64,000 nucleotides of DNA from Prochilodus magdalenae. Its lineage: Eukaryota > Chordata > Actinopteri > Characiformes > Prochilodontidae. The notes below the pieces were generated by a model that saw only the letters and a program-made list of their open reading frames with translations, ran no database searches and had not been told where the DNA came from. The position numbers and the translations under genes are program-made. The stretch covers positions 26,880 through 90,879 of the forward strand of contig JAMWET010004111.1 of the NCBI GenBank assembly GCA_024036415.1. The letters run 5' to 3'. Below are positions 1 to 64,000 of the stretch, in pieces; within the stretch, counting starts at the first letter, position 1; each line of letters opens with the position of its first letter.

Positions 1-79
1 TTTCGAGCTCCTATAATCTTCTTCCAGATGGGAAAAGTGTGAAGACGTTGTGTTAAGGATGGGTTTTGTCCTTGGTGAT

Positions 80-535
80 CTAGTGGAAAAATCTGTGGTG
101 TGGTGGATCTGGGGTGGTAAAAGTCCTCTGGTGGTGATAAGTTAATTCCTGAAATTGTCTTGGCAGTTTTGACCACCCGCTGCAGACACTTTCTGTACTG
201 GGTGGAGCAGTTTCCAAACCAGACTGTGATGGAAATGGTGAGAATGCTTTCAGTGATGCACCTGCAGAGGTCCCAATCATCCCAGTTATCTTGTTAACAT
301 TTAAAGAAAGATTGTTGACCTGACACAATGCCACCAGATTTGCCACCTGAGTCCTATAGGCTGTCTCATCACCCCTGGAGATCAGTCTAGTGAAAGTTGC
401 AACATGGGTAAACAGCATATACAGCATAGCACTTAGCACACAGCCCTGAGGTGTCCCTGTGTTTATGATCTGTGTGCTAGAGGTGCGATTTTCAATCCTG
501 AGAGACTGTGGACTGCTGGTCAGGAAATCCAGCAC
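80..535 (-). pseudogene. LINE reverse-transcriptase fragment (L2/CR1/Rex1-like), decayed
   Basis: The minus-strand translation contains the segment around 'NTGTPQGCVLSAMLY', the PQGxxLSPxLY motif that precedes the RT catalytic box, and then 'DETAYRTQV' and 'NNLSLNVNKI', which follow it in fish non-LTR retrotransposons. The catalytic F/YADD box that should sit between them is missing, so a short internal deletion has removed the active site. No start or upstream endonuclease is visible. I read it as a dead, 5'-truncated LINE copy; the exact clade is inferred from motif wording only. Confidence 0.8.
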
Positions 536-1209
536 CTCTTTGGTGTTTTTTTTGACATAGAAGTCATTCAGCTAATCTGGCATGGCCACATGGCAAGTGC
601 TTGTTCTGATAATCAGTGACCTGTTTCAGTCCCTCCCAAATGCAGCTGGTGTCAGTGGTGCTGTAGGGGTCCTTAAGACTGTATTTTCTCTTGGTCTCTT
701 AGAATCTACTTAGGTCATACCTGGCATTTTTGGAGCAGGCATGCAGTATGGACCAAACCTCACTGTCCAGGGTTTTTGATTTGGGTATGTTCGGATACTC
801 TTGGTATGCACTATGTTTCCAGCACAGGTACTGGTGTCGCTTGTCACACCTGTGGCATATTTCTCCAGATCCACAGTGCCATCCTTCAAAGATGCATCTC
901 ATTAGCTGGTACTAGCAAAACAGTTCATGCTTTAAATGTCCTAATTACTGGGGGAGCCCGCTTGAGAACCAGTTAGGTAGAGGAACATGAAGATGTGATT
1001 TGACTGCCCGAAGTGGGGACGGGGCCCTACCGTGTAGGTACCCCTTACGCTGCAGTAGACATGATGGTCCAGAGTTTTGTTCTTGAGGGATTTTTTGTAC
1101 ATGCAGAATTACTATTAATGGTAAAATTAAACTGTCACCATAGTGGCATGCAGAGATGTCTGCATCGACAGGCACCATCTTTGATCTGTTTTTGAGATAT
1201 GTAACTGTG

Positions 1210-1554
1210 TTGTGTTACACAGGATGGTGGGCCAGGATGCAAATGCAAGTCATTTTAATGAATCAGAAATAAAACAAAACCAAAGAGACTACACAAGGGA
1301 ACAGGGCTACACAACAACAGACATAGAGAAACTTACAGAGATATTCACTGAAACCACAAAGAGGCAAAGGACCGGTAGGGAGACAAAACACCCAACAAGA
1401 ACAAAGGCCACAACATGGGGTATAACACAACTAGGGCTGACGAGAGACACCTGGGAAGGGGCGGAGCTAGAATTGAGACCAGACTAGAGGGCGGAGACAG
1501 GAGGACCACAGGACCAAAATAAACAGAAGCACATGGACATGACAGGGTGTGACA
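1210..1554 (-). mobile_element. LTR fragment of a Gypsy-type retroelement
   Basis: Read on the minus strand, the segment begins TGTCACACCCTG at position 1554 and continues with the C/T-rich, 'CTCCGCCCC'-bearing text typical of fish Ty3/Gypsy LTRs. The inner end is not clear and no second LTR was found. The extent is approximate and the assignment rests on general resemblance. Confidence 0.45.
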
Positions 1555-1744
1555 TTTTGATGTATAACTGTGAGTTATTAGTTTAGTTAGATTGTGTTTG
1601 TCTGTAATTTTATGTAACTTTATTGAATGTAAAGCATCATGTAACTATCATTATTAAGAAATGAGCAGGTACATTAGGCTGTGTTTCTTTAACTGTATGA
1701 CTAGTGACCTTTCCTGTTTGATGGGGTTGAGTAAAAAAAAAAAG

Positions 1745-2070
1745 AGAGAGAGAGAGATTTGTTGGCGAGCCAATGGTCCAAAATTTGGAGCTCTGTCATA
1801 TTTATTTGGCTTACTCACTGGAAATGAGGCTGGAGCAGGGGCAGGAATGGCTGGCTCAGCTCCAGCGGATTGCTGGACAGTGAATAGAGCTAGTTTGGCA
1901 GTGATATCGCCAAGAGTCGTGGATATCTGCGCTAGTTGGGCCTGCTGGCCGGTTTGCTGTTGTGCTAAGTTGCAAACTGATTCAGAGAGAGAGGTAAACA
2001 TTTGACGATTCTCACCAATCAACTAGCCCTGATTGCTAATGGCCTGTTGTAAGTCTATTGGATCTGCCAT
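1745..2070 (-). pseudogene. Gypsy gag N-terminal remnant with in-frame stop
   Basis: On the minus strand an ATG at 2070 lies 12 bases inside the end of the adjacent LTR (2082-2641). The reading frame gives a Gln-rich, coiled-coil-like start, an in-frame TAG at 2023-2025, then a Pro/Ala-rich linker and 'FPVSKPNKYD', which resembles the P-x-KPxK(Y/F)DG motif of fish Ty3/Gypsy gag proteins. It stops at a poly-A/GA tract near 1745, and no protease, RT or integrase follows. A broken internal start of an LTR retrotransposon; not functional. Confidence 0.7.
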
Positions 2071-2081
2071 TGCAGTAGCGG

Positions 2082-2641
2082 TGTCAGAAACAAAGAACTG
2101 GGCGCGATGCTTGCAGAGCCAAAAAACAAAAGGGGTTTAATAAACAGAATAGAAGCTTTACACAACAGCAACAAACAGTTCAGCAAGAAACAGGGACAAA
2201 ACTTGGTCATAAGTGGCAAGGGAAGCAGAGGTCGGAAACCGGAGAGACAGAGAGAGATAGGCAACCCTATACCTAAGAGCCATAGAGCCAGTAAAACAGA
2301 AGCAGGGTTGAGAGACAGAGATAAACACAGTGAACACAGCCAAACAGGAAGATACACAAAAGAGAAGTCGAAGATGAATGCAGGGTCAAAAACCGAGTAG
2401 ACCGAAGATTAGAAGTGAACATACAGATTTTCAAAAGAGATTGGCAAAACTTCGCATAGTGTGCTTGTTTGTGTGCAACCTAAATACACGTCCTGCAGTT
2501 GAAAGCAATAAATAGACTGGTGAGTTAGGCCGAGGGGGATTGGCGGAGCGTGAGCATGTGGGTGTGATGTCATCGGGTCATGCATTCTGGGAACTGGAGT
2601 CCGGAGGGGAATCGAAGGCAGACAGACCCACAGGCGTGACA
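2082..2641 (-). mobile_element. 5' LTR of a Gypsy-type element (560 bp)
   Basis: Minus strand: starts TGTCACGCCTG at 2641 and ends TTTCTGACA at 2082, giving the short TGTCA...TGACA terminal inverted repeat of retroviral-type LTRs. A TTTATTAAACC stretch near the 3' part may supply the polyadenylation signal. The gag remnant begins 12 bases inside. A related LTR in the other orientation lies at about 13312-13833, sharing 'GATGACATCACACCCAC' and the terminal 'GGTTCTTTGT/AGTTCTTTGT' block. Confidence 0.7.
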
Positions 2642-2659
2642 CAAGTTTTTGCAGACAGC

Positions 2660-3560
2660 CGCACAACTGCCATCAGTTAGCTACCTTGCTGACTAGTCTA
2701 GATCGGTCTAACGATTCCCACCTGGGGTAGTTCACCACCGTTAGCCAGCCCACACTACACACAAGGTGTTGAATACTAAACCATTTTCGTTATTTAGGTA
2801 TGTAACACGAGTTGATGTGTCAAAATTAAGTATAAAATTAAGGAAAACAAATGTTAATACTGAAAATGATAGCACAGCTTACCCAAATGGCTGCTATCAG
2901 ATCCACACACAGTCGACGATGCCTGTTACTGTTTGGGAGTCAAGTTAGCGCGAATGAGGAATAAAATACACATATATATAACTGCTAGTGTAAATGTGTT
3001 ACTGACACCTCCTACTACTTACCACATAAATCTGAGCAGAAAATGTAAAATCTGTTGACAATTGTGACATATGACAGCAGGAGAAAGCAGTTGGATATCA
3101 CTAGATTTCATTTGTCTTCTGTGCCTGTGACATCACGGTGCATGAATCTAATGATATCATGTAGAAACTCAATGGGACTTGTAAGAGCTCTATTTGTTCT
3201 CTTTCATTTAACCTGACTGGCGTGGCTGAATTAACATTTAAGATATTTATGTTCTTCCAACACACATACGTTTAGCACATTTTTTGAAAATAGGTAAATA
3301 TTTTGCCAATTTTTTTCAGGTTTTCTGCCAATTATCCTACATCAGTGTGGCATAGTCTTTGACACTTGGCACATTTCAGAAGATTACCCCTGCCTGTTGA
3401 TCCAAACAAAGCCCTGGCTGACAACCTGAACAATTTCTGTTGATTGAGACAGATTCACACCCCCTCGCTCAGTTCAGCACCATCAGCCCTCATCACCTTG
3501 TCCCTCATGGGACAACTACCCATTCCTTTGCTCTGACATTCAGCCTGCACTTAAGATATC
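2660..3560. other. No recognisable gene
   Basis: Only short open frames and AT-rich text are seen here. Nothing reads as a gene, and no clear repeat boundary was found. Confidence 0.5.
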
Positions 3561-3564
3561 TGAA

Positions 3565-4150
3565 ATGAATGTGAATCAGCTCTTCCAAAAACAAAAGACC
3601 AGGAAAGCACCAGGTCTAGAGGGTGTTTCCTCCTGTCTGAAAGTCTGCGCTGACCAGCTGGCTCCAGTCTTCACTCAGATATTCAACAGATCACTGAAGC
3701 TGTGTGAGGTTCCCTCCTGCTTCAAACGCTCCACCATCATCCTGGTTCCCAGTGAAACCACTGCCACAAAACTGAGCGACCACAGGCCAGTGTTTGCCCA
3801 CCTACAGTGTTTGCCCAACTGAAGAGCATCATAGGACACCTGCTGGACCCCCTACAGTTTGCCTTCTGAGCAAACAGGTCAGTTAAGGATGTAGTCAACA
3901 TGGGACCACACTACCTCCAGTGGATAACTCTCTTACTGACAGGCAGGAAACAGCAGGTGCACTTGGCAGGAGTCCCTTCCAGTATGGAAGACTGTCACTG
4001 GTGCTCCTCAAGGGTCTGTTCTCTCCTCAAGATGTGTCCTCTCTACGCTAATGACTTGACCTTTAAAAACCCCTAAACCCTTAAAACTCCTGAAGTTTGC
4101 AGACAACACTACTCTCACCGGACTGATCCTGTAGCAGGCGCTACAGGACC
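3565..4150 (+). pseudogene. LINE reverse-transcriptase remnant, frameshifted
   Basis: The plus-strand translation 'KTRKAPGLEGVSS' followed by 'FNRSLKLCEVPSCFKRSTIILVP' in two parts matches the RT palm entry region (KAxGxDGV ... PxxFKxAxIxPVPK) of fish L2/Rex1-like LINEs. After 3822 the homology continues only in broken frames; 'KFADNTTLTGL' at about 4090-4120 shows a degraded FADD box with D changed to N. Multiple stops; no endonuclease and no 3' tail visible. Confidence 0.75.
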
Positions 4151-5330
4151 CTGTAGACCAAGACCTGTCTTGACCTGTCTGTGGGATTTCCTTGATTAGA
4201 CTTGTGCTTTTAAACTCTCCCAGAGTAATGAGTAGTGATTCCTAATTCTCTGTATTCATTACCTGATCAGTCAGTCGTTCCAGCATATTTCTCATGCCCA
4301 CCTGCAGTAGAATGTGAACACAGATGAAAATTAAGGACAAAAACATTAACAGTAGAGAGATTTGCAGATGATGAGGTGACTGTAGATGCAGGCTGCATGG
4401 TTTTAACAATTCGGTGATGCCCTTACATCAGCTTTCATTGACCCAGAAGCATATTGTTTTACATGTTTGCTTTGCGTGTCTGTCAGCTCTATGCAGTTGG
4501 AAGCTGGGTAGGTGCATCATGCTGTCTGGGGTCAACTTCAAAAGCTAGATCTCCATAAAGCAGAGGAGGTCCAAAGTTAGTTTTGTTGAGCAGAAGCAGT
4601 TTTCTACTTTGTTAAGTTCACAAATTGGAGAGGAGGTGCACAAGCGCACACATACATTTGCCTTTTCTTTAAGGAAACCAGGCTCAGGAGAGCCAGCACA
4701 CCTGTTGTGAGAATTTCAGGTGGAACATTGTCCCTATAGGTCAGTAACTACCTTCTACAAACTGATGGAGTCTGGCATACAAAACAAGCACGAAACAGGA
4801 GCCACACCTATACAGACATCCCTGGTTCTGACTTAACAGTACAGACAGCAAGGTTAAGAAGAATGATTAATAGTAAAGATTAATGGTAGTCTGTAGCAAG
4901 AAATGTACCATTAGTGGTTTTCAGGGCTGTTTCACTGCTCTGTATGGGTATAATAAGACAAACCAGTTACTATACCGGTCATTACATTTTTAGAAAAGAA
5001 TAGCTACACAGGCCTCAAGTGGTTAAGATCAAAAGTTCCTTTTCTGGTTTCCAGTTTTTCAGGGCTAACATGTTGAGCACAGTGTACAGTTGGTTATTGT
5101 AATGCATTACTATGGTACAACAGAAAATATGACTGGCTGGACTGGGGAAAAAACTTAATCAACCCACTTAGCTTACTTTTTGTATGTTGTGAAATGTGAT
5201 AATCTGCTGCACCTTTAATATATTTAGATGTCTAAAGTGGAGTTAAAATGACCATTTATTGTACAGAAGTGATAATACATATGAATATTAATATCTCCTA
5301 TTAATTGATCTTAAGGGGACACTATACAGA
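4150..5330. other. No recognisable gene
   Basis: AT-rich, non-coding. Nothing is confidently assigned. Confidence 0.5.
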
Positions 5331-6350
5331 GAGAAGTTAGTAAAGACCCAAATTCTGAGAGGAAAGCGTTTGGGCAGTCTGTATATCCTAAAAACAAGTA
5401 TAGCATAAAGAATGCTGCATTGTGCTCCTTGCGATTCAAAGAAAATGACTGACTGGTATTACTGATATGATGATATTGTCACAGTAAATTAATGTGAGCT
5501 CACCTCTTCAAGTGGAAGATTGAAGCTTAAACATAGTAATCGTAGCCATGTGGAACTGGTTTATTTAATTGAAGAACATAATTAAGCTGTTGCTGTCACA
5601 CAATGCCCCCTCTGGGGACTTCATGTCATTACACCCTGCCTCCACCCTCTTTACACCTGAAGCTAATCTGGAACTCATTTGGATTTCAATTAAGACTCAT
5701 ATGTTTGGCCTGTCTGGTCGTGAAGTCTCTGTTTTCTCTCTTTAGTTCTAAGCCGTGTTTCCCTTCTGTTTTTGTTCCCTGCGCTTTGTAGTGTTTGTGA
5801 GTTTTGACCCTTGTTTTGTTTCAGGCTGTTTTTCACTCTCTGTATGGATATGTCTCTGTTGATACCTACCTTTATTTTGACCCCTGTCTCCCGGACAAAC
5901 CTGAATAAAACCACTATGCGTTTGCAACCTGCCTCAACCTTCCTGTCATAGTTGCCTGGTCTCAATGAGACACAAAATTATTCCAGATAAGATTGAGAAA
6001 TTTCTCCTCTTCTGCTAAAAATAATCATTATTATTATTATTCTTTTCAAAATCATTAAAATAAATTATTAAGTCATCATTAGTTCTTTCTTTTGTTTTCT
6101 TTTAGTCTTCTTTTACTTTTGTGTAAAATGTACCTAGCTATGGTAAAGCCATATTTGCTCACCCTCAGCCAGTTCACCCTCAGTAGTTAGTTAGCATGTT
6201 ATTACTGCTTGGTTAACATGCTATTACATACCACACAGTCTCTTTTTAGTCCTGTGCAAAGTAACAAGCAGTCAATCGGAGTGATTCATGCTGTGTGACT
6301 ATTAAAGTAAAAAGATTTTTTTATTTGTGTTTGTGTCAATATTTCCACAG
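5330..6350 (+). repeat. Upstream intron block of a duplicated exon module (copy 1)
   Basis: This block is paralogous to 9760-10907. Both copies share 'CTGTATATCCTAAAAACAAG', 'TTAAACATAGTAA', 'CATGTGGAACTG', 'CCTAGC(T/C)ATGGTAA' and the acceptor context 'TTTCCACAG'. It precedes an LRR exon in each case, so the duplicated unit was intron plus exon. Copy 1 carries a solo LTR at 5594-5950 that copy 2 lacks. Confidence 0.75.
5594..5950 (+). mobile_element. Solo LTR, 357 bp, with GTTGC target duplication
   Basis: The insert begins TGTCACACAATGCC and ends CTTCCTGTCATA and contains AATAAA. It is flanked on both sides by GTTGC (5589-5593 and 5951-5955). The paralogous block near 10000 reads 'TTGTTGCCAGGTCTCAAT' without the insert, so the pre-insertion site is seen directly. 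The beginning 'TGTCAnAnAnTGCCCCCTC' and ending 'CTGCCTCA' are shared with the LTR at 33304-33613. No internal coding region is present, so it is a solo LTR. Confidence 0.75.
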
Positions 6351-6779
6351 ATTTGGTGGACCTGTGTATGATTCAGATGCCATGGAGTTTCTGCTGAAGT
6401 TGGGTGCTGCAGCAGCTGAGTGTGATACAGCTGCAGTAGAGAGTTTCACAGAGTTGCTGGTATCCATGTACAGTGACAGAAAATGTCCTTTATGTGAGGA
6501 TTATGATCAAGCTCTGTGTAATTTCCTGCTGGTTCTGTACTCACGTGTGAAGAACTATGGGACTCAAACAGGCAGGAGTGTTCTTCCAGCATTACAGCCA
6601 GTTTACCAGTCAGCTCCTGCAGTCTGGAGCATAGACCTCTCAGAGAGAAAGAGCTCCCTCTTCCTAGAAGTGCTGAAACTCCAAACAGAGAAGAAACCAG
6701 TAGAGCTGAGAGGCTGGTCAGATGAAGAGAGTGACGTGAAGAGCTTCCTTCAGTGTCTGCCCTACATCTCCCAGCTGAG
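6351..6779 (+). CDS. LRR-gene exon A (type-1 module, 143 codons)
   Basis: Acceptor TTTCCACAG before 6351 and donor GTGAGT at 6780. The product begins 'FGGPVYDSDAMEFLLKLG', is rich in helical Leu spacing, and ends 'FLQCLPYISQLR'. This is one of five intact copies of the repeated module; the second two-thirds (from 'DLYSRVK' or its equivalent to the end) is almost invariant, and the first third defines type 1 (this exon, the dead copy at 10908 and the exon at 14287). It follows a duplicated intron block. It is the most 5' exon I can support; earlier exons were not found in the window. Confidence 0.8.
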
Positions 6780-6867
6780 GTGAGTGTGAAGTTACGTTGT
6801 ACTTGTACTCTATCAGCGTCACACAGACTGTGTTCTTCACTCAGTATCATTTTACTGTTTTTTGTAG

Positions 6868-7296
6868 GTTATCTTTTGGGTCTAATATCAGGAAGAGCAT
6901 CCAGATATTTCTGGATCTGTTCAGTAAAGCAGCAGAGTGTGAGACACAGACAGGAGAGAAGACACTGGGGCTGTTAACATCAGTGTGCACCTACAGCTCT
7001 TTTCCTTATGGAGAGACTCACAGATCTGAACAGTGTGAATTCCTGCTGCATCTGTACTCACGTGTGAAGAACTATGAGTCTCAAACAGGCAGAAGAGTTC
7101 TTCCAGCATTACAGCCAGTTTACCAGTCAGCTCCTGCAGTCTGGAGCATAGACCTCTCAGAGAGAAAGAGCTCCCTCCTCCTAGAAGTGCTGAAACTCCA
7201 AACAGAGAAGAAACCAGTAGAGCTGAGAGGCTGGTCAGATGAAGAGAGTGAAGTGAGGAGCTTGCATAAGTGTCTGCCCTTCATCTCCCAGCTGAG
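6868..7296 (+). CDS. LRR-gene exon B (type-2 module, 143 codons)
   Basis: Only an 88-nt intron separates it from exon A. Acceptor TTTTTTGTAG, donor GTGAGT. The start 'LSFGSNIRKSIQIFLDLF' continues 'SKAAECETQTGEKTLGLL' and 'SSFPYGETHRSEQCEFLL', the type-2 head shared with exons at 14997 and 15676. The tail is the common 'ALQPVYQSAPAVWSIDLSER' block. It ends 'SLHKCLPFISQLR', slightly diverged from the usual 'FLQCLPYISQLR'. Confidence 0.85.
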
Positions 7297-7499
7297 GTGA
7301 GTGATCATCTGTGTAATTTGTTACCCTGAAATTGGTCATTATATTAACTAAGTCTTGTTATATTAAAGATCTGATATTATTGTTATTGGGTCTGTGTTTA
7401 TGTAAATATGATTTATGTCAGTGGCTAATATGATTATACTGTTATCACCTGTATCCAACATGTAAGCACCTTCTTTTTTGTAAATATATGCTTATTCTA

Positions 7500-8475
7500 A
7501 ATTTCCTGCATCAAGTGGTGCGTAGTTAGGGCCGGCTTCTGGACCAACACAATCTGTCATTTGATTCTCTTACCACCTCCGTGGTTGCTCTGGCTCAGCA
7601 ACAAACTGAACAGCATAACCAGTTATCCCAGATCTCTGCTGACTTCAGAGATATTTCATCCCAAATTGCTCAACTGAGTATTTCGTCCGCCATTGAGAAT
7701 TAATCAGTCGCCTCATCTTTTCCTACGTCCAGCTCATTTCCAGTGAGTAAACCCGACAAGCCCACCTTTGAATGCAGTGTTTTATCTTGGACTTTAAAGC
7801 CGTGTTTGATCACCCTAACAAGGGGAGATCATCTGGAGAGCTGCTGGTTCAACTCAAACATGGCACTAGGCCGCTTTCCCAAAAGACATCATTCATCCAT
7901 GTTTCTCCAGCGCTGCAACACATCACCGTGATGACCCCGCGAGCATGCCCTGCCTCCAGAACAAGGAACCCATACAAGTGGACACCACTCGCCTGACCTG
8001 TAAGGGAAGTGTAACGGTAACTTTAAGTGCCGGCACTGGGCGCATGCTCGCTGTATGTCGTGAGCGAGAGAGGGAGTACAAAGCTAACGGTTATATATAT
8101 ATATATTTTGTAACCTCTGTGTTCTGCTGCAGTGTTATCTGGGATTGTAACCACAAGGTGTGGATGCTCCCCTGCACAATAAATGGTCCAGTACTCCGAA
8201 TGGCTGTGTCTCGCCTGAATTTCTTTGTGGAGGTCGGGGAAAGCAGCTAACCCCCTGTTGCATCTCCCTCCCCGGGGAGCCTTCACCCAACTACTGAGTG
8301 TGTTACAAAAGACACCACCAGTTTCTCTGTGACAATCGCGTCATCGCATGGACTCATACTTCCCTCACTTCGGGTCACCACGGAGAGACCAGGACTCTAC
8401 AGTTGCTCTCAGGCATTTACTGGTGGGATAGTATGAGTTCAGACATCCACCGGTTCATTTCTTTATGTTCTGTGT
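7500..8475 (+). pseudogene. Gypsy retrotransposon remnant: gag piece joined to integrase piece
   Basis: About 7530-7760 resembles the Gln-rich gag start and 'SSFPVSKPDKP', and 7772-7996 continues with gag-like text ('FKAVFDHP') up to an 'EPIQVDTTRLT' segment like the one before gag zinc knuckles. At 8330-8470 the frame reads 'HTSLTSGHHGETRTLQLL', then 'WWDSMSSDIHRFI', matching the HHCC zinc-binding domain of Ty3/Gypsy integrases. Protease, RT and RNase H are missing between, so a large internal deletion has fused the ends. Stops and a TA microsatellite (about 8094-8106) interrupt it. It lies in the intron between exons B and D. Confidence 0.7.
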
Positions 8476-8718
8476 CGTCGCTGTCGAAACAAAAACAGGT
8501 ATCTCCAAAATGGCAACTTTACAGGAGAGGCCAAAAACCTGACTGAATTTGAATGTAAGTCAATGGAACCAGGCGTTTCTCCAAGAATGGTCTGGATATT
8601 TCTGGTGATCCATTCCTCATGAAATTTACATCCAATGTAAACAGCAGCTCATGTGATCAAATGATGGCAAAAAATAAAAATCGACCAAATTGGAGATGGT
8701 TTTCATTGGACAGCGATG
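8476..8718 (+). mobile_element. MITE-like element, about 243 bp
   Basis: It starts CGTCGCTGTC and ends GGACAGCGATG, giving an imperfect inverted terminus around CATCRCTGTCC. It is a relative of the element at 36075-36302 (opposite orientation); both share 'AGTCAATGGAACCAG', 'CATGAAATTT' and 'AAACAGCAG(C/T)TCATGTGATC'. Non-coding. It lies inside or abuts the Gypsy remnant. Superfamily not determined. Confidence 0.65.
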
Positions 8719-8719
8719 G

Positions 8720-9735
8720 TATGCTCTCAGTGTAAGATTGAGAAAATCATGTCAAGTATTAATCCTTCTGTTCATGATCCATTATTTGATTTAGAAGGTC
8801 CTGCTATCTTCAGTCAGTTTGAACCTGTCTCTCTCTTATTTGAAAATACGGTATCTCAAATGAAATCATTCTGGTCTCCTAAAATAGTCATCTTATGTAA
8901 TAGGGCCCAGTATCATATCTATCAATAAATCCAAGCTTGTCCATGGGTAGCATTACTAATTGTTGTAAGCATGTCATTGTTTAGCCTTCTTAAAAAACAT
9001 AATCTTAACCCAAATATTCTTAGTAACTTTTGGCCTATTTCAAAGTTAACATTTCTATCTAAAATACTTGAAAAATCAGTTCTATGCCAACTGACATCAC
9101 ACTTAACAAATAATGACATTTTTTTCATTGCTGGCTACTGATTCAGGAAACTGTACAGTTTTGATGCTTAGACCTTAGCGCTGCCTTTGACACTTTTGAC
9201 CATGGAATTCTGATTAAACACCTTAAGCTTATGGTTGGTCATCATGGAAATCAGTCTAAGACTGTTTCAGATCTTACCTAAGCAATAAAACGTTTACAAT
9301 TAATGTTGGAAACTCTCTGCGCTCTATTTATGTCAAACCCAGTGTCAAAAATCTTGTTATCTTTGATCAAGACTTCAGATGTGATAAGCACATTAATTCT
9401 GTTGTTATTAGCAGTTTTTCAGTTCAAGTCATTTCTCTCTTGGGAACAGGGGAACAAGTTATTCATGATTTAATATATACTCACCTAGATTATTGCAACT
9501 CACTGTACCTTGCAATTACTCCGTCCTGGACTAATCAGACTGGATCTAATAGATGTTCTAAAGCTCCTTTCCTGTTAGTTCTGTCTTTCCCTTCATCCGG
9601 GTTCGACCTGGGGAGGTTGGGTTCCGCCCTTGAGCCTGGTTCCTTATGAGGTTTCTTCCTTATTCAAGGGAGTTTTTCCTCACCACTGTTGCCTCTGGCT
9701 TTGCATAAGGGGGTCTTGGACCCAGTGCCACCACC
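8720..9735 (+). pseudogene. L2-like LINE remnant, reverse transcriptase to 3' end
   Basis: Broken plus-strand frames contain 'FWPISKLTFLSKILEKSVL' (the NFRPISNLPFLSKILEK motif), 'LDLSAAFDTFDHGILIKHL' (the DLSAAFDTVDH motif of L2-type RT) and 'IYTHLDYCNSLYL'. The 3' part has the 'TGAGGTTTCTTCC' and 'GGGAGTTTTTCCT' text seen at the end of many fish LINEs. Many frameshifts and stops; dead. Sits in the long intron between exons B and D. Confidence 0.8.
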
Positions 9736-9759
9736 CCCCATCCCTAAGTCTGTACATTA

Positions 9760-10907
9760 ACTCAGAGAGCTAAAAAGACCTAAATTCTGAGAAGAAGTCT
9801 TTTAAGAAAGTCTGTATATCCTAAAAACAAGTATAGCATTAATAATGCTGCATTGTTTCAACTGTGATTCAGAGGAAGTGAATGACTGATATGACTTTGA
9901 TAATGTTATTGTGAGCCCACTCCCTCAACTGCAAGGTTCAGACTTAAACATAGTAAATGCCATGTGGAACTGATTCATTTAATTAAAAAACATCATACAA
10001 TTGTTGCCAGGTCTCAATAATACAGGAAACATTAATATTCTGTTCATTATTGACTTTATTTAAAAAAGAGCATTGTTAATAAAAGAGTGAATGTTGAGCA
10101 GAGCCAGAGTGTGACCTAGGCTGGCTTAAGAAGTTAATGTGCTATGATTAACAAACCAGTAATTATTGTCTCAGAGGACTGGATTGAGAATAGAAAAGAG
10201 AAGTAGACCTACAGCCACCATATGAAAAGATCAAAGAATAGCTGAAGTTGAAGAAAGGTGTAAGCTGAGCTGTGGGTTTGCACTGATGATGGCCAAGGAA
10301 AACAATATCCACAACAGAAAAGCAGCACAAAGTTTCCACAACTACATGACAATAACAGCAGTAGTAGCAGACCAGTGGGAGTTAAAAGGGTGAATTGTCC
10401 CATATTGCTTCAATAAATCCCAGATTGCAAATGTGAACACAAAATACCTCCTCTTAATACAATTTTACTAAAAATAGTAATAATTATTATTATTTACATT
10501 TTGTGCACCTAGCCATGGTAAGACTGTATTTGCTCTGACTAGTCTGACTGGTACCAGTCAGGTATTAGTTTAACATGCTAAACTACTCTGAGTATGGGAT
10601 TAGGTACTCAGTTCCATGTTTGTGTTTTTTTCTTTCTACTAGAGAAGCTCACTAATAGCCAGTGATTATTACTTATATTTTGTCGTGTATTTTGTATTAT
10701 GAGGAGATTTGGTATGCTTTGCTTATTAATAAGCATGGCTTAAATGCTGGCATTCTGACACCCAACCAAAAGGTATCACACAGTTCTCTCTTTAGTCCTG
10801 TGCAAAGCAGCAAACCAGCCTGTGTTTTGTTGTCTGTGTGTATGTGTATTGTTTTTCGTACAATCTATGTCAAAATTCATTTTGTGTTTGTCTCAATATT
10901 TCCACAG
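9760..10907 (+). repeat. Upstream intron block of a duplicated exon module (copy 2)
   Basis: Paralogue of 5330-6350 (shared blocks listed there), ending in the same TTTCCACAG acceptor. It keeps the empty site of the solo LTR present in copy 1. A further partial relative precedes exon D near 13900-14160 ('TTTTACCCTCAGTGGTTAAC', 'TGTTATTACTGCTTG'). Confidence 0.7.
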
Positions 10908-11421
10908 ATTCAGTGAGCCTGTGGATAATTATTCAGATGCCATGAAGTTTCTGCTGAAGTTGGGTGCTGCAGCAGCTAAGTGTGGTTCAGCTGCAATGGA
11001 CAGTTTCACAGACCGTTGCTAAGGAATTCACCATGTTTCGAGAGTGATTTGGAGAATTTCCGTTTATGAGGAGGACTGGATGATGAAGAGGGATGAGTGA
11101 TACGACCCGACGGAGGAGTCTCAGTGTGATTTTCCTGCTGGTGATCTGTACCTCAGATGTGAAGGACTATGAAGACTCAATCAGGCAGGAGGTTATTCCA
11201 GCATTACAGCCAGTTATCAGTCCCTGTTTCCTGTCATGTCTGGATTCCATAGAACTTCTCCAGAAAAGAAAGAGCTCCCTTCTTCCTAGAAGGTGCACTG
11301 TAAAATCTCCAATACATTGAGAATGAATATCCAGTAGAGCTGAACAGAGGCTGGTTCAGATTGAAGAGGCGGAAAGTTGAGTTGAGTTTCCTTTCAGGGT
11401 CTGCTCTACATCTCCCGCTGA
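10908..11421 (+). pseudogene. Dead LRR exon copy (type-1 module)
   Basis: It opens like exon A with 'FLLKLGAAAAKCGSAAMDSF' after a good acceptor, but a TAA follows 'FTDRC' and the rest survives only in alternating frames: 'DVKDYEDSIRQEVIPALQPV', 'KRKSSLL', and a last 'CTACATCTCCCGCTGATGG' where the usual CAGCTGAG/GTGAGT donor should be. The donor is lost, so the exon is probably skipped. The many single-base indels could be true decay or base-calling error; the stop and lost donor together make a working exon unlikely. Confidence 0.8.
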
Positions 11422-11429
11422 TGGTGCAG

Positions 11430-13085
11430 GTGCAGGACCAATCTGATTTTATTTCATCTAACCTGTGAAATTTGGTTCAGGATCAGGCTAAACATGATTG
11501 ATTTGTTATGTACAAATCCAAAACTCAAGTTCCAACTCAATTCCAGCAAATTGGAACTATAGGTAAAATGCACATAAACGCAGAAGCCAGTGGATTATTT
11601 TAATATCTATCGCGCTGCAATTTTTTCAATATGCACTTTAAACAAAACAAAGACGATGCTTTGTCTTATTTTCAGAATGTATTATGTTATGTTATTGTAT
11701 TTTTAGTAATTTGTATGTTATTGTGTTAATAATTTTTTTTGCAAAATACAATAGCAACATTGCTGCGTTTTGTGCTGTGATTCCATGGTTCCAAAAAACG
11801 GCGCTGGTGGTGACCTGAGCAAAATGATGACCAGGAAACAGTGTGTGAAAAATGTTCCAACAAAAGCCATCATAGACACGGTTGCCCATGCTTGTTTTAG
11901 TTGTGTTTTAAACACAGTGCTCATTTGAAAACTAGAGTAGAAATGATGACAGACGCTTTGACTTGCTATTACCAATGCCTCTCTGGTCTGAGAGGAGATT
12001 TCATAACTACCTTAGATAACCACAGCACAGGCAGCACAAGACTGCCCCTACTGATAACACATGAGAACAACTGACTTGCTTACCTTCTAAGAGAAAATTC
12101 ACGAAGAACGAAAGAAATGTGCACATTAAGTAGATCAGTGGAAAATGCTCTGGTTTTTTCCTGGTTCTTTGTCACGAATGTGAATGTAACATTAGTGTTT
12201 TTTGTCAACGGCACATAATGCAAAACGTCCAATAGAGGAATCAGACTCCTAATGTGGGCCTATTTATCAAATAGCCATTATTATACTTTTTCTGGCTTCT
12301 CCTACTCAAAGTTCTTTATGAACCAACATTGTAAAGGCAATAAAAAACATACCCCCATCCATTAACCTCTAGTGATGCACCTGCTATTCATAAAAGAAAA
12401 TGCAGAAATCCTCAATTTAATGCCCATAACTTTCACATCCTTATACAGCACTACATTAAGGACTGGTTTTTGGTGTAATATGGTATGGCTTGTCTGGCCT
12501 TAAGCTGATCTGAAACAGACTAATGCACAGTGTAAACTTGTACTGTGTGATGAGTCAATTTTATAGGTTATTTATAAATATAATGGACATTATATTCTGT
12601 GCTCCAAAGATGGAAAATAGCATCAGATTGCTGGCAAAGGGTGGCCTCCATGTTTGTGAAGGCACAATTAACGCTGAACACATTTTGGAACAACATACAC
12701 TGCAGTCTAGATGCAATTATTCAGGGACTTTCATGCTTATTTTAATATGACAGACAACAAGAAACATTCTGCACATGTTACAACAGTGTGGCAGTGTAGT
12801 CAGAGAGTATAGGTGCTAGACTGATTTCATTCTGGTTTCATTAGCATGTTACACACTATTTTACCTTGTTGTATTTAGACAGTCATATCTGATATGAGTA
12901 AGTGTGCAATTGTTTGTGTTTAGTATTATCTGGAAGTACAAATGCAGTGTTTTCTATTACGAAGCTTACAGTGTTGTTTTGTATAAAGGGTGTTATTACT
13001 GTTATTGCCTGTGTGCATGCAACATAAGCACTTTAGCTGCCACCAGTATGAGGAGTGCTCTATAAACACAGATAATAACAACAGT
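11430..13085. other. Intronic sequence without recognisable gene
   Basis: AT-rich intron of the LRR gene. Short open frames only; no domain recognised on either strand. Confidence 0.5.
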
Positions 13086-13089
13086 AATC

Positions 13090-13090
<1 letters not shown>

Positions 13091-13134
<44 letters not shown>
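13091..13134 (+). repeat. (ATT)n microsatellite
   Basis: Near-perfect ATT/TTA trinucleotide run of about 44 bp, ending in ATCATC. Confidence 0.95.
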
Positions 13135-13135
<1 letters not shown>

Positions 13136-13311
13136 CATCAGCTGAATTCTTTTTGTAAATATATGTACATTCTGAGTTGCCTGTGATGCCTGCAACATGT
13201 TCCAAAAAATTTATTTTTTTGGGACCAGAGCCAATTAAGACCAGAAACCTTGTTAAATGTTTAAAAAAACCCAACATTTTAAACTTGTAACACAATTATG
13301 GTTATTTATAA

Positions 13312-13833
13312 ATAGGGGCATCCAGGAAAGACAGAGGGCATTGGAAGATGACATCACACCCACAGGTTCCCAGTCATCAGCTCTGCTCTATGTGCCCTGA
13401 GTTCTAACAGCTGTCATTAATTAGATCCAGCATAAAACACACACATGCACTTTCCCGTTGTAAAGTTTTGCCAAATATTGTTTGTGATTCTGAGCGTTCC
13501 TACTCTGCATATCTCCACTCTGGCTTCTGACTCCTTTTGTTTTTTGACCTCCTGTTTTGCTCATCGCCTATCGACTTTTCCCTGTTTGATCTCTCTCTGG
13601 CTCTTGACCTCTCTTTCATTCATTCGTTCATTCTCTTGTCTAGCCCTTTTAACTTGTATACCTCACTGCCTGTCTACCCTGGTTTCGCCCTCTGTCTGTC
13701 TCTAACTTTGATTTTGCATTCCCCCCACCATGTTTGTCCATTTATTCTTGCTGTGCTTGATTACTCATTTGTTTAATAAAACCCATCGGACTTTTAGCTC
13801 TGCATGCGTCGGTCCTGGTTCTTTGTATTAACA
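13312..13833 (+). mobile_element. Probable solo LTR related to the 2082-2641 LTR
   Basis: It shares 'GATGACATCACACCCAC' near the start and 'GCTCTGCATGCGTCGGTCC' plus 'GGTTCTTTGTATTAACA' at the end with the minus-strand LTR at 2082-2641, which has 'GCTCTGCAAGCATCGCGCCC' and 'AGTTCTTTGTTTCTGACA'. The middle is a C/T-rich tract, with AATAAAACCC at about 13776. The 5' edge is uncertain and no target duplication was confirmed. Lies in the intron before exon D. Confidence 0.6.
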
Positions 13834-14286
13834 GGTGGAGTTTGACAATTGATAAAGCAACACTATTTGATCCTTTTAGACTTTGGCTGTTATGAATGCA
13901 GACGTTTTAAAATTTACTGAACATCTGACCTTTTACCCTCAGTGGTTAACCTGTTATTACTGCTTGAACCTGGGATTTTGTCCCAGCCATATAATTCTGT
14001 ACCATATCTATTCCTAAAGGCAATAGCAGTTGTGATTTGCTTATTGTGTATTTTGTATGAGCACATCTGTTCATTGGCTAACTGCTTCTACAGTTAAAAT
14101 AGACTAAAAATAGCCTAACAGTTGCATTCTGAAACCCAACAAAATGTACTGCACAGTGTCTCTTCAGTCCGGAATCTATATGGACGTAATAAGAGATGAG
14201 TTTGAGTCATTCAAGGTGTTCTGCTAATTAACAAAAGTCATTTCAAAAGTCAAAAGACATTTGTTTTAATCTTGATATACCAACAG

Positions 14287-14739
14287 ATTCGGTGATCCTA
14301 TGAAAGATGATTATGAAGAGGCCAAGGAGTGTCTGCTGAAACTGGGTCTTGCAGCTGTGAAGAGTGATGAAGCTTCAGTTGAGAGTTTTGCTGAGCTGCT
14401 GGCATCCATGTACAGTAAAAGAGACTTTCCTTTTGATGAGACGGATGAAGAGGGTGAGGATTACAATCAGTCTCTGTGTGACTTTCTGCTGGATCTGTAC
14501 TCACGTGTGAAGGAATATGAGACTCAATCAGACAGGAGTGTTCTTCCAGCATTACAGCTAGTTTACCAGTCAGCTCCTGCAGTCTGGAGCATAAACCTCT
14601 CAGAGAGAAAGAGCTCCCTCCTCCTAGAAGTGCTGAAACTCCAAACAGAGAAGAAACCAGTAGAGCTGAGAGGCTGGTCAGATGAAGAGAGTGAAGTAAG
14701 GAACTTCCTTCAGTGTCTGCCCTACATCTCCCAGCTGAG
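14287..14739 (+). CDS. LRR-gene exon D (type-1 module, 151 codons)
   Basis: Acceptor ACCAACAG, donor GTGAGT. Begins 'FGDPMKDDYEEAKECLLKLG' and contains an acidic insert 'DETDEEGEDYNQ' that makes it eight codons longer than the other modules. It ends with the common block 'VYQSAPAVWSINLSER', then 'VELRGWSDEESEV' and 'FLQCLPYISQLR'. Intact. It resumes the gene after a 7-kb intron holding the dead exon copy and several transposons. Confidence 0.85.
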
Positions 14740-14996
14740 GTGAGTGTGAAATTTGTTTTTATATTTGTTTAAAATATTTTTATTGTGTAGTGTAAGGTGC
14801 ATGTACTGTTTATGTACAATGTAATATCCTACTTGCTTAGGTGACTATATAAATAAAGTGTCTGCCTTTAATTATACAATATCATTCTTTGACTAACTCA
14901 TTTTAGCAATTATAAAAAAAAAAATCTGTTTAGCTTGTGTCAGTGTTACATTGTCTGTGTTCACCTTTAAATATTATTTTATTCTTTTTCTTGTAG

Positions 14997-15425
14997 ATTA
15001 TGTTTTAATTATGATCTTTGGGAAAACACCAAACTATTCATGGATCTGTTCAGTAAAGCAGCGAAGTGTGAGACACAGACAGGAGAGAAGACACTGGAGC
15101 TGTTAACATCAGTGTGCACCTACAGCTCTTTTCCTTATGGAGAGACTCACAGATCTGAACAGTGTGATTTCCTGCTGGATCTGTACTCATGTGTGAAGGA
15201 CTATGAGACTCAAACAGGCAGGAGTGTTCTTCCAGCATTACAGCCAGTTTACCAGTCAGCTCCTGCAGTCTGGATCATAGACCTCTCAGAGAGAAAGAGC
15301 TCCCTCCTCCTAGAAGTGCTGAAACTCCAAACAGAGAAGAAACCAGTAGAGCTCTGGGACTGGTCAGATGAAGAGGGTGAGGTGAGGAGTTTCCTTCAGT
15401 GTCTGCCCTACATCTCCCAGCTGAG
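14997..15425 (+). CDS. LRR-gene exon E (type-2 module, 143 codons)
   Basis: Acceptor TTCTTGTAG, donor GTGAGA. The head 'LCFNYDLWENTKLFMDLF' followed by 'SKAAKCETQTGEKTLELL' is nearly identical to exon F. It has private changes 'YSCVKDY', 'VWIIDL' and 'ELWDWSDEEGEV'. Its upstream and downstream introns (14740-14996, 15426-15675) are also near-identical copies, so exon plus intron was duplicated as a unit of about 679 bp very recently. Confidence 0.87.
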
Positions 15426-15675
15426 GTGAGAGTGAAATTTGTTTTCATATTTGTTTAAAATATTTTTATTGTGTAGTGTAAGGTGCGTGTATTGTTTATG
15501 TACAATGTAATATCCTACTTGCTTAGGTGACTATATAAATAAAGTGTCTGCCTTTAATTATACAATATCATTCTTTGACTTATTCATTTTAGCAATTATT
15601 TAAAAAATGGCTTGTGTCAGTTTTACACTGTCTGTGTTCACCTTTAAATATAATTTTTTTTTTTTTTTCTTGTAG

Positions 15676-16104
15676 ATTATGTTTTAATTATGATCTTTGG
15701 GAAAACACCAAACTATTCATGGATCTGTTCAGTAAAGCAGCGAAGTGTGAGACACAGACTGAAGAGGAAACACTGGAGCTGTTGATATCAGTGTGCACCT
15801 ACAGCTCTTTTCCTTATGGAGAGACTCACAGATCTGAACAGTGTGATTTCCTGCTGGATCTGTACTCACATGTGAAGAACTATGAGACTCAGTCAGGCAG
15901 GAGTGTTCTTCCAGCATTACAGCCAGTTTACCAGTCAGCTCCTGCAGTCTGGATCATAAACCTCTCACAGAGAAAGAGCTCCCTCCTCCTAGAAGTGCTG
16001 AAACTCCAAACAGAGAAGAAACCAGTGGAGCTGAGAGGCTGGTCAGATGAAGAGAGTGACGTGAGGAGTTTCCTTCAGTGCCTGCCCTACATCTCCCAGC
16101 TGAG
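15676..16104 (+). CDS. LRR-gene exon F (type-2 module, 143 codons)
   Basis: Acceptor follows a long T run (TTTCTTGTAG); donor GTGAGT. Same head as exon E ('LCFNYDLWENTKLFMDLF'), with 'TEEETLELLISVC', 'YSHVKNYETQSGR' and 'IINLSQRKSS' as differences. It starts 679 bp after exon E, consistent with a tandem duplication of one exon-intron unit. Last of the repeated modules; the unique LRR exons follow. Confidence 0.87.
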
Positions 16105-16409
16105 GTGAGTGTGGAGATTTATTCCATGTGAGAGTGTGAATGTGTCGGGGGTTAATGTGTTTACTTTTACACTATGAGAGAATCTGTAACTGATGAGTTA
16201 CATCTTCAAACCAACTCGATTTCACATTTAAAATAAGGTCTTCTATTAATTATGTCATCATTCCCTCCATGCTGAGATTTTTGTAGATTTACTCAGCTGT
16301 ATTAGACATTACGATGAATGTGATATTAAATGGGTTCCTGGTTTAAAAAGAACACACATATTGCATCACTTAGTTTTTTATTCTTTATGAGCATCTTTTC
16401 TTTTTCCAG

Positions 16410-16667
16410 TGGTGCCGAGAAGTGTATTCCATCCCTGTGTGAAGTGATCCACTCCAGTGGAGAAACAGAGCAGGTTACTCCTCTGCTCCAGGCCCTGGAC
16501 TTCACTCTCTCTCTGAAAAGGACGTTATCCTCCTCCAGCAGCAGGGCTGTGGGGAGAGTGCTGGGTCTCTCAGCCTGCAGCCTCAACCTCACTCTAGAGC
16601 TAAAAACCATCAGTCTCGAAGGAGCCAGACTTCTCTTCAGACACATCACACACCTGCACACTCTCAG
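16410..16667 (+). CDS. LRR-gene exon G (86 codons)
   Basis: Acceptor CTTTTTCCAG, donor GTATAC. Product begins 'GAEKCIPSLCEVIHSSGE' and ends 'LEGARLLFRHITHLHTLR', with the Leu spacing of a ribonuclease-inhibitor-type LRR and the same split Arg codon at its border. Single copy in the window. Confidence 0.8.
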
Positions 16668-16998
16668 GTATACACTTTATAGAACAGGGTCTTCACTCTT
16701 TGTTCACTTGCTGCAGAATGATGAGTTTAGGTTCTTAGGAAGAACTTCCTCTGGATAAAAGATACTGTCTGTACCATGTTTTGTTTCTTAATGTCTTTAC
16801 TGAACAATAACCTTATTATTATGACCACATTATGTATACTACTAATCTGTAGCACTCTCTAAACTGTGCATTAGCTAAATGAAAATGTTATATGATGGGG
16901 CATACAAATGATGTTCTAATGATAATAGTAGTCTTCATTTCTAAAAGATTCAGAAGTTAAAATGTAAAAGTGTATAGGTGTATGCATGTATACATGCT

Positions 16999-17500
16999 TT
17001 CCAGTGTCAAGGAAAATAGTCAAGGACACCAGTCACCCCAACAAAGGACTGTTTTCTCTGTTGCCCTTTGGAAAGCGTTTTCGTGCTTTAAAAACCAAAA
17101 CAGAGAGAATGAGAAGGAGTGTCTTTCCACATGCTATTCGGACTCTAAACAAAAATAGTAATAGCCTAATCTTTTGCACTACCTATGTTCAACTTACCTA
17201 TGCACAACTACACTGTAGTCACTTTAAACTGTAGTCACTTTACAGACACATACAACCTAATACCTCATATGCTACATGACACTTTTTATTGTTCTAAACT
17301 CTACTTTATACCTTTATTTTTACTTTTTGTACTCTTTTATATTTTATATATATATTTTTTATATTTTACTCTATTTCATTTATCTTATCTAATAATATGT
17401 GGCTGGGCAGTCACAAAAGCATTTCACTGCCGGTTGTACCATGTATGACTATGTATGTGACAAATAAACCTTGATTTGATTTGATTTGATTTTTCATATT
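16999..17500 (+). mobile_element. 5'-truncated LINE 3' end (L2/Rex1-like)
   Basis: The start encodes the end of a LINE ORF: 'FGKRFRALKTKTERMRRSVF' then 'PHAIRTLN'. A 3' UTR follows with 'GGCTGGGCAGTCACAAAAGC', 'ATTTCACTGCCGGTTGTACC' and 'TGTGACAAATAAACC', and a TTGAT(TTGAT)n tail. All in the same orientation as the host gene, inside the intron between exons G and H. Severe 5' truncation is usual for these elements. Confidence 0.8.
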
Positions 17501-17592
17501 TTCAGTGTGACTGAATAATACTATATCTGATCTGTTAATCCGTGCAAACTGTCTGACTGTGGTCTGTGTAATTCTGCACTGTGATGTTTCAG

Positions 17593-17847
17593 GCTGAGTG
17601 GCGTTATGGTGACGAGAATTGAGAAAGCTCTGAGAGCAGTGAGAGCTCCTGTTCCAGTGACCATTGAAGAGCTTTCACTGATCCAGAACACAACACAGCA
17701 GTCAAAGAAGGAGCTGTCCAGAGTCCTGAGCAGCTTGGCTTCTCTCCTGAGACTCTGGAATGTCCAGTGTCTGAACATGGCTGAACACACGATGGAGGTT
17801 CAGTCTCTCATTGTGCTACTGTGTCACCAGAGCTCTCTCACCATCAG
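17593..17847 (+). CDS. LRR-gene exon H (85 codons)
   Basis: Acceptor GATGTTTCAG, donor GTCTCA (a non-consensus but valid GT). Begins 'LSGVMVTRIEKALRAV' and includes 'VTIEELSLIQ' and 'VLSSLASLLRLW', ending 'LCHQSSLTIR'. Fits the one-LRR-pair-per-exon layout of the neighbours. The unusual donor leaves some doubt on the exact 3' edge, but frame and downstream exon agree. Confidence 0.75.
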
Positions 17848-17909
17848 GTCTCAGAGATTTATTAGATTTTTGTTTATGTGCTCAAATATTCCTGGGGTTA
17901 ATAACATCA

Positions 17910-17912
<3 letters not shown>

Positions 17913-17984
<72 letters not shown>
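17913..17984 (+). repeat. (CT)n microsatellite next to a splice acceptor
   Basis: About 36 uninterrupted CT dinucleotides, then CG-broken CT and GT runs, ending 33 bp before the acceptor of exon I at 18017. It occupies the place of the polypyrimidine tract. Confidence 0.95.
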
Positions 17985-17987
<3 letters not shown>

Positions 17988-18017
17988 CTTTCGCTCTGTG
18001 TGTGTGTGCCTGTGTAG

Positions 18018-18257
18018 GTTGTCTAAGGAGACTCTCCAGAAGCTAGCTGTTGTGGTGAGTGAAGCTCAGGATGAGGAGCTTACTGCCCGATTCCTGCAGA
18101 AAGTGGGTGGAGATCTGACTTCCTGCTCTCTGAACTGGAAAATGATCCACTACTTTCTGCAGTATCACACGGTCACTGTGGACTTTAGGAGGAGCAACAT
18201 TAAACAGCAGAACATCAGAGAACTGGTGTCTGTGCTGGACAGAGTTCAGCTTACCAG
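18018..18257 (+). CDS. LRR-gene exon I (80 codons)
   Basis: Acceptor CCTGTGTAG, donor GTAGAA. Begins 'LSKETLQKLAVVVSEAQ' and ends 'IRELVSVLDRVQLTR', with an LRR-like 'VTVDFRRSNIKQQNIREL'. Multiple of three, same phase as neighbours. Its pyrimidine tract is formed by the CT microsatellite upstream. Confidence 0.8.
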
Positions 18258-18412
18258 GTAGAAACACTCAGTATTACTTAGAGTAACCCAGAATGTGTTG
18301 AAGTGTTTTATATTCTACCAGGACACAGTATTAAACAACCCATCATTTCTAGATGTATAAAATTAGAAGATAGAACTGTATATAACAGTATGTGTTTATG
18401 TCCTCTCCACAG

Positions 18413-18670
18413 GCTGACCTCCAGCTTTGAGCTTCCCATCATCAGAGAGATCTATGAGACTGGCTCTGCTCACTGTGTATCCAGCCTGTTGAGTTCGATA
18501 AAGAACTGCATCAACCTAAACAGCAGAGAACTGGACTCTGTCCACTGTGCTGCTCTGCGCTTCATCCTCCAGCATTGTACTGCAGTCACTCTTAGCCTTC
18601 TGTGGACCTCCATACCAGAGGGGGAGCTAGAGAGCACTGTGCCTCTACTCAACCACGTCTCCCATCTAAG
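18413..18670 (+). CDS. LRR-gene exon J (86 codons)
   Basis: Acceptor CCTCTCCACAG, donor GTCTGG. Begins 'LTSSFELPIIREIYETG' and includes 'NLNSRELDSVHCAALRFILQ' and 'VTLSLLWTSIPEGELESTV', ending 'LLNHVSHLR'. The repeated 'h-L-Sx-hxxxxh' spacing fits LRR. Intact and in phase. Confidence 0.8.
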
Positions 18671-18783
18671 GTCTGGACTTTTCGTACTGTGTAACCGTCG
18701 TTCAGTTGAGAACTGCTCCATTTTTGACGGGGCTAGATGAACTTTCACTGACTATAAATGTATGTGCTTGTGTGTGTTGTCAG

Positions 18784-19080
18784 TGTTGACAGGCTGTTGT
18801 TGCTGAGGCTGCTCCACTGCTGCAGTGTCTCTGATCCCCAGCAGGGGGCAGCATCTCTGCTTCTCTCTGCTCTGCAGCACAGACTGGACTTCTCCTGCAG
18901 CTCCGCTCTGGACCTTACAGAACACACACAGACACACACTCTGAGCAGTGAAGACTGCAGAGTCATCTCCATGACCATTCAGAGAGCTTCCACACAGACA
19001 CAGCTCATTCTGCAGGACTGTGAGATCGAGGAGAGGGGACTGGAGCAAATCTTCACCATTTTACACAAAGTCACTCTGCA
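18784..19080 (+). CDS. LRR-gene exon K (99 codons)
   Basis: Acceptor TGTTGTCAG, donor GTAAGA. Begins 'VDRLLLLRLLHCCSVSDPQQ' and includes 'LILQDCEIEERGLEQIFTIL', a recognisable LRR consensus segment. A CTCF-like 14-mer (18838-18851, CCAGCAGGGGGCAG) falls within its coding sequence at 'DPQQGAA'. Intact. Confidence 0.82.
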
Positions 19081-19214
19081 GTAAGAGACTCACCCACAAC
19101 ACCACATACACTCTAGAGCTATGTTCTAAATCATTGTAGATGTGTTTGTATTGTCAGTGTATTAATGTGTAAATATTTAACTGTATGTGTTTGTGAATAT
19201 TGTTTCCGTCTCAG

Positions 19215-19484
19215 CTGCAGTAAAGCTCTGCTGCTTCAGTTCCTGTCTCATGTCCATGTGGGGACTGAGTTGGAAAGTGTGAGGTGTACTGTGGCTCTCT
19301 CTAAGGCTCTGGGTGAGGAAGTAGACCTCAGTCAGACTGAACTAGACCTGCAGGCATGTAGGTCACTGGCGCTGGTTCTGGAACATTCTGAGGGGCTGTC
19401 AGAACTGGACCTAAGTCACTGCCGGGTCACTGACCACTGCCTGGAGGTGCTGCTTCCACACCTGCATAAAACCCAAATCCTGGA
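19215..19484 (+). CDS. LRR-gene exon L (90 codons)
   Basis: Acceptor CCGTCTCAG, donor GTGAGT. Contains the clearest LRR of the gene: 'LALVLEHSEGLSELDLSHC', then 'RVTDHCLEVLLPHLHK', the ribonuclease-inhibitor type pattern LxxLxLxxCxLTDxxxxxL. It ends within an Asp codon completed by exon M, giving 'TQILDLSYNNITD' across the junction. Confidence 0.87.
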
Positions 19485-19736
19485 GTGAGTAATGAGGGAC
19501 AGAGGGGCTAATTGTAAAATGAATTAAAAATCAGAATTCATAAATTTAGTACATTATTATAGTATAATCTGTGTTTAAAAGATGAAATAGAGAAGAAGCA
19601 ACATAATTATTTTACAATCAGTGTCTCTTACAGTTTTACAGTACAATTCATTTTCATTTCGTTTAAAGTGTGGTTAAAAGTTTGGGAAGCTTTGGGAATC
19701 AGGACTGTGTGGTGATTATAATCTCTTTAATTTCAG

Positions 19737-19820
19737 CCTCAGCTACAATAACATCACTGACGTCTCAGCAGAGAGAATCTACGATATTGTCTCCACTAAC
19801 AGCAACATTCACACTGTGCG
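19737..19820 (+). CDS. LRR-gene exon M (28 codons)
   Basis: Acceptor TTTAATTTCAG, donor GTAAGT. Encodes one LRR: 'LSYNNITDVSAERIYDIV' then 'STNSNIHTVR'. 84 nt is the size of exactly one LRR, as in other NLR genes where each repeat is one exon. Too short to appear as a standalone long frame; supported by both splice sites and by phase. Confidence 0.85.
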
Positions 19821-20903
19821 GTAAGTGCGGGTGTGTTCTGGAACAGTAACTGGAACAGTATCTATAAGTAGATGAAACAGGAATGTGTGTGTTCATGTAT
19901 ATATTATAGTAGTGTGTTAGTGTGTGGTACAGTGTGGATCTGTGAGTAGATTAAACAGGAATGTGTGTGTTCATGTATATATTATAGTAGTGTGTTAGTG
20001 TGTGGTACAGTGTGGATTTGTGAGTAGATGAAACAGGAATGTGTGTGTTCATGTATATAGTATAGTAGTGTGTTAGTGTGTGGTACAGTGTGGATCTGTG
20101 AGTAGATGAAACAGGAATGTGTGTGTTCATGTATATATTATAGTAGTGTGTTAGTGTGTGGTACAGTGTGGATCTGTGAGTAGATTAAACAGGAATGTGT
20201 GTGTTCATGTATATATTATAGTAGTGTGTTAGTGTGTGTGTGGTACAGTGTGGATCTGTGAGTAGATGAAACAGGAATGTGTGTGTTCATGTGTATATTA
20301 TAGTAGTGTGTTAGTGTGTGGTACAGTGTGGATTTGTGAGTAGATGAAACAGGAATGTGTGTGTTCATGTATATAGTATAGTAGTGTGTTAGTGTGTGGT
20401 ACAGTGTGGATCTGTGAGTAGATGAAACAGGAATGTGTGTGTTCATGTATATATTATAGTAGTGTGTTAGTGTGTGGTACAGTGTGGATCTGTGAGTAGA
20501 TTAAACAGGAATGGTGTGTGTTCATGTATATATTATAGTAGTGTGTTAGTGTGTGTGTGGTACAGTGTGGATCTGTGAGTAGATGAAACAGGAATGTGTG
20601 TGTTCATGTGTATATTATAGTAGTGTGTTAGTGTGTGGTACAGTGTGGATCTGTGAGTGGATGAAACAGGAATGTGTGTGTTCATGTATATATTATAGTA
20701 GTGTGTTAGTGTGTGGTACAGTGGATCTGTGAGTAGATGAAACAGGAATGTGTGTGTTCATGTATATATTATAGTAGTGTGTTAGTGTGTGGTACAGTGT
20801 GGGTCTGTGAGTAGATTAAACAGGAATGTGTGTGTTCATGTATATATTATAGTAGTGTGTGGTACAGTGTGGATCTGTGAGTAGATTAAACAGGAATGTG
20901 TGT

Positions 20904-20904
<1 letters not shown>

Positions 20905-20969
<65 letters not shown>

Positions 20970-20970
20970 C

Positions 20971-21010
<40 letters not shown>
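20905..21010 (+). repeat. (GATA)n microsatellite, LINE 3' tail
   Basis: About 26 tetranucleotides with one GACA variant, directly joined to the LINE 3' UTR sequence 'CTTTATTGATCCCGAAGG'. It is the LINE's own tail, probably lengthened by slippage. Confidence 0.92.
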
Positions 21011-21011
<1 letters not shown>

Positions 21012-22230
21012 CTTTATTGATCCCGAAGGAAATTTAGCAGCCAGTAGCGGTTTCACAAAAACAAACAGCACAGATACACATAATAATACAAAAATATAAA
21101 AATAAAACAGTGTTGTGCAGTATGAGAAACCTAAAAGGGATGTTCAGTAACGGCAGCAGTATTACTAACTATTAAGGTATGTATATAGAACTATACATAC
21201 TGCGAGTCACTATCTATGGATATGTTAATATAAATATATAAATATATCTCACTTCGTAAGGAGGCAAGAAATATATACACAGAAGTACAAAACAGGCTGT
21301 AGTGCAAAAGTAATAAATAAATGAGCAAAGGACGCAGTTATAAGCAGATAAATGAACAGAATGAATTAACATCATAGACATGATATTTAAGTGGAGTTGA
21401 GTGTCCAGGAGTGCAGATGTACAGTATATGTACAGTATATACAGTAAGTGTCAGAGTGTCCAGGAGGTAAAGATGTGCAGTATATACAGTAAAGTGAATA
21501 GTGCATAAATAAGTTTCTGATTAAACAAGAGAAATTAGTCCTCAGCAGTCCTCCTCGTCCCTCTTCCGGCCCTGCTGGGAGGAGTTGAAGAGCCTGATGG
21601 CTCTCGGGACAAAGGATCTCCTGAGTCTGTCCGTGGAGCAGCTCTGTGACAGCAGCCTGCCACTGAACTTGCTCCTTCTGTCCATGATGATGGTGTGCAG
21701 TGGGTGCCCATCATCATCCATAATAGACAGCAGTTTGTGCAGTGTCCTCCTCTCCGCCACCTTCACCACCGAGTCCAGCTCCACACCAACAACTGACCCT
21801 GCTCGCCTGACCAGCTTGTCCAGCCGCATCTCGTCTCTCTTCTTGATGCTTCCTCCCCAGCACACCACAGCATAGAAGAGACAGCTGGCCACCACAGTCT
21901 GATAGAACATCTGCAGGAGCTTCCTACAGACGTTAAAGGACCCCAGCCTCCTCAGGAAGTAGAGTCGGCTCTGCCCCTTCCTGTACAGGATATCAGTGTT
22001 GGCTGTCCAGTCCAGCCTCTCGTCCAGGTGCAGTCCGAGATACCTGTAGGTCCTAACCATCTCTACTTCCACCCCCTCGATAAAGACCGGCTGTGTGAGT
22101 GGCCTCGCCCTGCGAAAGTCCACCACCATCTCTTTAGTCTTGGAAGTGTTCAGTAGCAGGTTGTTCCTATGGCACCATGCCACAAAGTTCTCCACCAGGT
22201 TTCTGTACTCCGCCTCCTGCCCTCCCCTGA
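20905..22230 (-). mobile_element. 5'-truncated LINE inserted in the minisatellite, with (GATA)n tail
   Basis: On the minus strand, 22231-21542 is an open frame of about 230 residues. It holds the end of an RT and the C-terminal region: 'CHRNNLLLNTSKTKEMVVDF', 'YRYLGLHLDERLDWTANTD', 'RKGQSRLYFLRRL' and, near the end, 'LRRSFVPRAIRLFNSS'. A 3' UTR follows to 'TTCGGGATCAATAAAGTATC', and then a (TATC)n tail of about 100 bp (20905-21010). The catalytic RT box is absent (5' truncation). The frame is nearly undamaged, so insertion is recent. The Met of the open frame comes from minisatellite sequence. Confidence 0.9.
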
Positions 22231-24949
22231 TCATGTATATGGTATAGTAGTGTGTTAGTGTGTGGTACAGTGTGGATCTGTGAGTAGATGAAACAGAAAT
22301 GTGTGTTCATGTATGTATTATAGTAGTGTTAGTGTGTGGTACAGTGTGGATCTGTGAGTAGATGAAACAGGAATGTGCGTGTTCATGTATGTATTATAGT
22401 AGTGTGTTAGTGTGTGGTACAGTGTGGATCTGTGAGGAGATGAAACAGGAATGTGTGTGTTCATGTATGTATTATAGTAGTGTGTTAGTGTGTGGTACAG
22501 TGTGGATCTGTGAGTAGATGAAACAGGAATGCGTGTGGTCATGTATATATTATAGTAGTGTGTTAGTGTGTGTGTGGTACAGTGTGGATCTGTGAGTAGA
22601 TTAAACCGGAATGTATGTGTTCATGTATATATTATAATAGTGTGTTAGTGTGTGGTACAGTGTGGATCTGTGAGTAGATGAAACAGGAATGTGTGTGTTC
22701 ATGTATATATTATAGTAGTGTTAGTGTGTGGTACAGTGTGGATCTGTGAGTAGATGAAACAGGAATGTGTGTGTTCATGTATATATTATAATAGTGTGTT
22801 AGTGTGTGTGTGGTACAGTGTGGATCTGTGAGTAGATGAAACAGGAATGTGTGTGTTCATGTATGTATTATAGTAGTGTTAGTGTGTGTGTGGTACAGTG
22901 TGGATCTGTGAGTAGATGAAACAGGAATGTGTGTGTTCATGTATATAGTATAGTAGTGTGTTAGTGTGTGGTACAGTGTGGATCTGTGAGTAGATGAAAC
23001 AGGAGTGTGTGTGTTCATGTATATATTATAGTAGTGTGTTAGTGTGTGGTACAGTGTGGATCTGTGAGTAGATTAAACAGGAATGTGTGTGTGTGTGTGT
23101 GTGTGTTCATGTATATAGTATAGTAGTGTGTTAGTGTGTGTGTGGTACAGTGTGGATCTGTGAGTAGATTAAACAGGAATGTGTGTGTGTGTGTGTTCAT
23201 GTATATAGTATAGTAGTGTGTTAGTGTGTGGTACAGTGTGGATCTGTGAGTAGATGAAACAGGAATGTGTGTGTTCATGTATATATTATAGTAGTGTGTT
23301 AGTGTGTGGTACAGTGTGGATCTGTGAGGAGATGAAATAGGAATGTGTGTGTTCATGTATATATTATAGTAGTGTGTTGGTGTGTGGTACAGTGTGGATC
23401 TGTGAGTAGATGAAACAGGAATGTGTGTGTTCATGTATATATTATAGTAGTGTGTTAGTGTGTGTGTGGTACAGTGTGGATCTGTGAGTAGATGAAACAG
23501 GAATGTGTGTGTTCATGTATATAGTATAGTAGTGTGTTAGTGTGTGGTACAGTGTGGATCTGTGAGGAGATGAAACAGGAATGTGTGTGTTCATGTATAT
23601 ATTATAGTAGTGTGTTAGTGTGTGGTACAGTGTGGATCTGTGAGTAGATGAAACAGGAATGTGTGTGTTCATGTATATATTATAGTAGTGTGTTAGTGTG
23701 TGGTACAGTGTGGATCTGTGAGTAGATGAAACAGGAATGTGTGTGTTCATGTATATATTATAGTAGTGTGTTAGTGTGTGGTACAGTGTGGATCTGTGAG
23801 TAGATGAAACAGGAATGTGTGTGTTCATGTATATATTATAGTAGTGTGTTAGTGTGTGGTACAGTGTGGATCTGTGAGTAGATGAAACAGGAATGTGTGT
23901 GTTCATGTATATATTATAGTAGTGTGTTAGTGTGTGTGGTACAGTGTGGATCTGTGAGTAGATGAAACAGGAATGTGTGTGTTCATGTATATATTATAGT
24001 AGTGTGTTAGTGTGTGGTACAGTGTGGATCTGTGAGTAGATGAAACAGGAATGTGTGTGTTCATATATATATTATAGTAGTGTGTTAGTGTGTGGTACAG
24101 TGTGGATCTGTGAGTAGATGAAACAGGAATGTGTGTGTTCATGTATATATTATAGTAGTGTGTTAGTGTGTGGTACAGTGTGGATCTGTGAGTAGATGAA
24201 ACAGGAATGTGTGTGTTCATGTATATAGTATAGTAGTGTGTTAGTGTGTGTGGTACAGTGTGGATCTGTGAGTAGATTAAACAGGAATGTGTGTATTCAT
24301 GTATATATTATAGCAGTGTGTTAGTGTGTGGTACAGTGTGAATCTGTGAGTAGATGAAACAGGAATGTGTGTGTTCATGTATATATTATAGTAGTGTGTT
24401 AGTGTGTGGTACAGTGTGGATCTGTGAGTAGATTAAACAGGAATGTGTGTGTTCATGTATATAGTATAGTAGTGTGTTAGTGTGTGTGGTACAGTGTGGA
24501 TCTGTGAGTAGATTAAACAGGAATGTGTGTGTTCATGTATATATTATAGTAGTGTGTTAGTGTGTGGTACAGTGTGAATCTGTGAGTAGATGAAACAGGA
24601 ATGTGTGTGTTCATGTATATATTATAGTAGTGTGTTAGTGTGTGGTACAGTGTGGATCTGTGAGTAGATTAAACAGGAATGTGTGTGTTCATGTATATAT
24701 TATAGTAGTGTGTTAGTGTGTGGTACAGTGTGGATCTGTGAGTAGATGAAACAGGAATGTGTGTGTTCATGTATATATTATAGTAGTGTGTTAGTGTGTG
24801 TGTGGTACAGTGTGGATCTGTGAGTAGATGAAACAGGAATGTGTGTGTTCATGTATATATTATAGTAGTGTGTTAGTGTGTGGTACAGTGTGGATCTGTG
24901 AGTGGATTAAACAGGAATGTGTGTGTTCATGTGTGTTTTGTATCTACAG

Positions 24950-25016
24950 ACTCTTCAACAACAGGATCACAGACAGACAGCTGTTGATCTCAGACAAGCG
25001 TTTTGAGATCTGGTGA
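24950..25016 (+). CDS. LRR-gene terminal exon N with stop
   Basis: Acceptor GTATCTACAG lies immediately after the last minisatellite unit. The exon encodes 'LFNNRITDRQLLISDKRF' then 'EIW' and TGA at 25014-25016. The ending 'DKRFEIW' resembles, from memory, the C-terminus of many fish NLR-like LRR proteins. The first base completes an Arg codon with exon M ('HTVR LFNN'), confirming phase across a 5129-bp intron. Confidence 0.85.
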
Positions 25017-25557
25017 TGGTGATGATGCAGTGATGTTAGATCATCATGACTCTTACACTGATTGTACTAAACTCGTTAAAAAAGTTCAGTATATATTATA
25101 CACTATATAAGGGATTATATGCTGGACTACACTGTTCATACTTGAAATGTACTGAGAATACTATAAGGGTACTGTTTTTGTATTTGACAGCAATAACCCC
25201 CCTTATTTTTTATATGGATTTTTGGACTAAATGAACACAGACATTCTTCTTGAATTGTTTACGCAGTGTCAGTGGTTTTTCATAAGAATGCTATGGAAGC
25301 TTTGTGCTCATCACACTATGTACCGTTACTTTTTCTCACAATAACAGATATTAGTCTATTTTAATGAAATGTTTAATTTCTGTATTGCTGCTCTACCAAC
25401 CCAAACCCTATTAGTGAACTAATCTGACACCCGTTCTAGCAGCTTGTTTTTCTGTTTGATATTTTAAGATTTTATTCTTGGTATTTATGCATTTATATTT
25501 TCTGTAATCATCTCTAACCACTACCGTTACTGATCTCCGTTACTTACTGTTGAGTCC

Positions 25558-25563
25558 AATAAA
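25558..25563 (+). terminator. Polyadenylation signal of the LRR gene
   Basis: AATAAA about 540 bp after the stop codon, with a T-rich segment downstream within 60 bp. It gives a 3' UTR of about 560 nt, free of repeats. Confidence 0.65.
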
Positions 25564-25639
25564 GTGCTTTAAGAATGATTGAACAAGACTGATCTTTCCT
25601 CATACAGTAAAGGATAAGGAAAGTATAGGAAAACATATT

Positions 25640-26215
25640 GCATCCATGTAGCAACCAGCTTTATATAAAGCCAACCATATAGCGAAACCTTAGCATGCGA
25701 TACCAGAGCAACTGCATAGCAGCACTCTAGCAACCAGCTGGGGTACCAAAGCAACCACCTACCTCCTTGAAACCGACTGGGATGCTATAGCAGCCACATA
25801 GAAACAATGTAGTGAAACCTTGGCAACCACCTGATAACACCCTAGCAATCAGCTTGATATGATGGCAGCCACCTTGCAACCCCCTAGGTGCAATACCATA
25901 GAGATTTCAAGTAGCACCTTAGCAACCAGCTGTGTACCCTAGTAACCAATGAGCTAAATCCTAACAGCCACTTGAGATACCATAGTAACTACAAAGCAAC
26001 AACCTGAAAAACCATAACACCACTTAGCAACACCCTAGTGATTCATTTGATACCATCGCAACCACGTAGAAACACCTTAGAGAGCGGCTTGATACCACAA
26101 CAGCAACGTAGTAACAACCTAGCAGCCAGCTGGGATACCATAGCAACTCCCTAGCAAGCACCCTAGCAACCACAGTGATGCCATAGCAATTGCCTAAGAA
26201 TGCCGTAGCAACCAT
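25640..26215 (+). repeat. Degenerate short tandem repeat (CTAGCAACCA...)
   Basis: Repeats of roughly 20 bp built on 'CCCTAGCAACCA', 'CATAGCAACCAC' and 'TAGCAACACC', heavily mutated. Ends where the 88-90-bp array begins. Non-coding. Confidence 0.85.
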
Positions 26216-29200
26216 CAGCAGTGTTATTGTAATACAGCAGTTCAAATAAAGGCCACCGGAGGGCGCACTGTACACTTTATAAACCATTACCTTATGCATA
26301 TCATACCACAGTGTAATCGTAATACAGCATTTCACATGAAGGCCACCAGAGGGCGGACTGTACACTTTATATACTAGTACCTTATGTACATTACAGCAGT
26401 GTTATTGTAATACAGCAGTTCAAAGAAAGGCCACCAGAGGGCGCACTGTACACCTTATAAACCATTACCTTATGCATATTACACCACAGTGTTATTGTAA
26501 TACAGCAGTTCAAAGAACGGCCACCAGAGGGCGCACTGTACACTTTATATACCAGTACCTTATGTACATTACAGCAGTGTTATTGTAATACAGCAGTTCA
26601 AAGAAAGGCCACTAGAGGGCGCACTGTACACTTTATAAACCATTACCTTACGCATATTATACCACAGTGTTATTGTAATACAGCAGTTCAAATAAAGGCC
26701 ACCGGAGGGCGCTCTGTACACTTTATATACAGTACCTTATGTATATAATACAACAATGTTATTGTAATACAGCAGTTCAAAAAAAGGCCACCAGAGGGCA
26801 GACTGTACACTTTATATACCAGTACCGTATGTACATTACAGCAGTGTTATTGTAATACAGCAGTTCAAATAAAGGCCACCAGAGGGCGCATTGTACACTT
26901 TATATACCAGTACCTTATATACATTACAGCAGTGTTATTGTAATACAGCAGTTCAAATAAAGGCCACCAGAGGGCGCACTGTACACTTTATATAACAGTA
27001 CCTTATGTATATAATAAAGCAATGTTATTGTAATACAGCAGTTCAAAGAAAGGCCACCAGAGGTCGCACTGTACACTTTATAAGCCATTACCTTATGCAT
27101 ATTACACCACAGTGTTATTGTAATACAGCAGTTCAAATAAAGGCCACCGGAGGGCGCACTGTACACTTTATATACAGTACCTTATGTATATAATACAGCA
27201 ATGTTATTGTAATACCGCAGTTCAAATAAAGGCCACCAGAGGGCGCACTGAAGACTTTATATACCATTACCTTATGCATATTATACCACAGTGTTATTGT
27301 AATACAGCAGTTCAAAGAAAGGCCACCAGAGGGCGCACTGTACACTTTATATACAGTACCTTATGTATATAATACAGCAATGTTATTGTAATAAAGCAGT
27401 TCAAAGAAAGGCCACCAGAGGGCGCACTGTACACTTTATATACAGTACCTTATGTATATAATACAGCAATGTTATTGTAATACAGCAGTTCAAATAAAGG
27501 CCACCGGAGGGCGCACTGTACACTTTATATACCATTACCTTATGCATATTATACCACAGTGTTATTGTAATACAGCAGTTCAAATAAAGGCCACCGGAGG
27601 GCGCACTGTACACTTTATATACCATTACCTTATGCATATTATACCACAGTGTTATTGTAATACAGCAGTTCAAATAAAGGCCACCAGAGGGCGCACTGTA
27701 CACTTTATTTACTAGTACCTTATGTACATTACAGCAGTGTTATTGTAATTCAGCAGTTCAAAGAAAGGCCACCAGAGGGCGCACTGTACACTTTATAAAC
27801 CATTACCTTATGCATATTATACCACAGTGTTATTGTAATACAGCAGTTCAAATAAAGGCCACCGGAGGGCGCTCTGTACACTTTATATACAGTACCTTAT
27901 GTATATAATACAACAATGTTATTGTAATACAGCAGTTCAAAAAAAGGCCACCAGAGGGCAGACTGTACACTTTATATACCAGTACCGTATGTACATTACA
28001 GCAGTGTTATTGTAATACAGCAGTTCAAATAAAGGCCACCAGAGGGCGCACTGTACACTTTATATAACAGTACCTTATGTATATAATAAAGCAATGTTAT
28101 TGTAATACAGCAGTTCAAAGAAAGGCCACCAGAGGTCGCACTGTACACTTTATAAACCATTACCTTATGCATATTACACCACAGTGTTATTGTAATACAG
28201 CAGTTCAAATAAAGGCCACCGGAGGGCGCACTGTACACTTTATATACAGTACCTTATGTATATAATACAGCAATGTTATTGTAATACCGCAGTTCAAATA
28301 AAGGCCACCAGAGGGCGCACTGAAGACTTTATATACCATTACCTTATGCATATTATACCACAGTGTTATTGTAATACAGCAGTTCAATTAAAGGCCACCA
28401 GAGGGCGCACTGTACACTTTATATACAGTACCTTATGTATATAATACAGCAATGTTATTGTAATAAAGCAGTTCAAAGAAAGGCCACCAGAGGGCGCACT
28501 GTACACTTTATATACAGTACCTTATGTATATAATACAGCAATGTTATTGTAATACAGCAGTTCAAATAAAGGCCACCGGAGGGCGCACTGTACACTTTAT
28601 ATACCATTACCTTATGCATATTATACCACAGTGTTATTGTAATACAGCAGTTCAAATAAAGGCCACCGGAGGGCGCACTGTACACTTTATATACCATTAC
28701 CTTATGCATATTATACCACAGTGTTATTGTAATACAGCAGTTCAAATAAAGGCCACCAGAGGGCGCACTGTACACTTTATTTACTAGTACGTTATGTACA
28801 TTACAGCAGTGTTATTGTAATACAGCAGTTCAAAGAAAGGCCACCGGAGGGCGCACTGTACACTTTATATACAGTACCTTATGTATATAATACAGCAATG
28901 TTATTGTAATACAGCAGTTCAAAGAAAGGCCACCAGAGGGCAGACTGTACACTTTATTTACTAGTACCTTATGTACATTACAGCAGTGTTATTGTAATAC
29001 AGCAGTTCAAAGAAAGGCCACCGGAGGGCGCACTGTACACTTTATATACAGTACCTTATGTATATAATACAGCAATGTTATTGTAATACAGCAGTTCAAA
29101 GAAAGGCCACCAGAGGGCAGACTGTACACTTTATATACAGTACCTTATGTATATAATACAGCAATGTTATTGTAATACAGCAGTTCAAAGAAAGGCCACC

Positions 29201-29873
29201 GGAGGGCGCACTGTACACTTTATATACAGTACCTTATGTATATAATACAGCAATGTTATTGTAATACAGCAGTTCAAATAAAGGCCACCGGAGGGCGCAC
29301 TGTACACTTTATATACCATTACCTTATGCTTATTATACCACAGTGTTATTGTAATACAGCAGTTCAAATAAAGGCCACCGGAGGGCGCACTGTACACTTT
29401 ATATACCATTACCTTATGCATATTATACCACAGTGTTATTGTAATACAGCAGTTCAAATAAAGGCCACCAGAGGGCGCACTGTACACTTTATTTACTAGT
29501 ACCTTATGTACATTACAGCAGTGTTATTGTAATACAGCAGTTCAAAGAAAGGCCACCGGAGGGCGCACTGTACACTTTATATACCAGTACCTTATGTATA
29601 TAATACAGCAATGTTATTGTAATACAGTAGTTCAAATAAAGGCCACCAGAGGGCGCACTGAAGACTTTATATACTATTACCTTATGCATATTATACCACA
29701 GTGTTATTGTAATACAGCACTTCAAATAAAGGCCACCGGAGGGCGCACTGTACACTTTATATACCAGTACCTTATGTACATTACAGCAGTGTTATTGAAA
29801 TACAGCAGTTCAAATAAAGGCGCACTGTACACTTTATGTACAACTACCTTATGTACATTTCAGCAGTGTTATT
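26215..29873 (+). repeat. Tandem array of ~88-90-bp units, each with a CTCF-like core
   Basis: About 40 head-to-tail units built from 'GTGTTATTGTAATACAGCAG', 'TTCAAATAAAGGCCACC', 'AGAGGGCGCACTGTACAC' and 'CCTTATGTACATTACAGCA'. Starts at 26399, 26489 and 26577 give periods of 90 and 88. Almost every unit has CCACCAGAGGGCGC, a full match to the vertebrate CTCF core CCASYAGRKGGCRS, or a variant (CCACCGGAGGGCGC; CCACTAGAGGGCGC; CCACCAGAGGGCAG). Alternating 3' variants (CATTACCTTATGCATAT versus CAGTACCTTATGTATAT) create a higher-order block: 26924-27703 recurs at 27996-28775, offset 1072 bp. The last unit before the transposon at 29880 has lost the core. Minus-strand frames such as 'MYSAPSGGLYLNCCITITL' are by-products. 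Confidence 0.95.
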
Positions 29874-29879
29874 GTAATA

Positions 29880-30928
29880 TATGGAGGACCGGATCTGCCT
29901 AAATTAAAAATAAATAAATAAATAAATAAAAGACTAAATAAATTAACATTTAAATAAAAATAACTAGAATTTGTATATATTGCTTGCTTTGATTTTATTT
30001 ATATGCTTATTTCCTTTTCTTGCATTTATATAGTCCTCATTTTATTTATTCCTGTACTGTTTATTAATGTTTTATTAATGTCTCCCTTCATTTTATATAT
30101 ATTTTCTGCATATATTATTTAAACATGGTCATTTTAAAATCTATTTATTTAATACATATTATTTAATATTAATATATATATTTTTATTAATTTATTTATT
30201 GATTTATTTCTGTTTTTCTTCTTTCGTATGATAATGAGGAGGCGTGTTTTTCATGTTCAGGCTTAGCAATCAAGTGCAGAACGACAGGAGCTGATTTGGA
30301 GCAGAGCTATGTAGCTTGGCTATGCGTTCGGGTGAAAGACTCTGAGAGGCTAAATGTCGGGGCGCAGGTCGGTGTCGGATCTGCTCAGAGAGGCAGCTTC
30401 CAGGTGTTGCATGATCTGAGTTTAGCAGGGAAAGGCGATGAACTACCTCCTCTAAATTTGTGAACACTATGGGGTCGATCTCTGTATCAGAAGATGTAGC
30501 ATAATGGAACAAACTGTCAGCCACAGCCTCCACCCGAAACAGCAAATCATCTGCACCTGCATTTTCAGCAGGGTCAGCTAGGAGTCTCAGGTGTCTTGCT
30601 ACCTGTCGCCTGTAAGCAGACATTAGTGCACCGTGGTGTTTATAGTTACTGCTGATGGAGCAAGACAATCGATCTACGGAATCTGCTGTCGATCAACCAA
30701 TAGGAATGTTAAGACACACTGACGTCATGGATTGACAGCCCCTTTATTACCATAAGGGTAAGGAAAAAAAAAAATACTATTTAAGTTTTTTATTTATTGA
30801 TGTACTTATTTCTATGCTTATTTATTTATTTTTAGATTTACCATCATTATTTCTTTACCATTTTAATTTAAGTATTAGTGTTTTATTTATTTATTTATTT
30901 ATTATTTTGGCAGATTCGGTCCTCCATA
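29880..30928. mobile_element. DNA transposon with 6-bp target duplication inside the CTCF-like array (IS3EU-like?)
   Basis: Left end TATGGAGGACCGGATCTGCC, right end the inverted copy with one mismatch (19 of 20 bp). Both ends continue into TAAATA-rich text. GTAATA flanks both sides (29874-29879 and 30929-30934), and the array unit reads GTTATT-GTAATA-CAGCAG without interruption elsewhere, so the empty site is known. TAY...RTA ends with 6-bp duplications fit, from memory, the IS3EU superfamily. The element is 1049 bp, AT-rich, and contains one open frame (30270-30668 minus). Confidence 0.82.
30270..30668 (-). pseudogene. Possible truncated transposase-associated ORF in the TIR element
   Basis: A 132-codon frame with a GC-richer composition than the AT-rich DNA around it. 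It includes 'RRQVARHLRLLADPAENAGA' and 'ATSSDTEIDPIVFTNLEEVV'. I do not recognise it firmly. It resembles, by memory only, the N-terminal helical region of fish integrase-core transposon proteins; no helix-turn-helix or DDE residues are present, so if so it is a fragment left by an internal deletion. Confidence 0.35.
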
Positions 30929-31025
30929 GTAATACAGCAGTTCAAATAAAGGCCACCAGAGGGCGCACTGTACCCTTTGTCAGTGTATACACTGGTACAT
31001 TCTGTACATTACTGCAGTGTTATTG
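30929..31025 (+). repeat. Last unit of the CTCF-like array, beyond the transposon
   Basis: It resumes with GTAATACAGCAG, then the CCACCAGAGGGCGC core at about 30951-30964, followed by a diverged tail ('TTTGTCAGTGTATACACTGG') ending 'CTGCAGTGTTATTGC'. It is the unit interrupted by the insertion at 29880. Confidence 0.9.
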
Positions 31026-31029
31026 CTTT

Positions 31030-31885
31030 CCAGGTGTTCTGTATATAGCCATCCAGATTTCTATAGGATGTACTCTCATGGAACATCGAGGGGACCATCC
31101 ATTGAGCGCCTAGTAAAGGGGGACGTGAGTACCGCTGTAACAGTTTAACAGCTTATATGCAGTAACGCTAGTGCTAATGCTGCAAATAAGACAAATAGTG
31201 TTAATAATGCTTCCAGTAATACTAACACTCACAGTGCAAACACCAGAGCTGATAATATTTCTAATGTCCCTACTACTGCCATGTCATAACTTTGAGACTG
31301 TCTCTCGCCTGTCCTATTCTTATTAGCAGCTCTAATTATTATTAAGTCCTGTTCAGCACTATATCCAAACTAACTGGTAGCATTTCCCAGTTTGAAGACT
31401 GTATTCAAACAACGTACAGCTGTGATGACTTCATCCGGTTCTTCAGTGACTAGAACATAGAACATATTAGAACACAAATCCAGACTGTGCCTGTAAGTCT
31501 AATAACACATGACGCGTGCCCTGCCAGGCCAATAGGCAATCAGCCAAAACCCTTAGCCCAACCAAACCGGTTAGCTCATTCAACATGCACCCTCGACCCA
31601 ACACCAGCAGACCTGCTCTAACAGATCGCCCCCTGTGTTGTTAACCCTTCTCTGTAATACCAGCCGAAGACACATACACACGTACATACATACATATGCA
31701 CACATATATACATAAAGTCCTCGTCCGGTAGGTGTTGGACCTCCACCTCTTTGGTGTAGAACCATAAGGTTGAAGCTCAGTGAAAGGGTCTGAGATTATG
31801 ATAGGGTGGATGTAACAGAAGGGACCGCGGTCGTCATGTTTGGCCACACCTCATAAAGATATTCACCCAGCGAGCCCCGTGTAGA
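31030..31885. other. Intergenic, no recognisable gene
   Basis: Between the array and the tRNA cluster. A short (ACAT/ATAC)n tract lies near 31672-31710. No coding or RNA gene recognised. Confidence 0.5.
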
Positions 31886-31957
31886 TGACCCCGACGTGAT
31901 TTGAACACGCAACCTTCTGATCTGGAGTCAGACGCGCTACCGTTGCGCCACGAGGTC
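31886..31957 (-). tRNA. tRNA-Trp (CCA)
   Basis: 72 nt on the minus strand starting GACCTCGTGGCGCAAC, anticodon loop CTCCAGA (anticodon CCA), T arm GTTCAAATC, and an acceptor stem closing GACCTCG with CGGGGTC (one G-T pair). It matches the conserved vertebrate tRNA-Trp as I know it. No intron. Box A and box B are intact. First of three tRNA genes within 950 bp. Confidence 0.95.
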
Positions 31958-32112
31958 CCCGGACACCTGAAACCCATCTGGAACTGTGGAGAAAGTCACA
32001 GTACCCTCAGGCAACACTAAAACGGCATAGTCTCCTGAAACTTCCTCAGTCTCCACACTGTACCAGTGCTTGGACATTGCTAAAACTCTTGTTAAAGGCG
32101 CTTTAGCTGATT

Positions 32113-32184
32113 GAGGGTATAGCTCAGTGGTAGAGCATTTGACTGCAGATCAAGAGGTCCCCGGTTCAAATCCGGGTGCCCCCT
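32113..32184 (+). tRNA. tRNA-Cys (GCA), acceptor-stem mismatch
   Basis: 72 nt on the plus strand with box A TATAGCTCAGTGG, anticodon loop CTGCAGA (anticodon GCA) and box B GGTTCAAATCC. The 5' end reads GAGGGTA where vertebrate tRNA-Cys genes have GGGGGTA, so A2 faces C71 and one acceptor pair is lost. The rest is canonical. Possibly slightly impaired, a pseudo-tRNA, or a sequencing error. Confidence 0.92.
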
Positions 32185-32754
32185 AACCTTTAACCTAGCT
32201 GAACATAGATTTCCCTATTTGTTGTTGGAATGTGGGCCAGTTTCTGCTGTAACGCTTCTCCTTCCGAGGTTTACACCACGCCGTGTGTCGAGTGCTTGGA
32301 TTGTTGTGTTTCGCGTGGAAACGATTGATTGACGTTTCTATAATATTATGTTTCTGTGTGGGTTTTTTTACATTTCACATTTTAGCAGGATACACTGGAC
32401 TGTCTCTATGTCCCAGAAAGTAAATGCAGAGTAGTGGTGGACTCTTGTTATTTGTGTATCTTGTTATTCGTGTTTCTAGACATACAGTTGAATAAGTAAG
32501 ACGTCTAAAACAAGAAATCACACATTCTAAAACTCTCTCAGTACGCATGTAAGATTAACCAGGTCAGTCCAGGCTGTGCAGTTTACACTCTCGGGGTGTA
32601 ATATTTACTGTATTAAACAATACAGCGCATTATTGCTTTGATGATGAACGCAGTACTGTATCACTGTAAGGTGGTATTGTAATGTAACTGGGTTTTAAGC
32701 TGCTGTGGTTTTGAGTTCACTCTGAAATGTACTGTAAGCTTAGTAAGAAGGAAG

Positions 32755-32827
32755 CGCCCGAACAGGGACTTGAACCCTGGACCCTCAGATTAAAAGTCTG
32801 ATGCTCTACCGACTGAGCTATCCGGGC
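32755..32827 (-). tRNA. tRNA-Lys (TTT)
   Basis: 73 nt on the minus strand, GCCCGGATAGCTCAGTCGG start, anticodon loop CTTTTAA (anticodon TTT), T arm GGTTCAAGTCC, acceptor end TTCGGGCG with the discriminator G. Identical in pattern to vertebrate tRNA-Lys(TTT). No intron. Confidence 0.96.
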
Positions 32828-33303
32828 TCTGGGGCTGAAACCTTACACTACTGACTGAGAGTTCACTGGTGGTTCTAGAAGGGAAAAGGGCAGTTGTGTT
32901 CTAGGTAACAACGGCACCAATTAAAGGGCAGTGTTGTTTAACGGCAGGAAACACACCTGTCTGTTTGGAGTGGGGGTGAAATCTTCGGTTCTGGGAACAG
33001 TCTGGAGAAGACCGAGAAGAGAGGTTACTGTAAGAGACTTTAAAAATAAATGTAGTGTATAATTATGAACATAACGAGACACAAAGCCAGCACTGAGCTT
33101 GTTCCGTGTTTATTGTATATACGGTAGCGGGGAAAGTTTCTGGGCTCTCAGATTCACCTGGACTTCTCCAGTAACGGCTCCTGGAATATGAAATATCCGT
33201 CTCTGCTGTTACAGGCCTGTTATGAGTCTGTGTTAAGAACAGCGTGCGTGCTTGTAACTCATTTAATCTGATTTGCACTGTACCTCTTAGGTCCATTTAC
33301 ATG

Positions 33304-33613
33304 TGTCATATACTGCCCCCTCCTGGGCCTGCTTGGTACTGCACAGGCCTTCTGAAATGTTCTCTCTACCTGCCCCACCCACTGCTCCCACCTGCAGCTG
33401 ATCATGCACTCATTAGGACTGCTTCCTGTACTCTTCTGTTTGCTGTGTTGGTTAGCAAAGCCTCAGTGTGCTCATGTGGGGTTTCTGTTGGTCCCTCGTC
33501 CCTCACATCTGCTGCCTGCCTGTGTTAGGACCCCTGCCTGTTATCTGTGAGTACTAGAATGCCCCAAATAAACCCACTCAGCTTCTGCAGCCTGCCTCAC
33601 CTCCTCGTTACAT
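33304..33613 (+). mobile_element. Solo LTR, about 310 bp, same family as 5594-5950
   Basis: Starts TGTCATATACTGCCCCCTCC, contains AATAAACCCAC, and ends 'CTGCCTCACCTCCTCG' plus TTACAT. CATG flanks both edges (33300-33303 and 33614-33617), a possible 4-bp target duplication. It shares the opening and closing text with the LTR at 5594. No internal region. Confidence 0.6.
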
Positions 33614-34044
33614 CATGCTTATTGTACAACAGCTTTTATCTTTATTTGGAGTTCTCCAAATATGATTATAGGACCTGTTAATGGAGATATTAGGGTTGTT
33701 TTGATGATGTTGGATTAATTAATATTATTTTATAATATTGTATATAATTTATATAGCATTTGTTTATTTTATATTGAGTGTATATTAACACAGACTGATT
33801 TATTAATATTGTGATGTATTAAGATCCTTTCTATAAGTCATCATGTCTGGAGATGATGCAGGTTGCTGAAGTCTGCAGGTAAAGCTCTGGCCTGCAGTGT
33901 CGGCTGTCTGTAGAATTCAGAAACACTGTTTATAATTTAGAGTCATATAATAATGATAAATCTAAATGATCACCATGTGCTGTTAATTTACATAATCAGT
34001 ATTAATGATAGTCATGACCTGCCAGAGTGTATTTCTTCTGCACA

Positions 34045-34058
34045 CCACTAGAGGGCAG
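34045..34058 (+). promoter_or_regulatory. Isolated CTCF-like core motif
   Basis: CCACTAGAGGGCAG matches CCASYAGRKGGCRS at every position and has the same orientation as the array at 26.2-31 kb. It is not part of an array unit; the flanks differ. Confidence 0.4.
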
Positions 34059-34099
34059 TATCTGAACACTTTATGAGGTCAAACCATATAAACTTTAAA

Positions 34100-35190
34100 G
34101 AGCAGAGCTGGGATATAAGGGAAGTCCTTCATGGAGATTCAGACCTGGTCACAGTGGTGGTGGCTGGATGAGGTGGATGAGTTGAAGGCCTGTTGAAGCT
34201 CCACCTCAGGAAGTTTTGCCTGATGGTTTTGCGTTGTTGTATGACAATGTACGTTAGAACCGTACGTTCTGCTGGTTCATGTTCGGGTTCTTGTGTTTGC
34301 AGTGTGCATGTAGGAACACCTCTTTATACAGGGAATGTTCCTGTCTCAAACTCTGCAGGTACAGGTGGGGGTGGTGAAAATGCGTTTCTATGTGGAATCT
34401 TAACCACACCCAGCTGTGAAGTTACTGATCTGGGAAGTTCTGGGAAGACTTGTTTCCAGTATGCTGGAATAGATCTGTGGGTTGGTATATAATCCTGTTG
34501 GGTCAGTGCAGCGCTGCCTGCGTGATCCGCCCGGAGGTTCCGTCTTATAGCCTTTCAGCACAGGTCCGTTTTGATGCCCCGTTTTTGCAGACAATAATTT
34601 GTGGTATTTAAAATGAGCAATTTGGTTACAAGAGAAGGTTGTCAGCAGCCCCTAGCAGTACCACTATGGCCCACTAGGAGGCCCCAGCCTACAGGCTTTA
34701 AGCTACTCTATAGATCCTAGTCCAGTGTAGAGTGTGAGTGTGCATGTTTACAGATGACTCCCAGCCCTGTCCCCATGATGTCATCCAGAGGTGAAGCTCG
34801 GTGGGTTGTTAATGAAGAGCTGGTGGATATGTTCTACTGTGGTGCCATCATTGTGCTTCTGGCACCTGATCAGAGGGGGCTTCATAAAGCAGGATTCCTC
34901 AGTTAGTCAGACAACTGTCCAACCATCAGGACTGTCCCATAGGAGGAGAGGTCAGAAGTGTACCCTGACTGGGAAATGTGACTGATTCCCATCTGTAGCT
35001 GACCGCTGTAGATTGGTGGGCCATTTAGGCAGCCAGTTAATTCCAGTGGTGTGTGTTTTACTCTTATTATGAAATTAGAATTTAATATTAACATTATTGA
35101 AGTTTCGCTGCCTGTTCTGTACTGCCCATATAAGGAAACCAGGCTGACCTAACACATACGCATATGCTCATCATCAAAGGAGTAGTTGCA
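34100..35190. other. Intergenic, no recognisable gene
   Basis: Short open frames only; none shows a recognisable domain. I see no RNA gene here. Confidence 0.5.
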
Positions 35191-35194
35191 TCCC

Positions 35195-35900
35195 GAGGAA
35201 TGAAAGGTGGTGGATGGGTTTGACATTATGAAACAGGCTGATGATTCTAGTTTCATGCTCGACTGCACACGTGGCAAGGCCAGGATGGGTCTTATCGCTT
35301 TACCTGACTGACCCAACAGCCGAGATCACAGATATCCAGCGAGCAGTGGTGTCCTCCATGAGGCATCCTGTTAGAGCAGCACCATTGGCAGACAGCTGCA
35401 CCACACAGGACTACATGCACACAGACCGTTACCACGCCTGTCCTTAACACCATGTCACCAAAGACTGCAGTGGTGTCGTACCAGACTGTCATGGAGTGAC
35501 TCAGAATGGCGTTGGGTCATCTTCAGTGACGAGTCCCGCTTTAGTCTTGGTGGAGACGCCCAACGAATCCGTGTGTGGAGGCACCGTGGTCAGCACCAAG
35601 ATGAACGGTTCATTGTCATACGTCCAGAAGACCTGGTGTACCTCCACCTCCACCCCTACCGCACCATCTGCAGGAACTGTGTGAGGATGTTCAAGCTGCA
35701 TGGGGTGGATTACCACAGGACACCATTAGGAACCTCTACAGCTCCATACCGAGACGTCTGGTATGTTGGCTTAGCAAATATGGCGCCCCGACACCATACT
35801 GAGAGACAGACTTCTGTATGTGTAGCTCAATAAATATTGATCATATCAGTCTAAATTTATCATCAGTTATTGATCCTGGTCACCTTTATCTTCCTTCCCA
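35195..35900 (+). pseudogene. Tc1-like transposase remnant (plus-strand copy)
   Basis: 'EWRWVIFSDESRFSLGGDAQ' followed by 'RVWRHRGQHQDER' is the second catalytic-Asp region of Tc1 transposases. The C-terminal part (about 35693-35830) continues in another frame with 'LPQDTIRNLYSSIPRR' and ends near 'ETDFCM'. The segment with the third acidic residue is deleted, and there are frameshifts. A second copy, inverted, is at 43265-43862; both share 'TAAATATTGATCATATCAG' and 'ATTGATCCTGGTCACC' after the coding part. Confidence 0.82.
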
Positions 35901-36074
35901 ACACCACCGCACTCCCACACCTCCTTCTGGGTGCGGCTGTTCTTTTTACATGTGTGGCTCCACCCTACAGTAGATATGTCCCTCCCCATTGGCACTGAAG
36001 TTATAAGGAGTGTGTGTTGGCTTGGACTGCTTCTAAATGAGGCCAGCCAATCAGAACAGAGCTCATTTATATAT

Positions 36075-36302
36075 CATCACTGTCCAAAGAAAAACATGTA
36101 CCTCCATTTTTGTTGATTTTTACTTTTACGCCACGTTTGATCACATGAACTGCTGTTTACACTGTGTGGAAATTTCATGAAGAATGGAACGACAGTAATG
36201 GCCCAAACTGCTTGGAAAGACGTCTGGTTCCATTGACTTCCATTAAAATTACTTTTTAATAATTTGGCCTCTCCTGTAATTGTTTTTCTTTGGACAGCGA
36301 TG
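36075..36302 (-). mobile_element. MITE-like element, 228 bp
   Basis: Ends CATCACTGTCCAAAGAAAAA and the inverted copy TTTTTCTTTGGACAGCGATG. Related internally to the element at 8476-8718. No open frame. Target duplication not resolved. Confidence 0.75.
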
Positions 36303-36972
36303 GTGTACAGTTTAATGCTTCTGTTTAAATTTAACATATTAAAGAGAAAAACAATATTTTACATTTCTACCATGTGGTGAAAGACTGTATCAGTAACCAG
36401 TTAGAAGCTGTGCTGTAATATTTAACACGCCTGCTTCACTGACAGGTAAAAATGAATTATGACTGTTTGGGCTACATAAACCCCAGTGGAAGAACAATGC
36501 CGGATATAGGCCTGCTTTTCTTCCTCCGGCTGTACACGGTTTAGGATAAACGGGTTCCGGAATGACGCATTCCCTCGGGAAAGTCAGGAATGATTTCAGC
36601 TATAACGGGTTTACACTCCTGAACATAAATCCTCTGGCGAGGACATGAATCTGAAACACACAGCTTTATGGAGAATGCTGTAGGTCATACTGGCACAGGG
36701 ACAGGGTTCGGATATGGTGACACTGCTAAGGGCAATTCCACCGCTTTTCTGAAATTCCTCCCTAATTCAGGGCTCGGGATGTAAACCGATTCTGTCAGAT
36801 TGGGTTTGGTGTGACGTGGTTGATTGTAAACCTCCAGTGAAGCTACGTGAGTCCTGAGTTGTGTATTGAATGCTGATGATTAGTTCTCTTTGGGGACTAT
36901 TTTGCCTTGCAGCACTCTCCATGTATCCCTCCACCATTAAAACCCTATAAAATACATTTAGGGCCAAAGGTT

Positions 36973-37007
<35 letters not shown>
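36973..37007 (+). repeat. (TC)n microsatellite
   Basis: About 17 uninterrupted TC dinucleotides, followed by (ATT)n-like text. Confidence 0.95.
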
Positions 37008-37009
<2 letters not shown>

Positions 37010-37122
37010 TATTATTTATTAATCCATAGAGGTATCCAGACACAGTAAATAGACACAGTACCAGAGAGCTCCGCGCGCTCCCAGCAGATGGCAGCACGGG
37101 ACGCGCTCACGAGCCACTAGCA

Positions 37123-38690
37123 TATGGAACGCCAAACGGTCCTAAATTACGCCTAGCAACGACGCGTCTTGTTTTAAAAGCGCCGTAAAATACGCCGCTC
37201 TAGTGGCTTTTTACGCCGTAAAATACGCCGCTTTTTTGGCTTTCGACGCGTATCCTCGAAATGGCGAAAAAAACGGCGTTTTTTGCGCCCCAAAACGGCG
37301 TATTTTACGCCGCTCTTCTGCAGCTAGGACGCCGTAAAAAGCGGCGTTTTAAAATATGGTAATGAGCTCCGCCCGTCGGCTTACAGAGCCAATAGATTTA
37401 ATCTCCTTCCAACCAATCGCTGGCTGAGAGAGTCAGACCGGACTAGTTCAGCACAGATCAGACCTGTCTGTAGTAGTGATGGGCACAGCAGCTCCTTTAG
37501 ATGAACTGAATTATTAGAATCAATTCACTAAAAACATATGTTTAAAAGATTCGTTCACCGAATCGTTCAGTGCTTGGCAGGAGGAGCCTGCGACTCCAAC
37601 CCACCTAACTGATACACGGCTGAACGGTTCATGTTTCAGTTTAGTTCACGGCTTCCGGGACCAGGAGACGAGAGTGTTGTAAATATTAATAAATAAAAAA
37701 TATTCAAGTATGCAACTAAAAGTTGGGTTTATTATAGGAAATATAAATTAAATTATAAATAACATAATACAAAAAATAAGTATGAACTAACCTACAACTT
37801 TGAGTGCAAAATAAATATTAAATTAAGAGCAAATTACAAACTGTACATTCAGAAGAAAATATCAACTTAAATGTGCGAATGTGAATCACAGTGTCAGTAC
37901 GTTCAGTGAACGAATCGCAATGAGAGTCTCCGCCACCAGATTCGCGGGTGATATATATATATATATATATTGATTAATATATTAATATATTTCTGTGTCC
38001 TGATGTACACAAACGTTTACATAACCTATGGATTATACCCATGTTTTTCTCTGTTGCTATATGCACAACTGTGTCTTCACATACACTACCTCATGTTCTT
38101 ACATGTACTTGTTTCTACCTCTTTGATGAAGTCGTAACCTGCTTGTCATTACATGTGTGCTTGCACATTCTTAATGACAATAAATTTAATTTAATTTACA
38201 TTTTATAAAATCCAAAACAACTCTTATTACTTTAGGCATTGTTATCTAAAACAACACGAAGGTTAGATACACGAGAGGCCCGAGCCCCGCTCTCGGAGTG
38301 TATAACTGTGTAGAAGTGTAAGTCTGGAGTAATGAACTAGCCAGAGAGCCGCAGGATCTGTGCTGAACTAGTCCGGTCTGACTCTCTCAGCCAGCGATTG
38401 GTTGGAAGGAGATTAAATCTATTGGCTCTGTAAGCCGACGGGCGGAGCTCATTACCATATTTTAAAACGCCGCTTTTTACGGCGTCCTAGCTGCAGAAGA
38501 GCGGCGTAAAATACGGCGTTTTGGGGCGCAAAAAACGCCGTTTTTTTCGCCAGTTCGAGGATACGCGTCGAAAGCCAAAAAACGGTGTATTTTACGGCGT
38601 AAAAAGCCACTAGAGCGGCGTATTTTACGGCGCTTTTAAAACAAGACGCGTCGTTGCTAGGCGTAATTTAGGACCGTTTGGCGTTCCATA
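37123..38690. mobile_element. 1568-bp foldback-type element with 337-bp inverted arms and 6-bp target duplication
   Basis: Arms 37123-37459 and 38355-38690 are near-perfect inverted copies. The ends read TATGGAACGCCAAACGG...CCGTTTGGCGTTCCATA, and CTAGCA flanks both sides (37117-37122 and 38691-38696). Each arm carries several short, themselves palindromic, CpG-rich sub-repeats of ACGCCGTAAAATACGCCG type. The interior (37460-38354) has hAT-like wording ('AGTGATGGGCACAGCAGC', 'GATTCGTTCACCGAATCG') and a LINE-like 3' tail near 38040-38205 ('TGACAATAAATTTAATTTAA'), so it may be composite. No transposase frame. Same TAT...ATA ends and 6-bp duplication length as the element at 29880. Confidence 0.88.
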
Positions 38691-38699
38691 CTAGCAGAG

Positions 38700-39310
38700 T
38701 GAGATAATGGCCCGCTTGGTTTCTCGCGATGTGATTGGTTAACGCAAGCCTACCCTCCAGATCTAGGATTGGCTAGAAGTGTTTTCCTTCTCTACCATTG
38801 ACTAGGCCTGCCTTTATGCGATGTGATTGGCTACCAGGTCCTCGTGCACGCATGCCCCTCCCTCTTGCATTGCGATTGGCTCACCAGCATCCCGCCTCGT
38901 GTATTCATACCCGCGAGTAGCGAGTGAGCTGGAGGCCAACCCTAACGCCGAGTGGGCGTGGCCATTCACAATACGGGCGGAAATAAAAATAAATCCCACA
39001 TAACGCGGAGAGATGGGCGCGCGCGCCGCCAGAAACAGAGCAGCCCCGCTTGACAGGAGCGCAGCGCACGAGCAGAAACTCACTGCGGGGGGCAGTTTGG
39101 ACGGGCAGTGGGGGCAGACCGAGAGCCACCACGCGCGCAGGCAGATATGGAGAGAAGAGGACGCGCTGATGTGTAGGCGGCTCAGTCCCAATGATGCTGA
39201 GCGCAGCGGCGCGAGCGAGGCGCTGCTTTCGCTGAGCGCGCGCCACAGAGTCCGATAGAGTGAGAAGGGGAGAGAGAGGGGGGGAAAGTTTGGGGCTGGT
39301 GGAGAGTGAG
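38700..39310 (+). promoter_or_regulatory. Promoter / 5' UTR region of the melatonin receptor gene
   Basis: Sharply GC- and CpG-rich compared with the flanks (e.g. 39005-39260). Four GATTGG boxes (inverted CCAAT, NF-Y type) lie at 38733, 38767, 38825 and 38874, spaced 34, 58 and 49 bp; two sit in near-copies of 'GCGATGTGATTGG'. No clear TATA box at a fixed place, though 'GTATTCATACC' occurs at 38899. The transcription start is not determinable from sequence. Confidence 0.6.
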
Positions 39311-39476
39311 ATGATCCTGAATGGAAGCTACGGGAACGGCTCGGCGCTCGAGCAGCGGCCGCCCTGGGTGGCCACCACACTGGGCTGCTTCCTCATCTTC
39401 ACCATCGTGGTGGATATTCTGGGGAACCTGCTGGTCATCTTCTCCGTGTACAGGAACAAGAAGCTCCGGAACGCAG
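39311..39476 (+). CDS. mtnr1a: Melatonin receptor, coding exon 1 (probably type 1A)
   Basis: ATG at 39311 gives 55 codons plus one base. The N-terminus has two N-glycosylation sequons (NGS at residues 4-6 and NGS at 10-12). 'PPWVATTLGCFLIFTIVVD' then 'ILGNLLVIFSVYRNKKLRNA' is transmembrane helix 1 and the first intracellular loop; 'IFTIVVDILGNLLVI' and 'YRNKKLRNAG' are near-invariant in melatonin receptors, class A GPCRs that couple to Gi and sense night-time melatonin. The exon ends in a split Gly codon at GCAG/GTAATC, the conserved intron position of this family. Exon 2 (helices 2-7) is not in the window, so intron 1 exceeds 24.5 kb. Subtype 1A rather than 1B/1C is judged from the wording of helix 1 only; fish often have two mtnr1a copies. 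Confidence 0.88.
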
Positions 39477-39589
39477 GTAATCAAGACGGAGAGAGAGTGG
39501 GTGCGCACAGGTGCGCGCGGGGAAGGGAAGCGCTCTCGTGCCCACATCACCCTATTCATAATAGTTAGGGTTCCTGTATGGTTCTTGGC

Positions 39590-40350
39590 TTGGAAAATTC
39601 TACAGCCTTAAATACATAGGTTCTTGACATTGGTTCTACACCCTTAAAATGACAATGGCTTGGCCCTTGTTTCTGTAACACCGGTTCTCGGTCTGGTGTT
39701 TGGTTCTACACTATTATAAATATTGGCTCTTGGTTTGCACATGGCTCCAAAAATAAAGGTTCCTTAATGGCTCCCTGCTTTGCAATTGGTTCAACACCCT
39801 TGAATAAAAGTCTTGGCTTGGACCCTGGTTCTACATTTTTATCAACATAGGTTCTAGCCTTGGACCTAGGTTCCTCACTGTTACAAATATAGGGTTCTAT
39901 CTTGAACGTTGGTTCAGTACTCTTAGAAATATAGGTTCTCAGCTTAAACCTTGGTTCTGCACTAATATACATATAGGTTCTCAGCATGGATCTCGGTTCT
40001 GTATGCTCAAATATGCTATAGGTTCTCAGCTCTGACATGGTTCTTGCAGTCCTAAAATATAGGTTCTTTAATGATTCTGGGCTTTGACATTGGTTCTACA
40101 ACCCTTCAATGCCTGCATTGGTTCTACCAATATTATAAACATTGGTTCTCAGCTTGAATCTTGGTTCTATGTGTTGGTAAGCATACGTTCTTAGCTTGGA
40201 CTATAGTTCAAGACTCGTATAGGTTCTCAGCATGGACATTGGTTCTATGCTGTTATAAATATGCGTTCCCAGCATGAACCTTGGATCTTGGTTCTGGTTC
40301 TGTATGGTTGAACATATAGGCTCTCAGCCAAGACATGGGTCCTGCTTTGA
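39590..40350 (+). repeat. Degenerate ~42-45-bp minisatellite (ATAGGTTCTCAGC...)
   Basis: Units begin ATAGGTTCT(C)AGC at 39847, 39889, 39931, 39973 and 40018 (periods 42-45), each followed by a 'CCTTGGTTCT' and a 'CACTNTTANAAAT' stretch. Divergence grows to both sides. Intron 1 of the melatonin receptor gene. Apparent frames through it are not genes. Confidence 0.9.
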
Positions 40351-40593
40351 TTTTGAGTTCTAAGTTGGTTTGGAACTTAGTATAAATACATGTTACTTAA
40401 TGGACGTGCAGTAGAACATCTCGTTTATTGGTGTAGAACTTTTATCTTTATGTGAAGGTTCTTTGAAAATTTCCGAAGTGCAAATAGGTTCTTATTTACA
40501 AAACATGTAACAGCTGTGGAACCCTTTCGTGGCTGTATGATATAGAACCAAAAAAAGTTCTTTAAATCACGGAGTAGAACCATGTAATTAATG

Positions 40594-40958
40594 CGTTCGT
40601 GGTTCTGTTTCTTTAAACAACCCTGAAGAACATATAACTGTCACGCATGTCACGGAAACGTGTACTACGCCAGCACGTGCGCTCGCGAGATGTAAACAAA
40701 CTGTGTATTGCCTTCTGCACCGAAATGCTCCCTCTATTAGAAACCGGCTTCAATGCATTTCCTGCGTTCGAGTGTTCGTGGTTCTGTTTCTTTAAACAAC
40801 CCCTGAAGCACCATATAAGCTGTTGCACGCATTTAAGGGGAACGGAAACTACGCCAGCACGGAGCTCGGAGATAAGCTTAAACAAACTTGTTGTATTGTT
40901 TCTGCACCGAAATGCTCTCTCTATTAGAAACCGCTTCCAATGTAAATTTCTCCGTTCC
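40594..40958 (+). repeat. 180-bp direct tandem duplication, two copies
   Basis: Copies start at 40594 and 40774 with 'GTTCGTGGTTCTGTTTCTTT', and both carry 'TACGCCAGCACG', 'TGCACCGAAATGCTC' and 'CTATTAGAAACCG'. The copies differ mostly by single-base insertions and deletions rather than substitutions, as expected for a noisy read joined in assembly, although true duplication is possible. Confidence 0.85.
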
Positions 40959-40959
40959 A

Positions 40960-41771
40960 CCTTCATGAGCGGGCACTGCGCTTTTACGCACGGCTCTCGT
41001 TGTTGTTGTTTGTGTGATAACGTGGGGATTCTTCAGGCACGGATTAGCGCATCGATGCTAATTCATGTTCTCGGAGTAGATGCCGCCGCGTTATTGATGG
41101 GCTGTGTATGTTTGTGGACGTGCGTAATTGTGCGTAAATGCGCACGGTGCGTTGAGAGGCTGGAATAAAATGCAGGTTAATCAGCTTTTAGGTTTTTACC
41201 CAGCCGGTTACTTTGCCAGGCTAACAGCTCTCCTCACCCGGTGAAGAGTTTGACTTGACGTTCTGAAAGATCAGCGCGTTGAAGCGCGAGAGTGGATGTG
41301 TTTCCTGTACTTGGCCACTCGTATGTGGAGGTTGCTTCTTTTTGTCCTGTAAGTCACCCAGCCTGATCAATATAGACGGAGTAGCAGACCCAAAGTGCTT
41401 GTACAGCTGTAATACTCTTGTAGTGCTGGAGGATCTTGCATTATAGAGAGTTGTTCTGTATTGTAACACCATTCTCAAGTTGTGGTGTTTACTCAAGTCA
41501 TTAAATGCTGCTCATAAAACGAGCACGTTCAAGTAGGAACGCAGAGAAACATGCATTACCCAAGATAAATGCTGCAGCTTTGCTTTTGGTACCTGCTACA
41601 CACATGGAGAACGTGACATCACCTGTAAAAAGTTTGATCATGAAGCCTGTATGGTCCTACCACTGGCAGTCCTTGTTATATAATAGGAGATTAGCTTTAT
41701 GCTAACCTTGCGAAGCTAATTCTGTAGTTTAGTCACATTTGATAAAAACATATATCAAAAACATCAAAAAA

Positions 41772-41838
<67 letters not shown>

Positions 41839-42250
41839 TAATTTGAATTTATTAGAATGAACATACTGCTGCCACTGTCCCGTTTTGCAGTGCAGCAAGT
41901 GCATTTGTTTGTATGCGCTCTTCTGCATGGCATTAAAGGATTTGCATGGCCCTTCGAAGTTTCATTCATCTATTTCAGATCCCTTTATCCCACATGCCCC
42001 TCCCTCATCTGCCCGTCTCCTGGCAGGGACCACTTTCCATTACAATCCCCTACATTTCTCCAAATTGCATGTATATATGTTGATGCTTATGAAACAGCAT
42101 GGCCCATGCTCCTATATTAGAATCCACAGTCATGAAGTTATGTAAATAGGACTGGCATTTGGATTGAGGGCACTCCTTTCAATCTTTATCCTCGCCGTCA
42201 GAATGATTTCAGGGAAAATGGATGATTTGCAGGAGACCCCTTCAGCTATT
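40960..42250. other. Intron 1 sequence with A-run and TA microsatellite
   Basis: No gene recognised. At 41767-41835 a run of about 23 A is followed by (TA)n of about 45 bp. Confidence 0.6.
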
Positions 42251-42259
42251 TTAAGGTGT

Positions 42260-42650
42260 ACCCATTTGCTAACACACGTTGTATAATCTCCGTAGAAAAG
42301 CATTGCCACTAGAATGGGATGCTCTGGAGAAGGTCACCCTGGGGTATAAAGTCCCCCAGCACTGGGCTGTGGAGCTGTGTAGGTGATGGAGTACCATCCA
42401 GTACCTGTGGGATGAGTTATAGTGTTTCAGAATTGACCATCCAAAGTTATTACTTGACTTCGCTAATGCTGTCTTGGCTGACACCAATCAAATCCTCATA
42501 GCAGTGTTCCAACATCTGATGTAAAGCCTTCCCTAAAGACTGGAGACTGTTACTCCAGCAAGGGAGGACAAACTCCATATTAATACCCTTCGCTTCAGAA
42601 GAACCAGGTGTCTACACACTCTTGGACTGACCCATGGCTGATCTGAAGTG
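42260..42650 (+). repeat. Probable dispersed transposon remnant
   Basis: Text such as 'GCTAATGCTGTCTTGGCTGA' and 'GTTCCAACATCTGATGTAAA', 'GCCTTCCCTAAAGACTGGAG', 'CTCCATATTAATACCCTTCG' resembles a multi-copy fish intron repeat that I recall but cannot name. No intact frame. Boundaries uncertain. Confidence 0.4.
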
Positions 42651-43038
42651 CTTCAAAGATATTGAACCGTAACACCCTAAACCTTAGACAGAGCTTAACC
42701 CCCTAAAAACTGAAGTTTGAAGATGGTTACTCTGATTTCTACCAAGTTGTGGTGCTTTTAAAATGATGTGGGTGTCTGGCTCTCTGCCACTGACGAGCAT
42801 GTCATCTGTAAACAGCCCTATGTGTTCTGCTGACCTGTGGAGTTCAGCTTCATCAGTACGTAACTACAGTCTTCAAAAATCTGAAATCAGGCCCCCCGTA
42901 GTGTACGCCATTCATTCATTCATTCATATCTAGCTGCAACAGCAGCAATCAGCATTTCAGTTCATGACCAGAAGTTTTTTGAGTTCCCCTCTAACACCTA
43001 GAGGTCTCAGGTACTGCAGATGGCAACTATGGTTAGAG

Positions 43039-43067
43039 AACATATATATATATAGATATATATATAT

Positions 43068-43100
<33 letters not shown>

Positions 43101-43130
43101 TATATATAATATATATATATATAATTTATT
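43039..43130 (+). repeat. (TA)n microsatellite
   Basis: About 90 bp of interrupted TA repeats. Confidence 0.95.
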
Positions 43131-43264
43131 TTTGTAAATTCATTGGAACAAGTAGAGAAAGTTCTGACTGACATGTAATTCATGTCGGTGGACCAGGACG
43201 GATCTGATTCACGAGTGGAGCTTGGTAAGCTTTAAGTATGGTAAGCCAACAGCCTACTGGGTCT

Positions 43265-43862
43265 TCCAGGTGGTTGTTGGTAATCCCTGTGTATGTTTTG
43301 GAAACTCCTTACATTGAAGATCTCCTTACAAGGAAGATAAAGGTGACCAGGATCAATAACTGATAAATTTAGGCTGATATGATCAATATTTATTGAGCTA
43401 CACATACAGAAGTCTCTCTCAGTATGGCACTGGGCTGCCAAATGCAACATGCCAGACGTCTCGGTATGGAGCTGTAGAGGTTCCTAATGGTGTCCTGTGA
43501 TAATCCATCCCATGCAGTTTGAATATCCTCACACGGTTCCTGCAGATGGTGCGGTAGGGGTGGAGGTGGAGTGACACCAGGCCTTCAGGACGTGTGATGC
43601 AAGGCAACAAACTGCTCATCTTGGCGCTGACCATGGTGCACACAGATTTGTTGGACGTCTCCACCAAGACAGAAGTGGGACTCATTACTGAAGCTGACTC
43701 GTTGTTAGTCTAAAACGGCACCATTGCAGTCTTTGGCGATGTTGGCGTGTTGAGGAGTAGTCCTGTATTGTGCAGACGACTGGCAATGGTGCTGGCATTA
43801 ACAGAATGACTCAGTGGATGGGTTTACATGTCGCATGATGTCAAACCTACCCACCAGGTTTC
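43265..43862 (-). pseudogene. Tc1-like transposase remnant (minus-strand copy)
   Basis: Inverted relative of 35195-35900. On the minus strand it holds 'TSVLVETSNKSVCTMVSAKM'-type shifted text around the ESRF region and the same C-terminal block leading to 'GAGCTACACATACAG' and 'AATATTTATTGAGC' on the plus strand. Frames are broken. It sits in intron 1. Confidence 0.78.
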
Positions 43863-43869
43863 ATTGCTG

Positions 43870-44615
43870 TCAGTTGATTCCTTCTGTTCTTTTGATGATG
43901 AGTATACATGTTCCCCTTGGAAATGAAAAACTTGATGGTCTCTGACCTTTGCACAGCTGTTGGACCTGAATGAATGATATTTGGTGGAGCTGACTCTTAT
44001 GAAATGTCTGGTTGCCTTGGAGAGTAGGACTGTTTATTATTCGTCTGTTGGCGCTGTGGCCACTGGAGTAGAGAGCTGACCACCAGCCTAGAAACAAGGG
44101 CCGAGCCGAATCAAACTCCCTCCGCTTCACCCCTCCTCCTGGTCAAGCAACACCTGCTGAGTTGGCCGCACATCAATGAAAGGCAGAGTCCACCAGTTAA
44201 GCCAGGGCTACACAGGGCATTCGGGGGCACAGCATGGCACAGAGAGTGCGAGGGGGGGCCAGGTTTATAACTTCTTTATGGCCTCCTGAAGTTCCAGGCC
44301 AGGCTGAATGGGATGTGTGGTGAATGTTTGATTGCTGTGTGGAGGAGGAAGCGAGGGATGCCTGCTTAACCTTCTAGTGGTCTGTGAAGCCAGTATTAAG
44401 CACTAAACATGCTGGACTCAAACTGAAACTGAATTCAGCTTCTTGTGTTCATCAGTGTTGTTTCTATGGATGCACCAAATCTTCAGCTGCCCAAATTGTC
44501 CAGCCGGAAATGGTAAAAATTCCGCCAGTTAACTGAATAATTTATGTTTAACTTTTTCTAGTTTCCAGATCTCTATGTCTGCTGGGATAATATTGGCATG
44601 TCTGCTGGAACGTTA
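43870..44615. other. Intron 1, no recognisable gene
   Basis: No domain or RNA gene recognised. Confidence 0.5.
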
Positions 44616-44619
44616 AGAT

Positions 44620-44838
44620 GTTTACATTTACGGCATTAGCTGACGCTCTTATCCAGAGCGACTTACAAGGTTAATCATATTACAGGTGGGCCAATGTAGT
44701 GTTAGGAGTCTTGCCCAAGGACTCTTATTGGTGTAGCACAGCGTAGTCACCCAGACCGGGATTCGAACCCCAGTCTCCCACATGTGGTGGTGGCTCTCTG
44801 GTGGGCAGTGGTGTTATTCGCTGAGCTACACCAACCAT
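44620..44838 (-). mobile_element. tRNA-derived SINE (minus strand)
   Basis: On the minus strand it starts TGGTTGGTGTAGCTCAGCGA (box A) with box B GGTTCGAATCC and ends in the 'CGCTCTGGATAAGAGCGTCA' and 'GCTAATGCCGTAAATGTAAA' tail found at the 3' end of many fish SINEs. Inverted partner of the copy at 45019. Confidence 0.92.
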
Positions 44839-45018
44839 GTTCCGTGTTAAGATGTTAAACTGCAGTTTGTTTATTTTATTTATTTATTTATTTTTATTTC
44901 CCTTTTTCCTTTGAGCGCCGAGACAGCAAAACTGTTCTGGCCCACATTCCCCATTTTCATCTGGCTCAGTTGCTAGGTGGGTGGACTGCACCTGGGTGGA
45001 CCACATCCCGTAGCAAGT

Positions 45019-45238
45019 GGTTGCTGTAGCTCAGCGGATAACACCACTACCCACCAAGTAGCCACCACCCCACGTAGGAGCCTGGGGTTCGAATCCCAGT
45101 AGGGGTGATTATGCTGTGCTATACCAATAAGAGTTCTTGGGCAAGACTCCTAACATTACACTGGCCCACCTGTAATGGTTAACCTTGTAAGTCGCTCTGG
45201 ATAAGAGTGTCAGCTAAATGCCAGAAATGTAAATGTAA
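45019..45238 (+). mobile_element. tRNA-derived SINE (plus strand)
   Basis: Starts GGTTGCTGTAGCTCAGCGGA (box A), box B GGTTCGAATCC at about 45087, and the tail 'GTCGCTCTGGATAAGAGTGT' then 'CAGCTAAATGCC', 'AGAAATGTAAATGTAA'. Same family as 44620-44838, separated by about 180 bp that includes a (TTTA)n run. Confidence 0.92.
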
Positions 45239-45239
45239 G

Positions 45240-46495
45240 ACGTGGGGCACATATGCACCACGTTAGAGCCGTGCACCATGCTGTAGCCAAAAGTAAGCAA
45301 CTCTGCCACATCTGTGCCAAAAGTAAACCAGATCTGTTTTGGGACAGGTGGGCCAAATGCATGTTGTTTATGTGGGCCACCTTCAACTCACAGCAGGTTG
45401 CCAGTGCCAGCAGTGGGCCAGCACTGCCATAACCATGCCAGATTATGGAACATATGCACTTGCTGTATAGGATTTAGTTTACACTATGGTGAAAAAGTGG
45501 CCACTTGTTTCAGCTTTGGACGAAAAGATTAATTTAGGTGCATCCTTAATTATTCCATGACAATACCAAGCATGCATTGTTCAAATACACCCGGCGTACA
45601 ATGAGAAATTCAATTTTCCATCAGTAACGTAACCGTGTGTTCACACTAGCAGGCGGCACATCACTTACGTTGTGCCCTAGGGTGGGTCCTCATTGTGGGT
45701 GTGTTTGAGGCTGGCTCACGTTTGGTATAGGGTATGTGGACGTGTCCAGGAAAGCTTAGCTAGTTCATACAAGCCCATATTGCTGGCTAGCCTAACTAGC
45801 TATCCGCTTGTTGTCCTAACTCCCCAGAGACACCTTATCACCCAGCTGCTTTCTTTCCACACTTCATTTCTCTCTTCCAGTGTGTATATTGCCACACAGA
45901 CGCATCATATAAACCTGGTTAAAAGGAGAACAGGGGAAATTGGCTACAGCCTCTGCATCGTGCACTTTCATACAACAACATGACTACCCTTTAGTCACCA
46001 TATGGTGGCTACAATAGGCTAAAGCTAGCTCTCTTGCCTCTCTTCATCTCTGCTGCTACACTAGCTTGGTAAAAGGACAGCTTAATCAGCAATTTTGTAA
46101 CTTGGCTGTGTTTGATTCCAGAATCTCAACCGAGTGACGAGTCTGTCCATTCAGGCTGTAGGTTTCCTTCTGTACAGCAATGCAGGTTTTATTTCCTTTA
46201 GCCTCATTTTAACTGGGAGTTTTGTTCTTGCCACTGAAATCCATGTCCATAGAACCCCAACTAATAAAAAACTGCAACTGTAGCCTGATTTTAAAATAAC
46301 CTTCAGGTTTTTCCCATATTCCCATATACATTCATATCTGCATTTTCAGATCGTTTGCCATTTAATTGTGCAGATGTAATACAATTTTCATTCAATGTGG
46401 AATCCACAGTCCAGTCTTTTTTTCATTTGGAACGCGCCGCTTTTCATGAATAACCAGCTGCAGAACTGCTGGACTGTCTGAACCCTCCTCCTGCC
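45240..46495. other. Intron 1, no recognisable gene
   Basis: Nothing beyond short open frames. Confidence 0.5.
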
Positions 46496-46497
46496 AG

Positions 46498-46564
46498 GTG
46501 GTGTGTGTGTGTGTGGGGGTGTGTGTGTGTGTGTGTGTGTGTGTGGGGGGTGTTGTGTGTGTGG

Positions 46565-46593
<29 letters not shown>
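46498..46593 (+). repeat. (GT)n microsatellite with G-run interruptions
   Basis: About 96 bp of GT repeats with GGGGG and GGGGGG interruptions. Confidence 0.95.
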
Positions 46594-46597
<4 letters not shown>

Positions 46598-46599
46598 TG

Positions 46600-48765
46600 T
46601 GGAGATTTGAAAACGCCGCTTACGTGCATGTCCACCCCAAAGCCTGTGTGATTCTGGCAGCTTGTAATCTAGGAGGGACTCTCACCCTCCTCTCTGTCTT
46701 TCTCTCTCTCTCCACCCTCTATCGCTATCTCGGGGGTGGGCCAGTCATTGGTTGACACCCTGTTTTAGGTCGCAGAGCATGATGATGATGATGATGTTGG
46801 TATGGAGGAGGAGGAGGTATGATTATTGTAATAGTGGCTGTAACTCCTCTTGCCTACAGATCATGTTAAAGGGCCCATGTCACTGAAAAGTCCACCTTTT
46901 CTGAATTTTGGATGTACTTTGTGTAAAATCTGATGCTGTTTACATAATATATGCAGCTCTCATGAAGTTGTTTTGTGATTGTTGTTTTCCTATATCTGTA
47001 TATCTACCAGTTATCTATATCTTGTTTGGATTTTAAAGGAGCAGTATGTGATATTTTAGTTTGGAATAAATTGGGAAATTTAATTTATGTGGAGTGTAAA
47101 GAAAATTGTTAGGACAGCATGAGCAAGCAAGCTAGCCAAAGCCAGGCAGCACAAAACGTAACAACGAAAACATGGTGAGGGTTCACACTAATACACCTTG
47201 TACAACCCATAGTCTATAAGGGTATCCACAAAGGGCCAGTTTGGCTTTGGGTGGTGGTCCTAACATTGGCGTTGGTGCTGGTTGTTTCCCATTTCTCACA
47301 TGAAAGTGCTAGACTGGCTAGAGTTTGTAGGCTGGAGTTGATGGGGCTTTGACCTTGTTTAGCCCTCAGTGCTTCACTCAAGAAGGAAAGGGTTGTTGGG
47401 TTTTGTCTTTGTTGTTTGCTTTTTGGGATCTAAAGGAGCGTTTGGATCCAGAGATGGGTCATATGTCATGTCAGATTTAACAGGGGTGATCGAAATTCTG
47501 TGTTCAGTGGATGTGTGTTTTTCTGGCGTACGATGGATTGGAGATCAAGGTCTTCACAACTAAGTGGGGCTTTCCTGCTAGCGAAGTCATTCGGCTCTAT
47601 TAACTGAAAGTCGGGACTTGAGGTTCCTGGAAACAGTTGCCATCTGAAGCCTTAACATTTAACCAGTGACTGATCTACTCTTCATAATGTCTCTGCTATG
47701 AGTGAAGACACTGAAGACCAGTAAACCATTGTTTTATTGACACTTATAAACACTTTGTTGTTTAACATGATTGGGCATTTAAATTGGTTGTTCAATAAAT
47801 ATATGAGACACTTTATGATCATTTAAACACCAATTCTCTTCTGAATTTTAAGATTGTTTGTTTTAAAACTATGAAATAGAAAATTAATTGCATAGAAACC
47901 AAAAATATGTCAGAAAGTCAACGCTATCTATATAGACGTATGTTGGACTACATATAATACAGCTACACTTGGGACTAACACTAGGGAAGGAACTTTCATC
48001 ACAGTCACAGAAATTCCATATGGCAGTAACGTAAACATTGCAATAAGCGTAACCAGCTAAATCACAGAGGCAAATAAACTGAGAGCACTTGGTCACCTAC
48101 TGTGTCCTGGCTGTGTTTCCCTCAGCTCACCCCTCCGCATTCCCCACATTTGCCGAATATTGCTTGTTTTTTCCCAAGATTCATAAAAGTTTTACTTGCC
48201 CTCTCTGTGTTTTGCTCTGCTTGGGATCTCCGGTCTGCGCCATGCGTTCGAGGCCGTACCGGCCCTGTAAAACCATGTTGGGTTTGCGGCTGTGTTTATT
48301 AAGACACACTCTGATTGTTATTACGTCTTCATACTTTGGCTCTGGGGGGGGGCGTGCCTTGAATTGTGGTATATAGTCGGTAGGTTTGGCCTTTCCCTGG
48401 ATGCGGAACAAGAATCAAGACAACTCCTGGCTCCTCTGAAAGTGACTTTGTATATAGATTATTTGTGAGGACCAGTGTCCCTCTGGGATGATTGTGGTGC
48501 GGACATTCGACTTAACAACCTGAGCTTTATCTCATAAACCGTATGACCAACAATGACCTCCATAACCAAAACCATCCTGGTCAAAGTTAGGTCATACTGT
48601 CGAACCATCAAATGGGATCTGCTAGCTCTATCGGCCTGGTTTTTTTTGTTTTTTTTTGACTGGTGTTTGGGCTAGTTTTATGTTTAATTTTAGTTGACCG
48701 TCCTGCTTGATCAGTCACCTAGATTGGATTAAAGACTATGGTAAGACCACCTGAAACCAACAGCC
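46600..48765. other. Intron 1, no recognisable gene
   Basis: A (GAT)n/(GAG)n tract lies near 46780-46817. No gene supported. Confidence 0.5.
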
Positions 48766-48769
48766 ATAC

Positions 48770-49320
48770 AGTTTGGCTTCAGGCATATAGATAGCATACA
48801 GCTAACAGTCTTAAAGCGTTAAGCTAGTCATGCAATAGCACTTGCCTACATCAAAGATAATAGTAGCTGCGGTCAATACAGTTTGCACCTAAAGCATTTA
48901 ACCGTTTGGGGGGGGCGGGGTTAGGGCCTCCATTAACAACAGAAAGCATGTAGCTAGTCATGTAGCACCTAGCTACAGTGCCCGATGAAACAACTGGCTA
49001 CAGTTTGTTGCCTTAGCAACTTAGCTTACATGATGTGCATTTAGCTTGTCATTAGCAGTTAGTGCATATCTACAGTCACATATATGACAGAGGCTGGCTA
49101 CAGCTGTGGCATTTAGCACGTAAGCTACAGCATTATCATTTACTGAGTCATGCAATGTAGCAGTAAGCTGCAAATCTACAGTCACAAAGATGACAACTGG
49201 CTACACGGTGCAGTTAGCACTTTAGCTACATGCATGTACCATTTGACCCCAGTCATTTGGATATCAGTCGCTATAGATAAGCATTTACTAGTCCTGTAGC
49301 GATTTAGCTACAATCAAAAG
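48770..49320 (+). repeat. Degenerate repeat field (TAGCTACAGTCA...)
   Basis: Recurring 'AGCTACA', 'CATGTAGC' and 'TTTAGC' words and a loosely repeated block of about 110-120 bp ('CTACAGTCACA(T/A)A...GATGACA' then 'GGCTACA...GTTAGCAC') indicate an old minisatellite. Boundaries uncertain. Confidence 0.6.
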
Positions 49321-50039
49321 CTTCTCTTTTTGTTCTCTTTTTGTATTTTTCCCATTTTTAAACTAAGACCACCGGTCTTTACATTCATGTTGAAAAATTT
49401 CTCCTGTACAGTTATGGTTTAGTGGCACATTCTGCTCAATCACCCAAACAGCAGTTAATGCTAACTCAAGCTCACACAGCTGTTTTCAGCCCACTAGAGG
49501 ACAAGCTAATTAGATGAATGAGTCAGGTGTGAATCAGGTGAGCTAGAGTCAGGGAACACTGAAACTGCACACTCCTCTGCACCCCACGGACTAGAGTTTG
49601 AGTAACATTGGCCCTAGAAGGGAGCTGAGATTTTGTGGGATCGCTGGCTGATTCCACCACAGCTGGAGAGGAGCTTTTTGTGTCCTGCGCAGAGCTACGC
49701 TGCTTGAATTGTTATTGTGTGTGGCTCTTTTTCTCAGTGAAGCATCGGCACAAAGTGCAGCTTTAATATAAATCCAGAAGCGTCCCGGAGCCGTCTAATG
49801 TAAGTAGCAAAGATGGGGGGATAACCAACAGGCTTTCCTGGAAAAACTCCCTAAAAGCCTAAAAACAGGAAACTGAAGAACCAAACAAGGGCTCCCATCT
49901 CTCCTGGGCCTCACAAGTGAATTGATATTACATAAAGTGTTTATTAGTAACAGGGGAGGAATAGATACGCCAGTCAGTAAAGATTAACATCTCTTCCGTT
50001 ATTAGACATTTATAAATAGGGGACGGAACCTGTCTGTCA

Positions 50040-50930
50040 CTAAACTGGCTTGTACGTTTATAGAAATAACAAAATGGTCCATTTTAGTGGAATTAGAAAA
50101 ATGAGGTGTTTTCTAATAAGTGGTCCAGGATGTACAAGGCTGTGTTTCTATAGTTGTCAGCGAGTGGAACATGCATGTAGATGTTTGTACTGGAGTGGTC
50201 AGGAGTTACAATGTATGTGTTTCTACAAACAGTGGACACTGTTGGAAGTTACAAGAGAGCGTGTCCTCTGAGTACCCGTGCATGGATGTACATATACATT
50301 TTTTTCTAATAAAGTGTCCAGTGCACAGATGTACTGATGTAGGTGTTTCTATAATGTGGCCCACTGTTAGGAAGTCTAAGAGGATGTGTTTCCTAATAAG
50401 TGGCCCGTGGCATGGACAGACTATGTAGGTGATTTTCTAATAATATGTGGCCACTGTGTGGAAGTACAGAGAGTGAGTGTGTTCCAATAAAGTGGCCAGT
50501 GCTGGCACGACAGGTATGGTTGATTTTCTAATAATGTGGCCAGTGCTGGAAGTTACAAGAAGTGGTGTTTTCTAATAAAAGTGGGCCAGTGCCTGGACAT
50601 ACAGGTAGGTGTTTTCTAATAAAGTGGCCCGTGAGTGGAAGTACAAGAGTGGTGTTTCCTAAATAAGTGGCAGTGCATGACAGACTAGGTAGGTGTTTCT
50701 AATAAAGTGGCCAGTGAGTGGAAGTACAAAGAGTGGTGTATTCTAATAAAGTGGCCAGGGTGGGGAGTACAGGGTGTGTTTCCATAAAGTGGCCACTGTG
50801 TGGACGTTAAGAGGTTTCCTCTATTAAAGTGGCCAGTGCATGGACAGACTAGGTGTGTTCACTAATAAAGAAGTCGCCCAGTGGAGTGCGAGTACAACGT
50901 GTGTTTCTCATAAGTGGCCATGCAATGGTG
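50040..50930 (+). repeat. ~42-bp minisatellite (TTTCTAATAAAGTGGCCAGTG...), noisy
   Basis: Units contain 'TTTCTAATAAAGTGGCCAGT', 'GAGTGGAAGTACAA' or 'GCATGGACAGACTAGG' and 'GTAGGTG'. Many units differ by single-base gains or losses ('AATAAAAGTGGGCC', 'AAATAAGTGG', 'CCATAAAGTGG'), suggesting low-accuracy sequence as well as true divergence. Confidence 0.9.
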
Positions 50931-52369
50931 TGTGCAAGGAGGCTTGATCATATCTGGGGAAACCCCCTCTTAGTTTGAAGGGTGATCGGTGATGGAGCTT
51001 CGGGCTAAGTTTGAATTCCTCTTTGCTTCTTTCCAGCAACTTAGAAATAGGGAGTCCCCAGACTCATCTCATCCATCATTCTAGCGACTGCAACTCCTCC
51101 AACAGCGCATTCCCGCTTTAATTCTGATTATTATGTGCATGTGATAAAAATAACATCGGTCATCTCCGTTGAGGCTTAAGCCGGACGACTCTGTCTGCGC
51201 TGACTGGAGAGGGAGCTGGGGCCATAAAGCGTTGCGTGATCGCTATCACAAGACGACCAGGCTTGTGACTGGAAACCATGAGGAGCGGCCGCGTGTGGCA
51301 TTTTCGAGCAGTGGGAGCTCCGCTGGCCTAGAACAAGCGCAGGGAGAACCGGACAGCACCGTGCGCGTGTGTGGTCTATGTGAGACAGGATGACTGCTAG
51401 ATTGGCCGTGTCCCATTACTAGCCGTCCTGAAAGCACTATACTGACAGGGCTACCCATAACTCCACTCGCTGCCTGGCTGAGCTCGATGTAAGGCTGAAA
51501 CACAGTGACTGTCTGTGGCACGCCTAGGAACGAACTGTAATCTGATAGAATCAAACATTGGCATTCGGCCGCCATGTTTTGCCAACTCAACATTTTGCAG
51601 TAGAGGTGAGATGGTGGAGTATGCCACAGAGCGTGAAGTTCCATTCCTCTCTGTTGATTTATTTCGGGTGTCAGCCATTATGTTTCCATAAGTGTAGAAT
51701 TATCATACTTGAAATATTATCTTACACTCGCTTTAAAAACGATGCTACAAGAGTTAGGTGTGAGATGATGATGCTAAAAACAGAACTCAGATGAAAGCTG
51801 CATTATTTAAACAATCAGCAAGAGTGGAACCTGCCACCCACGCAACCGGTACAAGCATCAGGACCAGCGGGCAGGTCAACAACAGCTAGCACTTCTGCTG
51901 CAGCACCAGTAGTACTACTACCACAGCCCAGCACAGGATGGGACAACAGGCGCCCCCTCAAACCCATCTTTCCAGCTGGCAAGAACAAAAAACGCAACCA
52001 TCCCAACTCTGAGCAACTTTGAGACTTGCTCCCCTAACCCCCACGCGGCTGTCTTCCTCTGCTTTGGGGTGCTGCACGGAGAAAATAAGCCACCTATGTT
52101 CTGTAGATGGCCAGTGAGCAGTGATGTTTACATCGTAGCTCCTCAGTTTTGATTGATTATGCTCTGGTGGCTACTGTATCCACTCTCAAAAGCATCAGTA
52201 TCCATTTACATCAGTGCATATCATATCAAAGATGGGCAGCGGACAGTGTTTCCACCAGACACCAGAAAGTGGCCTTCACTGTTAGTTTCTTCCACATCAA
52301 CAATATACAAATACATAATGGCTAAGCTTAATATAGCATTAGCAAGCCCACGTATTTGGAGTGGTTTAT

Positions 52370-52680
52370 TTATTTATTTTATTTATAATTTAAAAATGTA
52401 TGTTTTTTTTTTTTTTATTTATAAAATGTTATTTTTTTTTGTACTGTGTTTAAAACAAAAAAAATCAAAAAAAAACAATATAATATTATATAGCTATATC
52501 TATATATATATATATATATATATCCTTTTTTTTTTTTTATTTAATGGCTGTTTTTTTGTACTTATGTGTTTAAATCTATAATATATATATATGTATCATA
52601 TAATATATATATTGTATATAATATATAATATCATATAATTTTGTTTTTTTTTTTTTTTTTTTTTTTAAACACTAGTACAA
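52370..52680. repeat. Low-complexity A/T homopolymer and TA region
   Basis: Long T and A runs and (TA)n tracts; no gene. A plus-strand frame across it is low-complexity only. Confidence 0.9.
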
Positions 52681-52999
52681 AAAACTTCATTACAATTACG
52701 TACAAAAAAAACACTGACATTTTTTATATTATATCAGTATTTTTATTTATTATTCTTATTTTTTTAATGCAATTATATTTAACTAAATTTACTGGTAACG
52801 CCCTGTAACATGATTCGTATTTAGGGGTTGCCATTTTCAGAAATGAAAGTACAGCACCGGGAGGGGGGCGTAGTCATGTGGTGAGTAATTTGAGATTTAT
52901 TGGTTGGAACCAAGGGTTTGAACAAATGATCTGAAATTTCCCCAATCTACAATTTTTCCTATCTAGGTATTTTATGTGGATATGGCCAGACGAGCTCTC

Positions 53000-55900
53000 C
53001 CATTGGTTAAGCCTTCAGTGTGCCAAGTTGCTAAATTTGATATGCAAATTTTTATATCCTCTCCTCTTGTTAAAGTATGCAGCTTCGCTATTACTTTTGA
53101 ATATATAGAAGCTTTCAAATGCTAATACATGATAGCTCGCGGCTGAAAACCTGAAACTGACCAAGACAATGATTAGAGTGAAGAACGCTGATAAACCCCA
53201 TGATCTGCTGTAAAACTATAATACACCTGAATTTAATTTTACTATGGCCAACATGTAAAGATTCCATCACAAGTCACGACAGCTGTTTAGCCATTTGTCT
53301 GTTATTCGTGCCCGCGTGGCCTCCCTAGTGGCTCGCGTTCCCTGGGCCTGTGCTCATAAAACCCATGAATGATTTCGGGCCTGACCGTTATGACTAGGTG
53401 GTCGAACAAGAATGATTGTCATGAGTATTATATGTCCTAAGTGCTTTGAAGAACCCAGCACCCAGAGCTCTAGGACAAAATGGATGATCGGTGGTCCAGA
53501 GAGCAGTTCATTTTTGATAAGAATGATAGCTTTATGAGAGCTCCACCTGCTGACCCGGAGTTATTTGTGTGCTCTCCAGGTATAACATTGTCACATGCAT
53601 AATGTATGTTTTCTGTGTATGTGCCATGGCCAGTTAAACAATGTCTGTTTTTATTCATTTTAATGCAACAACAAAGTCAAATGCATCTAAATTACCAAGC
53701 TCTTTACAAGAGATGATAAACTGGCACTGCACGAATTGTTGTTGTAGTTTCATAGTACCATTAAGATGTTCTCTTGAGGCTGAGCAAATATTAGACCAAA
53801 ACAGTTTTATTCTGTAAGCATACGTACTGCTGAAAATTAGCATTAGCGATGGCTTGCTTTGTTAAAAACACGCAGTTTGAGAAGTTAAACAGAACATTAA
53901 CATGCATTGGGCTCAAGCCAGCTAATCAAACATTGCGTCAGATTATGCTTTTGTTGCAGTACATTGAAAATCTTGAGTCAGAATTAAATAATTGCAATTA
54001 TCACAAAATAACATTGCGGTCGGGGCGCTTAATGTATGATTGCACGAGCCTTTCCTGCACCCACAATACAGCACACCTCTATACTCCTCTTAATTTCATT
54101 CTGTTTGCTCAAGGCCTTTAAAACTGCTAAGGTATTTATGTATGTAGGAGGACAGCAGAACGCTGGTCTCAAATACTGCAGATATGGCAAAGTAATGTCA
54201 TGATGGCCAGAACGGTTTGCTTTAAGCAGCTGAGAAGCATCTGATTATGCTTAAGGTCTCACTCACATCAAATATTAGCCATGAAAGACTAAAGCTACAT
54301 ACCAGCATAGAGCAACATGACCCTAGACCTGTCGAGGCCAGTATAAACACTTGGACTGATGGAGTGCTTTATCTTTGGGTTAGACACTGGACTAAGGTTG
54401 CTAACATAGCGAATAACGATCGCTGGAGGTTGGCTAGTCTGGAAGCAGGAATGCTTCTATTAGCATGGAATAAGGTCCCTGCTTCTTAGAGTAGCACTGG
54501 CGCTAACATAACAAAATTCATATCCCCCTTAAGTCTTGTTTTGATCTGCCTTATTCTAAGTCTTAGTCTTAATCCGTCTTCTTAGTCCTTACTGTTTTTT
54601 TTCAACTGTTTCAGAATTAACATCCTGAGTATCAGCTGCCTGTACTGTTAGCTAGGTTAAGCTTGTTGCTTCCCTTTCTACATAGTTTAGCTACTGCTAG
54701 TGTATTAATGCCGGTTATGCAGAGATTAACTTCGACGCGAGATTTTAGATGTGTACCCTCAGACTTTAGAATTGAGCTTTCAGATGGAGACCATGTACCT
54801 TAATTAAGTTAAGGGTAACATTCTTCTGGCCACAATTACGACTGTAGTATTGGTACCGACCGCTGGCTTTTCGTGCTTAGCAGCTGCGTTAGCAGCTCCG
54901 CCTGGTCAGATTCTACTGTAGATGACACGCAAGCCTAACCATCTGTACGGAGATGAGCTTCAGTTTTCTCAACAGCAGTGCTGGTTGGCCCAGTGGCATG
55001 AAATCTCGGCAGACAGGGTGTATTGTTTTTTTGATGATGGCAGGAACTTACAGCCATGGCGGGCACTACTGTCGCAGCTCTTTCTATGGAGCAGTTAGTT
55101 CCATGGTGCCTTTACAACAAAACAGAAGCACGAGGCAAGAGGAACAATTCCCTATGATAACAGAGATGGCAGCTTTCCGTTTCTCTCTTTCTCCCTTACT
55201 CCATCTACCTCTGATGCTGTATTTTGTAGGCTCCAAAAGTTTGTGCTCTGTAAGCACCACATTTTCCTACAGTAAAAAAAAAAAAAGAACAAGTGTGCAC
55301 ACCAATGGATTTACCCCCAGGGTATTACCAAATGAAAAATATCCATTGAAATGGGTCATCTCATCTTGCGTGCAGCTCCCTTGAGTATTTATTGATGGTA
55401 AGTGGTCATCAGTCAGGCAAGTCCATACGAGTAAACGAAATCTGGTTTCAAGGTCTGCTATCCATGTGCTAGCCACATTAACTGTTTTAGCTCCAGTCCA
55501 AATCTTATTGGTACTACTGTCTTTTTTTGTTATCATAGGTTTTCCAGCTTTTTTTTTCCCCAATTCCATCAAGTACCAGTCAATACCCCGTACCAAAACC
55601 AAATGGTGCATACAACACATAAAACTTACAGATAACAGTGAAAATGTGTTTCTAATCATTAACAGAGATGTCCGGCAGATTTTGTTGGTGCACTGTAAAC
55701 TTTAACGCAAAGTTTAAAATTCAAGACAGTTGGAGAAACAGCAGATCAGCAGTGAAATCCAAACACCAGTCCACCTCCATCCTTTGGAAGTCTTTACACA
55801 ACTGGTTTAAACAAAATTCTTCAATGGAATCGTCTCAGTTTCCCAATACTTTAAAGCGTTGGTCAACCATTCCTAAACCTGACACACGCTCTACTGCTGC

Positions 55901-56550
55901 AAACACTTTTGTGATGACCCGGGTTCCACAACAATGGTCCTATCTGTTTTAGAAAGAGACTAACCCTTATCCGTCAAGAATTCAGAGCTGGTACAAACTA
56001 TTCCGGTACTGATGGAAAACAGCGTTTTCACGTCATGTAAATTTGTTTTATAACCATTTTGTAATTGGTCTTTTCCACTTTCCTGTAATTGTTTTGTTTC
56101 TATTTGTATTGTCCAATCAGATTTGTGGGTAATATTGTTTGGTTTTATTTGGAAGTGTTGCTGGGTTACTAGAAATTGGTGGCCACTCTTCTTCTCATTA
56201 GCGCACCACACCACTGTAACCATCCCCGCCCTCCCTCCCTGTTTTTTACAAAATTCCACCAAGACATAAACTTCAAGTAGGCACACACTGATATAATACC
56301 TTCAGTATACATTCTGCACGTAGCTAGCCTATCAACCCAAAGTTGTTTATATAGATAAAATCACTAAATTGAAAGTTGGAATTTCCCCAACAATCAATAC
56401 ACGCAAAGTCATGAGGGGCATTATCCTTACACCCATATATTCTTTTTTTTTTTTTTTCCCAATTTTTCTTTATTTCTTATTTATCTGTTTTCTTTATTTT
56501 TTTTCATTTCATTTCCTTTCTTTTTTTTCATTTTTTTTTTCTTTATTTTA
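53000..56550. other. Intron 1, no recognisable gene
   Basis: AT-rich, many short frames, none with a known domain. Confidence 0.5.
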
Positions 56551-56556
56551 CTCCGA

Positions 56557-56570
56557 CCAGAAGGGGGCGC
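56557..56570 (+). promoter_or_regulatory. CTCF-like core motif
   Basis: CCAGAAGGGGGCGC differs from CCASYAGRKGGCRS at one position only (A for Y) and has a strong GGGGGCGCTA half. Isolated, in intron 1, same orientation as the array. Confidence 0.35.
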
Positions 56571-56579
56571 TACTGTTAA

Positions 56580-59500
56580 CGATCATGGGAAAGGTTAAAC
56601 CTCACAGAAGTAGAATCCTAACAAAAACACACCATATGTTTAAAACAGTAACAACAAACAAACAAACTTTATCCTGAACGAACAGAGACCACGCAAACAC
56701 CAAACTATTTCCCTCGCTTGCTCGCCTGAAGGAACCGCAAACCAAAAAAGATGAAAATGTTTTTAAATGTACAATATACTAATTAATAACTATATATTAT
56801 AAAAACTATACCAAGTAGCAAAAATGAGGACCTACTGTTTCTCACATCTGGATATTCTCACTTTCTGTCTCGCTGTTTTTTATGTTTTGGTTGGGTTTTT
56901 CTCCTTTGTTGATATCCCAAGATAAAAGACATATACGATGCACTTAGAGTAATGAGAGTCTGGAACTGTGTTGTCGGTGATTTCACTCTAGAATAACAAT
57001 TCATTCTCCATCAAGTTCAATTTGTTGATCAAAAACTGCCTGTTTCCTTCCATATCTATCTCATCCTCACTATGTTCTTCTTTCTGCTCTCTACTGTATG
57101 TTCTTTCATACATCTACACTAGCTGTTCTCTACTATCTCTCTCACTCAGCAACAAATTCTGCTGTTTCTCCAACTTAATTTAATTTTAAGTTTAGAAGGT
57201 AGGCTAAAACCGCCAGCTACATACTTGAACTTAACTAGACAAGCATTTGTTGGGTTATAGGGCGCTATATTTGAAAAAAAACACAAAAAACGCTCTTCCT
57301 GTAAGATCACCCAGTGTCATGGTCCCTGACAATGTTTGAAACTATAAGCTTAGACGCTTTCTTTCTTTGGTATGACCCAATGTCTTGAATGCCAATATTC
57401 TTGAATTAGGAAAACTCGGCTCCTTGAAAATGTTTTATGGTTCGGGGTCGGGCAGCAACCAATCAAGGACAAGTAAGCTTGGTTTACGAATTATAAGTCA
57501 TATGTCTATGCTGTGCTGTACTTGGGGGATTAACCAACAAATATAGCCTGAAAAAAAAAAATCTAATATACAACCACAAAAAACGCAATGCTAATAGAAA
57601 AGAAAACCTAAAGATTGTAAGCTAGGGCAGGGACAATATCACGGTATAATAGTGGTAAAATAGCACCAAATGGAAGGACAGAGCACCTTGAACCTGGGGT
57701 TCAAACACCTCAACGGGCATGGTAGTTGCCCAGGCCTGCACTGAATTGGCACAACTTGCCACATACATAAGCTCCGGTGAGAAACAGTTTAATTTTACAT
57801 GTCGAGAATTTTAAAAAAAAAAAAGAACTCTTGGCCTAGCTACATATAATACAAGCCATCTTTGCATCTTTTCCTTATTTTCCATGTCACTTTTTTATTT
57901 TTCCACAAAATGCTAAAATGGCTTCCTATGTCTAGTAATGAACTTGCCATGTCGCATTATCAAACAATTCCTTTATTTACGCACGACTGGTCGTCTGCTG
58001 TTGCTGCTAACAAAGGCCATATCAGCTACCAACCCAGAACCAACAGGAAAGTGGCGAAAATGAAAATAGATGTACAGACGGGCCTATCAGAAAAAAAACA
58101 ACAGCAACAAAAACAACAAGCCCCCAAGGACCACCGAACAAGAAAACGCCAAACGTCAACTAACTAAAACTCCAAACATAGCCAGGCTCAGAGCACCTCT
58201 ATTTCCAAACACTAATTCCAAAAATCTCCAAAAAAACCACCCAAAGACTTCGGGTGAGCTATTGTGAATACGCCAAATAAGTAATGAGCAATTCGTCTGC
58301 TAACTACTGTGTGGCGTGTCAGCATCAGGACACAACCAAAGGACAAGCTGAGCCCCTAGTTAAGCCTGCTAACACTACCAGTATTAAGACGTCTAGCTAT
58401 TACTAACCAAACCCAACGGAGGCTGCTTGACCATATTGTTCTTCCTGCCACATGATCTAAAAGCTTTTTAGCCGTCGTTTGTACGCTTCGTGGAAGCCTA
58501 AAATGACAATATCTGATCTTGTGTAGCCCAACCGAGAGCAATATTAGGCATCCAACAAAGACTAAGAGCAATAGACAGTCTAACCAGCCTCCATCTCTAC
58601 TCTCCTATAACCCATCACTCATCCCAGTCAGAGCAACCCAAACTTTATAGAGATTTGATAATCTCTAAGGGATTAAAATACTCGAGTGGACAAAAATTCG
58701 AATAAAAAGGAATGTATCATAGAATTATGATTGCTCTTTGACAGAATTTTTTAAAAATTACAAAAACCAGACACCGAACAAAAGAGAACAACCCACTTTT
58801 TGAAAGTAAGTAGTCAACAATTTATAAAAAAAATCTCTGATTAGCTTTCCGAAATGATGCCTCGAGATTTTGTGGTGGTGGCCTTCAATTTTGGGGGGTC
58901 ACTTTCATGAACCGCCACACGCAAGCAAACAACCACACAACAGAAGCATATCAAATAGTCACAATTGCAGTGTCCCATAATCCTGCTTGTAATAATCCTA
59001 AATGTCACGTGTCACTTATTTCAAAAAAAGAGACTATTCGGACCGGCGAACAGTACCAGGGAATCGGAAAAGGACGGGGCGCTCTTCAAAATGACGAAGA
59101 AAGCGGAGCGCAGCGAGATCAAGTACAAGTGTACGGCTGATGGGCGCCAAACAGAGACAGGAAAAGCAAGTAAAGGGTTCAGAGAAGCCCACAGACAGAC
59201 TGAAGAGCGAAAAAAAACAAGCTGGCACCTCTACCACACTAACGTTATTTCGCTGTTTTGACCTTTTCCATGCATGCACGTTTTCAGCGCCTTGATGGTT
59301 AATCATATTGGCTCTTTTATAATTGATTGGGACAGCCCTCGCCTGTCCTAAAATGCCAGCTCACTACTTTAAGATGAACTTTATATCTCTGACCCGGGAT
59401 CAGTTTACGAACCCATAGGCCTATAGCTGACAACTCTGTCAGGCTTGCTTAAATGAGGTATGAGCAGCGCGCAGTGGATTGGGTCAGTAATTAAAGTCTC

Positions 59501-61385
59501 GCTAGTTTAAATCATGCACACCAGCTTAGGCGAGAGTGATGTGATGTCCCTATGTTGAACTTACAATACATATGGTTCAGCAATCATGCACTGCAGAGTC
59601 GATGCACTGAGCCTATGGTGTAGAATAGTGTTCTGCTAGCAAAAAATGGTATTTAAAACCCGCCAACATGATGAAGCCTCAACCGCTTAAAATAATGGCA
59701 TCACTACGTGACACATAGGGGTTTGCACGACTTTTGATTTTCCTAAGCCAAAATAGAAAATTTTGAATTGACTTACTGTTCTGATGTGCAGAGCCTCCTA
59801 GCAATGACATACACCTGGCGCTATTCTCCTAATAGCAATTACTAGCCGTTAAGGAACCGAGATACTGCACCCTGCTGGAAATCTTGCACTTTTGTTTCCA
59901 AACTGTTGTGGTGAACTCTAGCCTTGGCTTGACCCTTGACATGGAGAACTCTAGAGGCACATAACAGGATTTTGGAAGTAAATCATGTTCCGTCTCTAAC
60001 CACACATGGCTTTTTATTGTAGGTCTAATTTTAGGAAAAACTGGCAGATTATAATGTTTAATAACAAGGTCTGTGAAATCTGTAGATCGACCACAGAGGC
60101 AATGGTAGAATGGCGCGCAAACTCCACATGCCAGTAAAGAGCATGATGAACCCGTCTCCAAACTAACTCGTCATATTGCTAGCGCTGACCCTCACTAGCC
60201 GCATGAGCGTCCAACCTCCCCCAGGTGAGGAAGGCCTCACCTGTTGCCCTCTTCGTTTAGCATTTTCTGCTCTTCACCATCCAGATAATCCCTAAAATAT
60301 TTTCAAATGTGTTGGTTTTCTGGACTCTGTTTGGTCCCTTTATTCCTCCGTGATGAGCTTCCATTGAACAGCTACACATCCATTCCACACCCCTGTAAGT
60401 GTTGAGGTGCCTCTCACAGTGGAAGGATGTACAGAAACACACGTGTGGAATAGTTACATCTATCCAGGATCTAGAAAATCTGTTTTTTGTTGAGCTGTTA
60501 TGTAATGGGTGGCCAGTTCTGAATGTCGACCATGTCTCTGCAGGTGGACGTTAGGAGATCCAATGTTTTTTTGTGCCTCACTCATTTCCTTTATTTATGA
60601 ACATGTATGGCCAGTTGTCCACAAATAATGGAACTTTTGGTGTGGCGGCCGAGTTGCTCTCCACCTTTTCGTCCTCCATTGCTGACGTCAGCAAAATCAT
60701 CAGGTTGAATCTTCAGGCCGCTGGTGATATGTCTGTGCCCTGATTTGCTGAACAACCCTTCTTGTGTTCGGTGTATTTGGGGTGTAGAGGAAAATAAAAA
60801 AAGAGAAGAGAGAGAGAAAGGGCCGCAGTCCCCATTGTGGTTTCTGCTGGTGTAATGCTGGGCCTTTTTCTCTCATCATGGTTTTTTCAGAGGGGTCATT
60901 CGTGTCAGAGGGGCTTTTAACATTCTATTCAGTTGGAACCAACCACTTGACAAACGCTGGAAACGCTACAGTTTCAAGGCATAATGTGCTGGTAGTGCCA
61001 CCACACATCTCCTTATTGCAGTTTTCCCCAAAAGATAACTGTATCATATGTAGTTTGTGCTTCTTTAGTTTTAAGCTGGAGCTACAAGGCTAATCGGAAG
61101 CTAAATGGAAGTAGCCCTTAAGGTGCAAGAGCACTTCCTTCTGAGCTCAGATGTTTCTTTACTAGTGGTGTGTGATGGAACCAGTGTCCCTTCCATGCTA
61201 CAACACAAATTTAATTACTATGCAGCTAAAAACACCCACAACCAGTGTGTCAGCCAACAACACAACACAGCCGATACGTCTTCTGAGCTTTTATATATAA
61301 ATTATATAATATATTTAATTATATTTTATTATATATTAATACGTGGCCGCAAAAGACAAATTGAATAGATAAATATGAAAAATAA
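56580..61385. other. Intron 1, no recognisable gene
   Basis: Low-complexity T runs and short frames. No coding domain, tRNA or clear repeat boundary recognised. Confidence 0.5.
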
Positions 61386-61389
61386 TATA

Positions 61390-63080
61390 TCACATGTGGC
61401 GGTGCAGAAGTTTGGGCTGCGTTGTTACTTATCCACTGATTTACCTTTATCAAAGCATTGATTGTTTTGGATAAAAAATTGCGTTAAAATATTCATCTAG
61501 GGCGACAAACACAGTGATATTTGAGAAGTGAAGATGAATGTTATAAAAATGATTTACCAGTAAAGTGTGCCATAATTGTCTAAACACAAGTAGCAGGTGC
61601 CTAAATTTGGGCACTGTTGTCATTTTATTGATTTTCAAAACCTTTATGAACTAATTATTGGAACCTCAAATTTGGTTGGTAAGTTTAGTGACCCTTGACC
61701 TCCATACCAGGTGACATCCAATTATGAAAAAGGGGTATTTGAGGGGGCAATTGTAAGTATTTTTCTCCTCTTTGCATCAATTCTCTGAAGAGTCGCAGTG
61801 CATGGAAAGTTCAACTCAAAAACCAACTTTCAAATGACGCTGACAGACAAAACAATTGTATCCAGCCGGTAATGGTTTAGTGAAGGGATACAGACAAAGC
61901 TATCTCAGAGATCTTCAAGCTTTCAGGCTCCACTGTGAAGAAACTCTTGTGATTTGAATGGAAGACCACAGGCACACTGTCTAAGTCAAGGCTCTAAGTG
62001 GCAGACCAAAGAAAAATCTCAATAAACAGAAGCGAAGGATGTGAGAACAGTCATAGACCAATGTCCAGGAACGTGACAAAGCATAATAAGCTGGATCTTC
62101 CACCAAGACAAGCCCTAACCACTGCTTCAAAATCTACTAGTGCATTCATGCCAGAGGAACAAGTACAACATTCGGAATGGCCTTCGTCAGTCCCAGAAAA
62201 CCTGAATAATTTTGCAAATCTGTGGTGGTCACTTAACAAAAGGCGTGTCCATGCTCAGGGAACACCATCAAACCTGATGAACTAGAGATGTTTTGTAAAC
62301 GAAGAAACATGGTCCTAAAAAAAAAAATACCTTCAGCCAGTAAAATCAATCCCGCAAACTCTAAAACACTCCTCACATTCAAATTACCGAAGGACAGTCC
62401 TCATTAAAAGCTATAGCGAACAGTTATACAAGAGAGCTGGTTATGGTCTAGAGAAACGAGAGGAACTCTCAACTAAAATGTGCATTGAGATCTATCAAAA
62501 GGGTCTATGTTTTTTTATTTTTTGTTATTTTAGGTCGTTTTTATTTTTATTTTTTTTTTATGAGGTATGTTTTTATTGGTGCCTAGGCCACAAGAACCCG
62601 AACGCAAGCCCCAAAAAAAACAAAAAAAATTCAGAAAATTAACAATATGTAAACAAAAAAAACGAAAGTGCCAAAACCATCCAACAATCAATATAATAAA
62701 AAATATCAAAAAAAACAATAAACAAAAACGAAATTCCAATAACTTATAGCACCAAACCACAAACATCTGAGTTGCCTTCATCTAATATTTGTTTAAGACA
62801 AAAACCCAAATTAATTCGAACCAAACCCAGAAAACACACAAATGTGGCAAACAAACACAACAAACAGAACACGGAAAAAAACAGGGCCTTTCATGTAATG
62901 CGATATAACACTTCATTCACTTCTCAAATATCACTTGTATTTGTCCCTATATGATATATGCTCTTAAGTGGACATTTTTTTATCCAAACAATCAATAAGT
63001 CTTTATAAAGGTCCATACAGGAAAGATTTCACAAGGAACTGCACCAAACGTAAACTTTCCGCCCCCACTGATACTTATTT
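61390..63080 (+). mobile_element. Tc1-like element with long inverted termini, transposase truncated
   Basis: Inverted termini of about 180-200 bp: 'TTGATTGTTTTGGATAAAAA' and 'GATATTTGAGAAGTGAA' on the left (61455-61540) recur inverted on the right (62915-62990). Near 61880-62330 the plus strand carries broken Tc1 N-terminal text: 'AISEIFKLSGSTVKKL'-like around 61900-61950 and 'QRKISINRSEGCENSHRPMS' with 'RNVTKHNK' at 62004-62085, the paired-type DNA-binding domain. The catalytic half is replaced by A/T-rich low-complexity sequence. Exact ends uncertain. Confidence 0.72.
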
Positions 63081-63084
63081 TTTT

Positions 63085-64000
63085 AGACCCAGAGTCAAAT
63101 ATAACCGATTTTAGAGCAAACATAATTTAGAGGCCCAACCACCCAATCACAAAAAACACATCGACAACCCAGGTCCACAGACCTTACATGCATTCCTGCT
63201 GGACCAAGACTGAATAGTGCTGGCTTTAACCTTGTTCAATTCCAGACACACTGGTGACCACCGTAAACCTTATCAGCAACCAGCATCCAAACACAAACAT
63301 TCGCTCCGCTGTCCAGAATGAAAAACGCTGTATGTCCAGAATTCTTGTATGATATTTAACTTCCTCAATGTAATCATATTGAACACAGACTGCTGTTAAC
63401 ACGTGAGTAAACTTGACTGACAAGCAATGAATCAGAAAACATGCTCCATTGGGGTAAAAAATAGTCTATTCATTGACGTCACAATCGATTAAAACTCGGA
63501 AGAACTGTTCAATGTTGTTGCAAACACTTATCCTGTAAAGTAAGGAACCCTACTCAAATAAATTGTATGTAGCCGATATAACTGTTGTTCTGTTCTTTAG
63601 AACACAAACCTGATCATCATCACTCGCTGGTTTGAGCGCCGAGCGTTAAGAGTGTCTGCAGCCAACCAAACGCAATGACCATCCTAGCAATCTCATACTG
63701 CAATGGCATTTTTTTTTTTGACGTAAGGGCAAAAATAACTGTAAATGACATTTATAAACAAAACCCAGCATTCTCCTCGTAATGAGGGAGGGAAGCATTT
63801 ATCAATAAGAGCGCAAGTGCAGCCAAAAGAAACATGAAGCAAACAGAGCTAAAACTCTATTAATAAAGCACTCTACAACACTCATTACTTCGTCATAAAA
63901 CCATGCATTTACACAAAAGACCGGATCATTAAGTCTGAGAGAGAGGAAGCATGTGGAAACATGGCCTTTACCATCACACCCCTCAAAATACATAAGAACC
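63085..64000. other. Intron 1, no recognisable gene
   Basis: AT-rich; no domain recognised. Melatonin receptor exon 2 is not here. Confidence 0.5.

What the first reader, a model, noticed from the sequence alone, without database searches (positions are those of the whole stretch)
26215..31025. Natural tandem array of about 41 CTCF-like sites, all in one orientation
Seen: head-to-tail 88-90-bp units, nearly all with CCACCAGAGGGCGC or a one-base variant, always on the plus strand. Known: the vertebrate CTCF core is CCASYAGRKGGCRS and its orientation directs loop anchoring; DXZ4 is a precedent for a CTCF-bearing satellite. Inferred: the array is a strong, copy-number-variable chromatin boundary between an immune-type LRR gene and the tRNA/melatonin receptor side. 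Variation outside the core (CATTACC/CAGTACC, GCATAT/GTATAT) seems larger than in the core.
Basis: partly seen in the sequence, partly recalled or inferred. Interest (0 to 1): 0.88.

Follow-up and report, generated by a model that had tools for sequence, protein, structure and literature searches.

The report
Dense one-way array of CTCF-type sites
A probably fish genome carries about forty head-to-tail copies of a near-ideal binding site for CTCF, the protein that partitions vertebrate chromosomes; if CTCF binds there, the array would be an unusually dense natural one-way barrier, but binding has not been tested.

Summary
The array is real. Units of 88-90 bp run from 26216 to 29879; a 1,049-bp inverted-repeat element (29880-30928) splits the last unit, which resumes to 31025. 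41 of 42 units carry a core, all on the plus strand; one has lost its core. Cores score 15.3-21.8 bits on a recalled CTCF matrix (known sites: HS4 15.4, IL3 16.8); scores of 20 or more occurred 2 times in 40 Mb of simulated sequence. One sub-claim is not borne out: the core is not significantly less variable than the rest, and 16 of 41 cores carry G where the matrix is almost always A. A recent ~1-kb block duplication shows turnover. Best reading: a CTCF-site minisatellite acting, if bound, as a directional boundary that stops cohesin from the tRNA/melatonin-receptor side. Site identity is well supported by sequence; occupancy and boundary function are inference. New variant of a known kind (DXZ4-like CTCF tandem repeats): one site per 89 bp instead of about one per 3 kb.

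The parts
26216..29879 (+). Tandem array, 88-90-bp units: 40 core-bearing units, one core-deleted unit and the first part of a 42nd
26250..29748 (+). 40 CTCF core motifs (19-bp form; first starts 26250, last ends 29748), 15.31-21.78 bits
26503..26512 (+). Example of the upstream CTCF motif, CAGCAGTTCA, 5 bp before the 19-bp core motif at 26518; of spacings 0-12 tested, 5 bp is best in 41 of 41 units
   Evidence: consensus and spacing
26656..27725 (+). First copy of a recent internal block duplication (units 6-17)
   Evidence: 978 identities and 4 mismatches with 27816-28797; 88 gap positions, one unit missing from the second copy
27816..28797 (+). Second copy of the duplicated block (units 19-29)
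29780..29857 (+). Unit that has lost its core (11 bp deleted; limits approximate); no CTCF match left
29880..30928 (.). Inserted element, 1,049 bp, with terminal inverted repeats (TATGGAGGACCG...), flanked on both sides by GTAATA; splits the last unit
30929..31025 (+). Remainder of the 42nd, diverged unit, with the 41st core at 30950-30968 (20.04 bits)
33311..33329 (-). Nearest convergent CTCF-like site of 13.8 bits or more right of the array (15.4 bits), upstream motif 8 of 10 at 5 bp; the three tRNA genes lie between it and the array
31886..32827 (.). tRNA-Trp (-), tRNA-Cys (+), tRNA-Lys (-)
39311..39481 (+). Exon 1 of a melatonin receptor 1A-like gene
   Evidence: E 3.9e-17 to MT1 chain 6me2_A; coordinates

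Best explanation
The array is a minisatellite whose repeated unit is a complete bipartite CTCF site: upstream motif CAGCAGTTCA, 5-bp spacer, core AGGCCACCAGAGGGCGC. Shown: sequence match to both halves at the canonical spacing, identical polarity, recent internal block duplication. Inferred: CTCF occupies many copies through zinc fingers 3-7 (core) and 9-11 (upstream motif), with its N-terminus facing right, so cohesin arriving from the tRNA/melatonin-receptor side is repeatedly stopped, giving a one-sided loop anchor and insulator whose strength rises with copy number. At 89-bp spacing no nucleosome (about 147 bp, recalled) fits between two bound neighbours, so a bound array should be an open, nucleosome-poor stretch of about 3.6 kb, or be occupied only in part. 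The G-form units (15.3 bits, like chick HS4) are expected to bind more weakly than the A-form (20.0 bits).
For: 41 of 41 cores score 15.3 bits or more; in 40 Mb of simulated sequence a score of 20 or more occurred 2 times (0.05 per Mb) and 15.3 or more 153 times (3.8 per Mb). The recalled matrix separates known sites from core-mutated versions: IL3 16.8 against -5.9, HS4 15.4 against -1.8 (oligos from PMC12885311). The upstream motif scores 9 of 10 in 34 units and 8 in 7, best at 5 bp in 41 of 41; background chance 0.0005 for 9 or more, 0.004 for 8 or more. 5 bp is the most common spacing in print, 6 bp is frequent (PMC9004084 passages). Of 7 non-array sites of 13.8 bits or more in this window (0.54 expected), 2 also have the upstream motif (8 or more of 10) at exactly 5 bp; in simulation 1 of 364 such sites did. 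Zebrafish CTCF is enriched at TAD boundaries, with motifs preferentially convergent (PMC8438036 passages); the extended motif was found in all human and zebrafish datasets of PMC11472169 (passages). Several tandem copies insulated more than one (IL3 reporter and Sox2 insertions, as reported in PMC12885311 passages).
Against: No occupancy, methylation or contact data. All 41 sites descend from one founder, so they count as one observation. The core shows no significant extra constraint: 5 of 14 columns vary, against 39 of 76 elsewhere (Fisher p 0.39) and 17 of 45 in the rest of the conserved block (p 1.0); a high-frequency variant sits at a normally near-invariant core position. CpG observed/expected in the array (0.46) is close to the rest of the window (0.41). 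The upstream consensus was partly built from the IL3 oligo, whose 10 of 10 is therefore by construction, and the known insulator HS4 scores only 3 at 5 bp and 6 at 6 bp; 5 of the 7 non-array sites lack it. Motif presence does not ensure binding: 2 of 7 sites of a natural CTCF cluster were unbound (PMC7200164 passages). At Sox2 orientation mattered less, and one zebrafish study with tagged CTCF did not show boundary enrichment (PMC8438036). Other minisatellites lie next door, so expansion may be a local habit.
Confidence: 0.55

Rival explanations
1. Neutral minisatellite: a segment holding one genuine CTCF site, possibly from a mobile element, was amplified by unequal exchange or slippage in a region prone to it. 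Copies may bind CTCF in part or be silenced, with no selected boundary role.
For: No significant excess constraint on the core. Two arrays of another minisatellite (78-bp unit) lie within 7 kb and share a 21-bp stretch with the linker (local score 27; 0 of 300 letter shuffles reach it). Recent block duplication. In Arctic lamprey, transposon families carry CTCF-bound sites (PMC5504073 passages).
Against: It does not remove the expectation that CTCF will bind. The 59-bp block around the bipartite site has fewer common variants than the linker (6 of 59 against 12 of 31 columns, p 0.002), though its limits were set after seeing the alignment and rare variants do not differ significantly (17 of 59 against 14 of 31, p 0.16).
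Confidence: 0.33
2. The motif resembles CTCF's but is bound by another factor, or by nothing, in this species.
For: No binding data. The first three positions read AGG (CGG in one unit), not TGG; a TGG-to-GTT change abolished binding in vitro, while changes of one or a few bases did not (PMC5498337, first third of the text read).
Against: Two separate halves match at the exact spacing; lamprey, chicken and human CTCF use the same two-part motif (PMC5504073 passages), so a fish is expected to.
Confidence: 0.08
3. Chance resemblance in a low-complexity repeat.
For: None found.
Against: A score of 20 or more occurred 2 times in 40 Mb of simulated sequence, and 0 of 153 simulated sites of 15.3 or more also had 8 or more of 10 upstream bases at 5 bp.
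Confidence: 0.02

Closest known systems
DXZ4/Dxz4 macrosatellite (mammalian X)
   Same: Tandem repeat with a CTCF site per unit and variable copy number (PMC8662614 passages); common polarity, inversion swaps the direction of contacts (PMC6985041 passages).
   Different: Unit about 3 kb in human, CpG-rich and transcribed, against 89 bp, 38% GC here; one CTCF site per about 3 kb against one per 89 bp; no known link to X inactivation here.
Human 1q23.3 tRNA VNTR
   Same: Variable tandem repeat that binds CTCF, proposed boundary, tRNA genes (PMC4041453 abstract).
   Different: 7.3-kb units that contain the tRNA genes; here the tRNA genes lie beside the array.
Natural and engineered CTCF site clusters (Tfap2c-Bmp7 TZ/STITCH, Sox2 insertions, Pcdh)
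   Same: Several sites act together as insulators (PMC7200164 passages; PMC12885311 passages; PMC7087399 abstract).
   Different: TZ/STITCH has seven sites in two divergent groups; the Sox2 insertions had up to four tandem sites. Here 41 near-identical copies of one founder face one way.
IL3 +2.9 kb insulator site
   Same: Core plus upstream motif at the same spacing; a single site insulates and needs the upstream motif (PMC12885311 passages).
   Different: Single site; here amplified about 41 times.
hAT-Tip100 repeat #274 of Arctic lamprey
   Same: Repeat family carrying CTCF-bound sites (PMC5504073 passages).

Membership tests
CTCF binding site | 15-19-bp core motif | tested here: met
CTCF binding site | upstream motif 5-6 bp before the core (present in 13-15% of sites, so not required) | tested here: met
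   8-9 of 10 at 5 bp in 41 of 41; consensus partly built from the IL3 oligo; HS4 lacks it
CTCF binding site | occupancy by CTCF in cells | not testable with these tools
   no functional data
CTCF-bearing tandem repeat (DXZ4-like in working) | head-to-tail units each with a CTCF site of the same polarity | tested here: met
   41 of 42 units
CTCF-bearing tandem repeat (DXZ4-like in working) | CTCF site conserved better than the rest of the unit (between species in DXZ4) | tested here: inconclusive
   only within-array variation could be tested, and there no significant difference: 5 of 14 against 39 of 76 varying columns, p 0.39
DXZ4 orthologue | multi-kilobase, CpG-rich unit next to PLS3 on X | tested here: not met
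   89-bp, 38% GC unit; PLS3 and chromosome not examined
Chromatin boundary / insulator | blocks contacts or enhancer action | not testable with these tools
   needs Hi-C or a reporter assay
Minisatellite | tandem units of tens of bases with copy turnover | tested here: met
   88-90-bp units; block duplication with 4 mismatches in 982 aligned bases; variation between individuals not tested

The most novel reading that the evidence does not exclude
A natural, copy-number-variable, unidirectional CTCF 'ratchet': about 41 bipartite sites packed at 89 bp, too close for nucleosomes between bound neighbours, with neighbouring sites on opposite and alternate sites on the same face of the helix (8.50 and 17.00 turns at 10.5 bp per turn), forming a nucleosome-free one-way trap for cohesin whose strength varies between individuals.
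Probability: 0.2. Interest if true: 0.85.

Novelty: new variant of a known kind. Interest (0 to 1): 0.6.

Why it matters
If bound, a natural series of dozens of near-identical one-way bipartite sites, with predicted strong (A) and weaker (G) forms interspersed, would let site number, spacing and direction be related to boundary strength at one locus, where the experiments I saw used a handful of sites. It would also be a CTCF tandem repeat with a unit some thirty times shorter than DXZ4's.

Tried and rejected
Core under special constraint: not supported by within-array variation. Preserved helical phase of unit pairs: neighbouring unit lengths are only weakly anticorrelated (r -0.23, p 0.10; without the duplicate block r -0.27, p 0.12), so not claimed as selected. 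Germline CpG protection: ratio 0.46 against 0.41, uninformative. Shared origin with the single site at 34042: its downstream flank resembles the unit's (P 0.008, but the best of 7 sites examined; its upstream flank does not, P 0.42), left open. Copies elsewhere: unit patterns gave 0 hits in viral contigs and 0 in bacterial/archaeal genome contigs; these collections are not of fish, so this says nothing about fish. The own-genome search did not complete. Print: searches for a fish or short-unit CTCF array listed none by title or abstract start; two searches listed 20 of 153 papers each and one search listed 12 of 28, the library is open-licence only, and I opened only some of the papers, mostly as passages.
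Full report
Observation. Units of 88-90 bp repeat head to tail from 26216. I count 42 units: 40 contiguous with a core, one with the core deleted by 11 bp (about 29780-29857, read) and a diverged last unit split by an inserted element; 41 cores in all, all on the plus strand. The right-hand remnant (30926-31025) aligns with the unit at 81% over 102 columns. The element at 29880-30928 has terminal inverted repeats and GTAATA on both sides; its minus-strand ORF (30270-30692) matches no Pfam family.

Is it CTCF's motif? As a control, oligos printed in PMC12885311 (passages read) gave IL3 16.8 and HS4 15.4 bits, and the core-mutated versions -5.9 and -1.8. The 41 array cores score 15.31 (14), 16.59 (2), 17.07 (2) and 18.4-21.8 (23). 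In 40 Mb of first-order Markov sequence with the composition of the window outside the array, 15.3 or more occurred 153 times (3.8 per Mb) and 20 or more 2 times (0.05 per Mb). Only 23 of 41 fit the strict pattern CCASYAGRKGGCRS: 16 have A to G at position 9 (851 A to 32 G in the recalled matrix) and 2 have G to T in the GGG run.

New evidence: the upstream motif. CTCF fingers 9-11 read a second motif like CAGCTGTTCC, most often 5, frequently 6 bp before the core, present in 13-15% of sites (PMC12885311 passages; PMC9004084 passages). With a consensus joining that and the IL3 oligo (CWGCWGTTYC), every array core has its best match at 5 bp among spacings 0-12: 9 of 10 in 34 units, 8 of 10 in 7; background chance 0.0005 for 9 or more, 0.004 for 8 or more. 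Against the paper's consensus alone the array motif matches 8 of 10 (background 0.0006). This is one founding event, not 41. IL3's 10 of 10 is by construction; HS4, a known insulator, lacks the motif as I wrote it (3 at 5 bp, 6 at 6 bp). As an internal control, 7 non-array sites in the window score 13.8 or more (0.54 expected), and 2 of these 7 (18835+, 33311-) have the upstream motif at exactly 5 bp; the other 5 do not. In simulation 1 of 364 sites of 13.8 or more did.

Constraint. Diversity per column: core 0.075, all non-core 0.093, left flank 0.043, right flank 0.034, linker 0.173 (40 units, the split 41st left out). Varying columns: core 5 of 14; all the rest 39 of 76 (p 0.39); the rest of the conserved 59-bp block 17 of 45 (p 1.0). 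The 59-bp block has fewer common variants than the linker (6 of 59 against 12 of 31, p 0.002), rare variants not significantly (17 of 59 against 14 of 31, p 0.16); the block's limits were set after seeing the alignment, and repeat copies are not independent.

Turnover. Units 6-17 and 19-29 are a block duplication with 978 identities and 4 mismatches in 982 aligned bases, one 88-bp unit being absent from the second copy; units 35-37 repeat units 15-17 with 1 mismatch in 268. This supports, but does not show, copy-number variation between individuals.

Mechanism (inference). The ZF3/N-terminal side of CTCF lies downstream of the core, and insulation was greater when that side faced the enhancer (PMC12885311 passages), though at Sox2 orientation mattered less. 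The array should therefore stop cohesin, and enhancers, from the right, where three tRNA genes, a convergent site with an upstream motif at 33311 and exon 1 of a melatonin receptor 1A-like gene at 39311-39481 lie. The mean period of 89.23 bp is 8.50 helical turns and the pair 17.00; I do not claim that this is selected. A nucleosome needs about 147 bp (recalled), so adjacent bound sites exclude one.

Context. Left of the array lie 78-bp minisatellites (19860-20904, 22231-24932) whose unit shares 21 bp with the linker, which favours a locally repeat-prone neighbourhood. The LRR label of the left gene rests on weak Pfam matches (E 0.08 and 0.1, below cut-off).

Known relatives. CTCF-bearing tandem repeats exist: DXZ4 (PMC6985041, PMC3491370 and PMC8662614, passages) and the 1q23.3 tRNA repeat (PMC4041453, abstract and outline), with units of kilobases. 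Short-unit arrays like this were not among the papers listed by my searches (listings partly capped). PMC7200164 (passages) warns that 2 of 7 motif sites in a natural cluster were unbound.

Verdict. Observation confirmed; motif identity strong; boundary role plausible and untested; core-constraint claim not supported. Novelty: new variant of a known kind.

Noticed in passing
29880-30928: Inserted element with terminal inverted repeats and a flanking GTAATA duplication inside the array; minus-strand ORF without Pfam match.
   Followed up: partly
19860-20904 and 22231-24932: 78-bp minisatellite arrays whose unit shares an ATGTATATATTATAGTAGTGT-like stretch with the linker of the CTCF unit.
   Followed up: partly
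31886-33329: Three tRNA genes lie between the plus-oriented array and a convergent CTCF-like site with upstream motif.
   Followed up: partly
34042-34074: Single CTCF-like site whose downstream flank CTGAACACTTTAT resembles the unit's CTGTACACTTTAT; possible relative of the founder.
   Followed up: partly
56554-56572: Highest-scoring CTCF-like site of the window (22.1 bits), without upstream motif.
   Followed up: no
25900-26215: Degenerate CCTAGCAACC-type repeats directly left of the array.
   Followed up: no
37181-37311 and 38503-38544: Short tandem repeats rich in GGCGTATTTTACGCC-like, partly palindromic stretches.
   Followed up: no
6265-7300, 14276-16108: Five ORFs share a similar segment around VLPALQPVYQSAPAVW, like repeated exons; two of the five (6265-6783, 14276-14743) were scanned and match no Pfam family.
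   Followed up: no
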